NCBI RefSeq assembly: GCF_003254585.1
Contig: NZ_QJGZ01000040.1
Coordinates: 1 to 64,000, forward strand
Source: Flavobacterium sharifuzzamanii
GTDB lineage: Bacteria > Bacteroidota > Bacteroidia > Flavobacteriales > Flavobacteriaceae
DNA: 64,000 bases
Direction: 5' to 3'
Below, in pieces: positions 1 to 64,000 of this stretch. The stretch's first letter is position 1; each line of letters begins with the position of its first letter. Below the pieces are notes generated by a model. It was given only the letters and a program-made list of their open reading frames with translations. It was not told the DNA's origin and ran no database searches. The translations under genes and the position numbers were made by a program.

Positions 1-2283
1 AGTAGTATCCTGAATTGTGATCACTTGAGTGAAAGTGTCAGAAGTATTTCCGCAGTCATCTTTAACGGTCCAAGTGTTGGTGTATGTTCCAGCGTTTCCG
101 CATCCTTGAGAAGCTACGAATTGACCGCTTACTTTAATGATATTGGTAACATCGGCATCGCACAAGTCAGATGCTGATGGAGACTTTCCTTGAGCTATAA
201 TAAGTCCAGCTGCATCGCTGCATTCTACTGTTGTATTTAGCGAACCGGCAGCAGTTGTCCAAATTGGAGCAGTAGTATCCTGAATAGTGATTACCTGTGT
301 GAAAACTGTCGAAGTGTTATTGCAGACATCTTTAGCGGTCCAAGTGTTGGTGTAAGTTCCAGAATTGGCACATGTTCCAGCGGCGAAAGCTCCGCTCACT
401 TTTGTATAGGTTACAGTTCCACCGCAATTGTCTGTGGCAACAGGAGCCTGATTTTGTGCTGCTGTCAATCCTGCAGTATCGCTACACTGTAAAGTAACAT
501 TTAAAGTGCCTGCAAGAGTTGTCCAAGTTGGTGCAGTCGTGTCTTGAATAGTGATCACTTGAGTGAAAACTGTTGAAGTGTTATTGCAGACGTCTTTAGC
601 GGTCCAAGTGTTGGTGTAAGTTCCAGAATTGGCACAAGTTCCAGCAGCGAAAGTTCCGCTCACTTTAGTATAGGTTACAGTTCCACCGCAATTGTCTGTG
701 GCAACAGGAGCTTGATTTTGTGCTGCTGTTAATCCTGCCGTATCGCTGCACTGTAATGTAACATTTAAAGTACCTGCTTGAGTTGTCCAAGTTGGCGCAG
801 TCGTGTCTTGAATAGTGATCACTTGAGTGAAAACTGTTGAAGTATTATTGCAGGCGTCTTTAGCGGTCCAAGTGTTGGTGTAAGTTCCAGAATTGGCACA
901 AGTTCCAGCGGCGAAAGTTCCGCTCACTTTAGTATAGGTTACAGTTCCACCGCAATTGTCTGTGGCAACAGGAGCCTGATTTTGCGCTGCTGTCAATCCT
1001 GCAGTATCGCTGCATTGTAAAGTAACATTTAAAGCGCCTGCAAGAGTTGTCCAAGTTGGCGCCGTTGTGTCGTTAACAGTTACTATTTTTTCACAAGTAG
1101 AACTGCATCCATTTAAAGTAGTGGTTAATAATAATTTAAACGTTGTATTACAAGTAGAGCCAGCTTGAACAGTGACGTTTTGTAAATTTGTAGCCGATGT
1201 TATTGTAGCGCCATTTGCAGTTGCCGGAGGCAAAGACCACGAATATGTTGTCATACTGGCTGGAGCCGCATAAACATTAGAAGAAGATAGACATACAGGG
1301 CCACTAGTGCCAGTAATAGAACAAGCAGTTGGAGTATTTACCGTTACGGTTGCTTCACTTGTCGCAATATTACTTCCAGAGCATAAACCCGAATTAGAAA
1401 ATATTGCTCTGAATTTTGTGGTTTGTGTTAAACTACCTGTATTGTAAGCTGTTAAACCTACGGTATTGGCAATATCTACCCACACTGAAAAAGGAGCAAC
1501 AGATGATTGCCATTTAATTACATTAGAATTAGCATTTAGACCTGTTATTGTTAAAGCAGCACTAGCTCCTGAACATATAGTTGAGTTTGGTCCAACTGTT
1601 CCTTTTAGTGGAATTCCGAAAGTAAGTGGAGTATTAGTACATAGACTTGAATTAGGTGAGTTACCACTAACAGAAGCTAATTTTGTAACGTTAATTACAC
1701 CTGGGTTATTGGGATCACAAATGTTAATTCCCAAGCTTCCAAAAGGAACATTAAACTCTAAAAATGTAGCACCAGAATTACAATTGGCATTACCTGCCTT
1801 AGCACCAAGACCTGCAGGGATAACATTAGTTTGAGTTTTAACACTGCCATTTCCTGTGTATAAAGTAAAACCATTTCCGTTAGAATTAATTTCTAAGATA
1901 TACTCAGCACCGGCTACAGTAATTGTTCCCCCAAATGAATCTGATGTTAATCCTGTTGCTGGATTATTATCAGTATCTAAGTACAATCTAAAAAGTGCCG
2001 AACCACCATTCCCAATATCCATACCTAATCTTAAAACTTGATTTTGGGTATCAACTTTAGCGCGAATCGTACCAATGTTGCATGTTGAAGAAGGGTTAGC
2101 TAATAATACTGTGCTGTAAACCGTTCCAGTCGCATATTCATCACCAACTGCACCTGGGCCAGGGCAGTAATTGCCATCATATGTGTTTTGAGAATAGCCA
2201 CTTGTAGTAAATATTAAAAGTAACGTAATATAAACGCATTTAATATTAGTATTAATATTCGTTAAAAGAGTAATGTTTTTCAT
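1..2283 (-). CDS. Large secreted HYR/Ig-repeat surface protein (N-terminal part, runs off window)
   Basis: The frame is open from the ATG at 2283 to the window edge, 761 codons, so the C-terminus is missing. Residues 1 to about 32 form a Sec signal peptide (MKNITLLTN start, TTSGYSQ at the end). The next part, roughly residues 33-400, has Cys-containing Ig-like segments such as CSITGTSGPVCLSSS and a segment with LYLDTDNNPATG. From about residue 404 there are tandem units of 88-90 residues carrying the phrases DTTAPTWTT, LQCSDTAGL, DNCGG and FTQVITIQ, the wording of HYR-like repeats. Such proteins in Flavobacterium are usually giant cell-surface proteins exported by the type IX system, but the C-terminal sorting domain would lie outside the window, so that is inference. 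Adhesin or gliding-related surface protein is the likely role. Confidence 0.85.
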   Translation of the reverse strand, partial: MKNITLLTNINTNIKCVYITLLLIFTTSGYSQNTYDGNYCPGPGAVGDEYATGTVYSTVLLANPSSTCNIGTIRAKVDTQNQVLRLGMDIGNGGSALFRLYLDTDNNPATGLTSDSFGGTITVAGAEYILEINSNGNGFTLYTGNGSVKTQTNVIPAGLGAKAGNANCNSGATFLEFNVPFGSLGINICDPNNPGVINVTKLASVSGNSPNSSLCTNTPLTFGIPLKGTVGPNSTICSGASAALTITGLNANSNVIKWQSSVAPFSVWVDIANTVGLTAYNTGSLTQTTKFRAIFSNSGLCSGSNIATSEATVTVNTPTACSITGTSGPVCLSSSNVYAAPASMTTYSWSLPPATANGATITSATNLQNVTVQAGSTCNTTFKLLLTTTLNGCSSTCEKIVTVNDTTAPTWTTLAGALNVTLQCSDTAGLTAAQNQAPVATDNCGGTVTYTKVSGTFAAGTCANSGTYTNTWTAKDACNNTSTVFTQVITIQDTTAPTWTTQAGTLNVTLQCSDTAGLTAAQNQAPVATDNCGGTVTYTKVSGTFAAGTCANSGTYTNTWTAKDVCNNTSTVFTQVITIQDTTAPTWTTLAGTLNVTLQCSDTAGLTAAQNQAPVATDNCGGTVTYTKVSGAFAAGTCANSGTYTNTWTAKDVCNNTSTVFTQVITIQDTTAPIWTTAAGSLNTTVECSDAAGLIIAQGKSPSASDLCDADVTNIIKVSGQFVASQGCGNAGTYTNTWTVKDDCGNTSDTFTQVITIQDTT
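12..1073 (-). repeat. Tandem HYR-domain coding repeats (four units of 264-270 bp)
   Basis: The marker TGAATAGTGATCAC (with small variants) recurs on the plus strand at 11, 281, 545 and 809, giving steps of 270, 264 and 264 bp. The three units between 282 and 1073 are very similar to each other at the DNA level, which suggests recent duplication or gene conversion. The unit nearest the window edge (12-281) is clearly more diverged and six bases longer. All units stay in frame with the protein read from 2283. Confidence 0.85.
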
Positions 2284-3109
2284 AATCTCTAATTTTTAAT
2301 CTTTAGTAAATTTTATTTTGAGATTCTTGAGTTATAATCCGTTTTAATTGATTATAAATTGCCGAGGCTGTTCTTGGTAAAAATTATAATATTGACTTAA
2401 AAAATTGGCTTGTAGAAAAATGAGTGTTTTTGATTTTTTTTTAAGTTTTAGGTTAATGTTCAGTAAAAATCTCAAGAAGATGGAAAAACTTTTCTATTCA
2501 TTTAAATGGGACAAATAGCTTATTAATCACATCCTGCATTTCTAACAAAAAAATAACTTACAATTTTGACACTTTTTAGGACCGTTCAAGTGACACTTTT
2601 TTATTCTTATAAATTGTTTCTCTGTTTTGTGATATATTTAATATTTTAACAGAATCAAAGTTATATTAGAGTTTTTCTAATATGATTTTTTTATCTGTAA
2701 CTAACCTAAAAACTCGTTGAAGTGTTGTTTTTTTATCAAAAAATGACTCAAAAACACTTTTTTTTAACTCAAAAAAGTAGAATTTTTCTCCTCATTTTTT
2801 TGCTTTATTGATGATATTAAGTTTCTTTGTTGTGTATTAAGTGATTAATAATCAGGTATTTAGTTAATTTTTTGGAATATTGCGGAATGTCGACTAAATA
2901 CTAATTTTATAGATGAAGTACATAAAATGACAAAAAGTAGCTTTTCTAATTTTTGCAGTCCAAAAGTTTTTACAGGGCATTTATTCTTGTTAAAATTTTG
3001 TTATAATGTTAACAGAAATAAAAAAAAGAAAAGGTTTAAGATATCTTTTGTAAATTAGAACTTAATTAAAAAAATGACCTGCAATTCAGGTTTTTAAAAT
3101 TTGCTACTT
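2284..3109. other. Gene-free stretch of about 0.8 kb between divergent genes
   Basis: This is very AT-rich and has no convincing reading frame. It must hold the promoters of the surface protein (leftward) and the phosphatase-ppk operon (rightward). A TAACTTTG box on the minus strand (2656-2663) fits the Bacteroidota -7 consensus TAnnTTTG, but without a clear TTG partner. A TAATTTTTG at 2947-2955 on the plus strand is one base too long for the consensus. A short AT-only hairpin (ATATTAGA 2663-2670 with TCTAATAT 2676-2683) is followed by a T run. The direct repeat TGACACTTTT occurs at about 2568 and 2591. None of these is strong. Confidence 0.4.
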
Positions 3110-3595
3110 ATGAAAAATCTTATATTAATTCGTCATGCCAAATCTAGCTGGGAAGCACCATTGAAAGATTTCGATCGTCCATTGATGAAAAGAGGGATTT
3201 TAGATGCGCATGATGTTTCATTAAATATTTCAGAGTATCTTCCAAAAACGTATATTATTTGGAGCAGCACAGCCGCGAGAGCCACAGAGACTGCTTTAAT
3301 TTTTGCGCAAAACATATCTTATCCATTAGAAAGCATCATTTTTAGAGACGATTTGTACACTTTTGATGAGAAGCAGCTCGAAAAAGTTATTAAATCGTGT
3401 GATAATAGTTTTGAAAGCGTTATTCTTTTTGGACATAACGAGGCTATTACAAATTTTGTTAATAAATTTGGGGATGTTTTTATAGAAAATGTACCAACTT
3501 CAGGCTTTGTATCGTTACAGTTTGATGCCGAAAGTTGGGACACGATCCATAAGGGCAAAACACATAAAACTATTTTCCCCAAAGATTTAAAATAA
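3110..3595 (+). CDS. SixA-type phosphohistidine phosphatase (histidine phosphatase family)
   Basis: The product of 161 residues opens with MKNLILIRHAKSSW, the RHG-type catalytic motif of the histidine phosphatase superfamily (His9), and has the second active-site stretch ILFGHNEAI near residue 110. It is short and lacks a signal peptide, as in SixA, which removes phosphate from phosphohistidine proteins in the cytoplasm. The ATG at 3110 is preferred to the upstream in-frame TTG at 3101, because it puts the beta-strand directly before RHAK. Only five bases separate it from ppk1, so the two are almost certainly co-transcribed. PPK1 itself works through a phosphohistidine; whether this phosphatase acts on PPK1 is speculation. 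Confidence 0.85.
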   Translation: MKNLILIRHAKSSWEAPLKDFDRPLMKRGILDAHDVSLNISEYLPKTYIIWSSTAARATETALIFAQNISYPLESIIFRDDLYTFDEKQLEKVIKSCDNSFESVILFGHNEAITNFVNKFGDVFIENVPTSGFVSLQFDAESWDTIHKGKTHKTIFPKDLK

Positions 3596-3600
3596 TTACA

Positions 3601-5679
3601 GTGTACGAACAGAAATATATCGATAGAGAAAAAAGCTGGTTAGCGTTTAATGCGAGAGTGCTTCAGGAAGCAGCAGACAATACAGTACCACTTTTAGACA
3701 GACTGCGTTTTGTTGGAATTTTTTCAAACAACTTAGACGAATTTTTTAGAGTTCGGTACGCGGCCATTCGACGATTAAGTCTTTCAGGTATTTCTGGTGA
3801 AAAATATTTAGGCGGTATTTCTGCTCATCAATTAATTAAAGATATTACTGAAATTGTAATTCAACAACAATCTGAGAGTTTGCGTATTCTCGGAAACATT
3901 GAAGCAGAACTAGAATCTGAAAATATTTTTATTATCAATGAAAAACAGATTACACCAAAACAAGAGTGTTTCTTAAAGGACTTTTATACCCAAAAATTAA
4001 GTCCAGAACTAGTGACTATCATTTTAAATGATTTGGCTGTTTTTCCAATTCTAAAAGATACTTTAGGATATTTGGCAGTTCGTTTAGAATTAGCAAATGA
4101 TGAGGTTCGTTATGCCTTAATTGAAATCCCAAAAAATATCAACAGATTTGTCGTTCTTCCTTCTGAAGACGAAAAACAATATGTTATTTTAATAGATGAT
4201 GTTATTCGTTTTAAACTGAAAAACATCTTTAATATATTTGATTACAAGAGCGTTTCTGCTCACATGATCAAAATTACTCGTGATGCGCAATTGGATATAG
4301 ACAGTGATTTAAGTAAAAGTATGCTAGAAAAGATTGCTTCGTCTGTAAAAGATCGCCGAATTGGAGAGCCTGTTCGTTTTATTTACGATAATTTAATTGA
4401 AGAAGATACTCTGCAATTTTTCTTGGATAAAATGAAAATTGTAGAAACAGATAGTATAATTCCAGGAGGAAGATATCATAATCGTCGCGATTACATGAGT
4501 TTTCCAAATCTCGGTAGATACGATTTGTTGTATAAACCAAACGAACCACTGCCAGTTCCAGGTCTGAGTTTGGAAGGAAGTATTTTGGAAAAAATCTCTA
4601 AAAAAGATTATTTAGTGCACGCACCTTACCAGTCATTTTCATATTTGACTAAGTTTTTGCGTGAAGCCGCTTTAGATCCAAAAGTAACAAGCATTAAAAT
4701 TACATTATATCGTTTAGCAAAGAACTCACAAATTATTAGTTCTTTGATAAACGCAGCCAAAAATGGTAAAAGAGTAGTTGTGCAGATCGAACTTCAAGCA
4801 CGTTTTGATGAAGCTTCGAATATTTCTTATGCAGAACAAATGCAGACAGAAGGCATCGAACTTATTTTTGGTATCAAAGGATTGAAAGTGCACAGTAAGA
4901 TTTGCGTAATTGAAAGAACGGAAGAAGGTAAAAACCGTCGTTACGGATTCATCTCAACAGGAAACTTCAACGAATCTACGGCAAAAATTTATACTGATGT
5001 AACACTTTTTACATGTCATCAAGGGATTTTAAAAGACACATCAAAAATATTTGAGTTTTTTGATATTAATTATAGAGTTCATAGATACAAACATTTAATT
5101 GTATCACCTCATTATACCAGAACCAAATTCATCAAACTAATTGATCGTGAAATTCTTCATGCATTGGCTGGTAGAAAAACGCACATTAAATTAAAAATGA
5201 ATAGTTTGTCCGATTTTAAAATGATCGATAAATTATACGAAGCAAGTAATGCAGGAGTAAAAATCCAGCTTCAAGTAAGAGGAATATGTTCTCTAATTCC
5301 GGGAATTCCGGGAATGAGCGAAAACATCGAAGCCATAAGTATTGTAGATAATTACTTAGAACATTCGAGAGTTTACATTTTCGGAAATGCAGGCTTAACC
5401 GAGGTTTACATTTCGTCTGCCGATTTTATGACTAGAAATCTTGACGGCAGAGTCGAAGTAACCTGTCCGATTTACGATCTTGAAATCAAAAAAGAATTGA
5501 TTGATAACTTTAATATTGCTTGGAAAGGAAATGTAAAAGTGAGATATCACTCTTATAAATTAGATAATAAATATAAGCCGAAAAATCATCATGCCCCATT
5601 TAGAGCACAATTTGAAACCTATAAATATTATCAGAATAAAGTAGCCATACTTGAAGAGGTTCCTCAAAAAGTAAATTAA
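3601..5679 (+). CDS. ppk1: Polyphosphate kinase (PPK1)
   Basis: The 692-residue protein has the usual length and the typical start YIDREKSWLAFNARVLQEA followed by NNLDEFFRVR. PPK1 reversibly transfers the gamma phosphate of ATP to polyphosphate through a phosphohistidine. The expected catalytic histidine lies at residue 431 (LKVHSKICVIER) and the second conserved one at 588 (NYLEHSRVYIFGN). The segment RYGFISTGNFNESTAKIYTD is also typical of the C1 domain. The start codon is GTG; the next codons match the family N-terminus closely and no better ATG is near. It sits between the SixA-like phosphatase and ppx, forming a polyphosphate operon. Confidence 0.96.
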   Translation: MYEQKYIDREKSWLAFNARVLQEAADNTVPLLDRLRFVGIFSNNLDEFFRVRYAAIRRLSLSGISGEKYLGGISAHQLIKDITEIVIQQQSESLRILGNIEAELESENIFIINEKQITPKQECFLKDFYTQKLSPELVTIILNDLAVFPILKDTLGYLAVRLELANDEVRYALIEIPKNINRFVVLPSEDEKQYVILIDDVIRFKLKNIFNIFDYKSVSAHMIKITRDAQLDIDSDLSKSMLEKIASSVKDRRIGEPVRFIYDNLIEEDTLQFFLDKMKIVETDSIIPGGRYHNRRDYMSFPNLGRYDLLYKPNEPLPVPGLSLEGSILEKISKKDYLVHAPYQSFSYLTKFLREAALDPKVTSIKITLYRLAKNSQIISSLINAAKNGKRVVVQIELQARFDEASNISYAEQMQTEGIELIFGIKGLKVHSKICVIERTEEGKNRRYGFISTGNFNESTAKIYTDVTLFTCHQGILKDTSKIFEFFDINYRVHRYKHLIVSPHYTRTKFIKLIDREILHALAGRKTHIKLKMNSLSDFKMIDKLYEASNAGVKIQLQVRGICSLIPGIPGMSENIEAISIVDNYLEHSRVYIFGNAGLTEVYISSADFMTRNLDGRVEVTCPIYDLEIKKELIDNFNIAWKGNVKVRYHSYKLDNKYKPKNHHAPFRAQFETYKYYQNKVAILEEVPQKVN

Positions 5680-5712
5680 TAATAAATACCAATTTCAAAT
5701 CATAAAGTGAGC

Positions 5713-6603
5713 ATGATTAATATTAGGAAGTTCGCAGCGATAGATATCGGTTCAAATGCCATGAGGCTTTTGATTGCTAACGTTGTTGAACAAGAAGGCA
5801 AAGAACCGCAGTTTAATAAAAGTTCCCTTGTTCGTGTGCCAATTCGTTTAGGACAAGATGCCTTTACAGTTGGAGAAATTTCACCAGAAAATATAGATCG
5901 AATGGCGGATGCAATGAAAGCATTCAACCTTTTGATGAAAGTACATAAAGTAGAGCGTTATATGGCATTTGCAACTTCTGCAATGCGCGAAGCTTATAAT
6001 GCAAAAGAAGTTGTGGCTTTAATTAAGAAAAAAGCCGACATTAAAATCGAGATTATCGACGGTAAAAAAGAAGCAGCAATTATTGCTTCTACAGATTTGC
6101 ATCATTTAATTAAATCTGACGAAACTTATCTTTTTGTGGATGTTGGAGGTGGAAGTACCGAGTTTACTTTATTCTCTGATGGAAAAATGATTACTTCAAG
6201 ATCTTTCAAAGCGGGAACTGTTCGTTTATTGAACAACATGGTTCATGATTCAGTTTGGGATGAAATCGAAAAATGGATTAAAACCAACACGGCAGATTAC
6301 GATGAAGTAACATTGATAGGTTCTGGAGGAAACATCAATAAGCTGTTTAAAATGTCTGGAAAACAGCAAGAAAAACCGCTTTCATACATATATGTTAATT
6401 CACAGTATGCATTTTTAAATTCATTGACTTACGAACAGAGAATTGCCGAACTGGGTTTGAACTCCGACCGTGCCGACGTAATTATTCATGCAACAAGAAT
6501 TTATCTAAACGCTATGAAATGGAGTGGTGCGCGCCAGATTTATGTTCCTAAAATCGGACTTTCTGATGGTATCGTAAAAGCAATGTATTACGGTAAAATT
6601 TAA
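5713..6603 (+). CDS. ppx: Exopolyphosphatase, Ppx/GppA family
   Basis: The 296-residue protein has the actin-like ATPase phosphate loop AAIDIGSNAMRLLI at its N-terminus, VDVGGGSTEFTLF near residue 145 and SGGNINKLF near 215, all signatures of Ppx/GppA. It lacks the C-terminal HD domain of the long E. coli enzymes, so it is the short two-lobed form common in Bacteroidota. It should release phosphate from the ends of polyphosphate, or hydrolyse pppGpp; the position directly after ppk1 favours the first. A GTG at 5707 is in frame; ATG 5713 is preferred because it gives the compact start MINIRKF. Confidence 0.93.
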   Translation: MINIRKFAAIDIGSNAMRLLIANVVEQEGKEPQFNKSSLVRVPIRLGQDAFTVGEISPENIDRMADAMKAFNLLMKVHKVERYMAFATSAMREAYNAKEVVALIKKKADIKIEIIDGKKEAAIIASTDLHHLIKSDETYLFVDVGGGSTEFTLFSDGKMITSRSFKAGTVRLLNNMVHDSVWDEIEKWIKTNTADYDEVTLIGSGGNINKLFKMSGKQQEKPLSYIYVNSQYAFLNSLTYEQRIAELGLNSDRADVIIHATRIYLNAMKWSGARQIYVPKIGLSDGIVKAMYYGKI

Positions 6604-6623
6604 TATTTATATTTTCTTTGTAA

Positions 6624-7196
6624 ATGAATAAAGGCAGACTTGAAGCTTTTAGTGATGGCGTTTTGGCTATCATTATTACGATTATGATTTTGGAAATTAA
6701 AGCCCCAGAAGGGCATGAATTTGCAGATTTAAAACCACTTATTCCGAAGTTTTTAAGTTATGTTTTGAGTTTTATTTACGTTGGAATATACTGGAATAAT
6801 CACCATTATTTACTTCATGGTTTATCAAAAGTAAATGGGAAAGTATTATGGAGTAATCTGCACTTTTTGTTTTGGCTTTCTTTAATCCCCGTTTCTACCG
6901 CTTGGATGGGAGAGCATAATTTTGAAAAAGCCGCAATGACGATGTATGGAGTTGTGCTACTTCTTTCTGCAATCTCTTATATTATTTTGCAATATACTAT
7001 AATGTGTAGCGAAGGAAGCAATTCTGCTTTAAGAAAAGCACTAAACAAAGATTATAAAGGTAAAATCTCCTTAGTTTTATACGTTATCGGAATTGTTACG
7101 GCATTCTTTAATCAGTGGGTTTCTGGGGCGGCCTATTTTACAGTTGCAATGTTATGGCTTATTCCAGACAAAAGAATCGGAAAGATTTTTTCTTAA
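6624..7196 (+). CDS. TMEM175/DUF1211-family potassium channel-like membrane protein
   Basis: The 190-residue protein begins MNKGRLEAFSDGVLAIIITI. The FSDG motif inside the first transmembrane helix is the selectivity-filter signature of the TMEM175 family, whose bacterial members conduct potassium. Further hydrophobic helices follow at roughly residues 40-60, 75-95, 108-130 and 150-185, giving the five to six spans expected. It lies 20 bp after ppx and 12 bp before a Crp-like gene, so it may be on the same transcript. A link between a cation channel and polyphosphate (a large polyanion) is tempting but unproven. Confidence 0.85.
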   Translation: MNKGRLEAFSDGVLAIIITIMILEIKAPEGHEFADLKPLIPKFLSYVLSFIYVGIYWNNHHYLLHGLSKVNGKVLWSNLHFLFWLSLIPVSTAWMGEHNFEKAAMTMYGVVLLLSAISYIILQYTIMCSEGSNSALRKALNKDYKGKISLVLYVIGIVTAFFNQWVSGAAYFTVAMLWLIPDKRIGKIFS

Positions 7197-7208
7197 AATG
7201 AATAGTTT

Positions 7209-7769
7209 ATGAAATCTGTTTTTCAGTCCATTCAAGATTTTTCTGCTGATGAATTGAGTCTTTTAGATAGCTTGATTACATTTCGGACATTAAAAAAAGG
7301 AGAACTTCTCTTGACTGAAAATCAGGTTTGCAATGAAATAGTTTTTATCGAAAAAGGAATTCTCCGTTCCTTTTTTGTCAATCATAAAGGTGACGAAATC
7401 ACTAATTGTTTTGCTTTCGAAAATGAATTTATGGCTTCTTTTGCCAGTTTTATCACAGAAGAAAAAGCAGAGGAAAACATTCAAGCACTTACAGATACAG
7501 AATTACAGATTTTAGACCGAAAAGCTTTGGAAAAACTCTATCTATCAGGTTTTAACTGGCAGGAAACAGGTAGAAAATTAACTGAATTAGAATTTGTTAA
7601 CCTGCACAAAAGAATGGTTTCTTTTCAGAAACTATCAGGGGCACAACGCTACGAAGAACTTTGCCAAAATCATCAAAAGTATATTCAGTTAATTCCGTTG
7701 CAATACTTAGCTTCCTATCTAGGAATTACCCCAAGACATTTAAGCCGGATCAGGAAAGCGGTTGTTTAA
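7209..7769 (+). CDS. Crp/Fnr-family transcriptional regulator
   Basis: The 186-residue protein has an N-terminal cyclic-nucleotide-binding-type beta-roll (phrases KKGELLLTENQVCNEIVFIEKG and LRSFFVNHKGDEI) and a short C-terminal helix-turn-helix ending in LASYLGITPRHLSRIRK. This is the common Bacteroidota subgroup that lacks a recognisable cAMP site, so the ligand is unknown. It is the last gene of the plus-strand run that starts with the phosphatase, separated from the channel gene by 12 bp. A repeat-type hairpin follows from 7784. Confidence 0.88.
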   Translation: MKSVFQSIQDFSADELSLLDSLITFRTLKKGELLLTENQVCNEIVFIEKGILRSFFVNHKGDEITNCFAFENEFMASFASFITEEKAEENIQALTDTELQILDRKALEKLYLSGFNWQETGRKLTELEFVNLHKRMVSFQKLSGAQRYEELCQNHQKYIQLIPLQYLASYLGITPRHLSRIRKAVV

Positions 7770-7783
7770 TTTTTTTGTTTCCC

Positions 7784-7866
7784 GCAGATTTTGCAGATTG
7801 AGCAGATTTGTTTTTTTTAAACTTATTGACTTGGAAGAAAGAATCTGCTCAATCTGCAAAATCTGC
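7784..7866. repeat. Perfect 25-bp inverted repeat, AATCTGCAAAATCTGC family
   Basis: The arms 7784-7808 and 7842-7866 are perfect complements, with a 33-bp spacer holding a T8 run. The 16-mer AATCTGCAAAATCTGC recurs at 22709-22724, so this is a copy of a dispersed element and not only a terminator. It lies just after the Crp-like gene and could end its transcript. Confidence 0.8.
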
Positions 7867-7951
7867 TAGAGAAATAAATCTAAACAGTTTTTTCAGGACA
7901 TTTGTCCAGTGAAAGAAAATGTACTAATAGTATTTTTGAAAAAACATAAAC

Positions 7952-8530
7952 ATGAAAAAAATACTAATTATAAACGGACACCCAAACGCCGAAAGCTTCA
8001 ATTTTGGAATTGCAGAATCGTATCAAAAAGGTGCCATAGCTTCTGGTGCACAAGTAGAAACCATCACAATTGCCAATTTAAACTTTAGCCCAAATCTCAA
8101 ATTCGGTTACCAAAAAAGAACAGATCTAGAACCAGATTTATTAGAATCTTGGGAAAAAATTAAAAGAGCCGATCATTTGATTTGGATTCATCCCGTTTGG
8201 TGGGGTGGACTGCCGGCGATAACAAAAGGATTTATAGATCGTTTGTTTTTGCGAGGAATGGCTTTTCAATACCGTGAAAATTCAGTTTGGTGGGATAAAT
8301 TGTTAAAAGGCAAAACAGCTCACATTATCACAACTCTAGATCAGCCGGGCTGGTATTATCGTTTGTTCTTTGGAAGACCAAGCGTTAATCAGTTGAAAAA
8401 ATCTACTTTAGAATTCTGTGGTGTAAAACCAGTTAAAGTAAGCTTCATCGGAGTTATAAAAGGTTCTAAGGAAGAACAAAGGAAAAAATGGCTAGAGAAA
8501 ATTTACAATTTCGGACTAAAAAACAAATAG
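7952..8530 (+). CDS. NAD(P)H-dependent oxidoreductase, flavodoxin-like fold (NQO1/KefG type)
   Basis: The 192-residue protein starts KKILIINGHPNAESFNFGIAESY, the FMN/FAD-binding loop of the Flavodoxin_2 family, and carries IWIHPVWWGGLPAITKGFIDR, the second conserved loop that contacts the isoalloxazine ring. Members reduce quinones with NAD(P)H or act as regulatory subunits of Kef potassium exporters; no kef gene is nearby. It stands alone between a repeat element and the convergent dnaX gene. Confidence 0.9.
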   Translation: MKKILIINGHPNAESFNFGIAESYQKGAIASGAQVETITIANLNFSPNLKFGYQKRTDLEPDLLESWEKIKRADHLIWIHPVWWGGLPAITKGFIDRLFLRGMAFQYRENSVWWDKLLKGKTAHIITTLDQPGWYYRLFFGRPSVNQLKKSTLEFCGVKPVKVSFIGVIKGSKEEQRKKWLEKIYNFGLKNK

Positions 8531-8654
8531 ATTTTTATTTGCTGCGACTCGAGCGATGGCGAATTGGCGAAGCAAATTCAATAAATTATTAAACAGTTTT
8601 TAATAAAGAAAAAAAAATCATGAAAATTCGAGAAATTCGTGGCCAACAAAAAAA

Positions 8655-10411
8655 TTAGTCCTTCAAATCCAATCCAAATGTTGAACGCAAAAGCTCGATG
8701 TTTGGATTAATTTCTAAGAAACGATTATATCTATCTTGATTATTATAAGTTCGTTTTGTTTCAGCCTGCTCATTTACAATTACTTCGATTGTTATGTCGT
8801 GATTATGTAAATGACCTTTTAAATGCCCCAATAAACCATTCATCTGACTTTCAAATTCTAGTTTAGAACCTTCATTTGGCAGTTCGTAAGAAATTGTGGT
8901 TCCGTTTAGAACAGGATCGCTAATCAATAGAATAGATTCCATGATTCTAAGCCCTTTTTGCCCTAAACGTTCTGCATATTTGTTCCAATGAAGACGCATA
9001 TCGGTTTCGTTAAATTCCTCAGTAGGCAAAACTGAAGAAGGTTTAACATACGATTTGCTGCTTGCTTCCAATTCTTTTTTCTTACGGATACTGGCAAGAG
9101 AAAAAGCAGAAACTTTAGGCGCGCCATTTGCATCTGTTTTTGGAGCTTCTGGAGCCTGAACTTTTGGAGTTTCAGCAACTTGTTCTGGTTGAGGAATGGC
9201 AACTTTAGTTTCAGTTACAGTCTGAGAAGCTTGATTTTCAGTTGCAACAGAACTTTCAACTATGGACTTTGGACTTTGGACTTCAACTATAGAATAGCCT
9301 CCGTTTTTAAAGTAAACGGGAGGAATTATGAATTGCTCAACTTTTTTTTTTCTCCATCAAAGTTGATAGAGGCCAATTGCATCAAGCATAATTCAACTAA
9401 AAGTCGTTGATTCTGGCTTAATTTGTATTTTAAATCGCAATCATTCGCAATGTCAATTCCTTTTAGCAAAAAATCCTGAGAACATTTTTGCGATTGTGCA
9501 GCATACATTTGCTGTGCTTGCTCACCAACTTCTAATAAAGCAATAGTCGAAGGTGTTTTGCTTACTAATAAATCTCTGAAATGTGAAGCCAAACCTGCAA
9601 TAAAATGATGCCCATCAAAACCTTTGGCTAAGATATCATTGTATGCTAATAAAAGTTTCGGAATCTCATTTTCCAGAAGTAAATCAGTAATCGAAATATA
9701 AGTTTCGTAATCTAAAACGTTTAGGTTTTCGGTTACAGCTTGACGTGTCAAATTTGTTCCGCAGTAAGAAACTACACGGTCAAAAATAGACAAAGCATCA
9801 CGCATGGCACCATCTGCTTTTTGAGCAATAATGTGCAATGCATCATCTTCAAAAACGATTCCTTGACTTTCAGCAACATCAGCCAAATGTTCTTTAGCAT
9901 CTTTTACTGTAATTCTTTTGAAATCAAAAATCTGACAGCGAGATAAAATCGTTGGAAGGATTTTGTGTTTTTCTGTTGTTGCTAAAATGAAAATAGCATG
10001 TTTTGGCGGTTCTTCTAATGTTTTAAGAAAAGCATTAAAAGCGGCCGAAGACAACATGTGGACCTCGTCAATGATATATACTTTGTATTGTCCAGTTTGT
10101 GGCGGGATTCTAACCTGATCGATAAGGTTACGAATATCATCAACCGAGTTGTTTGAAGCAGCATCTAACTCAAAAACGTTAAAGGCAAAATCTTCAGTAG
10201 GATCGTCATATCCAGGCTGATTTATTTTTCTTGCCAAGATACGCGCGCAAGTTGTTTTACCAACTCCACGCGGACCTGTAAACAAAAGAGCAGAAGCTAA
10301 GTGATTGGTTTCAATAGCGTTCAACAAAGTGTTTGTAATGGCCTTTTGCCCCACAACATCCTTAAAGGTCTGCGGGCGATATTTTCTTGCCGATACTACA
10401 AATTGTTCCAT
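8655..10411 (-). CDS. dnaX: DNA polymerase III subunit gamma/tau, needs a -1 frameshift for the full length
   Basis: The clamp-loader ATPase begins MEQFVVSARKYRPQTFKDVVG. It has Walker A GPRGVGKTT near residue 46, DEVH in YIIDEVHMLS, and sensor 1 ATTEKHKILPTILSRC. The zero frame ends at 9326 after 361 residues, just past domain III. A run of ten A (plus-strand T at 9342-9351) precedes that stop. Slipping back one base there opens a frame through a Pro/Ala/Glu-rich linker into a tau-like C-terminal domain ending at 8655, about 585 residues in all. I checked the -1 frame from 9341 to 9069 codon by codon and found no stop. The four-Cys zinc module usual in bacterial DnaX is absent between ARILARKINQ and FELDAASNN. 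Whether the shift is programmed or a sequencing error cannot be settled here. Confidence 0.9.
9298..9323 (-). promoter_or_regulatory. Hairpin downstream of the dnaX slippery site
   Basis: On the coding strand CCTCC-C-GTTT pairs with AAAC-GGAGG: nine base pairs with one bulged C and a seven-base loop. It begins about 18 bases after the A run, further than the 5-6 bases usual for frameshift-stimulating structures, so its role is uncertain. Confidence 0.35.
9342..9351 (-). promoter_or_regulatory. A10 slippery site in dnaX
   Basis: The coding strand reads GGAG followed by ten A and then GTTGAG. In the zero frame the codons are GAA AAA AAA AAG, which contains A AAA AAG, the heptamer used for -1 frameshifting in E. 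coli dnaX, in the same phase. Four sense codons after AAG comes TAA (9328-9326). Homopolymers of this length also cause transcriptional slippage, as known for Thermus thermophilus dnaX. Confidence 0.6.
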
Positions 10412-10472
10412 ATTCTCTTTTATTGGATAGCAAATATATGACTTTTGTTTCGTTGTTTAAAACCGATTTTAG

Positions 10473-11129
10473 TTATTTAGAGAAATTCTTTTTCTTCAAA
10501 ATAACAAAGAATAAAATAAGAAATAATACGATGTTGACAATCAAAGAAATGATAATGTATTGGCTGTAAGTTTCCAATTTTGCATCTGTTTTTTCTTTAT
10601 CAGAAATTTCTTTTTGAGAATTTTTATAGATTCTTAGCTTCTCTAGTTGATAAATCCAATCTTGTAAATTTCGATTTTCAAATTTCAGATCCCAAACATA
10701 AAAAGACAATAATTTTATTTGATCATCTATCTTTTGTGAGGTTCTGATTTCTGGCGGAGAAGGCATGGAGTCACTCCCATAAGGTTTAAATCCAGTGCTT
10801 GGAGAGCAACCGCTCACTTCGATAGTTTTATCGTCATTAAAATAAGCGTAAACAATCCAAAGTTGTTTTAGAGAAGGAATAATAGAACAATTGCCAGAAT
10901 ATTTTTGTGTAATGAACTGAGCATTATATTTTCCTTTGAAGAGTTCTATGATTTTAAAAGTATAGATTCTCTTTATTGAATCTACTTTTATAACTTCTCC
11001 GTAAAATACAATATCATATTTTAGTCCTATTTCTACCATTTTTTCTCTGTCAATTGTTTGGCATTCACATGAAAAAGAATAATTGGTGATTAATAAGGTC
11101 GCAATAAGTAATAGGCATTTTAATTTCAT
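10473..11129 (-). CDS. Exported protein with C-terminal membrane anchor, possibly NTR/TIMP-like
   Basis: The product has 218 residues. A signal peptide (MKLKCLLLIATLLITNYSFS) is followed directly by CECQ, then a beta-rich segment with YDIVFYGEVIKVDS, FKIIELFKGKYNAQFIT and GNCSI. A coiled segment comes next, and one transmembrane helix (about residues 190-212) ends in KKKNFSK. The layout Cys-x-Cys after the signal peptide, then VFxGxV and a later Cys, resembles the netrin/TIMP-like fold found in exported bacterial proteins, but I cannot confirm it. Its stop lies about 60 bp upstream of the dnaX start on the same strand. Function unknown. Confidence 0.65.
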   Translation of the reverse strand: MKLKCLLLIATLLITNYSFSCECQTIDREKMVEIGLKYDIVFYGEVIKVDSIKRIYTFKIIELFKGKYNAQFITQKYSGNCSIIPSLKQLWIVYAYFNDDKTIEVSGCSPSTGFKPYGSDSMPSPPEIRTSQKIDDQIKLLSFYVWDLKFENRNLQDWIYQLEKLRIYKNSQKEISDKEKTDAKLETYSQYIIISLIVNIVLFLILFFVILKKKNFSK

Positions 11130-11260
11130 GAGATCAGTTTAGAATACAATAATAAACTTTTTACGTTTATTTTTTCATCTCTAAATTGAATTTTTGTAAT
11201 AAAAAATGTACTATTTTTAATCCGAAACTAAGTGGCATTTAAAAAAAACGTCAATCATTC

Positions 11261-12058
11261 ATGAACGCAAAACAAATAGTTAAATTAAGTAATATCATCG
11301 GAATTTCCTCTATAATTTTATTAGTGTATTGGGTCTTTACATTTATTGTAATTGAAGTTTTCGGACTAAAGGTTTTTAGAGAAAACATGACCGAAAGCTT
11401 TTATTTAAGCATTCTTGGAATTTTGGCTCTCATGGCTGGATCTCTTATAGTGAATCTCATGTTTAATTTGACCAGAATTGCAGAAAGAAAAAATGAAGAT
11501 GAAGTAAACGCCAAATCAAATCGACGCAAGTTTGCTGTTTTGCTTTTAATTTTCCCGTTAATTCTAATTATACTTTTCGGAGGTAATTATTTGACTTCAG
11601 CCAAAAAAGAAAAAATGCTAATTAGTTCTGCAAAATCAATTATAGAATCTAACAAGGCAAATAGCGATAAACTTTTAAATTATACTTTTTCCAAATCTTA
11701 CATAAAAGAAACCACAGGAATTTTAAGAGTTTTGTCAGTAACAGATAAAAATTTTCCTAGTGTAACTTTAATTGTGAAAGATTCTATTAAAGATTCGCCA
11801 GTTTTTCTTGGTTTTAATGCCTATTATAATGAAGGTTTAGATAATGATACAATACAGCCTCAAAAAGTGAATTATATTTATCAGACTACTAAAGAAGAAA
11901 GAGCTTATCTTAATGAGGTTTTTAATGAAAATAGTGAAGAGTTAAGATATAGTTCAAGCAATGGTAATTACGAATTGTTTTACCCATACAAAAAGAACGG
12001 AAAAACGATTATCATCTATTTTTCTGAACAGCAGCGTTATGGTAAATTAGGAAGCTGA
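11261..12058 (+). CDS. Hypothetical membrane protein with extracytoplasmic domain
   Basis: I do not recognise this 265-residue protein. Three hydrophobic helices are visible at about residues 10-32, 45-68 and 89-108, separated by short charged loops (the second loop RIAERKNEDEVNAKSNRRK is strongly basic). A soluble C-terminal part of roughly 150 residues follows and is rich in beta-strand-like segments. It starts 131 bp from the divergent exported-protein gene and is followed after 14 bp by the NIPSNAP gene, so the two are probably co-transcribed. Confidence 0.7.
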   Translation: MNAKQIVKLSNIIGISSIILLVYWVFTFIVIEVFGLKVFRENMTESFYLSILGILALMAGSLIVNLMFNLTRIAERKNEDEVNAKSNRRKFAVLLLIFPLILIILFGGNYLTSAKKEKMLISSAKSIIESNKANSDKLLNYTFSKSYIKETTGILRVLSVTDKNFPSVTLIVKDSIKDSPVFLGFNAYYNEGLDNDTIQPQKVNYIYQTTKEERAYLNEVFNENSEELRYSSSNGNYELFYPYKKNGKTIIIYFSEQQRYGKLGS

Positions 12059-12072
12059 TAAAATTATAAATC

Positions 12073-12468
12073 ATGAAGAAGTATTTTCTACTAATAATTT
12101 TGTTTGCAGCGTTTGCTGTAAAAGCACAAAAAACTCAAACGAGTCCAGTTTATCAATTGCGAATCTATGAGATTTTCGAAAGCAATAAAAAAGAATTTCA
12201 TGAACGTTTTCGCGATCATGCCATGCACATTATGAAGAAATATAACTTTAAGATTATTTCCATTTACGAATCAAAATCAGATAAGAAAACCGAGTTTGTA
12301 TATTTTCTGGAATGGCCAGATGAAGCATCTATGAAAAAAGCTTGGGAAGATTTTAGAAAAGATCAGGAATGGATTGATATTAAAAAGCAATATACTGCAA
12401 AATATGGTGATGTAGTTGGGAATATCGAAGATCGTGTTTTAACTAAACTTGATTATTCGCCTAATTAA
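12073..12468 (+). CDS. Secreted NIPSNAP-family protein
   Basis: The 131-residue product has a signal peptide (MKKYFLLIILFAAFAVKAQ), then a single dimeric alpha/beta-barrel-type domain starting YQLRIYEIFESNKKEFHERF. It continues with EFVYFLEWPDEASMKKAWEDF, typical of NIPSNAP proteins. The family function is poorly known. It follows the membrane protein gene by 14 bp. Confidence 0.8.
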   Translation: MKKYFLLIILFAAFAVKAQKTQTSPVYQLRIYEIFESNKKEFHERFRDHAMHIMKKYNFKIISIYESKSDKKTEFVYFLEWPDEASMKKAWEDFRKDQEWIDIKKQYTAKYGDVVGNIEDRVLTKLDYSPN

Positions 12469-12490
12469 AAAAATGAAAAGAGTTTATTTT

Positions 12491-12540
12491 TATGTCATTC
12501 CTAAGGAACGAAAAGAATTTCAGTTTCTAGGAATGACATA
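12491..12540. repeat. Inverted repeat, GTCATTCC/GGAATGAC type
   Basis: The 13-bp arms TATGTCATTCCTA (12491-12503) and TAGGAATGACATA (12528-12540) are perfect complements. The element follows the NIPSNAP stop codon and may act as a terminator in the short space before the convergent gene at 12993. Confidence 0.65.
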
Positions 12541-12600
12541 GATTATCGAATCATTTTTTGTTCTCATTTGTTTTACTTGATTTATAAAAGATTCTTTCTT

Positions 12601-12694
12601 TTGAAACCGATTGCTCTAGCCCTGATGGCAGCGGCATCCTTTTGTGGCGGGGTTCGCCGCAAAAGATATAGCGTACAGCAGGTTCCCGGCTCCT
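12601..12694. repeat. 93-bp GC-rich dispersed repeat, copy A
   Basis: The segment from TTGAAACCGATTG to GGCTCCT matches the reverse complement of 34000-34092 with only about eight or nine differences. It contains a hairpin, CTTTTGTGGCG paired with CGCCGCAAAAG around a GGGTT loop. It is much richer in GC than its surroundings and lies between convergent genes. Confidence 0.8.
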
Positions 12695-12699
12695 AAAAG

Positions 12700-12993
12700 C
12701 TATCTTCTCTTAATACTTAAATCCAATAAAAACTGTGCTGTTTCCTGATCTGAATCGGCTGAGAAACCAGCAACGTAAACTCCTTTTTTACCCGTAGTCG
12801 ACTTAATTCCGTATACAACTGCCTCATCTGCTGGGTCTGACTCACCCTCGTATCGATACACATGAACAATTTCAAATTTCTCAGGATTCTTTTTAATCGC
12901 ATCAGCATTTCGATTAAAATCACAAGTAAATCCTTTTTCATTCAATTGATCTAAAGCTTTTGAAACAGTTGCGTAATGATACATTCTTTTCAT
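12700..12993 (-). CDS. Small conserved hypothetical protein
   Basis: The 97-residue protein begins [21 protein letters not shown] and contains [23 protein letters not shown]. Similar short flavobacterial proteins carry the database name phosphoribosylpyrophosphate synthetase, but this one is far too short for that enzyme and lacks its PRPP-binding motif, so the name should not be used. No signal peptide or membrane segment is seen. The gene stands alone, next to repeat copy A. Confidence 0.75.
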
Positions 12994-13091
12994 GATAAAC
13001 TGAATTTATTAATAATAGATTTCTAAAGATAACTATTTTAAAATTAAAAAGTTATGATAAAATTCATAAAATCTAAAATTTAAAATCATTA

Positions 13092-13118
13092 TTGTTAGTT
13101 CTTAAATCGCTACTTTTG
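13092..13118 (+). promoter_or_regulatory. Promoter of the RNase P RNA gene
   Basis: The -7 box TACTTTTG (13111-13118) matches TAnnTTTG exactly, and a TTG lies at 13092-13094, 16 bp upstream. Start of transcription a few bases after the box would coincide with the first paired base of the RNA at 13123. Confidence 0.75.
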
Positions 13119-13122
13119 CAGC

Positions 13123-13444
13123 GCAGACCGCCTTATCGTCGTCCGCCTCGGCGGAGGGAGGAAAGTCCGGACACCATAGAGAAGCATAGCGGGTAACGCC
13201 CGTCGGTTCCGATGAAAATCGGGATTAGGACAAGTGCAGCAGAAAGTATGTACAGGTAATGCTGTAGTGAAACCAGGTAAACTCTATGCGGTGAAATACC
13301 AAGTATATCGGCATTTAAGGGCTTCTCGTTCGTTGCCGAAGGGTAGGTAGATTGAGTCCATCAGTAATGGTGGATCTAGATAAATGATAAGGTATTGTTT
13401 TGTTGAAAAATAAGACAAGAACAGAATCCGGCTTACAGGTCTGC
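13123..13444 (+). ncRNA. rnpB: RNase P RNA (class A)
   Basis: The conserved 5' block GAGGAAAGTCCGGAC (13155 region) is followed by GCATAGCGGGTAACGCCCG. The 3' conserved block ACAGAATCCGGCTTACAG closes the molecule. The ends pair: GCAGACC (13123-13129) with GGTCTGC (13438-13444), forming helix P1. The length of about 322 bases fits a bacterial A-type catalytic RNA that removes 5' leaders from pre-tRNAs. T-rich sequence after 13445 probably serves termination. Confidence 0.96.
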
Positions 13445-13452
13445 ATTTTTTA

Positions 13453-13460
13453 TATATTTG
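13453..13460 (+). promoter_or_regulatory. Putative promoter box of the symporter gene
   Basis: TATATTTG matches the TAnnTTTG consensus, 22 bases before the start codon at 13482. It lies in the T-rich tail of the RNase P RNA gene, and no clear TTG partner is seen. Confidence 0.4.
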
Positions 13461-13481
13461 TGAACTATCTAACTTATTCTC

Positions 13482-14729
13482 ATGAATATTACTACTCCAA
13501 ATTCTTCGTCAAAATCTAAAAAAAGCCTTTTTAGAACCATAGTAACCAATCTTACTTTTTGGGTTTTAATTGCTATTATTGCAGGTGTTTTACTTGGACA
13601 TTTTTCTCCAGAAAATGGTGTAAAGATGGAATTTTTGGGGAAGAAGTTTATTCAGTTAATTTCACTCTTTATTGGCCCAATTATTTTCCTGACCATCGTT
13701 TTGGGAATTTCGGGTATGGGAAATCTAAAAAAAGTTGGTCGAATAGGGGTTAAAGCTTTAACATATTTTGAAGTAGTTTCGACCGTCGCTTTGGCAATTG
13801 GTGTGACTGTTGCTTATATATTTAAACCTGGAAAAATTGATAAATCGGGACTGACTTTTGGTGATGCAAGCCAATATACAAATGGAGCTGCAAAGGATTT
13901 TTCGTGGCTGCAGTTCTTCTTGTCCAATTTTACGCTACAGGTTTTATTGGCTGCTATTATATGCGGAATTGCATTAAACTTCTATCAAAAAAGAGAACAG
14001 ACTATTTTGGTTCTAGAACGTTTTTCGAAAGTCGTTTTTACTGCTTTAAAGTATGTAATGTATCTTGCTCCAGTTGGTGCTTTTGGCGGAATGGCTTATA
14101 CGATAGGAAAATTTGGTTTAGCAACTTTGATTCCTCTTGGAAAATTGATGCTATGTGTTTATCTGACTATGGCGTTATTTGTGTTTTTGGTTTTGGGAAG
14201 CATATTGCGATATTATAAAATAAGTATTCTTTCGATTTTAAAATACATTAAAGAAGAACTTTTACTGGTTTTAGGAACTTCGTCTTCAGAAGCTGCTTTG
14301 CCAAGTATTATGGTGAAATTGGAAAGAATGGGATGCAGTAAATCGGTTGTGGGATTGGTGATTCCGACTGGTTATTCTTTTAATCTCGATGGAACGTCGA
14401 TTTATCTTTCGATGTCAGTCCTTTTCATTGCGCAACTCTACGATGTGCATTTAACTTTTTTTGAAATCATGACGGTTATCGGAATTCTGATGATTACTTC
14501 GAAAGGAGCAGCGGGCGTAACTGGAAGCGGATTCATTGTTTTAGCATCTACCTTAACAGCCTTGCATAAAATTCCAGTTGAAGGCTTGGCATTTCTATTG
14601 GGCGTAGATAAATTCATGAGCGAAGCCAGAGCGATTACCAATTTAATAGGAAACACAGTTGCCACGATAATAATTTCTAAAACAGAAAGAGATTTTATAG
14701 AATTGAATCTTGATCCCGTTTCAGAATAG
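13482..14729 (+). CDS. Dicarboxylate/amino acid:cation symporter (DAACS family)
   Basis: The 415-residue integral membrane protein follows the GltP/DctA pattern: a short basic N-terminus, TMs, then the hairpin motif TSSSEAALPSIMVKLE near residue 267. This is followed by PTGYSFNLDGTSIYLS and SKGAAGVTGSGFIVLASTL, which hold the substrate- and cation-binding residues. It imports acidic amino acids or C4-dicarboxylates with Na+ or H+; which one cannot be told. The gene stands alone behind rnpB. Confidence 0.92.
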   Translation: MNITTPNSSSKSKKSLFRTIVTNLTFWVLIAIIAGVLLGHFSPENGVKMEFLGKKFIQLISLFIGPIIFLTIVLGISGMGNLKKVGRIGVKALTYFEVVSTVALAIGVTVAYIFKPGKIDKSGLTFGDASQYTNGAAKDFSWLQFFLSNFTLQVLLAAIICGIALNFYQKREQTILVLERFSKVVFTALKYVMYLAPVGAFGGMAYTIGKFGLATLIPLGKLMLCVYLTMALFVFLVLGSILRYYKISILSILKYIKEELLLVLGTSSSEAALPSIMVKLERMGCSKSVVGLVIPTGYSFNLDGTSIYLSMSVLFIAQLYDVHLTFFEIMTVIGILMITSKGAAGVTGSGFIVLASTLTALHKIPVEGLAFLLGVDKFMSEARAITNLIGNTVATIIISKTERDFIELNLDPVSE

Positions 14730-14743
14730 TTATTTTTTAGGGT

Positions 14744-14817
14744 CAAAGGTACAGAGGCTCAAAGACACAAAGGATTTAAAACTTTGCACCTTTGAGCCTT
14801 TGTTTCTTTGTACCTTT
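14744..14817. repeat. Imperfect palindromic element, CTTTGAGCCT family
   Basis: AGGCTCAAAG (14754-14763) on one arm pairs with CTTTGAGCCT (14789-14798) on the other; outer AAAGGTACAG pairs with a shifted CTTTGTACCTTT. It fills the space between two convergent genes and ends in a T run, so it could terminate in both directions. Related wording (CTTTG/CAAAG runs) is seen at 23636-23683. Confidence 0.55.
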
Positions 14818-14818
14818 T

Positions 14819-15013
14819 TTAACTTTCGTCTTTTGTTGTTCTTACCAAGCTGATGCCCGACGTAAAAAACACGATTCCGAGTATTCCGTAAATAATAAGC
14901 GATTTTATATCTCTGGTTTCTCCAGATGTGCCGGCAAAAATAACCGCGGTATAAATAAGTCCTATAATTCCGAGGATTGTAAGCAATCCGCCGAAAAATC
15001 TTTTTAGGTTCAT
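14819..15013 (-). CDS. Small two-helix membrane protein
   Basis: The 64-residue product has two hydrophobic helices (about residues 7-28 and 38-56) joined by a short polar loop AGTSGETRDIKS, with basic residues at the N-terminus (NLKRFF). Function unknown. Coding is supported by the clean membrane pattern and the ATG preceded by A-rich sequence. The reading frame is short, so some doubt remains. Confidence 0.6.
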   Translation of the reverse strand: MNLKRFFGGLLTILGIIGLIYTAVIFAGTSGETRDIKSLIIYGILGIVFFTSGISLVRTTKDES

Positions 15014-15107
15014 GATTGTTAGATTTAAAAGTTCTCTAACAAAGTTAAATTTTGATGAGTTAATTGCTGTTATACAATTGCTTATGAGAAATTATATGAT
15101 TCGAATG

Positions 15108-15794
15108 CTATTTTTCTATTTTAAATTCCAATCCGATATTGCGAACGCTTTCTATTTTGATTTTTGGATCTGAATTAAAATACTTTCTAAGTCTGCTGAT
15201 AAAAACATCCATGCTTCGTCCTGAGAAATAATCATCTTTTTTCCAAACCGACATCAAAATCTGATCTCTCTTTAATAGCTGATTATGATTGAGATAGAGA
15301 TACTCAATAAGTGAAGCTTCCATCTCCGTAAGCTGCTGAACGTGATTTTTATTATTGAGAGTTAAACGTTCGTTATCAAAAATATACGAACCAATTTCAA
15401 TCATATTATTTCCGTCTAGACTTCTTTTTTGCTCTATCCTCTTTAAAATATTCTGTAAACGAAGAACCAGTTCGTCTACTTCAAAAGGTTTTGCGATATA
15501 ATCATCTGCGCCAAGTTTTAGACCAATGATTTTATCTTCTTTGAGCTTTCTAGCTGTTAGAAAAATAAAAGGAATTTCTGGATTGATGTTAATTATTTTT
15601 TCAGCCAATGAAAATCCGTCCATTTTGGGCATCATGACATCAAAAATACAAATATCAAAAACCTGGTTTTTAAAATAGTCCAAAGCTATTTCTCCATTTT
15701 CTGCCCAGATTACTTCAAATTGATGCAATTCTAGGTATTGTTTTAAAATCGCCGCAAAGTCAAAATCGTCTTCGGCTAAAAGTAATCTTTTCAA
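15108..15794 (-). CDS. OmpR-family response regulator, RprY-like
   Basis: The 228-residue protein has an N-terminal receiver domain with acidic pair EDD (residues 8-10), phosphoacceptor Asp in CIFDVMMPKMDG (about 53), Thr in FLTARK and Lys in AKPFEVDEL. A C-terminal winged helix follows, ending FISRLRKYFNSDPKIKIESVRNIGLEFKI. It is partnered with the kinase gene 10 bp upstream. The pair, its order and its orientation match RprX/RprY of Bacteroides. Expected targets include the divergent receptor, given the ATTAAC boxes at 17216-17243. Confidence 0.92.
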   Translation of the reverse strand: MKRLLLAEDDFDFAAILKQYLELHQFEVIWAENGEIALDYFKNQVFDICIFDVMMPKMDGFSLAEKIININPEIPFIFLTARKLKEDKIIGLKLGADDYIAKPFEVDELVLRLQNILKRIEQKRSLDGNNMIEIGSYIFDNERLTLNNKNHVQQLTEMEASLIEYLYLNHNQLLKRDQILMSVWKKDDYFSGRSMDVFISRLRKYFNSDPKIKIESVRNIGLEFKIEK

Positions 15795-15804
15795 AATAAG
15801 GGAA

Positions 15805-17163
15805 TTAAACTTTTAATAAAATAGTAAACTGAGTTCCTTTTCCTAACTCGCTAATAACATTAACAGAACCTTGATGCGCTTTTACAATTTGATCGACATA
15901 ATACAATCCTAAACCTAAGCCTTTTGTATTATGCAGGTTTCCTTGTTCGACACGATAAAATTTCTCAAAAAGAAAGGCTTGTTTGTTTTTGGCAATTCCA
16001 ATTCCGTCATCTTCAAAACTGATAGAAAATTGGTTTTCCACCATTTTTGTTTTCACTGTAATAGTGTTAGATCCGTATTTTGCGGCATTTTCCAAAACAT
16101 TTAGAAAAGCGGTTGTTAGATGAAATTTATCTAAAACTAGAATCGTTTTCTCTGTTTGAAAATCGGTTTTTAGATTGATTTTTGGAAAAGTAATTTTAAA
16201 ATCATCAACAATAGAAAGCAGAAATTCTTCGGCAGCTATTTTTTCCTTTTGCAATTCAATTTCGTTTTCTGCCAAAGAATTCGCCATAACCTGATCGATC
16301 AAATTCTGAAGACGGTTATTCTGGCGTGAAATAGTGTTCACAATGGCGTTGAAATTTTCTTCGTTTTCACGAATGCTTTTCTGCGCCAAAATCTTTGTCG
16401 AAATACCTAAAGTTGCCAAAGGTGTTTTAAGTTCGTGTGTAATATTATTGATAAAATCGGTTTTTACATCACTCACTTTTTTCTGTTTAATTAAAGCTTT
16501 TAAGGCAATAACAAAAAGCGTAATTAAAGTCAGAATTGATAATAAAGACAGAATCAGAATAAAAGTCATTCGCCTCAAAATAATCACTTCCCAATCTATT
16601 ACAGAAACGTACATAGAATCTTCTGTAAGCAATTGATATTCCTGATTTTCAAAAGTTCCATTGGTTGTTCCAACATAATTTCTAACTAAAAAAGCGTGAT
16701 TTAAAGATGCCAGATTTCCATACAATTTATTTTGGATAAAAGGTTTTTCGGAAAAAATAGTATCAGCTTTTTTTGCATTTTGATACAAGATAAATTTGTT
16801 GAGGACAATGGCAAAATCAATTTTAAAATTCGGCAAATCTCTTTCAAATTTTCGCTGAATTTCTTTTGTTACAGCGTTTTGGTATTCATTTCTTAAAACT
16901 CCAATTTTAAGATCTAGTTTTGTGTTTTTTCCTTTTATATATCTTTCTGAAAGGCTTTTGTAAAGCGCTTCTTTTTTTGCCACAAAAGCCGAATCAATAT
17001 CGCTATAATTATTCGAAATCTGAGCAATTTCATTTTTAATCTGCGTATGAAACTGCGCCACTTTATATTCGTAGGCCGTTTTTACCAAATAACATTGCAC
17101 GGTCATAAGCACAATTAGTGCAATGACAGAAAATGCGATTAGTAAATTGATTCTTTGTTTCAT
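15805..17163 (-). CDS. Sensor histidine kinase, RprX-like
   Basis: The 452-residue protein has an N-terminal transmembrane helix (about 7-27), a periplasmic sensor region to about residue 195 and a second helix (about 198-222). The H-box is NNITHELKTPLATLGIS, the N-box LNVLENAAKYGSN, the G1 box FEDDGIGIAKNK and the G2 box GLGLGLYYVDQIVKAH. It should phosphorylate the response regulator encoded 10 bp downstream. The signal is unknown. The gene is divergent from an outer-membrane barrel receptor. Confidence 0.92.
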   Translation of the reverse strand: MKQRINLLIAFSVIALIVLMTVQCYLVKTAYEYKVAQFHTQIKNEIAQISNNYSDIDSAFVAKKEALYKSLSERYIKGKNTKLDLKIGVLRNEYQNAVTKEIQRKFERDLPNFKIDFAIVLNKFILYQNAKKADTIFSEKPFIQNKLYGNLASLNHAFLVRNYVGTTNGTFENQEYQLLTEDSMYVSVIDWEVIILRRMTFILILSLLSILTLITLFVIALKALIKQKKVSDVKTDFINNITHELKTPLATLGISTKILAQKSIRENEENFNAIVNTISRQNNRLQNLIDQVMANSLAENEIELQKEKIAAEEFLLSIVDDFKITFPKINLKTDFQTEKTILVLDKFHLTTAFLNVLENAAKYGSNTITVKTKMVENQFSISFEDDGIGIAKNKQAFLFEKFYRVEQGNLHNTKGLGLGLYYVDQIVKAHQGSVNVISELGKGTQFTILLKV

Positions 17164-17215
17164 ATTCGTTCAAAATTCTGTTTCAAAAATACAGCTTTTA
17201 CTATACAAATGGCAG

Positions 17216-17243
17216 ATTAACCCTGCATTAACCTACGATTAAC
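17216..17243. promoter_or_regulatory. Three ATTAAC direct repeats at 11-bp steps: candidate response-regulator operator
   Basis: ATTAAC occurs at 17216-17221, 17227-17232 and 17238-17243, each separated by exactly five bases. An 11-bp period of direct repeats is the hallmark of OmpR/PhoB-family binding sites. The array lies in the 139-bp space between the kinase gene and the receptor gene. It sits directly upstream of a CATTTTTG box (17266-17273), a one-mismatch -7 element for the receptor. Confidence 0.6.
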
Positions 17244-17302
17244 TTTCAGAACTAGGTTTTCAAAGCATTTTTGCAGCAACACTAATCAATTTAAATTTTA
17301 AA

Positions 17303-19417
17303 ATGAATCTTTATCTGCCATTAAAACTTCTAATAACACTTTTGCTTTTTTGCCTTTCCTGTATTACCAATGCTCAGAATGAAACACCAAAAGATTCTAC
17401 TTCAAATCAATTAGATGAAATTGTCATCAGTCAGGAGAAAAAGACTTTTACAAACTCAAACGGAAATATAAAAGTTGATGTTGCTAATTCGGTATACAGC
17501 ACAATTCCAAATCCAGTTGATTTACTTTCAAAATTGCCATCAGTTCAAGTAAGTACCGATCGCGAAAGTATTTCTATTGTCGGAAAAGGAAATCCACTCA
17601 TTTACATTGATGGGCAAAAAGGAACGATAACCGATTTGAATGCTTTAAGTGTCGCTGATATTAAGACAATTGAAATTATAAAGAATCCGTCTTCAAAATA
17701 CGAAGCTGAAGGTCGCGCTGTGATTTTAATTACTCGAAAATTGAGCAGAAAAGACAGTTTTAGAACTGAAATTTCTGAGGTTGCATCTTTCAAAAGAAAT
17801 TACAATAATTATTTGGGTTTTAATTCCAGTTTTAAAAAAGGTAAATTAGAATGGAAAGCCAATTTCAATTACAATAAATTAAATCCTTGGGAAAAGCATA
17901 CTTTAGATTATGAAATTCCAAAAGCTTCCATTAGTTCCAATTATGATGTAATGGCAAATACGCATCGCAATCAATATGTTTTTGGAGGTGGGATGTTTTA
18001 CAAAATAAAAGAGGAAGATTATTTTTCGGTCAATATAAATGGAAAGCTGCAGAATGATACTTTTGACATTAACACTTTTACTTTTAATCAAAATCAAGAT
18101 CAAGCAAATAATGTTTTCACGCTTAGTGGCAATTCAAGTAAAAAAGACTTTGTAAATGCATTTGTAAATTATTCTAAAAAAATAAAATCTATAGACACGC
18201 AGCTTTTTGCTGGTTTTCAGTATTCCAATTTTAATCAGCATTTAGAGAGTTTAGTGGCCAATAATTACAACGAAACAGATTTTGAATTATCGCAAAACCG
18301 TGATCAGAAGTTTAATGTTGATGTTTTTTCTGGAAGAATAGATTTGGAGAAAAAGTTTAAAAATGAAATGAATCTAGAATACGGCGGATTGTATTTAAAA
18401 GCAAAATCGTTATCAAACGCAGATATTTTTGATTTTGAGAAAAATACTAGCGAAGTTTCAGATTATGATTTTAAAGAAGAAAACCTCGCAGCTTATATTC
18501 AGTTTTCGGGAAAGCTAAAAAAAATCGATTTCTCATTCGGGTTAAGAGCAGAAAACACCAATGTTTATGCAATGTTTAGAACACAAGTTTTACCTTCTAT
18601 TGATAAGAATTACACCAATTTGTTTCCGAAAGCCAATATTACTTTTACTATTGACAGCACAAAAAGTATTATTTTAGATTATGCGAAAAGCATTGTCAGG
18701 CCTAAGTATTCTTCATTATGTCAGATTGCTACCTATATAAATCCCTATTTTTTGTACGGAAGCAGTATAAACTTAGGTCCAGCATTTGTAGACGAAATTT
18801 CGAGTTCTTTTCAATATCTTGATAAAACTTTAAAATTTAGTTATTATCAAACCAAAGATGTTGTTAATCCGACTTTTGTTTTTAATGATGAAACAAATGT
18901 GCTGATGATTACCGATATTAATTTTAAGCGCGAAACTGGTTTTACAATAGATTTGACGCTTCCGTTTACTTATAAATTCTGGACAGCAACAAATTCTCTC
19001 GTTTTTGCAAAAAGCAAGACCGAAGATGACGCAGCTTTATTACATCCATCAAAACCTTATTTATATTATTATTCCAATAACACTTTTAAACTGCCGAAAG
19101 ATTTCAGTTTTGTTTTTTCTTTTTGGGGAATGACAAAACAAAACGATGGGATTTTTGAACGAAAAGCCAATTTTATAGTCGATTTATCGCTGGCAAAAAC
19201 ATTCGGAAAAAACTGGAGCTGTACTTTAAATTACAATGATGTTTTTAAAACTACGAGCTATACAGATGCTTTTAGCATTAACAATATAAATTCAAAGTTT
19301 AAATATTTAGTTGATGCAAACGAGATTTCTATTGCAGTTCGTTATTCTTTTGGAAAAGTAAAAGATTCCGAATTTAAAGGGAAAAGTATTAATGAGAATG
19401 AAAATAGAATTAGATAA
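17303..19417 (+). CDS. Outer-membrane beta-barrel receptor, TonB-dependent-receptor-like
   Basis: The 704-residue protein has a signal peptide ending near ITNAQ, then a plug-like domain with LDEIVISQEKKTFT, NPVDLLSKLPSVQV, PLIYIDGQKG and EIIKNPSSKYEAEGRAVILIT. A long barrel of alternating aromatic strands follows, ending in SIAVRYSFGK and a short charged tail. The phrase NPSSKYEAEG is typical of the outer-membrane beta-barrel family related to TonB-dependent receptors. The carboxypeptidase-regulatory-like domain that usually precedes the plug is missing, which explains the short length. The divergent RprXY-like pair probably controls it. The ligand is unknown. Confidence 0.88.
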   Translation: MNLYLPLKLLITLLLFCLSCITNAQNETPKDSTSNQLDEIVISQEKKTFTNSNGNIKVDVANSVYSTIPNPVDLLSKLPSVQVSTDRESISIVGKGNPLIYIDGQKGTITDLNALSVADIKTIEIIKNPSSKYEAEGRAVILITRKLSRKDSFRTEISEVASFKRNYNNYLGFNSSFKKGKLEWKANFNYNKLNPWEKHTLDYEIPKASISSNYDVMANTHRNQYVFGGGMFYKIKEEDYFSVNINGKLQNDTFDINTFTFNQNQDQANNVFTLSGNSSKKDFVNAFVNYSKKIKSIDTQLFAGFQYSNFNQHLESLVANNYNETDFELSQNRDQKFNVDVFSGRIDLEKKFKNEMNLEYGGLYLKAKSLSNADIFDFEKNTSEVSDYDFKEENLAAYIQFSGKLKKIDFSFGLRAENTNVYAMFRTQVLPSIDKNYTNLFPKANITFTIDSTKSIILDYAKSIVRPKYSSLCQIATYINPYFLYGSSINLGPAFVDEISSSFQYLDKTLKFSYYQTKDVVNPTFVFNDETNVLMITDINFKRETGFTIDLTLPFTYKFWTATNSLVFAKSKTEDDAALLHPSKPYLYYYSNNTFKLPKDFSFVFSFWGMTKQNDGIFERKANFIVDLSLAKTFGKNWSCTLNYNDVFKTTSYTDAFSINNINSKFKYLVDANEISIAVRYSFGKVKDSEFKGKSINENENRIR

Positions 19418-19438
19418 GGTTTGAAAAACCAAAAAAGA

Positions 19439-19490
19439 AAATTCCAAATTCCAATCCTGATGTTTCAGGCAAAATTGGAATTTGGAATTT
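19439..19490. repeat. Palindromic element, ATTCCAAATTCCAAT family
   Basis: The 17-bp arms 19439-19455 and 19474-19490 are perfect complements, and inside them CCTGA pairs with TCAGG, so the whole forms one long hairpin. It sits between convergent genes and may terminate both. Related arms occur at 46938-46977 and 48420-48446. Confidence 0.75.
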
Positions 19491-19512
19491 CAATATTTAA
19501 TATTTCAAAAAT

Positions 19513-20118
19513 TTATCCTTCGTCTTCTTCAACGTCTTTTTTAGTACTATCGTGCGGTAATTCTTCATCATCATCAGTCGAATTTAATTCGAAGAAACTA
19601 AAGAAAGAACCGCCATAACTTTTCTGGAAAGAAAAATTACTCATATGATCCAATTTGGTATATTTTGAATGCTCGATAATCATCATCCCGTCATCTTCCA
19701 ATAAATCTCTTTCAAAAACCGTTAGCACAATTTTTTCAAAAGTTGCTTGATCCAATCCGTAAGGAGGGTCTGCGAAGATAATGTCGTAAGTAGTTTTGCA
19801 GTTTTCTAAAAACTTGAAAACATCGCTTTTAGTTGCAGCAATATCAAAATCATATTCTGATGAAACTTGTTTGATGAATTTAACGCATCCGAAATCTCCA
19901 TCAACAGAGGTTATAGGAGCGCTTCCGCGTGAAGCAAACTCATAACTGATGTTTCCCGTTCCAGAAAAAAGATCTAGAACCTTTAAGCTGTCAAAATGAA
20001 AATGATTATTCAAAACATTAAACAATGCTTCTTTACTCATGTCAGTCGTTGGTCTTACAGGTAGATTTTTTGGCGGAAAAATTCTGCGTCCTTTGTATTT
20101 TCCTGAAATGATTCTCAT
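19513..20118 (-). CDS. rsmD: 16S rRNA (guanine966-N2)-methyltransferase RsmD family
   Basis: The 201-residue protein begins MRIISGKYKGRRIFPPKNLPVRPTT, the RsmD N-terminus. It has the SAM-binding motif LDLFSGTGNISYEFASRG near residue 45 and the catalytic DPPY in DIIFADPPYGL near 118. It methylates G966 of 16S rRNA during 30S assembly. An unusual acidic tail (STDDDEELPHD then VEEDEG) extends beyond the usual end of the fold. Its ATG overlaps the stop of the DUF3822 gene by four bases. Confidence 0.93.
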   Translation of the reverse strand: MRIISGKYKGRRIFPPKNLPVRPTTDMSKEALFNVLNNHFHFDSLKVLDLFSGTGNISYEFASRGSAPITSVDGDFGCVKFIKQVSSEYDFDIAATKSDVFKFLENCKTTYDIIFADPPYGLDQATFEKIVLTVFERDLLEDDGMMIIEHSKYTKLDHMSNFSFQKSYGGSFFSFFELNSTDDDEELPHDSTKKDVEEDEG

Positions 20119-20936
20119 GATTGAAATAAGATATAATGTTTTTGATTTTGAGCAGTTGTAAAGCTGTTTCTTTCTTTTAGTTTTGAGACATCCATAAAAG
20201 AAATATGGCGCACGTATTTGTAAGCTATAGCATAAAACGGATCATTTTCTGAAATTGTTCCCAACAATTCTAACTTAAAACTCTCGGGATTCATGCTCAT
20301 TTGCTCAGCCGTAAATAGAATGTAGTAGATAAAATCTTCTGGAGTATTGTATTCGAACGAATTAAACAATAAAAGTTTCTGATTCTGAACCACGATAATT
20401 TCAAAATTACCTAGATTAAAATTCACAATCATTTTCTTGTCGTCATTGTTTCGTGAGTTGTCCAGAATTTTTTCGACCAAAATGGTATTAGCGTGCTTAG
20501 AATCAAAAGAACCCACATTATCGATCAGGAAATTGTTGATATTCACATACGGAATATAAACAGAATTCATCTGATAATTTGGGATTTGGTCAAAAGTAAA
20601 GTGGTCTGTTTCAAATACTTTTGTAGTGTATTGCAGGTAACTCCCTAAATAATTTTCATCAAATAGAGCAGTTGGGACAAAAGTCGAAAAATTATTATTA
20701 TGAATAACCATTACTTCGTCATAAGTCTCTTTTAATTCAGGATTGGTCTTGAAAGCATTGTTGAATAAATCTTCAATTCGGCTTGTTTTGCTAGTGGTGT
20801 CAAACTTTATTTCTTTAAAAGAAGTAATGACATTGTTTAAAGTATCAAAACAGCAGTATGAAAATCCATTCAGAGAAACCTGAATAGAAAGTTTTCTGTA
20901 ATTTTTTGAAGTAATGTTAGTATTTTGTAATGACAT
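20115..20936 (-). CDS. DUF3822 family protein
   Basis: Starting at ATG 20936 (MSLQNTNITSKNYRK) the protein has 273 residues; an upstream in-frame start at 20993 would add a poor N-terminal extension. Phrases such as LSIQVSLNGFSYCCFDTLNN, KMIVNFNLGNFEIIVVQNQKLLLFNSFEY and YKYVRHISF are typical of DUF3822, an actin-like-fold family almost confined to Bacteroidota and commonly found in front of rsmD. The ATGA overlap with rsmD means translational coupling. Molecular function unknown. Confidence 0.85.
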   Translation of the reverse strand: MSLQNTNITSKNYRKLSIQVSLNGFSYCCFDTLNNVITSFKEIKFDTTSKTSRIEDLFNNAFKTNPELKETYDEVMVIHNNNFSTFVPTALFDENYLGSYLQYTTKVFETDHFTFDQIPNYQMNSVYIPYVNINNFLIDNVGSFDSKHANTILVEKILDNSRNNDDKKMIVNFNLGNFEIIVVQNQKLLLFNSFEYNTPEDFIYYILFTAEQMSMNPESFKLELLGTISENDPFYAIAYKYVRHISFMDVSKLKERNSFTTAQNQKHYILFQS

Positions 20937-21230
20937 AGTTGATTTACAATTCGTTACCTGTTTTAAATCAAGAAAGAATTTAAGCGACCACAAACTTACA
21001 AATTAAAAAGGAACAATTATAATTGCAATTTCAAAAAACAATTTGAATCTAAGTTTAAAATAAGGTTAAGAAAAAGTATATTTATTTGATAATTAATTGG
21101 TTAATGTGTTTTTCTCTTTTGGGCTTTGAATATTTTCTATTATTCCAAGAATTTTAAAGTTTGGAATTTGGAATTTAAAGATTGGAATTTAAAATTAAAA
21201 AAGTCGACCTTTGTATTTCAATATTATTTT
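20937..21230. other. Divergent intergenic region with a fragment of the TTGGAATTT repeat family
   Basis: This is AT-rich. The last 80 bases hold TTTGGAATTTGGAATTT and GATTGGAATTTAAAA, wording shared with the palindromic elements at 19439 and 48420. That part can be read in frame with the helicase but is better seen as repeat than as protein. No consensus promoter box is clear. Confidence 0.4.
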
Positions 21231-22640
21231 ATGAATTCTGCACAGTTTTACGGTATTTTACAAAAACGATTTCCTTTTCCTCCAACGTATAAACAGGATA
21301 TTTTTTTTCAGAAAATTGCAATTTTCCTGACTGAACCTCAAAACGACACCATTTTTGTTTTGAAAGGATATGCTGGAACGGGAAAAACAACCGTTATTTC
21401 TACTATTGTCAATAATCTAGCAGACATAAACAAAAAGTACGTTTTATTGGCGCCAACAGGACGTGCGGCAAAAGTAATTGCCAATTATTCTAATAATCCA
21501 GCTTTTACAATTCATAAAAAAATATATTTTCCGAAGAAGTCTTCTGGTGGTGGAGTGGCTTTTACCAAACAAGTCAACAAACATAAAAACACCATTTTTA
21601 TTGTCGATGAAGCTTCGATGATTTCAGATAGCACATTAGACAGCGGATCGCTTTTGGACGATTTGATTAATTATGTGTATTCGGGACAAAACTGTAAAAT
21701 GATTCTTTTGGGAGATACAGCCCAGCTTCCGCCAGTCAATTTGGATGTCAGTCCTGCTTTAGATATTGATACTTTGGGTTTTCATTACAGCAAAGAAATT
21801 GATCATATCGAATTGGACGAAGTCATGCGTCAGGAGGAAAGTTCTGGAATTTTGTACAATGCTACGGAATTACGTGAATTGCTGAAAGAGAGTTTTTTAA
21901 CTGAATTTAAATTTAATGTAAAGAAGTTTAAAGACATTGTTCGACTAACAGATGGTTATGATATTCAAGATGCAATAAATACTGCATACAGCAATTATAG
22001 TATCGAAGATACTGCTTTTATTGTCCGTTCAAATAAAAGAGCGAATCAATACAATGAACAGATTCGAAGCCGAATTTTATTTAAAGAAAGCGAACTTTCG
22101 GTAGGTGATTTCTTGATGGTTGTAAAAAATAATTATTTCTGGCTAAAAGAAACTGATGAAGCTGGATTTATTGCCAACGGAGATATCATTGAAGTTTTAG
22201 AGCTTTTCGGAATTAGAGAATTATACGGATTTACCTTTGCGAAGGTAAAAATCAGAATGGTCGATTATCCAGAACAAAAGCCTTTTGAAACGGTTTTAAT
22301 TCTAGATACTTTAACTAGCGAATCGCCTTCTTTAACGTATGAAGAATCAAATCGTCTATACGAAGAAGTGATGAAAGATTATGAAGATGAGCCAACCAAA
22401 TACAAGAGATTTCAAAAAGTAAAAGAAAACGAATATTTCAACGGACTACAAGTTAAATTTTCATATGCCATAACCTGTCATAAATCGCAAGGTGGGCAAT
22501 GGAATACGGTTTTTATAGAACAGCCATTTCTTCCAAACGGAATTGATACTGATTACATTAGATGGCTTTACACCGCTATGACACGTGCCAAAAATAAGCT
22601 ATATTTGATAGGCTTTAAAGACGAGAGCTTTGAAGAGTAA
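21231..22640 (+). CDS. RecD-like ATP-dependent DNA helicase (superfamily 1)
   Basis: Starting at ATG 21231 (MNSAQFYGILQKRFPFPPT) the protein has 469 residues; the longer frame from 21126 reads through repeat sequence. Walker A is LKGYAGTGKTTVISTIV near residue 48, motif II FIVDEASMIS, motif III LLGDTAQLPPV, and the C-terminal UvrD_C_2-type end is ITCHKSQGGQWNTVF with YTAMTRAKNKLYLIG. It resembles the exonuclease V alpha-subunit type without RecB or RecC partners nearby. Likely a single-polypeptide 5'-3' helicase in repair or recombination. Confidence 0.9.
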   Translation: MNSAQFYGILQKRFPFPPTYKQDIFFQKIAIFLTEPQNDTIFVLKGYAGTGKTTVISTIVNNLADINKKYVLLAPTGRAAKVIANYSNNPAFTIHKKIYFPKKSSGGGVAFTKQVNKHKNTIFIVDEASMISDSTLDSGSLLDDLINYVYSGQNCKMILLGDTAQLPPVNLDVSPALDIDTLGFHYSKEIDHIELDEVMRQEESSGILYNATELRELLKESFLTEFKFNVKKFKDIVRLTDGYDIQDAINTAYSNYSIEDTAFIVRSNKRANQYNEQIRSRILFKESELSVGDFLMVVKNNYFWLKETDEAGFIANGDIIEVLELFGIRELYGFTFAKVKIRMVDYPEQKPFETVLILDTLTSESPSLTYEESNRLYEEVMKDYEDEPTKYKRFQKVKENEYFNGLQVKFSYAITCHKSQGGQWNTVFIEQPFLPNGIDTDYIRWLYTAMTRAKNKLYLIGFKDESFEE

Positions 22641-22646
22641 ATTTTA

Positions 22647-22781
22647 GCCACAGATTAAAAGGATTTCCACAGATTTTTTGATTTTGTTTTTCAAATAATA
22701 ATTAGCGTAATCTGCAAAATCTGCGATAGAAATTTAAACGCATTCTAAAAAGAAATCTTTTTAATCCGTTTAATCTGTGGC
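22647..22781. repeat. Palindromic element, AATCTGCAAAATCTGC family, second copy
   Basis: The outer arms 22647-22665 (GCCACAGATTAAAAGGATT) and 22763-22781 pair with a single mismatch. Inside lies AATCTGCAAAATCTGC at 22709-22724, identical to 7851-7866. It occupies nearly the whole space between the helicase and dioxygenase genes, both on the plus strand. Confidence 0.75.
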
Positions 22782-22801
22782 AAAAGAAAAATCTTTTTAC
22801 A

Positions 22802-23632
22802 ATGACAACACTAAACGACTTACATTCGATTTCATCAACGTTTTCGAATACCGATAAAATGCCAGTTCTATTTTTAGGACATGGCAGCCCAATGAATGCT
22901 ATTGAAGAAAATCAGTTTGTGACTGGTTTTCGTAATCTGGCAAAAACATTGCCGCAGCCTAATGCTATTTTATGCGTTTCTGCGCACTGGTTTACAAAAG
23001 GAACAAAAGTGACTTCGATGGAAATGCCAAGAACAATTCATGATTTTGGAGGTTTTCCGCAAGCGCTTTTTGATGTTCAGTATCCAGCAAAAGGAAGTCC
23101 AGAATTAGCGTTTGAAACTCAAAAGCTCTTAGATCCTGTTATGGTCGAATTAGATGAACATTGGGGATTAGATCATGGTGCTTGGAGCGTAATTAAACAT
23201 TTGTATCCAAATGCTGATGTTCCTGTAATTCAGCTAAGCATCGATTACACGAAATCGGGGCAATATCATTTCGAATTGGCTCAGAAACTGCAAGCACTAC
23301 GTTACAAAGGCGTTTTAATCATCGGAAGCGGCAATATTGTCCACAATCTTAGAATGGTTGATTTTAGAAATTTTGATAAAGACAATTATGGTTACGATTG
23401 GGCAATTGAAGCACGTGAAACTGTAAATAATTATTTATTGGATGGAAATTTTCAGCCTTTAATAGATTTCGAAAAAATGAATAAAGCTGTTCAATTGGCG
23501 GTTCCAACGCCAGAACATTATCTTCCGTTATTATATACTTTAGGTTTAAAAGATAAAACAGACGATTTAAGTTTGTTCAATGATAAGTTATTGGCAGGTT
23601 CATTAAGTATGACCTCAGTAAAACTCATGTAA
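22802..23632 (+). CDS. ygiD: 4,5-DOPA-extradiol-dioxygenase-like protein (LigB superfamily, YgiD)
   Basis: The 276-residue protein has the metal-binding histidines of the class III extradiol dioxygenases in VLFLGHGSPMNAIEEN, CVSAHWFTKGT and RTIHDFGGFP. It also has IGSGNIVHNLR near residue 180 and AVPTPEHYLPLLYTLG near 238. E. coli YgiD opens the ring of L-DOPA; the natural substrate in this organism is unknown. The gene appears monocistronic, with repeat elements on both sides. Confidence 0.92.
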   Translation: MTTLNDLHSISSTFSNTDKMPVLFLGHGSPMNAIEENQFVTGFRNLAKTLPQPNAILCVSAHWFTKGTKVTSMEMPRTIHDFGGFPQALFDVQYPAKGSPELAFETQKLLDPVMVELDEHWGLDHGAWSVIKHLYPNADVPVIQLSIDYTKSGQYHFELAQKLQALRYKGVLIIGSGNIVHNLRMVDFRNFDKDNYGYDWAIEARETVNNYLLDGNFQPLIDFEKMNKAVQLAVPTPEHYLPLLYTLGLKDKTDDLSLFNDKLLAGSLSMTSVKLM

Positions 23633-23635
23633 TAT

Positions 23636-23683
23636 ACTTTGTGAATCTTTGCGGCATATCTATTACACAAAGATTCACAAAGT
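23636..23683. repeat. Perfect 16-bp inverted repeat between convergent genes
   Basis: ACTTTGTGAATCTTTG (23636-23651) and CAAAGATTCACAAAGT (23668-23683) are exact complements with a 16-base spacer, followed by a further degenerate TTTGTACAGAGATTCGC. It can serve as a bidirectional terminator for the dioxygenase gene and the beta-propeller gene. Confidence 0.7.
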
Positions 23684-23704
23684 TTGTACAGAGATTCGCT
23701 AAGA

Positions 23705-25042
23705 TTATTTTTGCTTTTTTAAGTTGTAAGCATAAAGATAACCATCTGCACTTCCGTAAAAAATAACATTATTGCTGATGAATGGAGAAGAAACAATGGA
23801 ACCTAATTTGTAAAATTCATCCAGCACTTTTTGATTTTCAGAATAAATAGATAAGTCAGCTTTTTGGGCTACGAATCCAAAATCTAAAAGATTGTTTTTG
23901 AGAGTGCTGCCCGCATATTTAGTTCTGTTTTCGGTTGGGATTATATGCGATTCTTTTCCATCAGAAAGAAGATTTAAGTCAAAGAAATTCCCTGTGAAAT
24001 CCCCAAAATAAATCGTATTTCCGGCAATTGCTGGCGAAGAATAAACATATCCGTTTCCTTTAAATCTGTATTTTTCTTTTCCTGTTTTGGGATCCAATGC
24101 CAATAAAGCGTAAGTATCAGATGTTCCAACATAAAGTATATTATCTTTAACAACAGCCGTGCTTAAAATCCAAGAATTTTCGGCATCGTATTTCCAGATC
24201 ACTTTTCCTGTTTCGGCATCAAGCGCAAACATATAAGGGTCTCTAGCACCAAAATAAACCATTCCGTCATAAACAGTAGCAGAAGCTTGAATTCCTGTAA
24301 AACCTGTTTTAATTTCAGTAGTAAATTTCCATTTCTCTTTTCCCGTTTTACAGTCCAAAGCATAAAAAATGCCATCCCAACCACCAAAATAAAGGGTGCT
24401 TTTGTCTAAAACAGGAGTGCTGTGTATGGCAGCTTTTGTCTCGAAATTCCATTTTAAAGTTCCAGTTTTACCATCAACAGCGTACATGTTTCCGTCACTG
24501 CTTCCGAAAATCGCCAATGCCGATTTATTATCAAAGTAAATGACTGGGGTTGAAAGATAAAAATCCCATAGATCGGCCATAAGTAAATCGCTCGGTTTCA
24601 TGCCCCACATTCCAACTTCGCTATACCAGTGTTCGCCTTTGGTTTTAAATCGCCACATTTCTTTTCCTGTTTTGGCATTTACAGCATAATAATGTCCATC
24701 AAAACTTCCAAAGAAAACAATGTCATTATAAATACTTGCAGAACTGTGAATAGCTCCATTGGTTTTAAATTTCCATTTTAGAGTTCCCGATTTTTCATCG
24801 ACAGCATAGAAATAACCATCTTCGCTACCAATATAAACTGTTCCGTTTTGTGCAATTGGAGAAGAAAAGATTTTACCCTCGGTCTTAAATTTCCATTTTA
24901 AATCTTGCAAAGGCTGATATCCTTTTCCTGAAAAAATGCGATTAGAAAACGGGTTTAAAATATCCGATTTGTTCTGAGAATAAGTATTAGAAGTAAAAAT
25001 TAAAAAGAAGTAGAGTAGGAGAAAGGTAAAGTTTCTTTTCAT
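23705..25042 (-). CDS. Secreted PQQ-type beta-propeller repeat protein
   Basis: The 445-residue product has a signal peptide (MKRNFTFLLLYFFLIFTSNTYSQ) followed by about seven blades, each with the phrase GTLKWKFKT or GKEKWKFTT and AVDxKTG, preceded by VYIGSEDGYFYAVD-like strands. These are the PQQ-binding-like WD/propeller repeats also seen in BamB. The residues that hold PQQ in true dehydrogenases are not recognisable, so a scaffolding or binding role is more likely than redox catalysis. No lipobox is seen. It stands alone. Confidence 0.88.
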   Translation of the reverse strand: MKRNFTFLLLYFFLIFTSNTYSQNKSDILNPFSNRIFSGKGYQPLQDLKWKFKTEGKIFSSPIAQNGTVYIGSEDGYFYAVDEKSGTLKWKFKTNGAIHSSASIYNDIVFFGSFDGHYYAVNAKTGKEMWRFKTKGEHWYSEVGMWGMKPSDLLMADLWDFYLSTPVIYFDNKSALAIFGSSDGNMYAVDGKTGTLKWNFETKAAIHSTPVLDKSTLYFGGWDGIFYALDCKTGKEKWKFTTEIKTGFTGIQASATVYDGMVYFGARDPYMFALDAETGKVIWKYDAENSWILSTAVVKDNILYVGTSDTYALLALDPKTGKEKYRFKGNGYVYSSPAIAGNTIYFGDFTGNFFDLNLLSDGKESHIIPTENRTKYAGSTLKNNLLDFGFVAQKADLSIYSENQKVLDEFYKLGSIVSSPFISNNVIFYGSADGYLYAYNLKKQK

Positions 25043-25385
25043 GGTTTTTCTTATAAAAGTAAAAATATTATAAGAAACTAAAATGCAATGCTTTAAGAAA
25101 TATGTTATAAATATATTTTAGAAAGCGCTTTGCGAATAGTATATCTGTTTTTAGATGGAAATAGCCAAAGAAGGCCTCAAAGTTTTCCAATTGTTTTCCA
25201 TTTAATTTGTTTATTTTTGCGTAAGTAATTGTTTGTCAGTTGATTGTTTGTTTTGTGTCTTCTTTTTAAGTAGTTTTTTAAATGCCTTTTGTGGTTAACT
25301 GGTGATAATTTAAAAAAATGATAGAAGATGTTTACAAATTAAGTAAGAGTGCGGCATCAGCACTATAATCACTGATAAAATTAAG
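25043..25385. other. Divergent intergenic region with a promoter and a long leader
   Basis: After the promoter at 25191-25219 about 160 bases of leader precede the methyltransferase. A 16-codon frame at 25318-25368 (MIEDVYKLSKSAASAL) opens after an A-rich stretch resembling flavobacterial start regions. It may be a leader peptide or chance. Confidence 0.35.
25191..25219 (+). promoter_or_regulatory. Promoter upstream of the methyltransferase gene
   Basis: TTG at 25191-25193, an 18-bp spacer and TATTTTTG at 25212-25219 give a full match to the Bacteroidota consensus TTG-N17-23-TAnnTTTG. It would start transcription near 25224. Confidence 0.6.
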
Positions 25386-26195
25386 ATGAATCCAAACAAA
25401 GCATTATGGGAAAAAGGCGATTTTACGCGCGTTGCAGAATCTATGAGAGAGAGTGGTGCGGAATTGGTTGCTAAAATTGGAATTAAAGAAAACAGTAACG
25501 TTTTAGATCTCGGCTGTGGTGATGGTACTACTGCAATACCTTCGGCAAAAGTAGGAGCCAATGTTTTAGGTGTTGATATAGCAAGAAATTTAGTTGAAGG
25601 TGGCAATCTGCGAGCAAAAAAGGAAGGATTAGATAATATTGTATTTAAAGAAGGTGATGCAACCGACTTGAATGAATTGAAAAATCATTCTTACGATGTT
25701 ACGATGAGCATTTTTGGAGCAATGTTTGCTCCAAAACCTTTTGATGTTGCCAAAGAAATGGTTCGTGTCACAAAACCTGGAGGTAAAATTATTATGGGTA
25801 ATTGGATACCGGGAGATCCAACGTTGATTGCACAAATCTTGAAAATTAGTTCTGAATTTACTCCGCCGCCTCCCGAAGGTTTTGTGAGTCCAATGCTTTG
25901 GGGTATTGAGGATAACGTAATCGACAGATTCACTAATGCTGGTGTGCCTAAAGAGAATATTTCTTTTGAGAGAGATACCTTTACATTTAAAGCCGCATTC
26001 CCACCTTCGGAGTGGCTAAATAGATTAAAAACTTACTATGGTCCAACGATGAATGCTTTTGAAGCTGCCGAACAAAATGGGAAAACTTCGGATTTGTATG
26101 CTAAACTTGAAGGATTAGTTTATAGCCAAAACCAAAGTAATGACAATTCTACATTAATTCCAGCAACATATCTTCGTGTTACAGTTTTGGTTTAG
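25386..26195 (+). CDS. Class I SAM-dependent methyltransferase
   Basis: The 269-residue protein has the SAM-binding glycine loop VLDLGCGDGTTAIPSAKVG near residue 40, the acidic residue in VLGVDIARNLVEGG, and motif II KEGDATDLNEL. The post-motif strand MVRVTKPGGKIIMGNWIP places it in the Methyltransf_11/25 group. Substrate unknown; the C-terminal half shows no diagnostic feature. It is transcribed alone from the promoter at 25191-25219. Confidence 0.88.
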   Translation: MNPNKALWEKGDFTRVAESMRESGAELVAKIGIKENSNVLDLGCGDGTTAIPSAKVGANVLGVDIARNLVEGGNLRAKKEGLDNIVFKEGDATDLNELKNHSYDVTMSIFGAMFAPKPFDVAKEMVRVTKPGGKIIMGNWIPGDPTLIAQILKISSEFTPPPPEGFVSPMLWGIEDNVIDRFTNAGVPKENISFERDTFTFKAAFPPSEWLNRLKTYYGPTMNAFEAAEQNGKTSDLYAKLEGLVYSQNQSNDNSTLIPATYLRVTVLV

Positions 26196-26350
26196 TTTTC
26201 TGTCTTAATATTTTTGAACATGATTTTTCATCCTTTACAGAAATTGAAAAACAGAAAATTTAAAAGTAATTTTTGCATATTTGCAAACACTTAAAATAGG
26301 TGAAAATTAAATTATTAAATTTTGAGTTTTAAACTCAGTAAAATATAAGA

Positions 26351-27085
26351 ATGAAAATAATAGCGGTAATTCCAGCCAGATATGCTTCGACACGTTTTCC
26401 TGCAAAACTAATGCAGGATTTAGGAGGTAAAACAGTAATTCTAAGAACCTACGAAGCAGCAGTATCAACAAAATTATTTGATGATGTTTTTGTAGTAACC
26501 GATTCCGATTTAATTTTTGAAGAAATTGTTTCTAATGGCGGAAAAGCCATAATGAGTATCAAAGAACATGAATCTGGAAGTGATAGAATCGCAGAAGCTA
26601 TTGCCGATCTCGATGTTGATATTGTGGTAAATGTCCAAGGCGACGAACCTTTTACTGAAGCAGAACCTTTAGCACAGGTTTTATCTGTCTTTAAGAATGA
26701 CCCAGATAGAAAAATAGACTTGGCTTCGTTAATGCGTGAAATTACAAATAAAGACGAAATCAATAATCCGAACAATGTAAAAGTGGTGGTAGATCAGTCA
26801 CAGTTTGCATTATACTTTTCACGTTCTGTAATTCCGTATCCGAGAGAGAAAAATGTTGGAGTACGATATTTTCAGCACATCGGAATTTATGCTTTTAGAA
26901 AACAAGCTTTATTAGACTTTTACAGCCTTCCAATGAAATCTTTGGAAGCTTCTGAGAAACTAGAGCAATTAAGATATTTAGAGTTCGGAAAACGTATCAA
27001 AATGGTCGAAACGACTCATGTAGGAATCGGAATTGATACAGCTGAGGATTTGGAGAGAGCTAGGGCTATGTTGAAGGATCTTTAA
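26351..27085 (+). CDS. kdsB: 3-deoxy-manno-octulosonate cytidylyltransferase (CMP-KDO synthetase)
   Basis: The 244-residue protein opens [21 protein letters not shown], the CTP-binding signature of KdsB. It has VNVQGDEPF near residue 92, [37 protein letters not shown] and [12 protein letters not shown], all conserved in the family. It activates KDO for lipopolysaccharide inner-core synthesis in the cytoplasm. A small exported-protein gene follows 13 bp later and may share its transcript. Confidence 0.97.
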
Positions 27086-27098
27086 ATAAAAAAAAATC

Positions 27099-27479
27099 AT
27101 GAGAATAAAACTTATTGCTTTGTTTTTATTTGCATTTACTACAGTTGGTTTTTCGCAGGACAAAAAATGTGTAGAATTTAAAACTGGAAAGTTTTCGTAT
27201 TTTAATCCTGCTTATAAAAGATATAAAGTTGATAGAAAAGAAAAAATTCAAACAGAAACTGATACAGTCACTGGAATTGTACTTGAAGGAGCAATAGAAT
27301 GGAAATCTGATTGTGAATATGTTTTAACTTATACAAAAGTTCCAGATAATGCAAAAAAAGGAGTTTTAGGTCAAAAGAGTAGTGTTCAAATAGTCAGTAT
27401 TTCAGGAAATAAAATTTTATGTAGATCTGAAGGACTAGGTTTAAAAAAAGATATAGAAATGATTAAAATTGATAATTGA
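27099..27479 (+). CDS. Small secreted hypothetical protein
   Basis: The 126-residue product has a signal peptide (MRIKLIALFLFAFTTVGFSQ), then a short beta-rich domain with KCVEFKTGKFSYFNP, IEWKSDCEYVLTYTKVP and NKILCRSEGLGLKKD. Three cysteines are present in the mature part. Similar short exported proteins are common in Flavobacterium, but no function is known to me. It lies 13 bp after kdsB. Confidence 0.75.
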   Translation: MRIKLIALFLFAFTTVGFSQDKKCVEFKTGKFSYFNPAYKRYKVDRKEKIQTETDTVTGIVLEGAIEWKSDCEYVLTYTKVPDNAKKGVLGQKSSVQIVSISGNKILCRSEGLGLKKDIEMIKIDN

Positions 27480-27502
27480 GAAAGAAACAAGAAATATTAT
27501 TT

Positions 27503-27538
27503 AAAAGAAAAGCTCCAAATATTTGGAGCTTTTCTTTT
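27503..27538. terminator. Bidirectional rho-independent terminator
   Basis: AAAAGCTCCAAAT pairs perfectly with ATTTGGAGCTTTT, flanked by A-rich sequence on the left and T-rich on the right. It sits between the convergent small secreted protein gene and the E1 dehydrogenase gene. Confidence 0.9.
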
Positions 27539-27558
27539 ATCTAAAACATTCTAAATCC

Positions 27559-29970
27559 TTAGTATAAACTAGGAAATTTTGAAGGATTAACTTCATGCAT
27601 CATATCGTAAATTTTCTCGTAAATGTCTTCAGCAGAAGGTTTAGAGAAATAGTCGCCATCAGTTCCGTATGCTGGTCTGTGGGCTTTAGCAGCTAAAGTT
27701 TGCGGTTTGCTGTCTAAATGTTTATAAGCATCTTGTTCTTCTAAAATCTGTTGCAAGATGAATGCTGAAGCTCCTCCAGGAACATCTTCGTCAATTACTA
27801 AAAGACGATTTGTTTTAGCAATACTTTTTACAATGTCTTTGCTAATATCAAACGGAAGTAAAGATTGAACATCAATAACTTCGCAATCAATTCCTTTTTC
27901 TGCTAATTCATTAGCCGCTTGCATAACCAATCTTAAAGTTGATCCGTAAGAAACTAAAGTAATATCAGAACCTTCTCTTAAAGTTTCTACAACTCCGATT
28001 GGTGTTTTGAATTCACCAAAATTCAAAGGTGTTTTTTCTTTTAAACGATATCCGTTTAAACATTCGATAACTAAAGCAGGCTCATCACATTCTAACAAAG
28101 TGTTATAAAAACCAGCTGCTTGTGTCATATCTCTTGGAACCAAAACATGGATTCCGCGAATAGCATTGATAATCATTCCCATTGGAGAACCAGAATGCCA
28201 GATTCCTTCCAAACGGTGTCCACGAGTTCTAATGATTAGTGGAGCTTTCTGTTTTCCAACAGTTCTATATTGCAATGTAGCTAAATCGTCACTCATGATC
28301 TGAATAGCGTACAATAAATAATCTAAATATTGAATTTCAGCAATCGGACGTAAACCTCTCAAAGCCATTCCGATTCCCTGACCAATAATAGTCGCTTCAC
28401 GAATTCCGACATCGGCAACACGAAGTTCACCGTATTTTTCCTGCATTCCTTCAAGACCTTGATTTACGTCTCCGATATTTCCAACATCTTCACCGAAAAT
28501 TAAAGTTTCAGGATATTTAGCAAATAATGCGTCAAAGTTATCACGAAGGATCATTCTTCCATCCAAATCTGCTTTTGCATTTTCAACATATTTAGGAAGA
28601 ACTTTTTGTACAGAAAATACATTTTGATTAGACTCAGAATGTAAATTACTGCTGAATTTTTCTTGAGTTTCGTTTAAGAAATTTGTAATCCAGTTAGATA
28701 AAAGAACTTTGCTGTTTGGCACTTCAATAAAACGAAGAATCTTTCTAGCATAAACTAATAATTCCTTTTTTAACGGCGCTTTAATTGCAGATAATTCAGA
28801 AATTAATTTTTTGATTCTTTCTTTATGATTGATGCTTGCTTCAGCAATTTGCTCCAATAAAGCTAAAAGATTCTTTTGTTCGTCAATAATTGGATTAATG
28901 AAGTTATTCCAAGCTTCTTTTTTAGCTTCTAAAACTTCTTTCTTTAATTCGAAATCAAGTTCTGCCAATTCCTCTGGAGAAGCGATATTAATTGCAATCA
29001 TCCATAAACGCATTTGGCGAATACAGTCAAAATCTCTTTCCCAAGCCAGTCTTTCTGCACTTTTATAACGTTCGTGAGAACCAGAAGTAGAGTGACCTTG
29101 TGGCTGTGTTAATTCGTTTACGTGAATTAAAACTGGTACATGTTCTTCGCGAGCGATTGCTCCAGCTCTTTCATAAGTAGAAACCAGTTCTGCATAATCC
29201 CAGCCTTTAACTCTAAAGATTTCATAACCTTTAGAATCTTCATCGCGCTGGTATCCTTTTAAAATTTCAGAAATATTCTCTTTCGTAGTTTGGTGTTTAG
29301 CGTGAACTGAGATTCCGTATTCATCATCCCAAACACTCATTACCATCGGAACTTGTAGAACTCCTGCAGCATTTATAGTTTCAAAAAATAAACCTTCAGA
29401 AGTACTCGCATTACCAATAGTTCCCCAAGCAACTTCATTTCCATTTACAGAAAACTTATCTTTAATGGTAATTCCGTCAACGTTTCTGTAGATTTTTGAA
29501 GCTTGCGCTAATCCCAATAATCTTGGCATTTGGCCAGCAGTAGGAGATATATCTGAACTTGAATTTTTTTGTTTTGTTAAGTCTTTCCAAGAACCGTCTT
29601 CGTTTAAACTGTGCGTAACAAAGTGTCCGCCCATTTGTCTTCCCGCAGACATTGGATCAAAAGCTAAATCGGTATGACCATATAAACCAGCAAAAAACTG
29701 TTTAGCGTCCAATTCGCCGATAGCCATCATAAAAGTTTGATCGCGATAGTATCCAGAACGGAAGTCTCCATTCTTAAAAGCTTTAGCCATTGCCAACTGT
29801 GGCACTTCTTTTCCGTCTCCGAAAATACCAAATTTAGCTTTTCCGGTTAATACTTCTTTTCGACCTAAAAGACTACATTCACGGCTTGTTACCGCAATTC
29901 TATAGTCATTCAATACCTCAGTTTTGAAATCTTCAAATGTCAGTGTAGTATTGCTTTTTTCTTTTATCAT
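27559..29970 (-). CDS. Fused alpha/beta subunit of a 2-oxoacid (branched-chain type) dehydrogenase E1 component
   Basis: The 803-residue protein joins two normally separate chains. The N-terminal half (to about 400) is E1-alpha-like with GYYRDQTFMMAIGEL and the thiamine-diphosphate region WGTIGNASTSEGLFFETIN. After a helical linker, the half from about residue 470 is E1-beta-like with LIFGEDVGNIGDVNQGL, RVADVGIREATIIGQGIG, RTRGHRLEGIWHSGSPMG and VIDEDVPGGASAF. It should decarboxylate a branched-chain or related 2-oxoacid and pass the acyl group to a lipoyl E2, which is not encoded here. Such fusions are usual in flavobacteria. Confidence 0.92.
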   Translation of the reverse strand: MIKEKSNTTLTFEDFKTEVLNDYRIAVTSRECSLLGRKEVLTGKAKFGIFGDGKEVPQLAMAKAFKNGDFRSGYYRDQTFMMAIGELDAKQFFAGLYGHTDLAFDPMSAGRQMGGHFVTHSLNEDGSWKDLTKQKNSSSDISPTAGQMPRLLGLAQASKIYRNVDGITIKDKFSVNGNEVAWGTIGNASTSEGLFFETINAAGVLQVPMVMSVWDDEYGISVHAKHQTTKENISEILKGYQRDEDSKGYEIFRVKGWDYAELVSTYERAGAIAREEHVPVLIHVNELTQPQGHSTSGSHERYKSAERLAWERDFDCIRQMRLWMIAINIASPEELAELDFELKKEVLEAKKEAWNNFINPIIDEQKNLLALLEQIAEASINHKERIKKLISELSAIKAPLKKELLVYARKILRFIEVPNSKVLLSNWITNFLNETQEKFSSNLHSESNQNVFSVQKVLPKYVENAKADLDGRMILRDNFDALFAKYPETLIFGEDVGNIGDVNQGLEGMQEKYGELRVADVGIREATIIGQGIGMALRGLRPIAEIQYLDYLLYAIQIMSDDLATLQYRTVGKQKAPLIIRTRGHRLEGIWHSGSPMGMIINAIRGIHVLVPRDMTQAAGFYNTLLECDEPALVIECLNGYRLKEKTPLNFGEFKTPIGVVETLREGSDITLVSYGSTLRLVMQAANELAEKGIDCEVIDVQSLLPFDISKDIVKSIAKTNRLLVIDEDVPGGASAFILQQILEEQDAYKHLDSKPQTLAAKAHRPAYGTDGDYFSKPSAEDIYEKIYDMMHEVNPSKFPSLY

Positions 29971-30160
29971 AATCTTGCAGGGTCATGTTGTTTATGTCGC
30001 GAAATTACTTAAAAACAATCAATAATCATAATTCTTTGAAGTAAATATAATTTAATTATTTGTATTCAAATCTAAAAACTACGTATTTTATTTATGTGAT
30101 TTTTATGTAAAATTTAATTTTATTGATAATTTCGCAAGTTTTTGTTTAAAATTCATTTGA

Positions 30161-32989
30161 TTAAAACCATTTTCGGGTAAAAAGTGTGACTAACGTTTTT
30201 GGCGAAAATGTGATTATAAATCGTATTTTTTCATTGTATTTTGGCTGTGTTATTTCCCACCCATTATTAGAATAAACAGGGAAATAGAGTTCAAAGTAGT
30301 CTGGAACAAGGTTTAAACGCACTCCAGAATCGTAGGCAAAGAACTCACTTTGGTGTTTGTTTTTCAAGAAACCAATGTCTCCGTAAAGCTCAACCCAGTT
30401 CCATATCGCATAACTTGCATTTAAAGTTGCCATCCATTGATTGGCATAAGAAGGTTCTAATTGTGATTTGAAACCTCCCTCAGCAATAACATATTGTTGG
30501 CTAAAAAATCCTGTGCTTTCTGATCTTCCAAATAAATTATAATCAAATAAATAATCAGTTGGACGGTCTAAACCAAAACTGAAATAATCTGAGTTTGTTG
30601 TGTTGTACAAGAAACTTCCTGCGTATAATCTTAAGTTTAACTTTTTATTATTCTCAAATAATCTTCTGTATTCTACTTCTCCTGCAACTTTTCCAAATCC
30701 TCCAGAAAATTGCAGATCGGTCATAAAGCTAAAATGATCAATTAATTCTGTTTTTGTATTAGCATATCGCGCATTAAATACAGAATAATTAGGTTCTGAA
30801 TTATCTGTTATATAGCTGCTGGCTTCACGATTTACAATGACTTGACGGAATAAAAATGTTTGTTTTCTATTGTCTCTGAAATCTTTTTCGCGTATGCGAA
30901 ACACCACCATTGGATTTAATCTCAAATAAGTTGCATCTGGCGCATAATGAAAATAATTTTGACTGATAGAATATCGAACATTAAATAAGGTACTGTTTCT
31001 ATAATACTGATTCCATGAAAAGGCTGACGAACCAGAAATTGTTCCTGCTTTTATAGAATACGCCGGATTAATATCAAAATTAAAAGGTTTGTCTAAAATG
31101 GTTTTATTTTGGAAACGGACGCCCGGTGTAAAACCATCATATAAGTTATAGTTTAATGTCGGAATATATAAAATCTGATTGTAGTATGGATCTTCTAAAT
31201 CTTTAGCAAAATTAAATTTTAAAGGACGGTTCAGAGAAACATGTTTTAGAGATCTCCAATTGTTTCTCTGGTTGTACTCTGGAACTTCATTGTCATAATT
31301 AATGACAATTTTATCTGCATTTTTTCTGCTGATTTCGTAAACTGAATCTTTTGTTTTGGGCTCTATCCATTGTTTAAAAACCACTTCCTTCTTTTTAACT
31401 CCATAAATTGGAATAGGAGCGTAGATTCCTGTTTTATTTTTAATCGAAAAAGTAATGCTGTCTGCTGTTCTGGAAACATTCGAAAATTTATAATCTATAA
31501 TATCTCTCGAATCGATAATTGTTTTAAAGAACCAATCGATATTTTTTTGGCTTTTTTGAGTTAGTATTTTTTCAAAATCATATCGATTAGACTGTCCAAT
31601 TTGGTTAAGATTGTAAAATTCTTTTACACTTTTAGGAACAATATCATGATTAAGGTAATCATCCAAATAACTCAAACTTAAACCTGCACGATATTTACTG
31701 GCAATTTGTTCGTTAAATTTTATGAGCGTATTTTTGGGATCACCAAGAGGTTGATCCAAATTTTTACGCGCCATAAGCATATAATAATAGCTGTATTGCT
31801 CATTAAAAGTCAGGTTGGTAATGTGATAACTTTTAAAGAGTTTCATGTCTGAAAGTTTTCCCAGCATTTTCTCATCCTGATGATGTTCTTCCATGTACTT
31901 CATCATGGTATAAATCTGGATTCCATCATAAACCCAATTATCTTTTCTAGGATCTAAACGCAGACTGTTTTTGAGGTAGTTGTTTAAGAAAGTCTTTAAA
32001 AATTGAATTTCAAAAATAAAGTCGTCTTGAAATGGACTGATAAAAGAGGGCAGCTGATTTAAACCATAAAATGGATTTCTATCATAATCTGCCTGAGAAA
32101 CGGTAATTCTTTCATGTGGATATTTGCCAATGAATTTCTCAGCATAAGAAACTACACGGTTTATAATAATAGCTTTCTGGTATTCGTCTATTTTTTTATT
32201 TTTTAAATTCGTCAGAACCTGTAATGAGCCATTATCATAAGTTCTAAAACTATTTTGCTTTTCTATATAAAGATTTAAATCGGTTCTGTTTTTGCCTGAA
32301 AACGAATAAATACTATAACCTTGATTGGTTGAATCTTTTGAAACGGAATTTAAATCGGTCGTTATAGAATACTCATTAGGAATCTTAATTTCCACCTCAT
32401 AATCACTCACGGCATTGGCAATATCATCCAGATTGAAATTGTTGTACTTTACAAAAAAGCCATTTTCAAATCGGGCAGGACTTAGAAACCAATTTTTTAA
32501 TGCCATACCGCCATTTTGAGTAAATCCAAAATGAGTGAACTTATCGTTTGGGATTTTTACAATGTAATTAAGATGCAAATCGATTTTTTCGTTTGGAAGA
32601 AGTTTGCGATTCAAACGAACAGTAACATAATCAGGATCTTCAGCACTTCTTTCCCATTCAAGAGCCGAAAAATTAGTTTCAGTCAGATTTATAATCGTGG
32701 TTTTTCCTCTATCCGCCGCTTTCGCTAAGTGAAAACCTCTGTAGAACTCATCAGAAAAACGTTTTGCCAAAGGCGTATTTTTGTCTGCAAAAGCATTATT
32801 CCAATCATTCAAAACAATTGAAGTCAGAGTATCATTTGTATTGTTATAATACGTAATATCCTGTTTTATGTTCAGTGTTTTAAGTTCAAGATTTACCGCC
32901 ACTTCCATCTTAGATTGATGTTGTGCAGTAAGTTTTATCGAAAATGATAAAACTAAAACGAGGCAAATAATTTTATAAAGTGCTTTCAA
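30161..32989 (-). CDS. M1-peptidase-like pseudoenzyme with C-terminal outer-membrane barrel
   Basis: The 942-residue product has a signal peptide (ending KLTAQ), then an M1-type N-terminal beta domain (MEVAVNLELKTLNIKQDITYYNN, LNDWNNAFADKNTPLAKRF, GGMALKNWFLSPARF). A catalytic-domain-like region runs from roughly 270 to 470. Where active M1 enzymes have HExxH the sequence is FEIQFLKTFL (residues 326-335), followed by WVYDGIQIY in place of the usual W..EG, so both zinc histidines are gone. From about residue 600 to the end, amphipathic strands finish in LVTLFTRKWF with a terminal Phe, as in outer-membrane barrels. Peptidase activity is therefore unlikely; a surface-linked binding role is inference. 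Confidence 0.75.
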   Translation of the reverse strand: MKALYKIICLVLVLSFSIKLTAQHQSKMEVAVNLELKTLNIKQDITYYNNTNDTLTSIVLNDWNNAFADKNTPLAKRFSDEFYRGFHLAKAADRGKTTIINLTETNFSALEWERSAEDPDYVTVRLNRKLLPNEKIDLHLNYIVKIPNDKFTHFGFTQNGGMALKNWFLSPARFENGFFVKYNNFNLDDIANAVSDYEVEIKIPNEYSITTDLNSVSKDSTNQGYSIYSFSGKNRTDLNLYIEKQNSFRTYDNGSLQVLTNLKNKKIDEYQKAIIINRVVSYAEKFIGKYPHERITVSQADYDRNPFYGLNQLPSFISPFQDDFIFEIQFLKTFLNNYLKNSLRLDPRKDNWVYDGIQIYTMMKYMEEHHQDEKMLGKLSDMKLFKSYHITNLTFNEQYSYYYMLMARKNLDQPLGDPKNTLIKFNEQIASKYRAGLSLSYLDDYLNHDIVPKSVKEFYNLNQIGQSNRYDFEKILTQKSQKNIDWFFKTIIDSRDIIDYKFSNVSRTADSITFSIKNKTGIYAPIPIYGVKKKEVVFKQWIEPKTKDSVYEISRKNADKIVINYDNEVPEYNQRNNWRSLKHVSLNRPLKFNFAKDLEDPYYNQILYIPTLNYNLYDGFTPGVRFQNKTILDKPFNFDINPAYSIKAGTISGSSAFSWNQYYRNSTLFNVRYSISQNYFHYAPDATYLRLNPMVVFRIREKDFRDNRKQTFLFRQVIVNREASSYITDNSEPNYSVFNARYANTKTELIDHFSFMTDLQFSGGFGKVAGEVEYRRLFENNKKLNLRLYAGSFLYNTTNSDYFSFGLDRPTDYLFDYNLFGRSESTGFFSQQYVIAEGGFKSQLEPSYANQWMATLNASYAIWNWVELYGDIGFLKNKHQSEFFAYDSGVRLNLVPDYFELYFPVYSNNGWEITQPKYNEKIRFIITFSPKTLVTLFTRKWF

Positions 32990-33068
32990 ATAATGGCTTA
33001 AAAATTATCAGACATATTTATATTATGGATATATTGAAGTTACGGATTTTTGTAAAAATAGTATAAAA

Positions 33069-33092
33069 AAAGCTGTTTAAAAAAACAGCTTT
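33069..33092 (-). terminator. Terminator of the LOG-family gene
   Basis: AAAGCTGTTT (33069-33078) pairs with AAACAGCTTT (33083-33092); read on the minus strand the stem is followed by a T run. It lies about 105 bp beyond the stop of the LOG-family gene. Confidence 0.75.
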
Positions 33093-33197
33093 CAATTTTT
33101 GCGTATTTGCAGTATATTTTAACCATATCAGTGATATAAGTTCATTTAAAAAGATTGCTTTAATCGTTACGTTTATATCAATTATATGGTTCGAAAA

Positions 33198-33926
33198 TTA
33201 GAAATTCGGACTTAAATCGTACTTTTTGTAGAATTTATCCAATGCTTCAACAACTTCGTCTTCAGTGTCTACAATTTTAAATAAATTCAAGTCTTCAGGG
33301 CTTACTGTGTGCATTTTTTCAACCAAAACAGTTTTAACCCATTCGATCAAGCCAGACCAGAATTCAACTCCAACCAAGATAATTGGAAACTTTCCAATTT
33401 TCTTAGTCTGAATCAAAGTGATAGCTTCAAACATTTCGTCCAAAGTTCCAAAACCTCCTGGCATAACCACAAATCCTTGTGAATATTTTACGAACATTAC
33501 TTTTCTCACAAAGAAATAGTCGAAATTCAAGTTTTTATCATGATCAATATATGGATTAAAATGCTGCTCAAACGGAAGTTCGATATTTAAACCAACCGAA
33601 GTTCCTCCTCCCAAATGCGCACCTTTATTTCCAGCTTCCATAATTCCGGGACCACCTCCTGTAATCACACCGTAACCTGCTTTACTGATTTTATAAGCAA
33701 TTTTTTCTGCCAATTGATAATACTTATCCTCTGGTTTTGTTCTCGCCGATCCAAAAATAGAAACACAAGGGCCAATACGTCCCATTGCTTCATAACCATT
33801 TACAAACTCAGACATAATCTTAAAAATTGCCCAGCTGTCATTGGTTTTAATTTCATTCCACGTTCTTTGTTTCAAACGATCCTGAATTACTTTATCTTCA
33901 TCATTATCAAAATCTTCTAATCTCAT
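33198..33926 (-). CDS. LOG-family protein (TIGR00730-like nucleotide 5'-monophosphate phosphoribohydrolase)
   Basis: The 242-residue protein has the LOG signature VITGGGPGIMEAGNKGAHLGG near residue 85 and VVMPGGFGTLDEMFEAITLIQ near 155, the PGGxGTxxE motif of the family. Preceding it is CVSIFGSARTKPEDKYYQLA, the first Rossmann strand. Family members release the base from adenosine 5'-monophosphate or cytokinin nucleotides; older annotation as lysine decarboxylase is wrong. The N-terminal 50 residues are an extension typical of Bacteroidota members. The gene is monocistronic. Confidence 0.9.
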   Translation of the reverse strand: MRLEDFDNDEDKVIQDRLKQRTWNEIKTNDSWAIFKIMSEFVNGYEAMGRIGPCVSIFGSARTKPEDKYYQLAEKIAYKISKAGYGVITGGGPGIMEAGNKGAHLGGGTSVGLNIELPFEQHFNPYIDHDKNLNFDYFFVRKVMFVKYSQGFVVMPGGFGTLDEMFEAITLIQTKKIGKFPIILVGVEFWSGLIEWVKTVLVEKMHTVSPEDLNLFKIVDTEDEVVEALDKFYKKYDLSPNF

Positions 33927-33999
33927 TTTAGGTATTTTAATTTATTATTTTATTTATGTTTTTGTCCCTGTAATTGTCATCCTGAGCGTAGTCGAAGGA

Positions 34000-34092
34000 A
34001 GGAGCTGATTCCTGCTGTCCGCTATATCTTTTGTGGCGAACCCCGCCACAAAAGGATGCCGCTCCCATCAGGGCTAGGGCATTCGGTTTCAA
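34000..34092. repeat. 93-bp GC-rich dispersed repeat, copy B (inverted relative to copy A)
   Basis: The reverse complement matches 12601-12694 almost base for base. The internal hairpin CTTTTGTGGCG/CGCCACAAAAG is perfect here, whereas copy A has one change in the stem that keeps a G-T pair. Its GC content is far above that of the flanks. Confidence 0.8.
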
Positions 34093-34378
34093 ATAAACAT
34101 TAGGTTTAATTGAAACATGTTTTCTTTAAAAAGCTTGAATTTTTCAAAAAAAGCGGACACTAAATTAACGCTTTTTTCTAGAATTGTTATAAAAACAGGA
34201 ATTATAATCCAAAAGTAATGTTGAGATAATAATCAAATAAAGGTTTTTGATTCATTATCAGGTGTTTGTTACATTTAAAAGCAGTAAGTTTTTTTTATAT
34301 CTAAATCTTTTGAAATTTAAAGCCAACTCTCTCTGCAATTTTGGTAAAAGATAAATTATAAAGTTTGTTTAAGCATTT

Positions 34379-34480
34379 TTGTCATTTCGACGAAGGAGAA
34401 ATCTCCGCGAGAAGCTCGGCAAAGATTGGATTTTCATCACGGAGTTACTTGTGGAGATTTCTCCTTCGTCGAAATGACAA
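34379..34480. repeat. Inverted repeat with perfect 28-bp arms, GACGAAGGAGAAATCTCC family
   Basis: Arms 34379-34406 and 34453-34480 are exact complements around a 46-base centre containing GCGAGAAGCTCGGC. It lies about 70 bp beyond the uvrA stop codon. The wording recurs in many Flavobacterium intergenic regions as I remember them, so it is probably a dispersed element. Confidence 0.8.
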
Positions 34481-34551
34481 TGATTGTGGTTGTTTTGCTC
34501 AAAAACAAAATTCCTTGCACCCTTAGCTTTAAAATTCGATAAAAATCATTC

Positions 34552-37383
34552 TTACTCCAATTCTTTTTTCAAAAACTTAGCCGTATAGCTCTTTTTATTC
34601 TGTGCCACTTCTTCTGGAGTTCCTTTGGCAACCAATTGTCCGCCGCCTTTTCCACCTTCTGGCCCGATGTCTATAATATAATCCGCAAGTTTTATAACAT
34701 CCATGTTATGCTCGATTACAAGAATGGTATTTCCTTTATCAACCAGTTTATTGATTACTTCCATCAAAACGCGAATGTCTTCAAAGTGTAAACCTGTTGT
34801 TGGTTCGTCTAGTATATAAAATGTATTTCCAGTATCTTTTTTAGATAATTCTCCAGCCAGTTTGATACGTTGCGCTTCACCACCAGAAAGCGTTGTACTT
34901 TGCTGCCCAAGCGTTATGTATCCCAAACCAACATCTTGAATCGTTTTGATTTTTCTATAAATCTTCGGAATATTTTCAAAGAATGGAACCGCTTCATCAA
35001 CTGTCATATCCAAAACATCAGAAATAGATTTTCCCTTATATCTAATTTCTAAAGTTTCTCTATTGAAACGTTTTCCTTGGCAAGTTTCGCATTCTACATA
35101 AACGTCTGGTAAAAAGTTCATTTCGATAGTTCTAACACCAGAACCTTCACAAGTTTCACAGCGTCCGCCTTTAACGTTAAAGCTAAAACGTCCAGCTTTA
35201 TAACCACGAATCATACTTTCGGAAGTCATTGTAAACAGATTTCTAATTTCTGTGAAAACCTCTGTGTATGTTGCGGGATTCGAACGTGGCGTTCTCCCAA
35301 TCGGACTTTGGTCAATATCAATTACTTTGTCGATATGTTCCAGACCTTCAATCTTTTTATAAGGCTGCGGTTTCTTTACTCCATTAAAATAATACGCATT
35401 TAAAATCGGATATAGCGTTTCATTAATCAAAGTCGATTTACCGCTTCCTGAAACTCCTGTAACACAGGTTAATTGCCCTAACGGAACTTCAATCGAAACA
35501 TTTTTAAGATTGTTTCCTGTTGCTCCAGTCAGTTTTAAGAATTTACCATTTCCTTTTCTTCTTTTCTTCGGAATATCAAACTTCATTTTGCCGTTCAAAT
35601 ATTGAGCGGTAATAGTGTTTGAAGCTAAAGTTTCTTTCGGAGTTCCGATACTGATGATTTCTCCTCCATATTTACCTGCTTTTGGTCCAATATCAATTAC
35701 ATAATCAGCCGTTTCGATCATGTCTTTGTCGTGTTCAACTACAATAACAGAGTTTCCGATATCACGTAATTGTTCCAAAGAATGAATCAGTTTTTCGTTA
35801 TCCCTTTGGTGTAAACCAATACTTGGCTCATCCAAAATATATAAAACACCAACAAGCTGAGATCCAATTTGTGTTGCCAGACGAATACGCTGTGCCTCAC
35901 CACCAGAAAGCGATTTTGAACTTCGGCTTAATGCCAAATAATTCAAGCCGACATTCATCAAGAAGTTCAAACGGTCTTTTATTTCTTTTACCACTTCAGA
36001 AGCAATTAAAAGCTGTTTGTCTGTCAAATGGCTATTTAAATCTTGAAACCAAGCTGTTAAATCTGAAATGTCCATATCACACAATTCGGTGATATTTTTT
36101 TCATTGACTCTAAAAAATAAAGCTTCTTTTTTAAGACGAGAACCTTCGCAGACAGGACATGGAATTTCATCCATGAAATCTTTTGCCCAGCGTTTTATGC
36201 TTGTTGTGGCGCTTTCGTCATATTGATTTTTGATGAAATTAGAAATCCCTTCAAAATCTATTTTATATTCTCTTGTAACGCCAAGATCTTTTGAGTTAAT
36301 AGAAAATTTATCTTTTCCACCATACAAGATCATTTGCATCGCTTCTTCTGGAATTTTCTCGATTGGATCGGTTATTTTAAATCCGAATTTTTCTCCAATG
36401 GTTTCCAATTGTTTGAAAATCCATGAAGATTTATATTCGCCAAGCGGAGCAAAACCACCAGCTTTTATAGACAATTTTGGATTTGGAATAATCTTTTTAA
36501 CGTTGATTTCGTGAACAGTCCCTAATCCGTTGCAATGCGGACAAGCTCCTTTTGGGGAGTTGAATGAAAATAAATTCGGTTCTGGATTTTGATACGAAAT
36601 TCCTGTTGTCGGACACATTAAATTTCTACTGAAATAACGAACCTCATTAGAATCCTGATCCAAAATCATTAAAACATCTTCACCATGATGCATGGCAGTA
36701 TTGATGCTTTCAGATAATCTTTTTTGTGTATCAGGATTATCTTCAATTACCATTCTATCGACAACAATCTCAATATCATGCGTTTTGTAACGATCCAATT
36801 TCATTCCTGCAACCAAGTCTTGAACTTCTCCGTTTACACGAACTTTCAAGAATCCTTGTTTGGTAATCTGCTGGAAAAGTTCGGCGTAATGCCCTTTTCT
36901 GGCTTTAATAACTGGAGCAAGAATATTAATTCGTTTTCCATTATAATCCTGAATAATCAGATCTTTAATCTGTTCATCAGAATACGAAACCATTTTTTCG
37001 CCCGTGTTGTAGCTGTATGCATCTGCGCCACGTGCGTATAATAGCCTTAGGAAATCGTAAATTTCAGTAATAGTTCCAACTGTAGAACGCGGACTTTTAC
37101 TTGTTGTTTTTTGTTCAATCGCGATTACAGGAGAAAGTCCATCTATTTTATCTACATCCGGACGTTCTAATCCGCCAAGGAATTGTCTGGCATAAGCTGA
37201 AAAAGTTTCAACATAACGACGCTGACCTTCAGCATAAATAGTATCAAATGCCAAAGAAGATTTTCCCGAACCTGATAAACCAGTAATTACAACCAGTTTT
37301 TCACGCGGAATGGATATATCGATATTTTTTAGATTGTGAACTCTTGCACCAAGAACTTCAATAGTATTGTCTTTATCTAACAT
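34552..37383 (-). CDS. uvrA: Excinuclease ABC subunit A
   Basis: From ATG 37383 ([21 protein letters not shown]) the protein has 943 residues, the usual UvrA size; a TTG at 37395 would add four residues. Two ABC modules are seen: Walker [20 protein letters not shown] near residue 36 and [15 protein letters not shown] near 645, with signatures [18 protein letters not shown] and [17 protein letters not shown]. Zinc-finger cysteines occur in [19 protein letters not shown] and CETCEGSGV with CETCQGKRF. It recognises bulky DNA lesions with UvrB in nucleotide excision repair. No SOS box can be claimed. Confidence 0.97.
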
Positions 37384-37466
37384 AATTTTGAGCAAAACGC
37401 AAAGTTACCACTTTGATTTGTTCTTTTAGTGCTCGATAGCAAAACTTTATGTTACAATTAGTAACA

Positions 37467-37494
37467 AAAAACGCTGATTGTAAATCAGCGTTTT
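37467..37494 (-). terminator. Terminator overlapping the stop codon of the Fic gene
   Basis: AAAACGCTGATT (37468-37479) pairs with AATCAGCGTTTT (37483-37494); the minus-strand transcript ends in a T run. The TGA of the Fic gene (37487-37485) lies inside the stem. Confidence 0.85.
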
Positions 37495-38438
37495 CTTTTT
37501 CGGGTTGCCATATAGTTTTCTATTGCTTCTTTGGTGGTGTACCAATTTCTACCTTCTTTGTAAGCATCAATTTTTCCTGTTCTGGCCAATAAACTTACAT
37601 ATTCTTGGCCGTAAGGCGTGTCAGGTTCGCGAACAATATTTTGAATAGATTGATAATCATAAGTGCTTCCTGGCATCGCACCTAGATAAATATTGAGTGT
37701 TCTTTCGAGCGCTTGGCACATTAAAAGTGTTAGTTTCTGATAATTACCATTATTTGCTTGATTGAGTGCTTCGTAATATTTTTTGCGATCATTTTTTAGA
37801 ATAATAGCCGGCGGAAAACCACATCGCATCAATAATAAATTCATGCTTAATCGAACCGTGCGCCCATTTCCATCAAAGAAAGGGTGAATCCATACCAGTT
37901 TGTGATGGTAAATTGTTGCTAGCTCAATATCGTTCAAATCTAACGGATTCGTATTGATAAACTCAATTAGTTCGTCTAGATAATCGGAGACTTTATTGGC
38001 ATTTGGAGGCATAAAATTAGCTCCTGAAATACGAACTCCTCCGTTGCGAATTCTTCCGGCAAAATCTTCTTCGATAGAACGCATTACCAAACCATGAATA
38101 GAGAGAATGTCTATACTTCTTAACTTGTAATTATCATCAACAATAGAGTAGAGGTAATCAATAGCTTTATCGTGATTATGGGTTTCAAAGTGTTCACGAA
38201 GCGATTTGCCTTTAATGGTAATTCCTTCTTGAATGACCATTTGGGTTTCTCTCAAACTAAGTGTGTTTCCTTCAATGCTATTGGAATTGTATGTCCATTC
38301 TAGAGAAAGGCTTTCTCGTATTTTATTCAAGGCAATATTAGGCAATGGTCTGCTGTTTTGCAGTTCCTGCCTTTTTTGGTACAATCGATCAAAGGTTGAT
38401 TGAAATTCTTCTCTGTATGATAGGTCAATATTAAACAT
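37485..38438 (-). CDS. Fic-family AMP-transferase-like protein
   Basis: The 317-residue protein has the complete Fic motif HPFFDGNGRTVR at residues 185-196, with the catalytic His and the phosphate-binding GNGR. It also has the N-terminal inhibitory helix motif NSIEGNTL near residue 53, so it is a self-inhibited class II Fic protein. A small C-terminal winged-helix-like segment with the phrase YGQEYVSLLARTGKIDAYKEGRNWYTT follows, often seen in Fic/DOC proteins of Bacteroidota. It would transfer AMP to a target Ser, Thr or Tyr; the target is unknown. No antitoxin gene is adjacent. The gene lies about 100 bp upstream of uvrA on the same strand, behind its own terminator. Confidence 0.92.
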   Translation of the reverse strand: MFNIDLSYREEFQSTFDRLYQKRQELQNSRPLPNIALNKIRESLSLEWTYNSNSIEGNTLSLRETQMVIQEGITIKGKSLREHFETHNHDKAIDYLYSIVDDNYKLRSIDILSIHGLVMRSIEEDFAGRIRNGGVRISGANFMPPNANKVSDYLDELIEFINTNPLDLNDIELATIYHHKLVWIHPFFDGNGRTVRLSMNLLLMRCGFPPAIILKNDRKKYYEALNQANNGNYQKLTLLMCQALERTLNIYLGAMPGSTYDYQSIQNIVREPDTPYGQEYVSLLARTGKIDAYKEGRNWYTTKEAIENYMATRKRKR

Positions 38439-38502
38439 AATCCTACAAAGGTACTTCTTAATATCGGATAAATAAAATTTTTAACGTATCCGATATTAAA
38501 GA

Positions 38503-40287
38503 TTATTCAATTGTCATAGAACGAAGTTTTGTTCTATATGCTTCAAGTGCTATCGATTTGGAAATGAAACCATGATATTTTCCATCTCGCAAAACAGGAA
38601 GAAAGGCAGATTTTGAGGTTTCAAATTTTCGCATTACAATTTCCATACTGTCAAGTGTAGAAATTGTGGTCGTTGGCACTTTCATTATGTCTCTAATAAA
38701 AGTATATTTTACGCGATAAGTATTGAAAATAATCTCTCGAATATCATTAAAATGAACTACTCCGACCAAATCTTTTTCATTGTTTACAACTGCAAAAACA
38801 ACTTGGTTAGAATGCGAAATCAGGTCTACCAATTTGCTCATGTTTTCATCTGGGTGAACAGTTAGATAATCGCATTGAATAATTGAGTCGATATCTAAAG
38901 TCGATAAAATGTTAGAATCTTTATTGCTTGTAAAGGCGTGACCTTTTTTAGCTAATCCTTTTACGTCAAGCGAATACTTTTCAAAACGTTTAGAAATGGC
39001 AAAACTAATGGAAGAAACAATCATTAGCGGAATCATTAATCCATAACCTCCTGTAATTTCTGCAATTAAGAAGATCGCAGTTAAAGGCGCATGAAATAAA
39101 CCACTTAAAATTCCTGCCATTCCAACCATAGTAAAATTACTGATAGGAAGTTTTGATAAACCTATCATCGTAACTAGTTTAGAGAAGAAATATCCTAAAT
39201 ATGATCCTAAGAATAGAGAAGGAGCGAAGTTTCCTCCATTTCCACCGCTTCCTAGAGTTAATCCTGAAGCAAATACCTTAACCATCATAGTGGCTCCAAT
39301 AAATAAAAGTAAAACCCACTGGTTATTTCTGAAATCAGCAAATAAAGTATTATCCAATAATTTTCCTGGATCGGTTTCAGATAAAGTTTTGATACTTTCA
39401 TATCCTTCACCAAACAGAGTTGGGAAAATAAAAATTAGTAAAGCTAATAGGGATGAACCAATTAGAGCTTTTCTATAAGGATTGATTTGCTGTTTCGCAA
39501 AATAATGTTCTACTCTCTGAAAATTTCTTGAATAATAAATCGCTGCCAATCCAGTAAGTACGCCTAAAATAACATAAAATGGAATGTTATGATAATCAAA
39601 TGTTTCTTGCTTTTTGAAACTTAAAAGAATGCTTTCATCTAAAACAATTGCAGAAACCAATGCACCTGTAGCCGCAGAAATCATAATTGGAGTAAAAGCA
39701 GAAATACTGACATCTACCAATAAAACTTCAATAGCAAAAAGAACTCCTGCAATTGGGGCGTTAAATGCTGCTGCGATTCCAGCTGCAACTCCACATCCAA
39801 TTAATAAAGTTCGATCCTTATACTGCATCTTATAATTCTGAGCATAATTTGAACCAAATGCAGCTCCAGTAATTACGATTGGACTCTCTAAACCAGCAGA
39901 ACCTCCTAAACCTACCGTTAACGAACTCGTCACAATTTGAGCATACATCTGCTTTCTCGGAATAATACTAGCTTTTTTGGCAACTGCATATAAGATTTGT
40001 GAAGTCCCTTTTTGAATGCTTCCATTAAGAACTTTATTTACCACAAAAACCGTTAATGTAATACCGATAATAGGCAGAATACTGTTAATGAAACTCAATT
40101 TCAGGATTCCATTAATATAGGTGGCAAAAGAGAATACGCTATGCGCGAAAGTTTTAAGCACGATAACAGCAAGGGAACAAGATATTCCGATAAGAACGCT
40201 TGACAAAAAAAGAAACTGCTTTGGAGTCATTAAGGATTGTGCCAAAGCAATGATGCTTTCGAGTCTTCTGAAATATTTTTTTAGCAT
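38503..40287 (-). CDS. ClC-family chloride channel/antiporter with CBS domain pair
   Basis: The 594-residue protein has about ten membrane helices up to residue 430. The anion-pathway loops are GLGGSAGLESPIVITGAAFG (about 128-147), LGSGGNGGNFAPSLFLGSYLG (about 345) and the helix start GMAGILSGLFHAPLTAIFLI. The glutamate in SAGLESP corresponds to the gating Glu. Two CBS domains follow (about 465-590: QCDYLTVHPDENMSKLVD and IRDIMKVPTTTISTLDSME), which usually bind adenine nucleotides and control gating. Channel versus H+/Cl- exchange cannot be decided here. Confidence 0.93.
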   Translation of the reverse strand: MLKKYFRRLESIIALAQSLMTPKQFLFLSSVLIGISCSLAVIVLKTFAHSVFSFATYINGILKLSFINSILPIIGITLTVFVVNKVLNGSIQKGTSQILYAVAKKASIIPRKQMYAQIVTSSLTVGLGGSAGLESPIVITGAAFGSNYAQNYKMQYKDRTLLIGCGVAAGIAAAFNAPIAGVLFAIEVLLVDVSISAFTPIMISAATGALVSAIVLDESILLSFKKQETFDYHNIPFYVILGVLTGLAAIYYSRNFQRVEHYFAKQQINPYRKALIGSSLLALLIFIFPTLFGEGYESIKTLSETDPGKLLDNTLFADFRNNQWVLLLFIGATMMVKVFASGLTLGSGGNGGNFAPSLFLGSYLGYFFSKLVTMIGLSKLPISNFTMVGMAGILSGLFHAPLTAIFLIAEITGGYGLMIPLMIVSSISFAISKRFEKYSLDVKGLAKKGHAFTSNKDSNILSTLDIDSIIQCDYLTVHPDENMSKLVDLISHSNQVVFAVVNNEKDLVGVVHFNDIREIIFNTYRVKYTFIRDIMKVPTTTISTLDSMEIVMRKFETSKSAFLPVLRDGKYHGFISKSIALEAYRTKLRSMTIE

Positions 40288-40359
40288 TCTGTTTTAAAAT
40301 TATCGTTCTTACAAAATTAGTTCATAATGTTAGATTAAAAAAATAAAAACTGAGAACTA

Positions 40360-42048
40360 TTAAAAACCAACGGCTTTATCATCGCCTCTAAAGTCAGCTC
40401 CTCCTTCTAATTTATTGTTAGGTAAAACTAAAATAGCATCTACTTTTCCGATAATAGGAGTTGGTTTTTCGTTGATAATATAACTTTTAGCTTTAAGACT
40501 ATCAATGGTTTTGGTTTCAAAAGTATTTGGTTCGAAAGTAATTAAATCTGGCAGCCACTGATGATGAAAACGAGGAGCATTAACTGCTTGCTGCATGCTT
40601 AAATTATATTCGTAAACGTTTAAAATAGTCTGTAAAACTGAAGTTATAATAGTTGAACCTCCTGGTGTTCCAACGACCATAAAAAGTTTTCCGTTTTTTT
40701 CTACAATTGTTGGCGTCATAGAACTTAGCATTCGTTTTTGTGGGGCAATGCTGTTGGCTTCATTTCCAACCAAACCAAACATATTTGGAGAACCAGGTTT
40801 AGCGCTAAAATCATCCATTTCATTGTTTAAAAAGAAACCAAGTTCATCACAATAATACTTAGAACCATAACCATCATTCAGCGTTGTCGTAGCTGCAATA
40901 GCATTCCCGAATTGATCGACAATTGAGTAATGTGTAGTTTCTGTACTTTCGGCATAATTTACTTTTCCTTCTTTTATTTCGCTAGACAAAGTCGCTTTTT
41001 CCGGATTAAAACTAGCCATTCTTTCACGAAGGTAATTTTCGTCTAATAGTTCTTTCATCGGAATTTTGACAAAATCTGGATCGCCTAAAAAATAACTTCT
41101 ATCAGCATAAGCTCTTCTTTCTGCTTCCACAATTACCTGAATGGCTTCTGCAGAATTATGCCCCATTTTTGCTAAATCATAAGGTTCAAGCATTTTTAAG
41201 ATTTGAGCCAGACAGATTCCGCCGCTGCTTGGTGGAGCCATTGAAGTGATTTTTAAATCTTTATAAGTAAACTGTAAAGGTGTTCTCCATTTAGCTTCGT
41301 ATTTCGCTAAATCCTGCATCGTGATGATACCGCCTTTTTCTTTTAGATAACTAACTAGGATTTTTGCCGTTTCGCCTTTATAAAATTCGTTTCTTCCTTT
41401 TTTCTGAATCCTTTTTAAAGTTTTTGCAAGTGCCGTATATTTTATAGTGTCGTTTTCTTTGTAAACTTTTGATGCTGGAGAATTCTCACCGTTTATTTTT
41501 ACAATGCTTTCATGATAATCCTTTAAGCTTTTCTCTTGTTTTTTGGTCACTATAACCCCTCTTTCTGCTAAAGCAATTACAGGCTCAAGGATTTTAGAAA
41601 TAGGCATTGTGCCATATTTTTTATGAACAGCAAAAACGCCGGCAATTGTTCCTGGAACGCCAATAGCAAGTGCTGTCTGAGTGCTTTTTCCTTTTATAAC
41701 ATTTCCTTCGCTGTCCAAAAACATATCTTTTGTCGCAGCTAGTGGAGCTTTTTCGCGATAATCCAAAGAACCAACTTCGCCATTTGCTTTTCTATACACC
41801 ATAAATCCGCCACCGCCTATATTTCCAGCAAACGGAAAAGCAACTGCAAGAGCTAATTCGGTCCCGACCATGGCATCAAAAGCATTTCCTCCATTTTTCA
41901 TAATATCAGAACCAATTTTAGAGGCTTCTTCGCGAGCAGAAACCACCATTGCTTTTGTAACAACTAATCCGGTAGGGTTCGGAGCTGACTGTTGTGCATT
42001 ACTGCTGCTTATATATAAAAGGGCGATTAAAATCGTAATTTTTTTCAT
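40360..42048 (-). CDS. ggt: Gamma-glutamyltransferase/glutathione hydrolase
   Basis: From ATG 42048 (MKKITILIALLYISSSNAQ) the protein has 562 residues with a clear signal peptide; an upstream start at 42069 would only lengthen the N-terminus. The autoprocessing site and catalytic Thr lie at residue 371 in ESTETTHYSIVDQFGNAIAA. The oxyanion-pocket segment PQKRMLSSMTPTIV and GTPGGSTIITSVLQTILN are also present. It hydrolyses or transfers the gamma-glutamyl group of glutathione-like peptides in the periplasm. It starts 21 bp after the AcpH-like gene and is probably co-transcribed with it. Confidence 0.95.
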   Translation of the reverse strand: MKKITILIALLYISSSNAQQSAPNPTGLVVTKAMVVSAREEASKIGSDIMKNGGNAFDAMVGTELALAVAFPFAGNIGGGGFMVYRKANGEVGSLDYREKAPLAATKDMFLDSEGNVIKGKSTQTALAIGVPGTIAGVFAVHKKYGTMPISKILEPVIALAERGVIVTKKQEKSLKDYHESIVKINGENSPASKVYKENDTIKYTALAKTLKRIQKKGRNEFYKGETAKILVSYLKEKGGIITMQDLAKYEAKWRTPLQFTYKDLKITSMAPPSSGGICLAQILKMLEPYDLAKMGHNSAEAIQVIVEAERRAYADRSYFLGDPDFVKIPMKELLDENYLRERMASFNPEKATLSSEIKEGKVNYAESTETTHYSIVDQFGNAIAATTTLNDGYGSKYYCDELGFFLNNEMDDFSAKPGSPNMFGLVGNEANSIAPQKRMLSSMTPTIVEKNGKLFMVVGTPGGSTIITSVLQTILNVYEYNLSMQQAVNAPRFHHQWLPDLITFEPNTFETKTIDSLKAKSYIINEKPTPIIGKVDAILVLPNNKLEGGADFRGDDKAVGF

Positions 42049-42069
42049 GTGTATTAAAATTAAATTCAC

Positions 42070-42654
42070 TTAAAGAGAAAGTAGTTTTTCTTTGGCTTTT
42101 GTTCTCATTTCTTCAAAGAAAAGTGTAAATTCTTCTTCAAACTCATCATAAAACTCAGTAAGTTCTTCAACAGCAAACTGCATTTGAGAAATGTTTTTAG
42201 ATCTTCTGTCCATTTGTGTTAAAATGTTCTGGATTCCTTCAGTGGTCCGATAACTCAAAAGCCAGTTCCTTTCAATCATATACGGCATTAAACCTTGTGT
42301 TTTTTCGGTTAAAATATCATAATTATCGTGTAACGAATGATAAAAACGTTTAACAAAAAGCTCTAATTCTTCATCAGAATATTGTGTCCAGTTTTTGGCT
42401 AAGAAATGATCGTAAACGATATCTACAATAACTCCCGCATAATGATGATATCGCTCGTGAAGGCGTTTAGTGCTTTTTCTAAAGATATCATGAGAATCGG
42501 TATAAGTGTCAATGAATCGATGCAGTAAAATTCCTTTTTGTACATCTTCAGGAAAATGCTCAAACTGTTTACCGCGAATTCCATCCGCCATAAAATTCCC
42601 GATTTTAATTAAATCATTGTCTCCAGAAAGATATATATGGGCTAAGAAATTCAT
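42070..42654 (-). CDS. ACP phosphodiesterase family protein (DUF479, AcpH-like)
   Basis: The 194-residue all-helical protein begins MNFLAHIYLSGDNDLIKIGNFMADGIRG and has KGILLHRFIDTYTDSHDIFRK and VIVDIVYDHFLAKNW, the HD-like metal-binding pattern of AcpH. AcpH removes the phosphopantetheine arm from acyl carrier protein; many Bacteroidota members are untested. It is the first gene of a pair with ggt. Confidence 0.9.
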   Translation of the reverse strand: MNFLAHIYLSGDNDLIKIGNFMADGIRGKQFEHFPEDVQKGILLHRFIDTYTDSHDIFRKSTKRLHERYHHYAGVIVDIVYDHFLAKNWTQYSDEELELFVKRFYHSLHDNYDILTEKTQGLMPYMIERNWLLSYRTTEGIQNILTQMDRRSKNISQMQFAVEELTEFYDEFEEEFTLFFEEMRTKAKEKLLSL

Positions 42655-42783
42655 TTTTTGTAAGTTTCTAAGAATCGAATTTTCTACGATTCTAAGTTAT
42701 TTTAGTAAATGTATAAAAACTTTTTTAAATCATTTTGTTATAAAAATAACGAGATGCAAGTAGTTTCCTATAGGTTAAATTTA

Positions 42784-42880
42784 AAACCTTAGAAACTTAG
42801 CACCTTAGTAACTCGCTAACTTTTTTATATAAAGTTGCTAAGGTCCTAAGATACTAAGTTACTAAGTTACTAAGTTTTTT
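42784..42880. repeat. Imperfect palindrome, CTTAGTAACT family, copy 1
   Basis: ACTTAGCACCTTAGTAACT and AAAGTTGCTAAGGTCC form the two arms around TTTTTTATAT, and the right arm runs into ACTAAGTTACTAAGTTACT, a short tandem repeat with an eight-base period. The element lies between divergent genes and not behind one. Confidence 0.55.
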
Positions 42881-43009
42881 GTATGAGTGCTATTTGTAGG
42901 GCTTGTACGATTTAGTTTATTACTCTTTCATATAGGTGCGATAGTGATATATGCTGAATATCTAGTTATTTCAGTATTTTTTTTGTGGCTTTTTCGCAAT
43001 GATTGGAGA

Positions 43010-43047
43010 AACTTAGAATCTTAGCAACTTAGTATCTCAGCAACTTT
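43010..43047. repeat. CTTAGCAACTTAG element, copy 2
   Basis: AAACTTAGAATCTTAGCAACTTAGTATCTCAGCAACTTT repeats the CTTAG wording of the element at 42784-42880, 130 bp away. It abuts the putative glmM promoter. Confidence 0.45.
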
Positions 43048-43049
43048 TT

Positions 43050-43057
43050 TATATTTG
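43050..43057 (+). promoter_or_regulatory. Putative promoter box of glmM
   Basis: TATATTTG matches TAnnTTTG and lies 26 bases before the start codon. No good TTG is seen at the right distance, where the CTTAG repeat lies. Confidence 0.5.
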
Positions 43058-43083
43058 TAAAAAAATAACCCTAACTCACAAAA

Positions 43084-44472
43084 ATGACTCTAATAAAATC
43101 TATTTCTGGAATCCGCGGAACGATCGGAGGAAAAGTAGGAGACAATTTAACTCCTGTTGATGCTGTAAAATTTGCATCGGCATACGGAACTTTCTTAAAA
43201 AATAATATTGCTAAAGATAAATTGACAGTTGTAATTGGCCGCGATGCAAGAATCTCTGGACCAATGATTCATAATTTGGTAGTGAATACTTTAATTGGTT
43301 TAGGAATCGATGTAATTGATCTTGGACTTTCTACAACGCCAACTGTTGAAGTGGCTGTTCCGTTGGAAAAAGCTGACGGAGGAATTATCCTAACAGCATC
43401 TCACAATCCAAAACAATGGAATGCTTTAAAATTATTAAATGCTAAAGGTGAATTTTTAAGCGGAGCTGACGGAGCTAAAATTCTTGAAATTGCTGAAGCC
43501 GAAGCTTTTGATTTTTCTGATGTGGATAGTTTAGGCGAAGTTATTTCTAATGACGCTTACATGGATATTCATATCGATGAAGTTTTAAACTTGCCATTGG
43601 TGGATATCGAAGCTGTTAAAGAAGCTAAATTTAAAGTGGTGGTTGATGGTGTAAATTCTTCTGGAGGAATTATTATTCCGAAACTTCTAAAATTAATGGG
43701 AGTTGAAGTAGTAGAATTGTACTGCGAACCAAACGGACACTTTCCTCATAACCCAGAACCTTTAAAAGAGCATTTAACTGATATTTCTGAATTGGTTGTA
43801 AAAGAAAAAGCTGATTTTGGAATTGTAGTAGATCCAGATGTAGATCGTTTAGCTTTTATCAGCGAAGACGGTGAAATGTTTGGCGAAGAATATACTTTGG
43901 TTGCCTGCGCAGATTACGTTTTGAGCAAAACTCCTGGAAATACAGTTTCTAATATGTCATCTTCTCGTGCTTTAAGAGATGTTACTAAAGCGCATGGCGG
44001 AAGCTACGAAGCAAGTGCAGTAGGAGAGGTGAATGTGGTAGAATTAATGAAGAAGAATAATGCAATAATCGGTGGTGAAGGAAACGGTGGAATTATCTAT
44101 CCTGAGTTGCACTACGGACGTGATAGTTTGGTTGGAGTTGCTTTATTCTTAACGCATTTAGCAAACAAAAAAATGTCCGTTTCTGCTTTGAGAGCTTCTT
44201 ATCCAGAATACTATATGAGCAAGAATAAAATTGAATTGACCCCGCAAATCGATGTTGATGCAATTTTAACTCAAATGACGGAGAAATATAAAAATGAAGA
44301 TATTTCGACAATTGACGGTGTAAAAATTGATTTTGCTACAGAATGGGTTCATTTAAGAAAATCAAACACAGAACCAATTATTCGTATTTATACTGAAGCG
44401 CCTTCTCAAGATGCTGCAGATAAATTAGCACTTCGAATTATTGATGAAATTAAAGTAATTGCTGGAATCTAA
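43084..44472 (+). CDS. glmM: Phosphoglucosamine mutase (phosphohexomutase family)
   Basis: The 462-residue protein starts SISGIRGTIGGKVGDNLTP. It carries the phosphoserine loop GGIILTASHNPKQWNALKLLN near residue 100, the metal-binding DPDVDRLAFI near 243, the sugar-binding GEGNGGIIYPELHYGRD near 327 and the phosphate-binding RKSNTEPIIRIYTEA near 422. It converts glucosamine-6-phosphate to glucosamine-1-phosphate for UDP-GlcNAc, and so for peptidoglycan and LPS. Phosphomannomutase activity cannot be excluded from sequence alone. Confidence 0.92.
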   Translation: MTLIKSISGIRGTIGGKVGDNLTPVDAVKFASAYGTFLKNNIAKDKLTVVIGRDARISGPMIHNLVVNTLIGLGIDVIDLGLSTTPTVEVAVPLEKADGGIILTASHNPKQWNALKLLNAKGEFLSGADGAKILEIAEAEAFDFSDVDSLGEVISNDAYMDIHIDEVLNLPLVDIEAVKEAKFKVVVDGVNSSGGIIIPKLLKLMGVEVVELYCEPNGHFPHNPEPLKEHLTDISELVVKEKADFGIVVDPDVDRLAFISEDGEMFGEEYTLVACADYVLSKTPGNTVSNMSSSRALRDVTKAHGGSYEASAVGEVNVVELMKKNNAIIGGEGNGGIIYPELHYGRDSLVGVALFLTHLANKKMSVSALRASYPEYYMSKNKIELTPQIDVDAILTQMTEKYKNEDISTIDGVKIDFATEWVHLRKSNTEPIIRIYTEAPSQDAADKLALRIIDEIKVIAGI

Positions 44473-44493
44473 GATTTCAGTTTTTAAAATAAT

Positions 44494-44527
44494 AAAAGCC
44501 TCTTTGGAAATTTCTAAAGAGGCTTTT
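44494..44527. terminator. Bidirectional terminator after glmM
   Basis: AAAAGCCTCTTT (44494-44505) pairs with AAAGAGGCTTTT (44516-44527), followed by a T run. It serves the convergent glmM and acyltransferase genes. Confidence 0.9.
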
Positions 44528-44538
44528 TCTATTTTGGA

Positions 44539-45411
44539 TTATTCAATGCGGTGTTTCCATCTTTTGTGCGTCCACAAATAAAATTCTGGAGCTTCTAGAA
44601 TCTGTTTTTCTACTTCTTTAAGATACATTTCAGTGATTTTAAAGTTTTCAAATTCTTTCGGATTATCAGCAAGAGGAATAAAAGTAGCCTCATAATAGCC
44701 TCTTCTAACTTTTTTAACCTCTACAAAAAGTACTGCCAAATCATATTTTTTGGCTAATGTTTCGGCACCCGTATGCACAGGAACTTCAACACCCATAAAT
44801 TTCATCGAATGAAAAATCCTTTCCATCTTTGGCGATTGATCGCTCGCTAAACCATAAAGGCTTAAAATGCCCTCACGCTGGTTTTTGGCCATTGTTGGAA
44901 TTGCTTTTCGGGTTTCAATCATCTCGGTGTTGTATTTTGAACGGATTTTTCGAATTAATCTGTCAAAATAAGGATTAGCCAGCCTTTTGTAAACTGCAAC
45001 TCCTTGAAAACCAAGTTTAGGATTAATGGTTAAAAGCCACTCATAACTTGCATAATGCGAAGCCACAAGAATCACGCTTTTTCCTCTTTTAGCATAATCA
45101 AGTACAAGATCAATGTTTGTTACATGAAATCTTCTTTCCATTTCTTCAGGAGACATGCTCATGGTTTTTACCATTTCTAGAAACAGGTCACACATATGTT
45201 TGTAGAATTTTTTTTCAATCACTTTTCTTTCCGCATCATTTAAATGAGGTAAAGTCAGCGCCAAGTTTTCACGCACTACTTTTTTACGATATCCGATTAC
45301 TCTGTAAATTAAAAAACAGACAAAATCTGAGAATAAGTAAAATACCGGAAAAGGAAGTATAGAGATAAGCCAAAGCAAAGGGTAGGCTAAAATATAAACA
45401 AGAAACTGCAT
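44539..45411 (-). CDS. Lipid A biosynthesis acyltransferase-like protein (LpxL/HtrB family)
   Basis: From ATG 45411 (MQFLVYILAYPLLWLISILP) the protein has 290 residues; a TTG at 45429 is the other possible start. A single N-terminal membrane anchor (about 5-35) is followed by VVRENLALTLPHLNDAERK. Next comes the HX4E acyltransferase motif in VILVASHYASYEWLLT, then LYGLASDQSP and GAETLAKKYDLAVLFVEV, typical of LpxL-type enzymes. The gene ends EFYLWTHKRWKHR. It should add a secondary acyl chain to lipid A at the inner membrane. Confidence 0.92.
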   Translation of the reverse strand: MQFLVYILAYPLLWLISILPFPVFYLFSDFVCFLIYRVIGYRKKVVRENLALTLPHLNDAERKVIEKKFYKHMCDLFLEMVKTMSMSPEEMERRFHVTNIDLVLDYAKRGKSVILVASHYASYEWLLTINPKLGFQGVAVYKRLANPYFDRLIRKIRSKYNTEMIETRKAIPTMAKNQREGILSLYGLASDQSPKMERIFHSMKFMGVEVPVHTGAETLAKKYDLAVLFVEVKKVRRGYYEATFIPLADNPKEFENFKITEMYLKEVEKQILEAPEFYLWTHKRWKHRIE

Positions 45412-45531
45412 GTAAATTTTTTTTGACAAAGATAAATTAAAAATGATTAGCGACTGCTATTTTGCATTCTTGCTAACTTATCTTTAAGAATGATTATATT
45501 TACAATTCTGAATTCACAATACTTATTACTT

Positions 45532-46170
45532 ATGAATATTATTTTAATAGCGATTATCGTTGCGAACGTTGTTATTAGTTACAAAGGCTTTAATGATCTT
45601 TATTTTTTTAGAAAATACGAATTTCACGTAGGGAGCATTCGTTCTGGAGAGCAAATTAGAATGCTTTCTTCTGGTTTTCTGCACGTAGATATGATGCATT
45701 TGATTTTTAATATGCTGACTTTGTATTTTTTTGCTCCTGTAGTTTTAGGCTGGCTTGGTAATTTTTCTTTTCTTCTGGTTTATTTTGGAAGTTTAATTTT
45801 CGGAAGTCTTCTTACCATGTTATTTCATAAGAATGATTATAGTTATAGAGCCGTTGGTGCGTCTGGAGCTGTAACCGGAGTTTTGTACTCGGCAATATTA
45901 CTTCAACCTGACATGATGCTTGGAATATTTTTTGTCATTCCGATGCCGGCTTATATTTTCGGAATTTTATATTTATTATATTCGATTTACGGAATGAAAG
46001 CCAAAAATGATAATATAGGGCATACAGCACACTTTGGAGGTGCTATAGGTGGGTATTTGATTACTTTAATCAAAATGCCTTCTTTATTTACAGACCATAC
46101 AATGATGGTTATTCTGCTTGCGATTCCGATTTTGATACTTTTTGGAATGGCAAAATTGGGAAAACTCTAA
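45532..46170 (+). CDS. Rhomboid-family intramembrane serine protease
   Basis: From ATG 45532 (MNIILIAIIVANVVISYKGF) the protein has 212 residues and six membrane helices; an upstream ATG at 45490 would add 14 weakly hydrophobic residues. The family features are HVDMMHLIFNMLTLYFFAP (His and Asn of helix 2), the catalytic serine in AVGASGAVTGVLYS, and the catalytic histidine in IGHTAHFGGAIGGYL. It cleaves membrane proteins within the bilayer; the substrate is unknown. Confidence 0.92.
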   Translation: MNIILIAIIVANVVISYKGFNDLYFFRKYEFHVGSIRSGEQIRMLSSGFLHVDMMHLIFNMLTLYFFAPVVLGWLGNFSFLLVYFGSLIFGSLLTMLFHKNDYSYRAVGASGAVTGVLYSAILLQPDMMLGIFFVIPMPAYIFGILYLLYSIYGMKAKNDNIGHTAHFGGAIGGYLITLIKMPSLFTDHTMMVILLAIPILILFGMAKLGKL

Positions 46171-46221
46171 GCTTGGCACAACTTTTGGAATGCTCTTGTC
46201 AAACATTAAAATTTAACAAAA

Positions 46222-46914
46222 ATGAAAAAACTAGTATTATTTTTAACAATCATGTTTATGACTATGTCTTACGGCCAAGAAATCAAACAAATACCTCTAA
46301 TTAATGTTAATGGAGAAGGAAAAGTAAAAGTAGCACCTGATCAGGTTTGTATTTCAGCTTCGGTTGAAACAAAAGGGAATAATGCTAAGGACGTTAAAAA
46401 ACAAAATGACGAAAAGATGGATGCTGTTTTAAAATTCATCAAAAAAATGAATATCCCAACAGCAGATTTCAAAACAAAACAAGTAGCTCTTAATCCGCAG
46501 TACGATTATGAGAAAAAGAAAACTTCTTACAATGCTACACAAACTGTAGAAATCGTAGTAAAAGATTTGGCTAAGTATGATGAGTTAATGGAAGGTCTGG
46601 TTCAACAAGGAATAAACAGAATTGACAGAGTTTCTTTTGAATCATCTAAACTAGCGCAATACGAATCTGAAGCTAGAAAATTAGCGATGAAAGATGCTAA
46701 AGTAAAAGCTGAAGAGTACGTTTCTGTTTTAGGACAAAAAGTAGGTAAAGCGTTTACAATCTCTGACAACTCTCAAATTTACCGTCCACAGCCAATGTAC
46801 GCTGCTATGAGAATGAAAGAAGCAGACTCAATGGGAGGAGCTTCAAACGAAACTTTAGCAATTGGCGAAATCGAAATTACAGCAAATGTTAGTGTAAGTT
46901 TTGTGTTAGACTAA
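46222..46914 (+). CDS. SIMPL-domain (DUF541) exported protein
   Basis: The 230-residue product has a signal peptide (MKKLVLFLTIMFMTMSYGQ). A single SIMPL domain follows with INVNGEGKVKVAPDQVCIS, FKTKQVALNPQYDYEKKK and ESEARKLAMKDAKVKAEEY. The family is periplasmic and forms oligomers in related proteins; its function is unclear. A repeat-type terminator follows directly. Confidence 0.88.
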   Translation: MKKLVLFLTIMFMTMSYGQEIKQIPLINVNGEGKVKVAPDQVCISASVETKGNNAKDVKKQNDEKMDAVLKFIKKMNIPTADFKTKQVALNPQYDYEKKKTSYNATQTVEIVVKDLAKYDELMEGLVQQGINRIDRVSFESSKLAQYESEARKLAMKDAKVKAEEYVSVLGQKVGKAFTISDNSQIYRPQPMYAAMRMKEADSMGGASNETLAIGEIEITANVSVSFVLD

Positions 46915-46937
46915 ACATTTATAAAATACCAATATTG

Positions 46938-46977
46938 AAAAATCCAAATTCCAATTCAAACTGGGATTTGGATTTTT
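46938..46977 (+). terminator. Terminator-like hairpin, ATCCAAATTCC family
   Basis: AAAAATCCAAATTCC (46938-46952) pairs with GGGATTTGGATTTTT (46963-46977) with a single G-T pair, followed by a T run. The same wording occurs at 19439 and 48420. Confidence 0.75.
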
Positions 46978-47100
46978 TTGTTTTATGAAATAGCTTATTC
47001 TATCATTATTAAGACTTTTAAGGTGGCATTTGATGGTTTTTTCATTATAATTTTATTGAATTGTTTTTCTGCAAACGAACTCTTAAATCAAAATTCTAAT

Positions 47101-48273
47101 ATGAAAAAATCAATTTTATTATTCCTTTTTATTGTAATGCTTTTTTCCTGTCAGCATAGAACTGAAATAATAAAGAAAAGATCTGAAATTGCAAAAGATA
47201 CTGTTCTAAGGAAAGAACTTAAAGTAGGTACAATTGCAGATAAATATTTAGATACTACTAAAACAAAAAAAGATAAACCTGAAAAAATAGTTAGCGATGA
47301 GGGTGAAGTAATTTTGTTGCCAAATAATCGTTATGCAGTGGTTATTTTAGATTATTATGAGAATGAAAAAGAGGAAGATCCTGAAAAGAAGTGGGTTGTT
47401 TTTCCTGTTAAAGTCAAAGTCTACGATCGAAAGACAAAGAAACAATTACCAGAAATAAAATTTGACGGTTATTTTGGAGAAGAACATGATGATAATTTTG
47501 ATGGTACTATTAATTATGGAGATTTTAATTTTGATGGAAAAATGGACGTCGCAATTCGGACAGGCACACCATACTATCGATATTTCTATAAATGGAATTT
47601 TTATTTAGCTACTTCTAAAGGGTATAAGTTTAGCAAATCTTTTTCTAAAATAATGGATGATGCAATTGCATATTTGAAGCTAGATGCCAAGAATAAAAGG
47701 ATATTTGCATATAGAGAAGCTGATTATTATAACTGTGCAGAGTATAAAATTAAAAATAACAAAGCTGAATTGATAAAAGTAACTAGCACTTCTCATAATC
47801 CTTCGCCTTTTACTGGACATTCAGAAAGCATTTGGAATGGCAAAGAAATGGTTATGACTAAAAATTATAAAACACTATACAATGATTTAAAGGAAGTCGA
47901 AAAAAAAAGCATTTTGTCTTTTGATGTTAATCATAAAATAAAGAAAATCCTCCTTTTTATTGATAATAGTATAAGCGAAACTCTGTGTTATGCAGAAGTT
48001 AAAAATGATAGTATTGTAGATTTCGGTGCTTCGGGTATTAAGGTTTATTATAGTACAAAAGAAAATACATTAGCTTTTACAGTCGAAAATAAGCAATTTA
48101 AAATATATCAAAGTGTAAACAAAATAGATGTTGAGATGACTGAAAATGGTAAAACAACTAAATTAAGTGGAGATATTAAAAGTAAAAAAGGAAGTTTATC
48201 AAATCTAAATAGTAAAAAATGGGAAAATGAATCTTGGTATAGGTATTATGTAGTAATCGAAAATAAAAAATAG
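47101..48273 (+). CDS. Lipoprotein with calcium-binding-type Asp/Asn-Gly repeats
   Basis: From ATG 47101 the protein has 390 residues and a lipoprotein signal MKKSILLFLFIVMLFSC with the lipid-modified Cys at 17; an earlier frame start at 46978 lies in repeat sequence. Near residues 130-150 are DNFDGTINYGDFNFDGKMD, two DxxxDG-like loops resembling VCBS/FG-GAP or dockerin-type calcium sites. The rest is beta-rich and not recognised. It is probably attached to the outer membrane. Function unknown. Confidence 0.75.
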   Translation: MKKSILLFLFIVMLFSCQHRTEIIKKRSEIAKDTVLRKELKVGTIADKYLDTTKTKKDKPEKIVSDEGEVILLPNNRYAVVILDYYENEKEEDPEKKWVVFPVKVKVYDRKTKKQLPEIKFDGYFGEEHDDNFDGTINYGDFNFDGKMDVAIRTGTPYYRYFYKWNFYLATSKGYKFSKSFSKIMDDAIAYLKLDAKNKRIFAYREADYYNCAEYKIKNNKAELIKVTSTSHNPSPFTGHSESIWNGKEMVMTKNYKTLYNDLKEVEKKSILSFDVNHKIKKILLFIDNSISETLCYAEVKNDSIVDFGASGIKVYYSTKENTLAFTVENKQFKIYQSVNKIDVEMTENGKTTKLSGDIKSKKGSLSNLNSKKWENESWYRYYVVIENKK

Positions 48274-48419
48274 GATTTGTTTCTGGTTTTATCAAAAAAG
48301 CGGAGATAAAAAAGATAGTATGGTCGATTTTTTGTTATGCAGATGATCTTGATTGTAATAAAAAAGTATTGATTGTTTTTAGTTTTTTTGAAATGTAGAT
48401 TGATAAATTTATCAAATTT

Positions 48420-48446
48420 CAAATTCCAATTCAAACTTGGAATTTG
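48420..48446. terminator. Hairpin of the AATTCCAA family between convergent genes
   Basis: CAAATTCCAA (48420-48429) pairs with TTGGAATTTG (48437-48446). It separates the lipoprotein and histidine kinase genes. Confidence 0.6.
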
Positions 48447-48464
48447 GAGTTTCAATATTGGGAT

Positions 48465-49835
48465 TTAAACAACCTTTAGCGGAAGCGTAAATCTAAACGT
48501 ACTTCCCTTTCCTTGTTCGCTTTCTACTGAGATTTCTCCTTCATGAATATTTACAAACTCTTTGCAAAGCAATAATCCAAGTCCGCTTCCGAGTTCGTTT
48601 TCTGTGCCTTTCTGTAGCACTTTTCCGTTAATTTTAAATAACTTTTCTTTGATGTAATCAGGAACTCCGATTCCGTTATCTGTAATAGAGATTTCTGCTT
48701 TCTGATTTGTCTTGGTCAGTTTTAGCTTTATTTCTCCATTCTTGTCTGTAAATTTAATGGCATTGCTCAGCAGATTACGCAAAATGGTGCTAATCATATT
48801 TTTGTCTACTTCTGCTTCAACCAGAAAAGCCGATTCAAAAGTGATGTTTATATTTTTATTTAAAGCTGCATTTCTGCTTAGCTCGATATTCTCTTCAATT
48901 AAAGCATTTAGCAGTATATTTTTAGGATGAAAAGTAATCATTCCGGTTTGGACCTTAGACCATTCTAAAAGATTTTCAAGAAGTTTGTAGATGTTTTTAT
49001 TTGAGTCATGAAGCAATTCTGATATTTCTTTAATTTCTTCACGGCTGTACTGTTCTATATTTTCCAGCAAAATTTCAGAAAGAGAAACCGATGATCCTAA
49101 AGGGCCTCTTAAATCATGAGAAATAATAGAGAAAAACTGATTTTTGTCATTCAAAAGCTTTTTGATTTTATTATCCTGCCTTTCTTTAACTAAAAGCAAA
49201 AAACCTACAATTCCAATTAAGGTCAGAAGGAAGAGGCAAATGCTGTAAAAGCTATCAAAAGTATCGTTAGAAATAATAAGTTCTTGAGGATGTAAATATC
49301 TGTGAACTATTCGTATTGCAATTAGAATTTCAAATCCTGAATAACACAAAACATAAAAAGTCTTGAAAAAGCTTTTTTCCTTTTCTATAAAATAAATAAT
49401 GGTAGGCAATAAATAGATGGCGAAAACACCAATGCCGCCAATGATAACACGAGTATTCATTGAAGCATAAAAAAGTGTTGAAATATTAAAAAGCAATATT
49501 GCTATTGCTGTAATGGCTATCTGAATTTGAAACTGTCTTTTTGCATGAGCTTTAATAAGCGATAACATGGCAAGGGTTTCAAAGCAGCAGGCACCAAAAA
49601 TCATGGAATTAGCAATATTAATAGAAGCAAAGTCTGGAATAATATTTCGTAAGAGAGCCAATATCCAAGCAAGAGTCAGTATTAATTTACCTAATCCAAA
49701 CCATTTTAATATTTTTTTGTTATCACTATTGGCATAAGAAAACGAAAAACTAAAAATGAGGAGGCAGGTAAAAAAATTACCCCAGAAATAAAGCAGAAAA
49801 ATGGTTTTTGGATCTACTGGTAAAAGCTCAAACAT
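48465..49835 (-). CDS. Orphan sensor histidine kinase with seven-helix N-terminal membrane domain
   Basis: The 456-residue protein has about seven hydrophobic segments up to residue 215, with almost no periplasmic loop, so the signal is probably sensed in or at the membrane. The kinase part has the H-box FFSIISHDLRGPLGSSVSL, the N-box ILRNLLSNAIKFTDKNG, the G1 box ITDNGIGVPDY and the G2 box GSGLGLLLCKEFVNIHEG. No response regulator gene is adjacent. Confidence 0.9.
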   Translation of the reverse strand: MFELLPVDPKTIFLLYFWGNFFTCLLIFSFSFSYANSDNKKILKWFGLGKLILTLAWILALLRNIIPDFASINIANSMIFGACCFETLAMLSLIKAHAKRQFQIQIAITAIAILLFNISTLFYASMNTRVIIGGIGVFAIYLLPTIIYFIEKEKSFFKTFYVLCYSGFEILIAIRIVHRYLHPQELIISNDTFDSFYSICLFLLTLIGIVGFLLLVKERQDNKIKKLLNDKNQFFSIISHDLRGPLGSSVSLSEILLENIEQYSREEIKEISELLHDSNKNIYKLLENLLEWSKVQTGMITFHPKNILLNALIEENIELSRNAALNKNINITFESAFLVEAEVDKNMISTILRNLLSNAIKFTDKNGEIKLKLTKTNQKAEISITDNGIGVPDYIKEKLFKINGKVLQKGTENELGSGLGLLLCKEFVNIHEGEISVESEQGKGSTFRFTLPLKVV

Positions 49836-49868
49836 TAATAGGATTTTGATTTTTGGAAATCGATTTTA

Positions 49869-49876
49869 CAAATATA
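49869..49876 (-). promoter_or_regulatory. Putative promoter box of the orphan kinase gene
   Basis: On the minus strand the box reads TATATTTG, a match to TAnnTTTG, about 34 bases before the start codon at 49835. A TTG partner is only found 25 bp away. Confidence 0.4.
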
Positions 49877-50050
49877 CAAATAAACTAAACATTTAGACCT
49901 TCAACGGCTGTTCTAGCGCTATGTTCCTGTATATTTAACAATTAGTTTTCTTTAGAATTGTTGCTGTTTTTTTAAATTTACATAAAGTTAAATTATTCAA
50001 AAAAGGGAATAATTAAAAGAAAGAATTAAATTACATATTGAATGATTTCT

Positions 50051-50058
50051 TAGATTTG
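50051..50058 (+). promoter_or_regulatory. Putative promoter box of the YheT-like gene
   Basis: TAGATTTG matches TAnnTTTG, 26 bases before the ATG at 50085. No TTG at suitable distance. Confidence 0.4.
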
Positions 50059-50084
50059 TAAAAAGTACCACAAAACTCTTTGTT

Positions 50085-51062
50085 ATGCCATTAATTGAAC
50101 ATTCAGAATATGATTCTCCTTCGATTATTCATCGCAATAGGCATATTTCTACCATTTATGCCGCCTTGATTAAAAAGTTTGAAGTGCCTGAATACACAAG
50201 AGAAAAGCATGAATTGAATGACGGAGATTTTATCAATATCGATTACATTTTAAATGACTCAAAAAAAGCAGTTATTTTATGTCACGGATTAGAAGGCGAC
50301 TCACGCAGAACGTATAATAACAGTTGTGCGGCCTATTTTCTGCAGAAAGATTTCTCAGTTTTTGCTTGGAACAATCGTACTTGCGGTGGAGAGATGAATC
50401 GTCTTCCGAGATTGTATCATCACGGAGCGGTTGATGATCTTGATGAAGTGGTGCGTTTTGCATTGAGAAAAGGAATAGAAGATATTTATTTGATAGGATA
50501 TTCGATGGGTGGGGTTCAGCTTCTTAATTATTTGGGCTGGACAAAAATCGATCAACGCATAAAAGCAGCGGTTTCAATTTCGGTGCCAACGCATATTGCT
50601 ACAAGTGCAGAAGTGCTTAAACAAGGTTTTAATAGAGTGTATTTAAAGAATTTCACAATAGATATTAAAAAGAAACTGAAATACAAAGCAGCTCAATTTC
50701 CTGATTTTATCAACCGTGATCAAATCGATAATATTTCTACTTTTGACGAAGTCGATCAGTATTTTACGGCACCGCTTCATGGTTTTGCGAGTCGTGACGA
50801 TTATTACGAACGCGTTTCTCCAGAGTTTTCACTTAAAAACATTACAACTCCAGTTTTAATTATTAATTCTCTAGATGATCCATTTTTGGGAGAAAGATGT
50901 TACCCAAGAACGATTGCCAAAGACAGTGCATATGTATATTTAGAAACGCCTAAGTATGGCGGTCACTGCGCTTTTCCGCTTCGTGATTCTGAATATTCTT
51001 ATGCTGAGAAAAGAGCTTTTAAGTTTTTTGAATCTTTCAAATCGAACAATACTTTCTTTTAG
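50085..51062 (+). CDS. YheT-family alpha/beta hydrolase
   Basis: The 325-residue protein has the oxyanion strand KKAVILCHGLEGDSRRTYNNS near residue 62 and the YheT phrase NNRTCGGEMNRLPRLYHHGAVDDL. The nucleophile elbow is YLIGYSMGGVQLLNYLG (Ser near 142), the acid is in INSLDDPFLG and the histidine in YGGHCAFP. This is the EMBDH/YheT subgroup, thought to act on lipid or short-ester substrates. It stands alone and converges with the DUF2490 gene nine bases away. Confidence 0.9.
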   Translation: MPLIEHSEYDSPSIIHRNRHISTIYAALIKKFEVPEYTREKHELNDGDFINIDYILNDSKKAVILCHGLEGDSRRTYNNSCAAYFLQKDFSVFAWNNRTCGGEMNRLPRLYHHGAVDDLDEVVRFALRKGIEDIYLIGYSMGGVQLLNYLGWTKIDQRIKAAVSISVPTHIATSAEVLKQGFNRVYLKNFTIDIKKKLKYKAAQFPDFINRDQIDNISTFDEVDQYFTAPLHGFASRDDYYERVSPEFSLKNITTPVLIINSLDDPFLGERCYPRTIAKDSAYVYLETPKYGGHCAFPLRDSEYSYAEKRAFKFFESFKSNNTFF

Positions 51063-51071
51063 AGGATAAAT

Positions 51072-51839
51072 TTATTCATCGCCCGAATTCTCAATTTCAG
51101 AAGGCGCTTTTTTTCTAATGCTGGTACTCAGATAAAAAAACAAACGAATCGTATGATTCATGTCGTACTGATAACCGTTGTATTTTTGCTGATACACATT
51201 CATATAGCCAAAATCGTAACTCCACTTAGGATTGATATTTTTTTTGATTCCGATAAAAAAGCGGTTTTGATCAAAAGTATTGTAAACAACTTCTTCTCCA
51301 AAATGCAGTAAAATCTCATCTGAAAGCACCATTTGAGGCCACGATTTTTTATCAGAAATTCGGAAAGTAAAACTCATCAGATAACGAATTCTATTAGTAA
51401 AACGCCAATCGCCGCTAGGTTTATCGTTAACGATTTTTTCCTGCCAGCGCTGTTCATTTCGCAAACGCTGCAAAATGCTTACATTTCCAAATTTTGTGTT
51501 TAATTGTGCCTGCTGATAAATTCTGTTTTCATCTGAAAAAGTACTCCAATCAGGATTGGAAGGGGCAAGCCACATGTGTGCATATCCTAGATTAAGAGAA
51601 ATATTTGAATTTGGAATATAGCTAATTCCTCCTCTTATAAAATAAAAACTCGGGTCGGAAACAAAATCATTTCGTCTGATATGAAAGTCACCAATCATAC
51701 CCCAATGATCGGCAAATTTGGTGACAGTGTTTATAGATACCCAAGTCTGAAGCTGCTGGTTAATTTCTTTTTCCTGTCCTTGCCCAAATGCATTTATAGA
51801 AAGCAAGAAAATCAGGATTCCGATAAAATTGGTTTTCAT
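51072..51839 (-). CDS. DUF2490 outer-membrane-type protein
   Basis: From ATG 51839 (MKTNFIGILIFLLSINAFGQ) the protein has 255 residues with a signal peptide. It has regular amphipathic strands (NQQLQTWVSINTVTKFADHWGM, YLMSFTFRISDK, YDFGYMNVYQQKYNGYQYDMNHTIRLFFYLS), a small outer-membrane barrel pattern. DUF2490 proteins are common in Bacteroidota; function unknown. An ATG at 51848 is also in frame but leaves a poorer signal peptide. Confidence 0.82.
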   Translation of the reverse strand: MKTNFIGILIFLLSINAFGQGQEKEINQQLQTWVSINTVTKFADHWGMIGDFHIRRNDFVSDPSFYFIRGGISYIPNSNISLNLGYAHMWLAPSNPDWSTFSDENRIYQQAQLNTKFGNVSILQRLRNEQRWQEKIVNDKPSGDWRFTNRIRYLMSFTFRISDKKSWPQMVLSDEILLHFGEEVVYNTFDQNRFFIGIKKNINPKWSYDFGYMNVYQQKYNGYQYDMNHTIRLFFYLSTSIRKKAPSEIENSGDE

Positions 51840-52003
51840 AAAAAGCATGATAGAAATTAATAAAAAGTAAATTTCTTTTAAAATTGGTGATAAATAATCA
51901 ATTAATAGAGTAAAGGTATTCTTTTTTAACGAGAAATTATATCGTATATTTAAGTTTTAATTTGTTTTATATCAGGTTTTTATGTGTTTTAAATCAAGGA
52001 ATC

Positions 52004-52059
52004 AAATATGTTAAACAAAATTTTTAATCATTTGATTAAAAATTTTGTTTAACATATTT
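52004..52059. promoter_or_regulatory. Perfect palindrome with 27-bp arms: likely operator of the TetR regulator
   Basis: Arms 52004-52030 and 52033-52059 are exact complements around two T bases. Each half contains TGTTTAAC/GTTAAACA and a TAATCA/TGATTA pair at the centre. It covers the TTG element of the promoter at 52045-52077, as expected for repression. TetR-family operators are palindromic, though usually shorter. Confidence 0.65.
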
Positions 52060-52077
52060 ATAAAAAACTTAAATTTG
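52045..52077 (+). promoter_or_regulatory. Promoter of the TetR-exporter operon
   Basis: TTG at 52045-52047, a 22-bp spacer and TAAATTTG at 52070-52077 match TTG-N17-23-TAnnTTTG. Transcription would start near 52082, about 14 bases before the ATG at 52096. Confidence 0.6.
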
Positions 52078-52095
52078 CCTTTAAAAATATTAAAT

Positions 52096-52722
52096 ATGAG
52101 TGCTTCAGCATCTGAGAAAAAAGATTCTACTACAGAAGAAAAGATAAAAATAGCAGCCAAAACAGTTTTCTATAAAAAAGGCTTCTCAGCAACTCGAACT
52201 AGAGATATTGCAGAGGAAGCAGGTTTGAATCTTGCTTTACTTAATTATTATTTCAGAAGTAAGGCTAAACTCTTCGAAATTATAATGGCAGAAACTTTTT
52301 CTGGTTTTATAGGAAGTATGAAAGTGATTTTGGATGATGAAAAAACTTCTTTGGAACAAAAAGTAATAACTATTGCCGAGCGATACATTGATTTTATCAC
52401 TGTAGAACCAGAAATTCCAACTTTTATTTTAACTGAAATCCGTAATAATCCAGAAGAACTTTTAAAAAGACTGCCGGTTAAAGAAATCGTAAATGATTCT
52501 GTTTTTATTAAGCAATTTCAAGAAGCTGTTCAGAATAAAGAAATAACGGAGCCTAATCCGTTGCATTTTTTGATGAATCTGTTGGGATTGGTCGTTTTTC
52601 CATTTATAGTCAAACCCATTATTATGGGAAGCAGAAATCTAGAAACAGAACAGTTTCATGCGCTAATGCAAGAGCGCAAAAAAAAGATTCCGATCTGGAT
52701 TAATATGATGTTTAAAGCCTAA
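52096..52722 (+). CDS. TetR/AcrR-family transcriptional regulator
   Basis: From ATG 52096 (MSASASEKKDSTTEEKIKI) the protein has 208 residues; an earlier frame start at 52045 lies inside the operator palindrome. The helix-turn-helix is GFSATRTRDIAEEAGLNLALLNYYFRSKAKLFEII, followed by an all-helical ligand domain. It is the first gene of the exporter operon (28 bp before the TolC gene), the same position a TetR regulator takes for YbhGFSR-type exporters. It most likely represses its own operon and is released by a small toxic compound. Confidence 0.93.
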   Translation: MSASASEKKDSTTEEKIKIAAKTVFYKKGFSATRTRDIAEEAGLNLALLNYYFRSKAKLFEIIMAETFSGFIGSMKVILDDEKTSLEQKVITIAERYIDFITVEPEIPTFILTEIRNNPEELLKRLPVKEIVNDSVFIKQFQEAVQNKEITEPNPLHFLMNLLGLVVFPFIVKPIIMGSRNLETEQFHALMQERKKKIPIWINMMFKA

Positions 52723-52750
52723 TACTAACTAGAAGTTAATTTATACTGTA

Positions 52751-53992
52751 ATGAGAAGGAAATTATACTTTAAATATATTGGAATTTTGTCCTTTATAAC
52801 AGCTCAAGCACAGACCTTGACAATTGACCAAAGTTATCAGTTGGCTGTTGAGAATTATCCTTTAATAAAACAATATGAACTCATTGAAAAAAGTAAAGAA
52901 TATACTTTGAGTAATGCTAATAAGGCTTATCTGCCTCAAATAAGTCTAACCGCAATTGAAGGATATGTTTTTGGAGATTTTCCGACTTTGGGAAGCTCAG
53001 GAAACGACAGCAAATTTAAATTTATTGGTCTTGGACAAGTCAATCAGACTATTTGGGATGGAGGCGCAACCAAAACGCAAAAAAAGATTATTGAGGCATC
53101 TTCAAACACAGATAGAGCTTCTGTAGAAGTCTCGCTTTACGATTTACGTTCTCGAGTAAATCAACTTTATTTCGGCGTATTGCTTATTGACGAGCAATTG
53201 AAACAGCTTCAAATTCAAAATGCCATTATTGCCAATAATATTGATAAGGTTAAAAAACTTCACGAGAATGGTTTGGCATACAAAACGGATGTTGATGAAA
53301 TGAAAGCCGAACAGCTCAATCTCAGTAGGCAGAAAAAAGATTTTGAATATACTAAGGCAGGCTATCAAACGATGCTTTCTTATTTGATTGGGAAAAATAT
53401 CAATCAGGAAAAATTTGGGAAACCTTTTAATTCGTCAAGTCTCGACACCATTATCAAGCGTCCGGAACAATTGCTTTTTGCCAGTCAGCGAAATCTAGTA
53501 AATGCACAATCCGAAATGCAGAAAGTAAGTCTTATGCCTAAAGTTGGATTACTGGGCGCAGGCGTAGTTTTGGCACCTGGAATTAATTTGGGAACCAATA
53601 AAATTTCTACCGTTGGAGTTGCTGGAGTTAGTGTTGGATGGGATATAAAAGGACTATACAAAAATTCAAACGAAAAACAGCTGACGCAGCAGAATTTGAA
53701 AAAAATAGAAGTTCAGGAAGAAACATTTTTATTTAATACCAGATTTCAGATGAATCAAAAAACAGCTGATATTGAACGACAGAAAGCGATTTTGAAAGAC
53801 GATGATGAAATTGTAAAACTTCGTCAGACTATTCGCGAAGGATATCAGCTGAAATATGACACTGGCGCTGGTCCGTTGATAGATTTATTGAATGCGACAG
53901 AAAAAGAAGGAAACGCGCGAGCAGAAAAAGCCTTGCACGAAATTCAATTGCTTTTGGCAGAATACGAGTATCAAACAATCAAAGGAAATTAA
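52751..53992 (+). CDS. TolC-family outer-membrane efflux protein
   Basis: The 413-residue product has a signal peptide ending near TAQAQ. It contains the TolC pattern LTIDQSYQLAVENYPLIKQYELIEKSKEYTLSNANKAYLPQISL, then a second half with LFASQRNLVNAQSEMQKVSLMPKVGL and a long coiled segment to the end. It forms the outer-membrane duct for the ABC exporter encoded downstream. Slightly short for the family, but both repeats are present. Confidence 0.92.
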   Translation: MRRKLYFKYIGILSFITAQAQTLTIDQSYQLAVENYPLIKQYELIEKSKEYTLSNANKAYLPQISLTAIEGYVFGDFPTLGSSGNDSKFKFIGLGQVNQTIWDGGATKTQKKIIEASSNTDRASVEVSLYDLRSRVNQLYFGVLLIDEQLKQLQIQNAIIANNIDKVKKLHENGLAYKTDVDEMKAEQLNLSRQKKDFEYTKAGYQTMLSYLIGKNINQEKFGKPFNSSSLDTIIKRPEQLLFASQRNLVNAQSEMQKVSLMPKVGLLGAGVVLAPGINLGTNKISTVGVAGVSVGWDIKGLYKNSNEKQLTQQNLKKIEVQEETFLFNTRFQMNQKTADIERQKAILKDDDEIVKLRQTIREGYQLKYDTGAGPLIDLLNATEKEGNARAEKALHEIQLLLAEYEYQTIKGN

Positions 53993-54003
53993 TACTATAC
54001 ACT

Positions 54004-54906
54004 ATGAAAAAGATAAAGCTTTTATATTTTCTTATTCCAGCAATTTTCATGTTTTCATGCAATAATAAAGAAAATGATTTTGATGCTTCGGGCTCTTTTG
54101 AAGCTGTTGAAACCATTCTGTCAGCAGAAGCAAACGGTCAGATTTTACAGTTGAATGTAGAAGAAGGCCAGCAATTAGAGGCAGGACAAAAAGTTGGTTT
54201 TATAGATAGTACGCAGCTTTCTATAAATAAAATGCAATTGCGCCAGAATGAAAAAGCAATTCTGAGCGGAAGACCGCAAATACAGATACAGACTGAAAGT
54301 TTAAAAAGACAGCTCGATAATGCCATTTTAGACCGCAACAGAACTGAAAAATTGGTAAAAGGCGGAGTAGCTTCTCAAAAGCAATTGGATGATATAAATT
54401 CTAAAGTAGCCGCTTTACAAGCGCAGATAAAGGCTCAGAAGAGTTCGCTGGAAACCACTACTGAAAACTTGAATCAACAAGGAAATACGGTTGGAGTTCA
54501 GTTAAAAGGAATTGAAGATCAATTAAGTAAAAGTGTTATTGTAAACCCAATAAAAGGAACTGTTTTGGCAAAATATGCGGAACAATATGAAATGGCTGTA
54601 ATTGGAAAACCGCTTTATAAAATTGCCAATCTAGAAACACTTGATTTGAGAGCATATATTACGGGAACACAATTGCCTCAAATTAAAATTGGGCAACAGG
54701 TTAAAGTGCGTATAGATGAGGGTGAGAAGAAATACAAAGAATATCAAGGTGCAATTGCATGGATTTCAAATAAATCTGAGTTTTCTCCAAAAACAATTCC
54801 GACTAAAGACGAACGAGCTAATTTAGTCTATGCTATAAAAGTAAGAGTAAAAAACGATGGCTATCTGAAAATTGGAATGTACGGAGAAGTGCTTTGGTCC
54901 AAATAA
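54004..54906 (+). CDS. HlyD-family periplasmic adaptor (lipoprotein)
   Basis: The 300-residue product has a lipoprotein signal (MKKIKLLYFLIPAIFMFSC, Cys19). The barrel-sandwich half LSAEANGQILQLNVEEGQQLEAGQKVGFID is followed by a coiled-coil hairpin (about 75-155), then IVNPIKGTVLAKYAEQYEMAVIGKPLYKIANLETLDLRAYI and a beta-barrel domain. It matches YbhG, the adaptor that connects ABC-2 permeases to TolC. It lies 11 bp after the TolC gene. Confidence 0.92.
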   Translation: MKKIKLLYFLIPAIFMFSCNNKENDFDASGSFEAVETILSAEANGQILQLNVEEGQQLEAGQKVGFIDSTQLSINKMQLRQNEKAILSGRPQIQIQTESLKRQLDNAILDRNRTEKLVKGGVASQKQLDDINSKVAALQAQIKAQKSSLETTTENLNQQGNTVGVQLKGIEDQLSKSVIVNPIKGTVLAKYAEQYEMAVIGKPLYKIANLETLDLRAYITGTQLPQIKIGQQVKVRIDEGEKKYKEYQGAIAWISNKSEFSPKTIPTKDERANLVYAIKVRVKNDGYLKIGMYGEVLWSK

Positions 54907-54917
54907 AACAATAGTTT

Positions 54918-55868
54918 ATGCCTGCAGTTACATTAAAAAATATTATTAAAAAATATGGTGATTTTGTCGCTGTAGATGAAGTGTCTTTTGAGGTGCAGAA
55001 AGGGGAACTTTTTGGATTAATTGGCCCAGATGGCGCTGGAAAAACTTCGATTTTTAGAATCTTAACAACATTACTTTTGGCGGAAGGAGGCACGGCAACT
55101 GTTGAAGGGCATGATGTCGTAAAAGAGTATGAGGAAATTAGAAATAAAGTAGGCTACATGCCTGGAAAATTCTCATTGTATCAAGATTTGACAGTAAAAG
55201 AAAATCTCGAGTTTTTTGCCACTATTTTTGGGACTACAATTGAAGAAAATTATGAACTGATTAAAGATATTTACGATCAGATAAAACCTTTTAATGACAG
55301 ACGTGCTGGAAAACTCTCGGGAGGAATGAAACAAAAACTGGCTTTATGCTGTGCGCTAATTCATAAACCTGAGATTTTATTTTTGGACGAACCTACAACA
55401 GGTGTAGATGTGGTTTCGCGCAGTGAATTTTGGGATATGCTGGCAAAACTTAAAAAGCAAAATATCACAATTGTAGTTTCGACTCCTTACATGGACGAAG
55501 CAAAATTATGCGATCGAATTGCGCTTATCCAAAACGGAAAAATAATGACGGTCGATGAACCGCAGCAAATAATAAACAGTTTCCCGAAACCGCTTTTTGC
55601 AGTAAAAGCAAAGAATATTTACAAGCTTTTGCAAAATCTTAGAGACGAAAAAGAAGTTGAGAATTGCGATGCCTTTGGAGAATTTCTTCATCTTACATTG
55701 ACTTCAGAGTTTATAGATGAAGAGAAAGTTAAAGCTATCGCTCAAAAATACAATCCCGAAGGCTTGGAAGTAAAAAGGATAGAACCAACTATTGAAGACA
55801 GTTTTATTCGTCTAATGCGAGAACAGAACAATTCTAGAGAACCAAAAGAAATGCTAGATGGAAAATAA
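54918..55868 (+). CDS. ABC transporter ATP-binding protein, YbhF N-terminal-half type
   Basis: The 316-residue protein has Walker A GLIGPDGAGKTSIFRIL, the signature KLSGGMKQKLALCCALIH, Walker B ILFLDEPTTGVD and the switch region VVSTPYMDEAKLCDRI. The Asp in GPDGAGK is typical of the first ABC half of the fused YbhF/YhiH proteins. A C-terminal extension of about 90 residues follows. The stop overlaps the next ABC gene by 11 bp. Confidence 0.93.
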   Translation: MPAVTLKNIIKKYGDFVAVDEVSFEVQKGELFGLIGPDGAGKTSIFRILTTLLLAEGGTATVEGHDVVKEYEEIRNKVGYMPGKFSLYQDLTVKENLEFFATIFGTTIEENYELIKDIYDQIKPFNDRRAGKLSGGMKQKLALCCALIHKPEILFLDEPTTGVDVVSRSEFWDMLAKLKKQNITIVVSTPYMDEAKLCDRIALIQNGKIMTVDEPQQIINSFPKPLFAVKAKNIYKLLQNLRDEKEVENCDAFGEFLHLTLTSEFIDEEKVKAIAQKYNPEGLEVKRIEPTIEDSFIRLMREQNNSREPKEMLDGK

Positions 55869-56601
55869 AGCTATAATTTGTAAAGATCTAACCAAACAAT
55901 TTGGCGATTTCAAAGCAGTTGATAAAATTAGCTTTGAAGTGAGCGAAGGCGAGATTTTTGGTTTTTTAGGAGCCAACGGAGCTGGAAAGACAACTGCGAT
56001 GCGAATCCTCTGCGGACTTTCTTTTCCTACTTCGGGAGAAGCCAGAGTGGCGGGTTTTGATGTGTATAGACAGCAGGAAAAAATCAAGAAAAATATTGGT
56101 TATATGAGTCAGAAGTTTTCGCTGTATGATAATCTGACTATTTTGGAAAATATTGAGTTTTTTGCTGGCGTTTATGGAGTTTCAAGGCCTGAAATTAAAG
56201 AAAGAAGCAAGGATCTGATTTTGACTTTAGGTTTAGAAAAAGAAGCCAAAAAATTGGTTGGCGGATTGCCTTTAGGATGGAAACAAAAACTAGCTTTTTC
56301 TGTGGCGGTATTTCATCGCCCGAAAATTGTTTTTCTAGATGAACCTACAGGCGGTGTTGACCCAATAACCCGACGACAGTTTTGGGAAATGATTTATCAA
56401 GCGGCAGCAGATGGAATTACAGTTTTTGTTACTACACATTATATGGACGAAGCTGAATATTGTGATAGAATCAGTATTATGGTCGATGGGCATGTTGCAG
56501 CAATAGATTCTCCATCAGCATTAAAAAAACGCTTCAATGCCGTTTCTATGGATGAGGTTTTTTATGAACTGGCACGAAATGCCAAAAGAACATCAGATTA
56601 G
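55858..56601 (+). CDS. ABC transporter ATP-binding protein, YbhF C-terminal-half type
   Basis: The 247-residue protein has Walker A GFLGANGAGKTTAMRIL, Walker B IVFLDEPTGGVDP and the switch histidine in VTTHYMDEAEYC. The signature is degenerate, with GGLPLGWKQKLAF in place of LSGGQ, as in the second half of YbhF-type proteins. So the two ABC genes here correspond to one fused gene in E. coli. The ATG overlaps the previous gene by 11 bp. Confidence 0.93.
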   Translation: MENKAIICKDLTKQFGDFKAVDKISFEVSEGEIFGFLGANGAGKTTAMRILCGLSFPTSGEARVAGFDVYRQQEKIKKNIGYMSQKFSLYDNLTILENIEFFAGVYGVSRPEIKERSKDLILTLGLEKEAKKLVGGLPLGWKQKLAFSVAVFHRPKIVFLDEPTGGVDPITRRQFWEMIYQAAADGITVFVTTHYMDEAEYCDRISIMVDGHVAAIDSPSALKKRFNAVSMDEVFYELARNAKRTSD

Positions 56602-56602
56602 T

Positions 56603-57709
56603 ATGAAAAGATTACTGGCTTTTATTCGAAAAGAGTTTTATCATGTTTTCAGAGATCGGAGAACTTTGCTGATTCTCTTTGGACTTCCTGTTGTACAAAT
56701 TGTTCTTTTTGGTTTTGCCTTGAGCAGCGAAGTAAAGAATATCGGAATTGCCATTCAAGATAATTCACACGATATTCATACCGAAAAAATGATACAAAAG
56801 ATACAGTCCAGTTCTTATTTTCATGTTGAGAATCCGATTTTGAATTACAATGATGTTGAGAACAGATTTAAAGACGGAAGCATAAAATGTGCAGTCATTT
56901 TTCAGTCCAATTTTGCTTCTGATATTCAACGTCTCGGAGGGGCAAAAATTCAAGTAATTGCAGATGCATCAGATCCTAATACAGCAACAATTGTGACCAA
57001 TTATTTAAATGCCATTATTAGAGATTATCAGCAGGAATTAAATCCGTCTGCGAAGTTAAATTATCAAATAATTCCAGAATTAAGGCAGCTTTATAACGAA
57101 GAGCAAAACGGTTCGCTCAACTTTATTCCAGGTGTAATTGCCTTGATTTTTATGATTGTCAGCACAGCTTTGACTTCTGTTTCTGTTGTGCGCGAAAAAG
57201 AACTTGGAACTATGGAAATTTTGCTTGTATCACCTTTTAAACCCATTATGGTTTTAATCGCAAAAGCAATTCCGTTTTTAGTGCTTTCTATAATCAATTT
57301 CATATTGATTATTCTTCTTTCGGTATATCTGCTTGATGTTGAGATTAAAGGAAGTTTTCTGCTTCTTTTTGCAGAAAGTATTTTGTTTATTATCACTTGT
57401 CTTTCTCTCGGTTTGCTGATTTCAAATGTTACCAATTCGCAACAGACAGCCATGCTGATATCGATGATGGGAATGATGGTGCCTACTTTGATACTGACTG
57501 GTTTTATGTTTCCGATAGAAAATATGCCTTGGATATTTCAAGCGATTTCTCATTTAATTCCCTCGCATTATTATTACATCATTGTAAAAGCTGTAATGCT
57601 CAAAGGTTTAGGCTTTTCATACATCTGGAAAGAAACTCTAATATTGGCAGTAATGACAGTTTTATTGCTTACAGTCTCTTTGAAAAAATTTAAAATCAGA
57701 TTGTCATGA
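56603..57709 (+). CDS. ABC-2 transporter permease (YbhS/YhhJ type)
   Basis: From ATG 56603 (MKRLLAFIRKEFYHVFRDRRT) the protein has 368 residues; a longer frame from 56537 overlaps the previous gene by 65 bp and is not needed. One N-terminal helix is followed by a large external loop (about 45-170) and five helices with SVVREKELGTMEILLVSPFKP at the cytoplasmic coupling loop. It forms the membrane pore with the next gene's product. Confidence 0.92.
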   Translation: MKRLLAFIRKEFYHVFRDRRTLLILFGLPVVQIVLFGFALSSEVKNIGIAIQDNSHDIHTEKMIQKIQSSSYFHVENPILNYNDVENRFKDGSIKCAVIFQSNFASDIQRLGGAKIQVIADASDPNTATIVTNYLNAIIRDYQQELNPSAKLNYQIIPELRQLYNEEQNGSLNFIPGVIALIFMIVSTALTSVSVVREKELGTMEILLVSPFKPIMVLIAKAIPFLVLSIINFILIILLSVYLLDVEIKGSFLLLFAESILFIITCLSLGLLISNVTNSQQTAMLISMMGMMVPTLILTGFMFPIENMPWIFQAISHLIPSHYYYIIVKAVMLKGLGFSYIWKETLILAVMTVLLLTVSLKKFKIRLS

Positions 57710-58830
57710 AAGTGCTTCGTTTTATATTGCAGAAAGAATTTCGCCAGATATTTAGAGATAAAACCATATTGGCCATGATGTTTTTTGTGCCGACAATACA
57801 GCTCATTATTTTGCCGCTTGCGGCTAATTTTGAAGTAAAAAGTGTAAACATTGTTTATGTAGATCAGGACCATAGTTCGTATTCTCAAAAATTAATCAAT
57901 AAAATTGGTTCTTCGGGATACTTTCATATTGTAGGAGCTCCAGCATCGTATTTGGAAGGTATCAAGTTTATTGAAAAAGGAGATGCCGATCTAATTCTAG
58001 AAATTCCTTCTGGATTCGAAAGAAACTTAGTAAGAGAAGGCAGTCAGAAAGTAAATATCGCCGCAGATGCCATTAACGGAACCAAATCAAATATCGGAAA
58101 TGCTTATTTGAATGTTGTGCTGGCAGATTTTAGTAATGACTTGGATATTCGGTTTAAATTACCGCCACAATCTGCTTCTGTTTTGCCATCCTTAATTTCT
58201 TTAAACAGCACAAATTGGTACAATCCGAGAGCAGAATATAAATACTATATGGTTCCTGGAATTCTGGTTTTATTGCTCACTTTGATTGGCGGATTTATTA
58301 CGGCACTAAATATTGTAAAAGAAAAAGAAATAGGTACAATTGAACAGATTAATGTGACACCAATTCAGAAATGGCAGTTTATTTTAGGCAAACTCATTCC
58401 TTTTTGGATTGTTGGAATGATTGTATTTACAGTAGGCCTCATCGTAATGTATTTGATTTACGGAATATTTCCGCAAGGAAGTTTCTTAGTCTTATATCTT
58501 TTTGCAGGAGTCTATCTGATCGCTTTATTAGGATTGGGGCTCTTGATTTCGACATTTGCAGATACGCAATTGCAAGCCATGTTTATTGCGTATTTCTTTA
58601 TGATGATTTTTATGCTCATGAGCGGTTTTTTTACCAGTACCGATAGCATGCCGAATTGGGCTAGAACCATTTCAGAATTTACGCCTGTAACACATTTTAT
58701 AAAAGTGGTTCGGCTTATAGTTTTAAAAGGAAGTGGTTTAAAAGAAGTGGGAACAGAGCTTCTGTACTTGTTTATTTTTGCTGTTGTCTTGAATGCTTTG
58801 GCGATTTATAATTACAGAAAGACAAGTTAA
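57706..58830 (+). CDS. ABC-2 transporter permease (YbhR type)
   Basis: The 374-residue protein has the same layout as its neighbour: MKVLRFILQKEFRQIFRDKTI, an external loop, then helices with NIVKEKEIGTIEQINVTPIQK. The ATGA overlap with the previous gene shows translational coupling. It completes the tripartite exporter: two ABC proteins, two permeases, adaptor and TolC. The substrate is unknown; E. coli YbhGFSR affects tolerance to some drugs and cations. Confidence 0.92.
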   Translation: MKVLRFILQKEFRQIFRDKTILAMMFFVPTIQLIILPLAANFEVKSVNIVYVDQDHSSYSQKLINKIGSSGYFHIVGAPASYLEGIKFIEKGDADLILEIPSGFERNLVREGSQKVNIAADAINGTKSNIGNAYLNVVLADFSNDLDIRFKLPPQSASVLPSLISLNSTNWYNPRAEYKYYMVPGILVLLLTLIGGFITALNIVKEKEIGTIEQINVTPIQKWQFILGKLIPFWIVGMIVFTVGLIVMYLIYGIFPQGSFLVLYLFAGVYLIALLGLGLLISTFADTQLQAMFIAYFFMMIFMLMSGFFTSTDSMPNWARTISEFTPVTHFIKVVRLIVLKGSGLKEVGTELLYLFIFAVVLNALAIYNYRKTS

Positions 58831-59044
58831 ATGAATTAGGACTTTGTTTTTATCAATAGTAAGCGCTTCCTCAATAAGAAATGTGATAGAAAAGTATTAA
58901 AAATATTTTTTTTGATTTTAATTTATGAGAAAAAGCTTAGAATTTTTGTATATATGCTTGTTCGTTAGTGTGTTATTTTTTTTCTGTTTGCGTGTTGTTA
59001 CATTGGAGTACGGGAAACCGTAATTAAATCATTATTTAAAAGGC

Positions 59045-59052
59045 TACTTTTG
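59045..59052 (+). promoter_or_regulatory. Putative promoter box upstream of 59083
   Basis: TACTTTTG matches TAnnTTTG, 30 bases before the ATG at 59083. No TTG lies at the usual distance. Confidence 0.4.
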
Positions 59053-59082
59053 CTTTTTTAAACATGGAAATAATTACATCTT

Positions 59083-59430
59083 ATGTCCCCAAATAAGTAT
59101 ATTTTTTTCTTTTTATTATTCATTTCACTATCCTATTCACAGACCAAACGTGCTGCTGTTATGGTAAATGCCAGAGCGCAAAAGGATAGAGTCTTAATTC
59201 GCTGGGCTGTTAATTCTCCAATCGAATGGCAGAAAGCAAATAAAAAAGGATTTATAATTACCAGAACTGCAGTTTTAAGTGACGGTAATGTTCTGTCTCA
59301 ACCAGAAAAAATCCGTTTAATTCCGAAATCATTATATTCTTGGATCGATTTTGTTCAAAAAGATAATAAGTCTGACGTAAATCTTAATGGGGATAATTTT
59401 TCTCTGTTAACACAAGTTTCTTTTTCGTGA
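59083..59430 (+). pseudogene. N-terminal fragment of a large FN3-type secreted protein
   Basis: The 115 residues comprise a signal peptide (MSPNKYIFFFLLFISLSYSQ) and the segment VMVNARAQKDRVLIRWAVNSPIEWQKANKKGFIITRTAVLSDGNV. This closely resembles the start of much larger fibronectin-type-III proteins of Bacteroidota, in which many more domains follow. Here the frame ends shortly after one partial domain, and no continuation is seen in the next 170 bases. It is most simply a remnant of a deleted gene; a short functional protein is possible. Confidence 0.55.
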
Positions 59431-59600
59431 CCACAAAATGAATAGATAAATTATAAAAAGGTTGTTGATTACAATAAAATGGAAATGATATTCAATATTG
59501 AATAATACTTAAAAACAGAACATAATACCAAAATCAGACAATGAATTATCGTTGTTAAAGCGAAAAACATTTTTTAAAAACAAAAACTAAAAATTTAAAC

Positions 59601-60437
59601 ATGAAAAAAAATCTTTTAACTCTATTAGTAATATTAATTGGAGCATGCAGTTTTGCACAAAAATTAAAAATCGACAAAGGAGAAATACAACTAGACGAAA
59701 AAACAATAGGTTTTGTAGAGGGGAAAAAACCACTTTTTACCATTTTTAGCTTAGATAAAAATTATTCAATTACGGCAGAACTAAAGAAAGCCCCAAACGA
59801 AGAGTCTTTGGTATTGCCATGGATTGAGCTTAAAGATCTAGCTACAGGAAAAACTAACGAATTAGAATTTAAGAACAAAAGCAGAAAATTTAGTGCCTTC
59901 AATTATGATCGCAGTATTATCTACGAACTATTAGACAGAGGTATGATAGGAGCAGAAGGTTTAAACAAAGAAACAATTGAAAGTTTTATCAACGGCGAAT
60001 CAGCAGGTATAGCTGCAAAACGTTTAGGAGTTCAAGGAGAAGTGGATAATGCAAATAAAATAGCCGATACGTACCAATTAACAATTGATGATTCAGGAAC
60101 TATTTACAGCATTAAGGCACAAAATCAAAATCCAGACGATAAAAGAATTGGGTTTGTAAGAGTGACTTCGCCTTCTTCAAATGGAGATTTAAAATATGAA
60201 GTTTTAGACCTTAATAGTAACTTAATCGGAACTTGGTTTGCCAGAGGGGGAATGTTCTCAGGCTATGATAAACTTCTGAACGAACAGGTAATTACTTTTG
60301 ATAAAAAAGTGCTGAAAGCAACTTTTGATAATAGAGGAAACCCTATAGGTTATAAAATGAGTAAAGACATTACAGCTATGAATATTGTTAGGGTATTAGT
60401 TGGAAATGGCTATACCTTAGGAAGTCAGGCTAAATAA
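59601..60437 (+). CDS. Secreted hypothetical protein
   Basis: I do not recognise this 278-residue protein. It has a signal peptide (MKKNLLTLLVILIGACSFAQ) and a beta-rich N-terminal part (KIDKGEIQLDEKTIGFVEGKKPLFTIFSLDKNYSITAEL). A helical middle (about 110-150) holds RGMIGAEGLNKETIESFINGESAGIAAKRLGVQG, and a second beta-rich part ends in YTLGSQAK. It lies 21 bp before a lipoprotein gene, probably co-transcribed. Confidence 0.7.
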   Translation: MKKNLLTLLVILIGACSFAQKLKIDKGEIQLDEKTIGFVEGKKPLFTIFSLDKNYSITAELKKAPNEESLVLPWIELKDLATGKTNELEFKNKSRKFSAFNYDRSIIYELLDRGMIGAEGLNKETIESFINGESAGIAAKRLGVQGEVDNANKIADTYQLTIDDSGTIYSIKAQNQNPDDKRIGFVRVTSPSSNGDLKYEVLDLNSNLIGTWFARGGMFSGYDKLLNEQVITFDKKVLKATFDNRGNPIGYKMSKDITAMNIVRVLVGNGYTLGSQAK

Positions 60438-60458
60438 AATAATGAATTAATATATAAA

Positions 60459-61505
60459 ATGGTAAAAATGAAGGAAAGGATTTTATTAGTAGTACTGCAG
60501 TTTTTTTTAATACTAAGTAGCTGTTCAGGGCCAGAAAGTCAGCCGGGAGGAATGCCTGAAGAGAAAGGAGAAATAAAAGCAGATTACATAACAAGTTTCT
60601 TCATCAATGACTTTGTTGTTAGTGCTGATAATACACTTTATAGTATTGGGCAAACTAACGATGAAAAAGGATATTATGTAAGTTTAAAAAAGACTGATCT
60701 TGATGGTAAAGAAACCACACTTAAAAATCTTGATTTAGGAACTTATTCATTTGCCAGACTTGCTTTGGCAAATAATGGAGATCTTCTAATGGTTGCAAAA
60801 GGGAATAATGAACCACATCAGGATAAAATAATGCGTTTCGAAAATAACTTTTCGGAGTTGAACCCATTTTATACTATGAAACCAATAAGTTCTCCGTTTG
60901 CCAGTAAGATTAATCTTTTTCGTATCTGTAATAATAACGATAATACTTATTTTGTTTTTGACTTGAATGCAAGGAATATAAAACGAGTTTTACCAGAGTT
61001 AAACGGAGATGTTTTTGTTGCTGGTTCGGGTAAAGATGAAATAAAAGATGGTACAGGGCTTGATGCAAGTTTTGCTGCTGTAACAAAAATAATTAGCTTG
61101 AATAGTGTTTTGTATTTAATTGATGAAGTTTATGATCCAAGTACAGGGACTTACAAAAACTCTGCGATTAGAAAATTAGAATATATAAACAATGAGTGGA
61201 AAGTAACAACTCTAGTTTCAGCAAGAAATGGTGACCATTTTACTGATCTTACTTTTGATACAAAAAATGAATTATATGTAGTGAATGCTGGAAAAGGAAT
61301 CTTTAAATTAAATCTTCAGGATAATAATCTGTCTCTTTATAAAGATGGAGATTTAAAAGTTAGAGCAGCCGGTAAAGGGGTTTACTCTTCCTTCAAATAT
61401 ACTGAAATGCTTAAGTTTAAAGGGAACGATATTTATTTGCTAGTTTCTGGGAACTTAATTAAAATCTCTGATTTCCAAGCAAAATTTGCAGCTGCAGAAA
61501 AATAA
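60459..61505 (+). CDS. Hypothetical lipoprotein, possibly NHL-like beta-propeller
   Basis: The 348-residue product has a lipoprotein signal (ILLVVLQFFLILSSC). The start could be ATG 60459 or 60468. The mature part has repeated strands with phrases such as DLNARNIKRVLPELNGDVFVAGSG and LTFDTKNELYVVNAGKGIFKLNLQDN, suggestive of a beta-propeller of the NHL or similar type. Function unknown. It follows the previous gene by 21 bp and is closed by a strong terminator at 61651-61695. Confidence 0.65.
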   Translation: MVKMKERILLVVLQFFLILSSCSGPESQPGGMPEEKGEIKADYITSFFINDFVVSADNTLYSIGQTNDEKGYYVSLKKTDLDGKETTLKNLDLGTYSFARLALANNGDLLMVAKGNNEPHQDKIMRFENNFSELNPFYTMKPISSPFASKINLFRICNNNDNTYFVFDLNARNIKRVLPELNGDVFVAGSGKDEIKDGTGLDASFAAVTKIISLNSVLYLIDEVYDPSTGTYKNSAIRKLEYINNEWKVTTLVSARNGDHFTDLTFDTKNELYVVNAGKGIFKLNLQDNNLSLYKDGDLKVRAAGKGVYSSFKYTEMLKFKGNDIYLLVSGNLIKISDFQAKFAAAEK

Positions 61506-61650
61506 TATAAAATAAGCACTGCAGTTTTGTAAATAATTGCAGTGCTTTAAAATGCTCTGAGCGAAAAATACTTTATTGCTTTTACTTCTTGTTATCAAGA
61601 AATTGCTGTAGCCATAGAAAATGAATTACGATTTCGTATCTCGTTAGGTA

Positions 61651-61695
61651 AAAACAAAAGCCCGTTTGAAAACATTCAAACGGGTTTTTGTTTTT
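61651..61695 (+). terminator. Strong rho-independent terminator
   Basis: AAAACAAAAGCCCGTTTGAA (61651-61670) pairs with TTCAAACGGGTTTTTGTTTT (61675-61694) around a four-base loop, ending in a T run. It separates the lipoprotein gene from the MFS gene. Confidence 0.9.
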
Positions 61696-61780
61696 ATAAT
61701 CCACTTAGGATTTTTCTTAATTAAGATTTTTTTCTTAATTTTCATAAGCTATAAATGAAGTTTCTATCTAAAACTATAGG

Positions 61781-63178
61781 ATGCTAGATAATAAAGAAGA
61801 AAAAAAAGAGCAAAATGCAGTAAATCTGCTTCCTTGGGTAACGGCAATTGCCATGTTTATACAATCATTAGATGGTACTATTCTGAATACTTCGCTTCCT
61901 TCAATAGCTGGAGATATGGGATATTCACCAACAGAAATGCACTCCGTTATTGTGACTTATACACTTACATTGGCCATGTTTATTCCGCTTTCAGGATGGC
62001 TGGCAGATAAATTTGGCACAAGAACAATGTTTATGATTGCTGTATTTTTGTTTATTATGGGGTCTTTATTTTGTGCACTTTCTACCGATTTAAAATCCTT
62101 TAATTTGGCTCGCGTTCTGCAAGCGGTTGGAGCTTCAATGATGGTTCCAGTTGCGCGATTGGCTATTTTATATCAATATCCGAAAAGTGAACTGCTCAAA
62201 ACGATGAATTTTATAACCGTATTTGGATTGTTAGGAATGGTTGCGGGTCCAAGTTTAGGAGGTTTTCTTTCTGATAATTTAAGCTGGCATTGGATATTTT
62301 TGGTGAACATCCCTATTGGTCTTATCGGAATTTCGATGGCATATCGAATAATGCCAAATTTTAAACATGCCGTTGGAAGGTTCGATTTTAGAGGTTTGAT
62401 GTATTTTAGCTTGGCGCTGATTTCTATCACTTTGGTTTTAGAACTTATAGGAGACGAAAGAACTCATATGATTGTGATTTTAAGTTTATTATTTCTATCA
62501 GGACTGCTTTCGCTTTTTTATTATATCCATTATAAAAGAACTGAAAAACCTATAATTGACTTGCATCTTCTAAATATCAGAACCTTAAAAATTGGATTAA
62601 TTGGCAGTTTGATCACCAGATTAGGAATAGGCGGATTGCCGTTACTATTGCCACTCATGTTGCAGACCAGTTTTGGCTATTCGGCTTCTGTGTCAGGACT
62701 ATTATTACTGCCTTCTGCCTTATCAAATGTAGCTGTGAAACCATTCATGGTAAGCATTATAAAATTCTTCGGTTACAGGACAGTATTGATTAGTAACACC
62801 ATTTTATTGGGAATTATATTGATTATTCTAGGTTTTGTAACGAAGGAAACGCCGCTCGGCTACTATATCTTGCTGATGATATTTTATGGAGTTTTTACTT
62901 CTGTACAAATGTCTGCAATGAATACGATAACACTTTCAGATTTAGATCAAGATACGGCTAGCGGAGGAAATACAATGCTGGTAATTATGCAGCAGCTTTC
63001 GGTAAGTTTTGGAGTTTCTGTTTCTAGTCTTGCACTTTCATTATTTCAGACAGGTATTTTTGATTTAAATACAGACAAAGCATTTAAATATACTTTTATT
63101 ACATTGGCGATTTTTACTATTTTATCCAGTTATACATTTTCTAAGTTAAGCAAGACAGATGGAGAAGGGTATATGTAA
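61781..63178 (+). CDS. MFS drug:H+ antiporter, DHA2/MdtD-like
   Basis: The 465-residue membrane protein has about 13-14 helices. It has motif D1 SLDGTILNTSLPSIAGDMG, motif A GWLADKFGTRTMF, motif B LARVLQAVGASMMVPVARL and the motif C region GLLGMVAGPSLGGFLSDNLSWHWIFLVNIPIG. These place it among the EmrB/QacA-like exporters, closest in length and wording to MdtD/HsrA. It lacks a neighbouring membrane-fusion protein gene. Confidence 0.9.
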   Translation: MLDNKEEKKEQNAVNLLPWVTAIAMFIQSLDGTILNTSLPSIAGDMGYSPTEMHSVIVTYTLTLAMFIPLSGWLADKFGTRTMFMIAVFLFIMGSLFCALSTDLKSFNLARVLQAVGASMMVPVARLAILYQYPKSELLKTMNFITVFGLLGMVAGPSLGGFLSDNLSWHWIFLVNIPIGLIGISMAYRIMPNFKHAVGRFDFRGLMYFSLALISITLVLELIGDERTHMIVILSLLFLSGLLSLFYYIHYKRTEKPIIDLHLLNIRTLKIGLIGSLITRLGIGGLPLLLPLMLQTSFGYSASVSGLLLLPSALSNVAVKPFMVSIIKFFGYRTVLISNTILLGIILIILGFVTKETPLGYYILLMIFYGVFTSVQMSAMNTITLSDLDQDTASGGNTMLVIMQQLSVSFGVSVSSLALSLFQTGIFDLNTDKAFKYTFITLAIFTILSSYTFSKLSKTDGEGYM

Positions 63179-63317
63179 ATATATCAGATGAAGATTTTGT
63201 ACGTTTAAAAAGTAATTTTTCGATGAAAATTGGTTGCAAATTATAATTTGAAACATCATAAAGAGATTTTGTTAGCCGCATGTTTGTAAATTAGTGCGTA
63301 CCTCTAAATTTCTAATT

Positions 63318-64000
63318 ATGAAACCTTTTATCAGCCCAAAGTTGCTTATAATTTTTGCTGTATTTTTTTTCAGCTGCAACCAATCACAGAAAACAGATTC
63401 TGTAACAGAAAAAACGGATTCGGGAGAATTAGACCGAACCACACTCCCAATTCCTGAGCCACCATTTGGGGGCAAAATCGGAGAGACTTATAAAGATTCT
63501 AAAGAAGAATGGCCAAAACTAGTTACTCCGCCACAAGGAGCGCCAAATGTTATTATCATTCTTTTAGATGATGTTGGATTTGGACAAGTGAGTACTTTCG
63601 GAGGTCCAGTTCCAACTCCAGAATTGGATAAACTAGCCGCAAATGGCTTAAAATATAACCGATTTCACACCACCGCAATCTGCGGACCTTCACGTGCTGC
63701 TTTGTTGACAGGAAGAAATCATCACAATGCAGGTTCAGGTTTCTTGGCCGAATGGGCAACAGGATATCCAAGTTATAATTGTATGATTCCTAAAACCACT
63801 GCAACATCAGGTAGAATTTTAAAAGGAAATGGATACAGTACGAGCTGGTTCGGAAAAAATCATAATACGCCAGATTGGGAAAGCAGTATTACAGGACCGT
63901 TTGACCGCTGGCCGACAGGTTTAGGTTTCGATTATTTTTACGGATTCATTGGTGGCGAAACACATCAATACTATCCAGTTCTTTTTGAAAATACGAAAGC
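63318..64000 (+). CDS. Arylsulfatase (lipoprotein), 5' part only
   Basis: The frame is open from ATG 63318 to the window edge (227 codons). It has a lipoprotein-type signal ([20 protein letters not shown], Cys20) and a Pro-rich linker. The sulfatase start [20 protein letters not shown] follows, with the metal-binding DD. The formylglycine site is [13 protein letters not shown] (a Cys-type CxPSR motif, matured by an FGE-type enzyme), followed by [16 protein letters not shown]. The family hydrolyses sulfate esters, often of algal polysaccharides. The C-terminal part and any partner genes lie outside the window. Confidence 0.92.

Follow-up and report, generated by a model that had tools for sequence, protein, structure and literature searches.

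Two predicted products from one dnaX gene in Flavobacterium sharifuzzamanii: probable transcriptional slippage on a conserved A10 run

The window analysed here comprises 64,000 nucleotides of Flavobacterium sharifuzzamanii DNA (contig NZ_QJGZ01000040.1, positions 1 to 64,000) and carries, on its minus strand, a dnaX gene that is divided over two reading frames. The zero frame, running from 10411 to 9326 (minus strand), encodes a gamma-like product of 361 amino acids with the protein end GEKKKLSNS, its final codons being GAA AAA AAA AAG TTG AGC AAT TCA TAA; the terminal TAA (9326..9328, minus strand) overlaps an ATA codon of the tau frame. Within the codons GAA AAA AAA AAG lies a run of ten A (9342..9351, minus strand), which includes the heptamer A_AAA_AAG. 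The -1 frame is without a stop from 9356 to 8655 (minus strand), and its continuation downstream of the run, the tau-specific C-terminal part (8655..9341, minus strand), has 228 codons plus stop. The +1 frame ends at a TGA (9337..9339, minus strand) directly after its first codon beyond the run (AGT), and relatives are alike in this respect. Immediately upstream of the run, at 9352-9371 (minus strand), folding predicts an RNA hairpin, CUCUAUCA-ACUU-UGAUGGAG, with an 8-bp stem whose 3' arm stands directly against the run. Elsewhere in the window are a bacterial RNase P RNA of class A (RF00010; 13120-13451, plus strand) and two copies of Flavo-1 RNA (RF01705; 12614-12689, plus strand, and 34004-34079, minus strand), an RNA for which we know of no function.

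The two frames represent one DnaX because the NCBIfam model NF011531 (614 positions) is split between them, the zero-frame product matching positions 1-370 and the -1 frame positions 407-613. The zero-frame product (AAA+ ATPase, lid, domain III) also matches PF13177, PF22608 and TIGR02397, with PF12169 slightly below cut-off, and the tau part had no match in the Pfam search. Among 17 pairs of close relatives, differences in the tau part number 484, 310 and 979 at codon positions 1, 2 and 3, respectively, and this concentration at the third position marks the -1 frame as a coding frame under purifying selection. A preliminary description of this DNA had placed the zero-frame stop 361 residues in, right after the clamp-loader domains, had read A AAA AAG in the phase of the E. 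coli dnaX heptamer, and had proposed that a single gene supplies both products from two coding frames. The first point is confirmed by the sequence and by the match to NF011531 1-370, the second is read directly from the codons, and the third is supported; the tau-like part, put at about 225 residues, does lie in the -1 frame and is 228 codons long. From an mRNA with one added A, a tau of ~585 residues is predicted.

A structure model of the tau part has a mean pLDDT of 75, with residues 111-190 above 90. The folded domain (model residues 108-192; 8766-9020, minus strand) is similar in shape to DnaA domain I and DciA, with VIA Z scores of 8.7 to 4tps_B (79 residues), 8.4 to 2e0g and 7.7 to DciA 8a3v_C. 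Foldseek, run with the tau model, gave a weak match (E 0.32) to 5fku_E, a chain of the E. coli polymerase complex that we take to be tau, and a profile search of solved structures with the tau part returned two weak hits (E 0.84 and 0.95). Because Z scores near 8 can reflect a common arrangement alone, they argue weakly for a tau-type domain; on the model, the folded domain is a candidate counterpart of tau domain V, and its likeness to DnaA domain I and DciA may point to a replisome-binding fold common to these proteins.

The window holds a single A10/T10, compared with 16.25 expected from dinucleotide shuffles, and the whole genome of 5.26 Mb holds 116 A10 positions, overlapping ones included. 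An exact 18-base string made up of part of the hairpin arm and the run was present in 81 of 101 same-genus genomes (including its own), and the reversed control in none. Across 150 genomes of the genus, the dnaX open frame mostly spans ~355-415 codons, with 566-614 codons in ten and a few truncated matches. The genus sample consisted of 145 loci out of 144 genomes (G031, G101, G116, G122, G127 and G131 being left out as partial or weak matches), to which four further loci were added and from which one duplicate was removed; one of the resulting 148 (L223) ends short of the site, leaving 147. In none of the 147 is the run shorter than ten A (A10 in 143, A11 in 3, A12 in 1). The tau part follows in the -1 frame in 135, in the +1 frame in 1 and in frame in 11, and these 11 fused genes all retain the run. 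The last codon is preceded by GAA AAA AAA in every one of the 147 genes; in the N-terminal part of the genus genes, GAA and AAA have shares of 0.81 and 0.86 of their own codon families, and none of 24 conserved lysine or glutamate control sites uses one codon exclusively. In L005 (Flavobacterium sp. YO12; A9) and L217 (A12) tau lies at +1, such that the loss of one A or the gain of two would be needed to reach it; the run length of L005 may be an assembly error.

Beyond the genus, we sampled 80 named loci, 56 loci of the family and 75 loci of other families (the phylum set). The family set combines 36 best matches with 20 loci picked for a short-looking open frame, and split genes are therefore over-represented in it, while the phylum set combines 15 best matches with 60 loci hand-picked to spread over families. 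With about one genome per genus of the family, 21 of the 146 genera that had a full match showed a short frame, by our own count. Of 359 unique loci, 330 have a run of nine or more A (147/148 in the genus, 55/56 in the family, 59/75 in the phylum set and 69/80 in the named set); this run is kept in 15 of 17 genes of 55-60% GC, and is absent from 16 of the 75 phylum-set and 11 of the 80 named-set loci. The 330 run-bearing loci comprise 123 with tau in frame, 197 with tau at -1 and 10 with tau at +1. The end of the run, among the 278 loci with A10, falls in codon phase 2 in 236, phase 0 in 25 and phase 1 in 17. On trees of the N-terminal part, the fused or split state changed at least 6 times among the 147 genus genes; for the three-way frame state the minimum is 47 changes among the 330 loci, while over 355 loci the A10 end phase changed at least 25 times and presence of the run at least 14 times; these are fewest-changes counts on quick trees, which assembly indels might inflate. 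Pairs with similar flanks and different defaults illustrate such changes: in L241 the run is A10 and tau in frame, in L235 it is A9 and tau at -1; similarly, L024 (A10) is split and L195 (A11) fused. The preliminary description held the roles of the two forms to be reversed relative to E. coli, which is correct for the window and does not extend to the whole lineage, tau being in frame in 11 of the 147 genus genes. Relatives with eleven A and an uninterrupted frame, which it would have taken as evidence against two products, do occur (L195 and L219); yet in these, too, both non-tau frames stop within 5 codons.

Several loci depart from this arrangement. L299 (G164, from the family, with a genome of 2.2 Mb) is split, with tau at -1, and has only A4 with a zero-frame stop directly after it, which points to an assembly indel or to a different recoding signal. 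Two Bacteroidales MAGs, L074 and L080, have zero frames of 383 and 366 codons and no A run at the site. Tau is in frame without a long A run in L032, L041, L045, L053 and L081 (Bacteroidales, Bacteroides, Bacteroidaceae) and in L311, L314, L316 and L317 (other families of the phylum), and close stops in both other frames occur in L081 alone of these nine. In the lineages of these nine loci the slippage device was apparently lost or absent.

Codon choice downstream of the run indicates that stops in both non-tau frames are selected. The tau-frame isoleucine codon lying under the zero-frame TAA is ATA in 136 of the 142 genus genes with isoleucine at this site (background 0.154); the remaining six have ATC, each together with a zero-frame stop that comes earlier, AAG TAG, while the five other genus genes have leucine at the ATA site or leave the motif unmatched. 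Both the run length and the zero-frame stop, whose conservation in relatives had been suggested as a check, are largely maintained in the genus sample. The +1 stop is made by a T at the third position of the first tau codon in 137 of the 147 genus genes: where this codon specifies alanine it is always GCT (52/52; background 0.41), and 70 of the 77 valine codons are GTT (background 0.48), while the other seven, GTA, create a zero-frame TAG. Among the 133 split genus genes whose tau part is long enough, 99% have both non-tau frames closed within 7 codons, versus 25% at control codons of the same genes. Paired stops in the phylum set occur in 80% of genes with tau at -1 and 70% of those with tau in frame, versus 11% and 14%, respectively, at the control. 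For all sets combined, 316 of 330 run-bearing loci have stops in both non-tau frames within 10 codons (in the other 14 a non-tau frame remains open for longer) versus 3 of 25 loci without the run, and two of these three have A7. The 25 are those left from 29 run-less loci after setting aside L223, which ends early, and L038, L074 and L080, which have short zero frames.

Of the regions folded, structure prediction gives a strong signal only upstream of the run. The 30 bases before the run in the window fold at -8.4 kcal/mol (z -2.19), and the mean z upstream of the run in 60 sampled genus loci is -2.54. Downstream, the same 60 loci gave mean z values of -0.18 (+5..+55) and -0.46 (+5..+75), with -0.08 for a distant control, and no conserved hairpin that could act as a stimulator was found there. 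The 70 bases after the run in the window have a z of -0.64 and a weak CCUCC...GGAGG stem, which by eye is mostly missing downstream of the run in the listed relatives. When a hairpin was scored as a structure below -6 kcal/mol whose end lies no more than 3 bases from the run, it occurred at the run versus other positions in 92.5% versus 4.3% in the genus, 69% versus 2.7% in the family, 42% versus 4.2% in the named set and 15% versus 7.3% in the phylum set. Since the protein at the hairpin site is conserved, synonymous codons were randomised, giving mean z values of -1.80 for the genus (0.01 at a control site), -1.47 for the family, -0.94 for the named set and -0.07 for the phylum set. A hairpin of -6 kcal/mol or below at most one base from the run was found in 190 of 220 near loci versus 18 of 110 distant loci, and the median stability is -7.8 in split (-1) and fused genes alike. 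Outside Flavobacteriaceae-like loci the hairpin has no group support (15% versus 7%, z -0.07), and it is not supported as a phylum-wide feature; some distant lineages, such as L072 and L078, have strong abutting hairpins that are unrelated.

Support from covariation is mixed. Two measures are clear in 121 distinct sequences taken from loci whose protein shares 70% identity or more with that of the window: 83.5% of stem cells are paired versus 33-56% when slid, and 0 of 500 shuffles reached the covariation score. Cells with a double change number 20 versus 6.9 in shuffles, while a structure slid by one column still gives 18, and pairs with a double change number 5 versus 3.7 in shuffles, a value reached by 104 of 500 shuffles.

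Taken together, these sequence comparisons make it probable that dnaX is one two-product gene in which RNA polymerase slips on the A10 run. Slippage would yield mRNAs with varying numbers of A: the unslipped A10 message would lead to the nearby TAA and the short gamma-like product, a message with one A more (or two less) would lead into the -1 frame and give tau, and lengths that lead into the third frame would meet a near-immediate stop. The hairpin formed in the nascent RNA and abutting the run would probably stimulate the slip, in the manner of an intrinsic-terminator hairpin. Because such a run would yield both products whichever frame holds tau, small indels beside it could swap the default product, a swap that has occurred repeatedly. 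Slippage in the cell, its efficiency and a need for both forms are what we infer from these patterns. For Bacteroidota in the broad sense, we see about an even chance that an A9-A11 slippage run is ancient and has been kept while the tau frame drifts, with gamma-default and tau-default genes interconverting by small indels, and that Flavobacteriaceae added the terminator-like hairpin.

While the two frames on either side of the A10 run stand as first described, transcriptional slippage is a likelier mechanism than a -1 shift of the ribosome on A_AAA_AAG of the kind seen in E. coli dnaX, here with the long form arising by the shift; we consider such a shift unlikely. In favour of the ribosome, the heptamer is in the E. 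coli phase in the window and in 137 of 147 genus loci, and tau lies at -1 in 197 split genes compared with 10 at +1, a predominance that fits slippage mostly adding one A and a -1 ribosomal shift equally well. However, the heptamer is in phase in only 189 of the 330 loci, the 10 genes with tau at +1 require a +1 shift, and an unbroken run exceeding seven is present in all 147 genus genes. The +1 frame is closed as well, which favours slippage because several run lengths need this stop and a -1 ribosomal shift does not. An internal Shine-Dalgarno stimulator usually lies some ten bases upstream, and the GGAG that is present stands directly against the run, which may be too close for this role. 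A downstream hairpin is not conserved in the 60 sampled genus loci, and the hairpin that is found lies upstream, a position reported to attenuate -1 ribosomal frameshifting (PMC6321510). Transcription is thus favoured by the long run, its free phase, the +1 genes, the double stops, the upstream hairpin and the lack of a conserved downstream one; since the in-phase heptamer is so frequent in the genus, ribosomal slippage on it may contribute alongside.

The remaining explanations are far less probable than a ribosomal shift. Phase variation at the DNA level, in which changes of chromosomal run length would toggle tau, could draw on the different run lengths of relatives (A9 in L005 and L235, A11 in L195), but exactly ten A are found in 143 of the 147 genes of the genus. 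The gene is essential in model bacteria, and having tau purely off would carry a cost; we regard phase variation as very improbable. Fission into separate genes for gamma and the tau C-terminal part would account for two ORFs, with a TTG at 9071 as the start of a 138-aa protein. Yet the open -1 frame (9356 to 8655) has no ATG, GTG or TTG before this one, 95 codons in; across 129 split genus genes the median distance to the first possible start is 75 residues, with 22 of the 129 having one within 30 residues; and the run is retained in the 11 fused genus genes, leaving fission with a still smaller probability. A sequencing or assembly error, or a pseudogene, deserves almost none. Homopolymers are error-prone, and lone odd run lengths such as that of L005 may be errors, but the homopolymer error that the preliminary description considered the main alternative fails because the same A10 split recurs across the genus, with tau at -1 and ten or more A in 135 of 147 genes, single-contig genomes included; purifying selection on the tau frame likewise speaks against an error or a pseudogene. 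Sequencing error, pseudogene and gene fission are all rejected on the evidence of relatives.

The dnaX of the window is of a kind already described, given the gene type of Antonov et al. 2013 (PMC3711429) and the statement, with dnaX as an example, that the roles of gamma and tau could be exchanged by changing one base (PMC5009743). Antonov et al. report a two-ORF dnaX type in which tau is produced by recoding, with 17 genes in 12 genera; ten A occur in nine of the 17 genes and seven to nine A in three, and slippage was proposed by similarity to Thermus (PMC3711429). The window gene is alike in having a zero-frame gamma, tau by a -1 shift and A10 at the junction, while the accessible parts of that report make no mention of a hairpin at the site or of runs in fused relatives. 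In Thermus thermophilus, dnaX is subject to transcriptional slippage on A9 (PMC1088944, PMC5009743), bacterial RNA polymerase being reported to slip efficiently on nine A or T and the Thermus dnaX mRNAs to carry one or more extra A in diminishing proportion (PMC5009743). A sense-strand run of at least nine A, stops in both non-tau frames and two products are common to both genes, but in Thermus tau is in frame and gamma arises by slippage, whereas gamma is the default in the window; the fused relatives, in which tau is in frame (123 of 330 loci), share the arrangement of Thermus. E. coli dnaX, which uses -1 ribosomal frameshifting (PMC3711429, PMC5009743), shares A_AAA_AAG in the same phase and gamma and tau from one gene, but the shift yields the short form in E. 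coli and would yield the long form here, and the upstream Shine-Dalgarno-like element and downstream hairpin described for E. coli contrast with an abutting upstream hairpin and no conserved downstream one. In the Roseiflexus IS630 transposase (Penno 2015), a nascent-RNA stem-loop 5' of the slip site is reported to enable slippage (PMC5009743). A hairpin 5' adjacent to the slip motif is likewise predicted in the window, but the Roseiflexus motif is T5C5 and a one-base deletion restores the frame, whereas the window has A10 in a replication gene. The abutting dnaX hairpin, counted frame swaps and a phylum-wide run in fused and split genes were not found in the open-licence PubMed Central papers searched; the phylum-wide conservation, the repeated swaps and the abutting hairpin are what the present sequence comparisons add.

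The need for both clamp-loader forms has been disputed, with a controversy over E. coli (PMC5009743). Across swaps of the default product, the run and the close double stops are kept through most of the phylum and the hairpin within one family, which offers strong comparative evidence that both forms are selected. Relatives with gamma or tau as the default and the same cassette provide natural pairs with which polymerase slippage could be separated from ribosomal frameshifting. Annotating the two ORFs as a short DnaX and an unrelated protein would miss tau, and, if the proposed mechanism is true, Flavobacteriaceae would carry, within an essential replication gene, a slippage cassette assisted by a hairpin.
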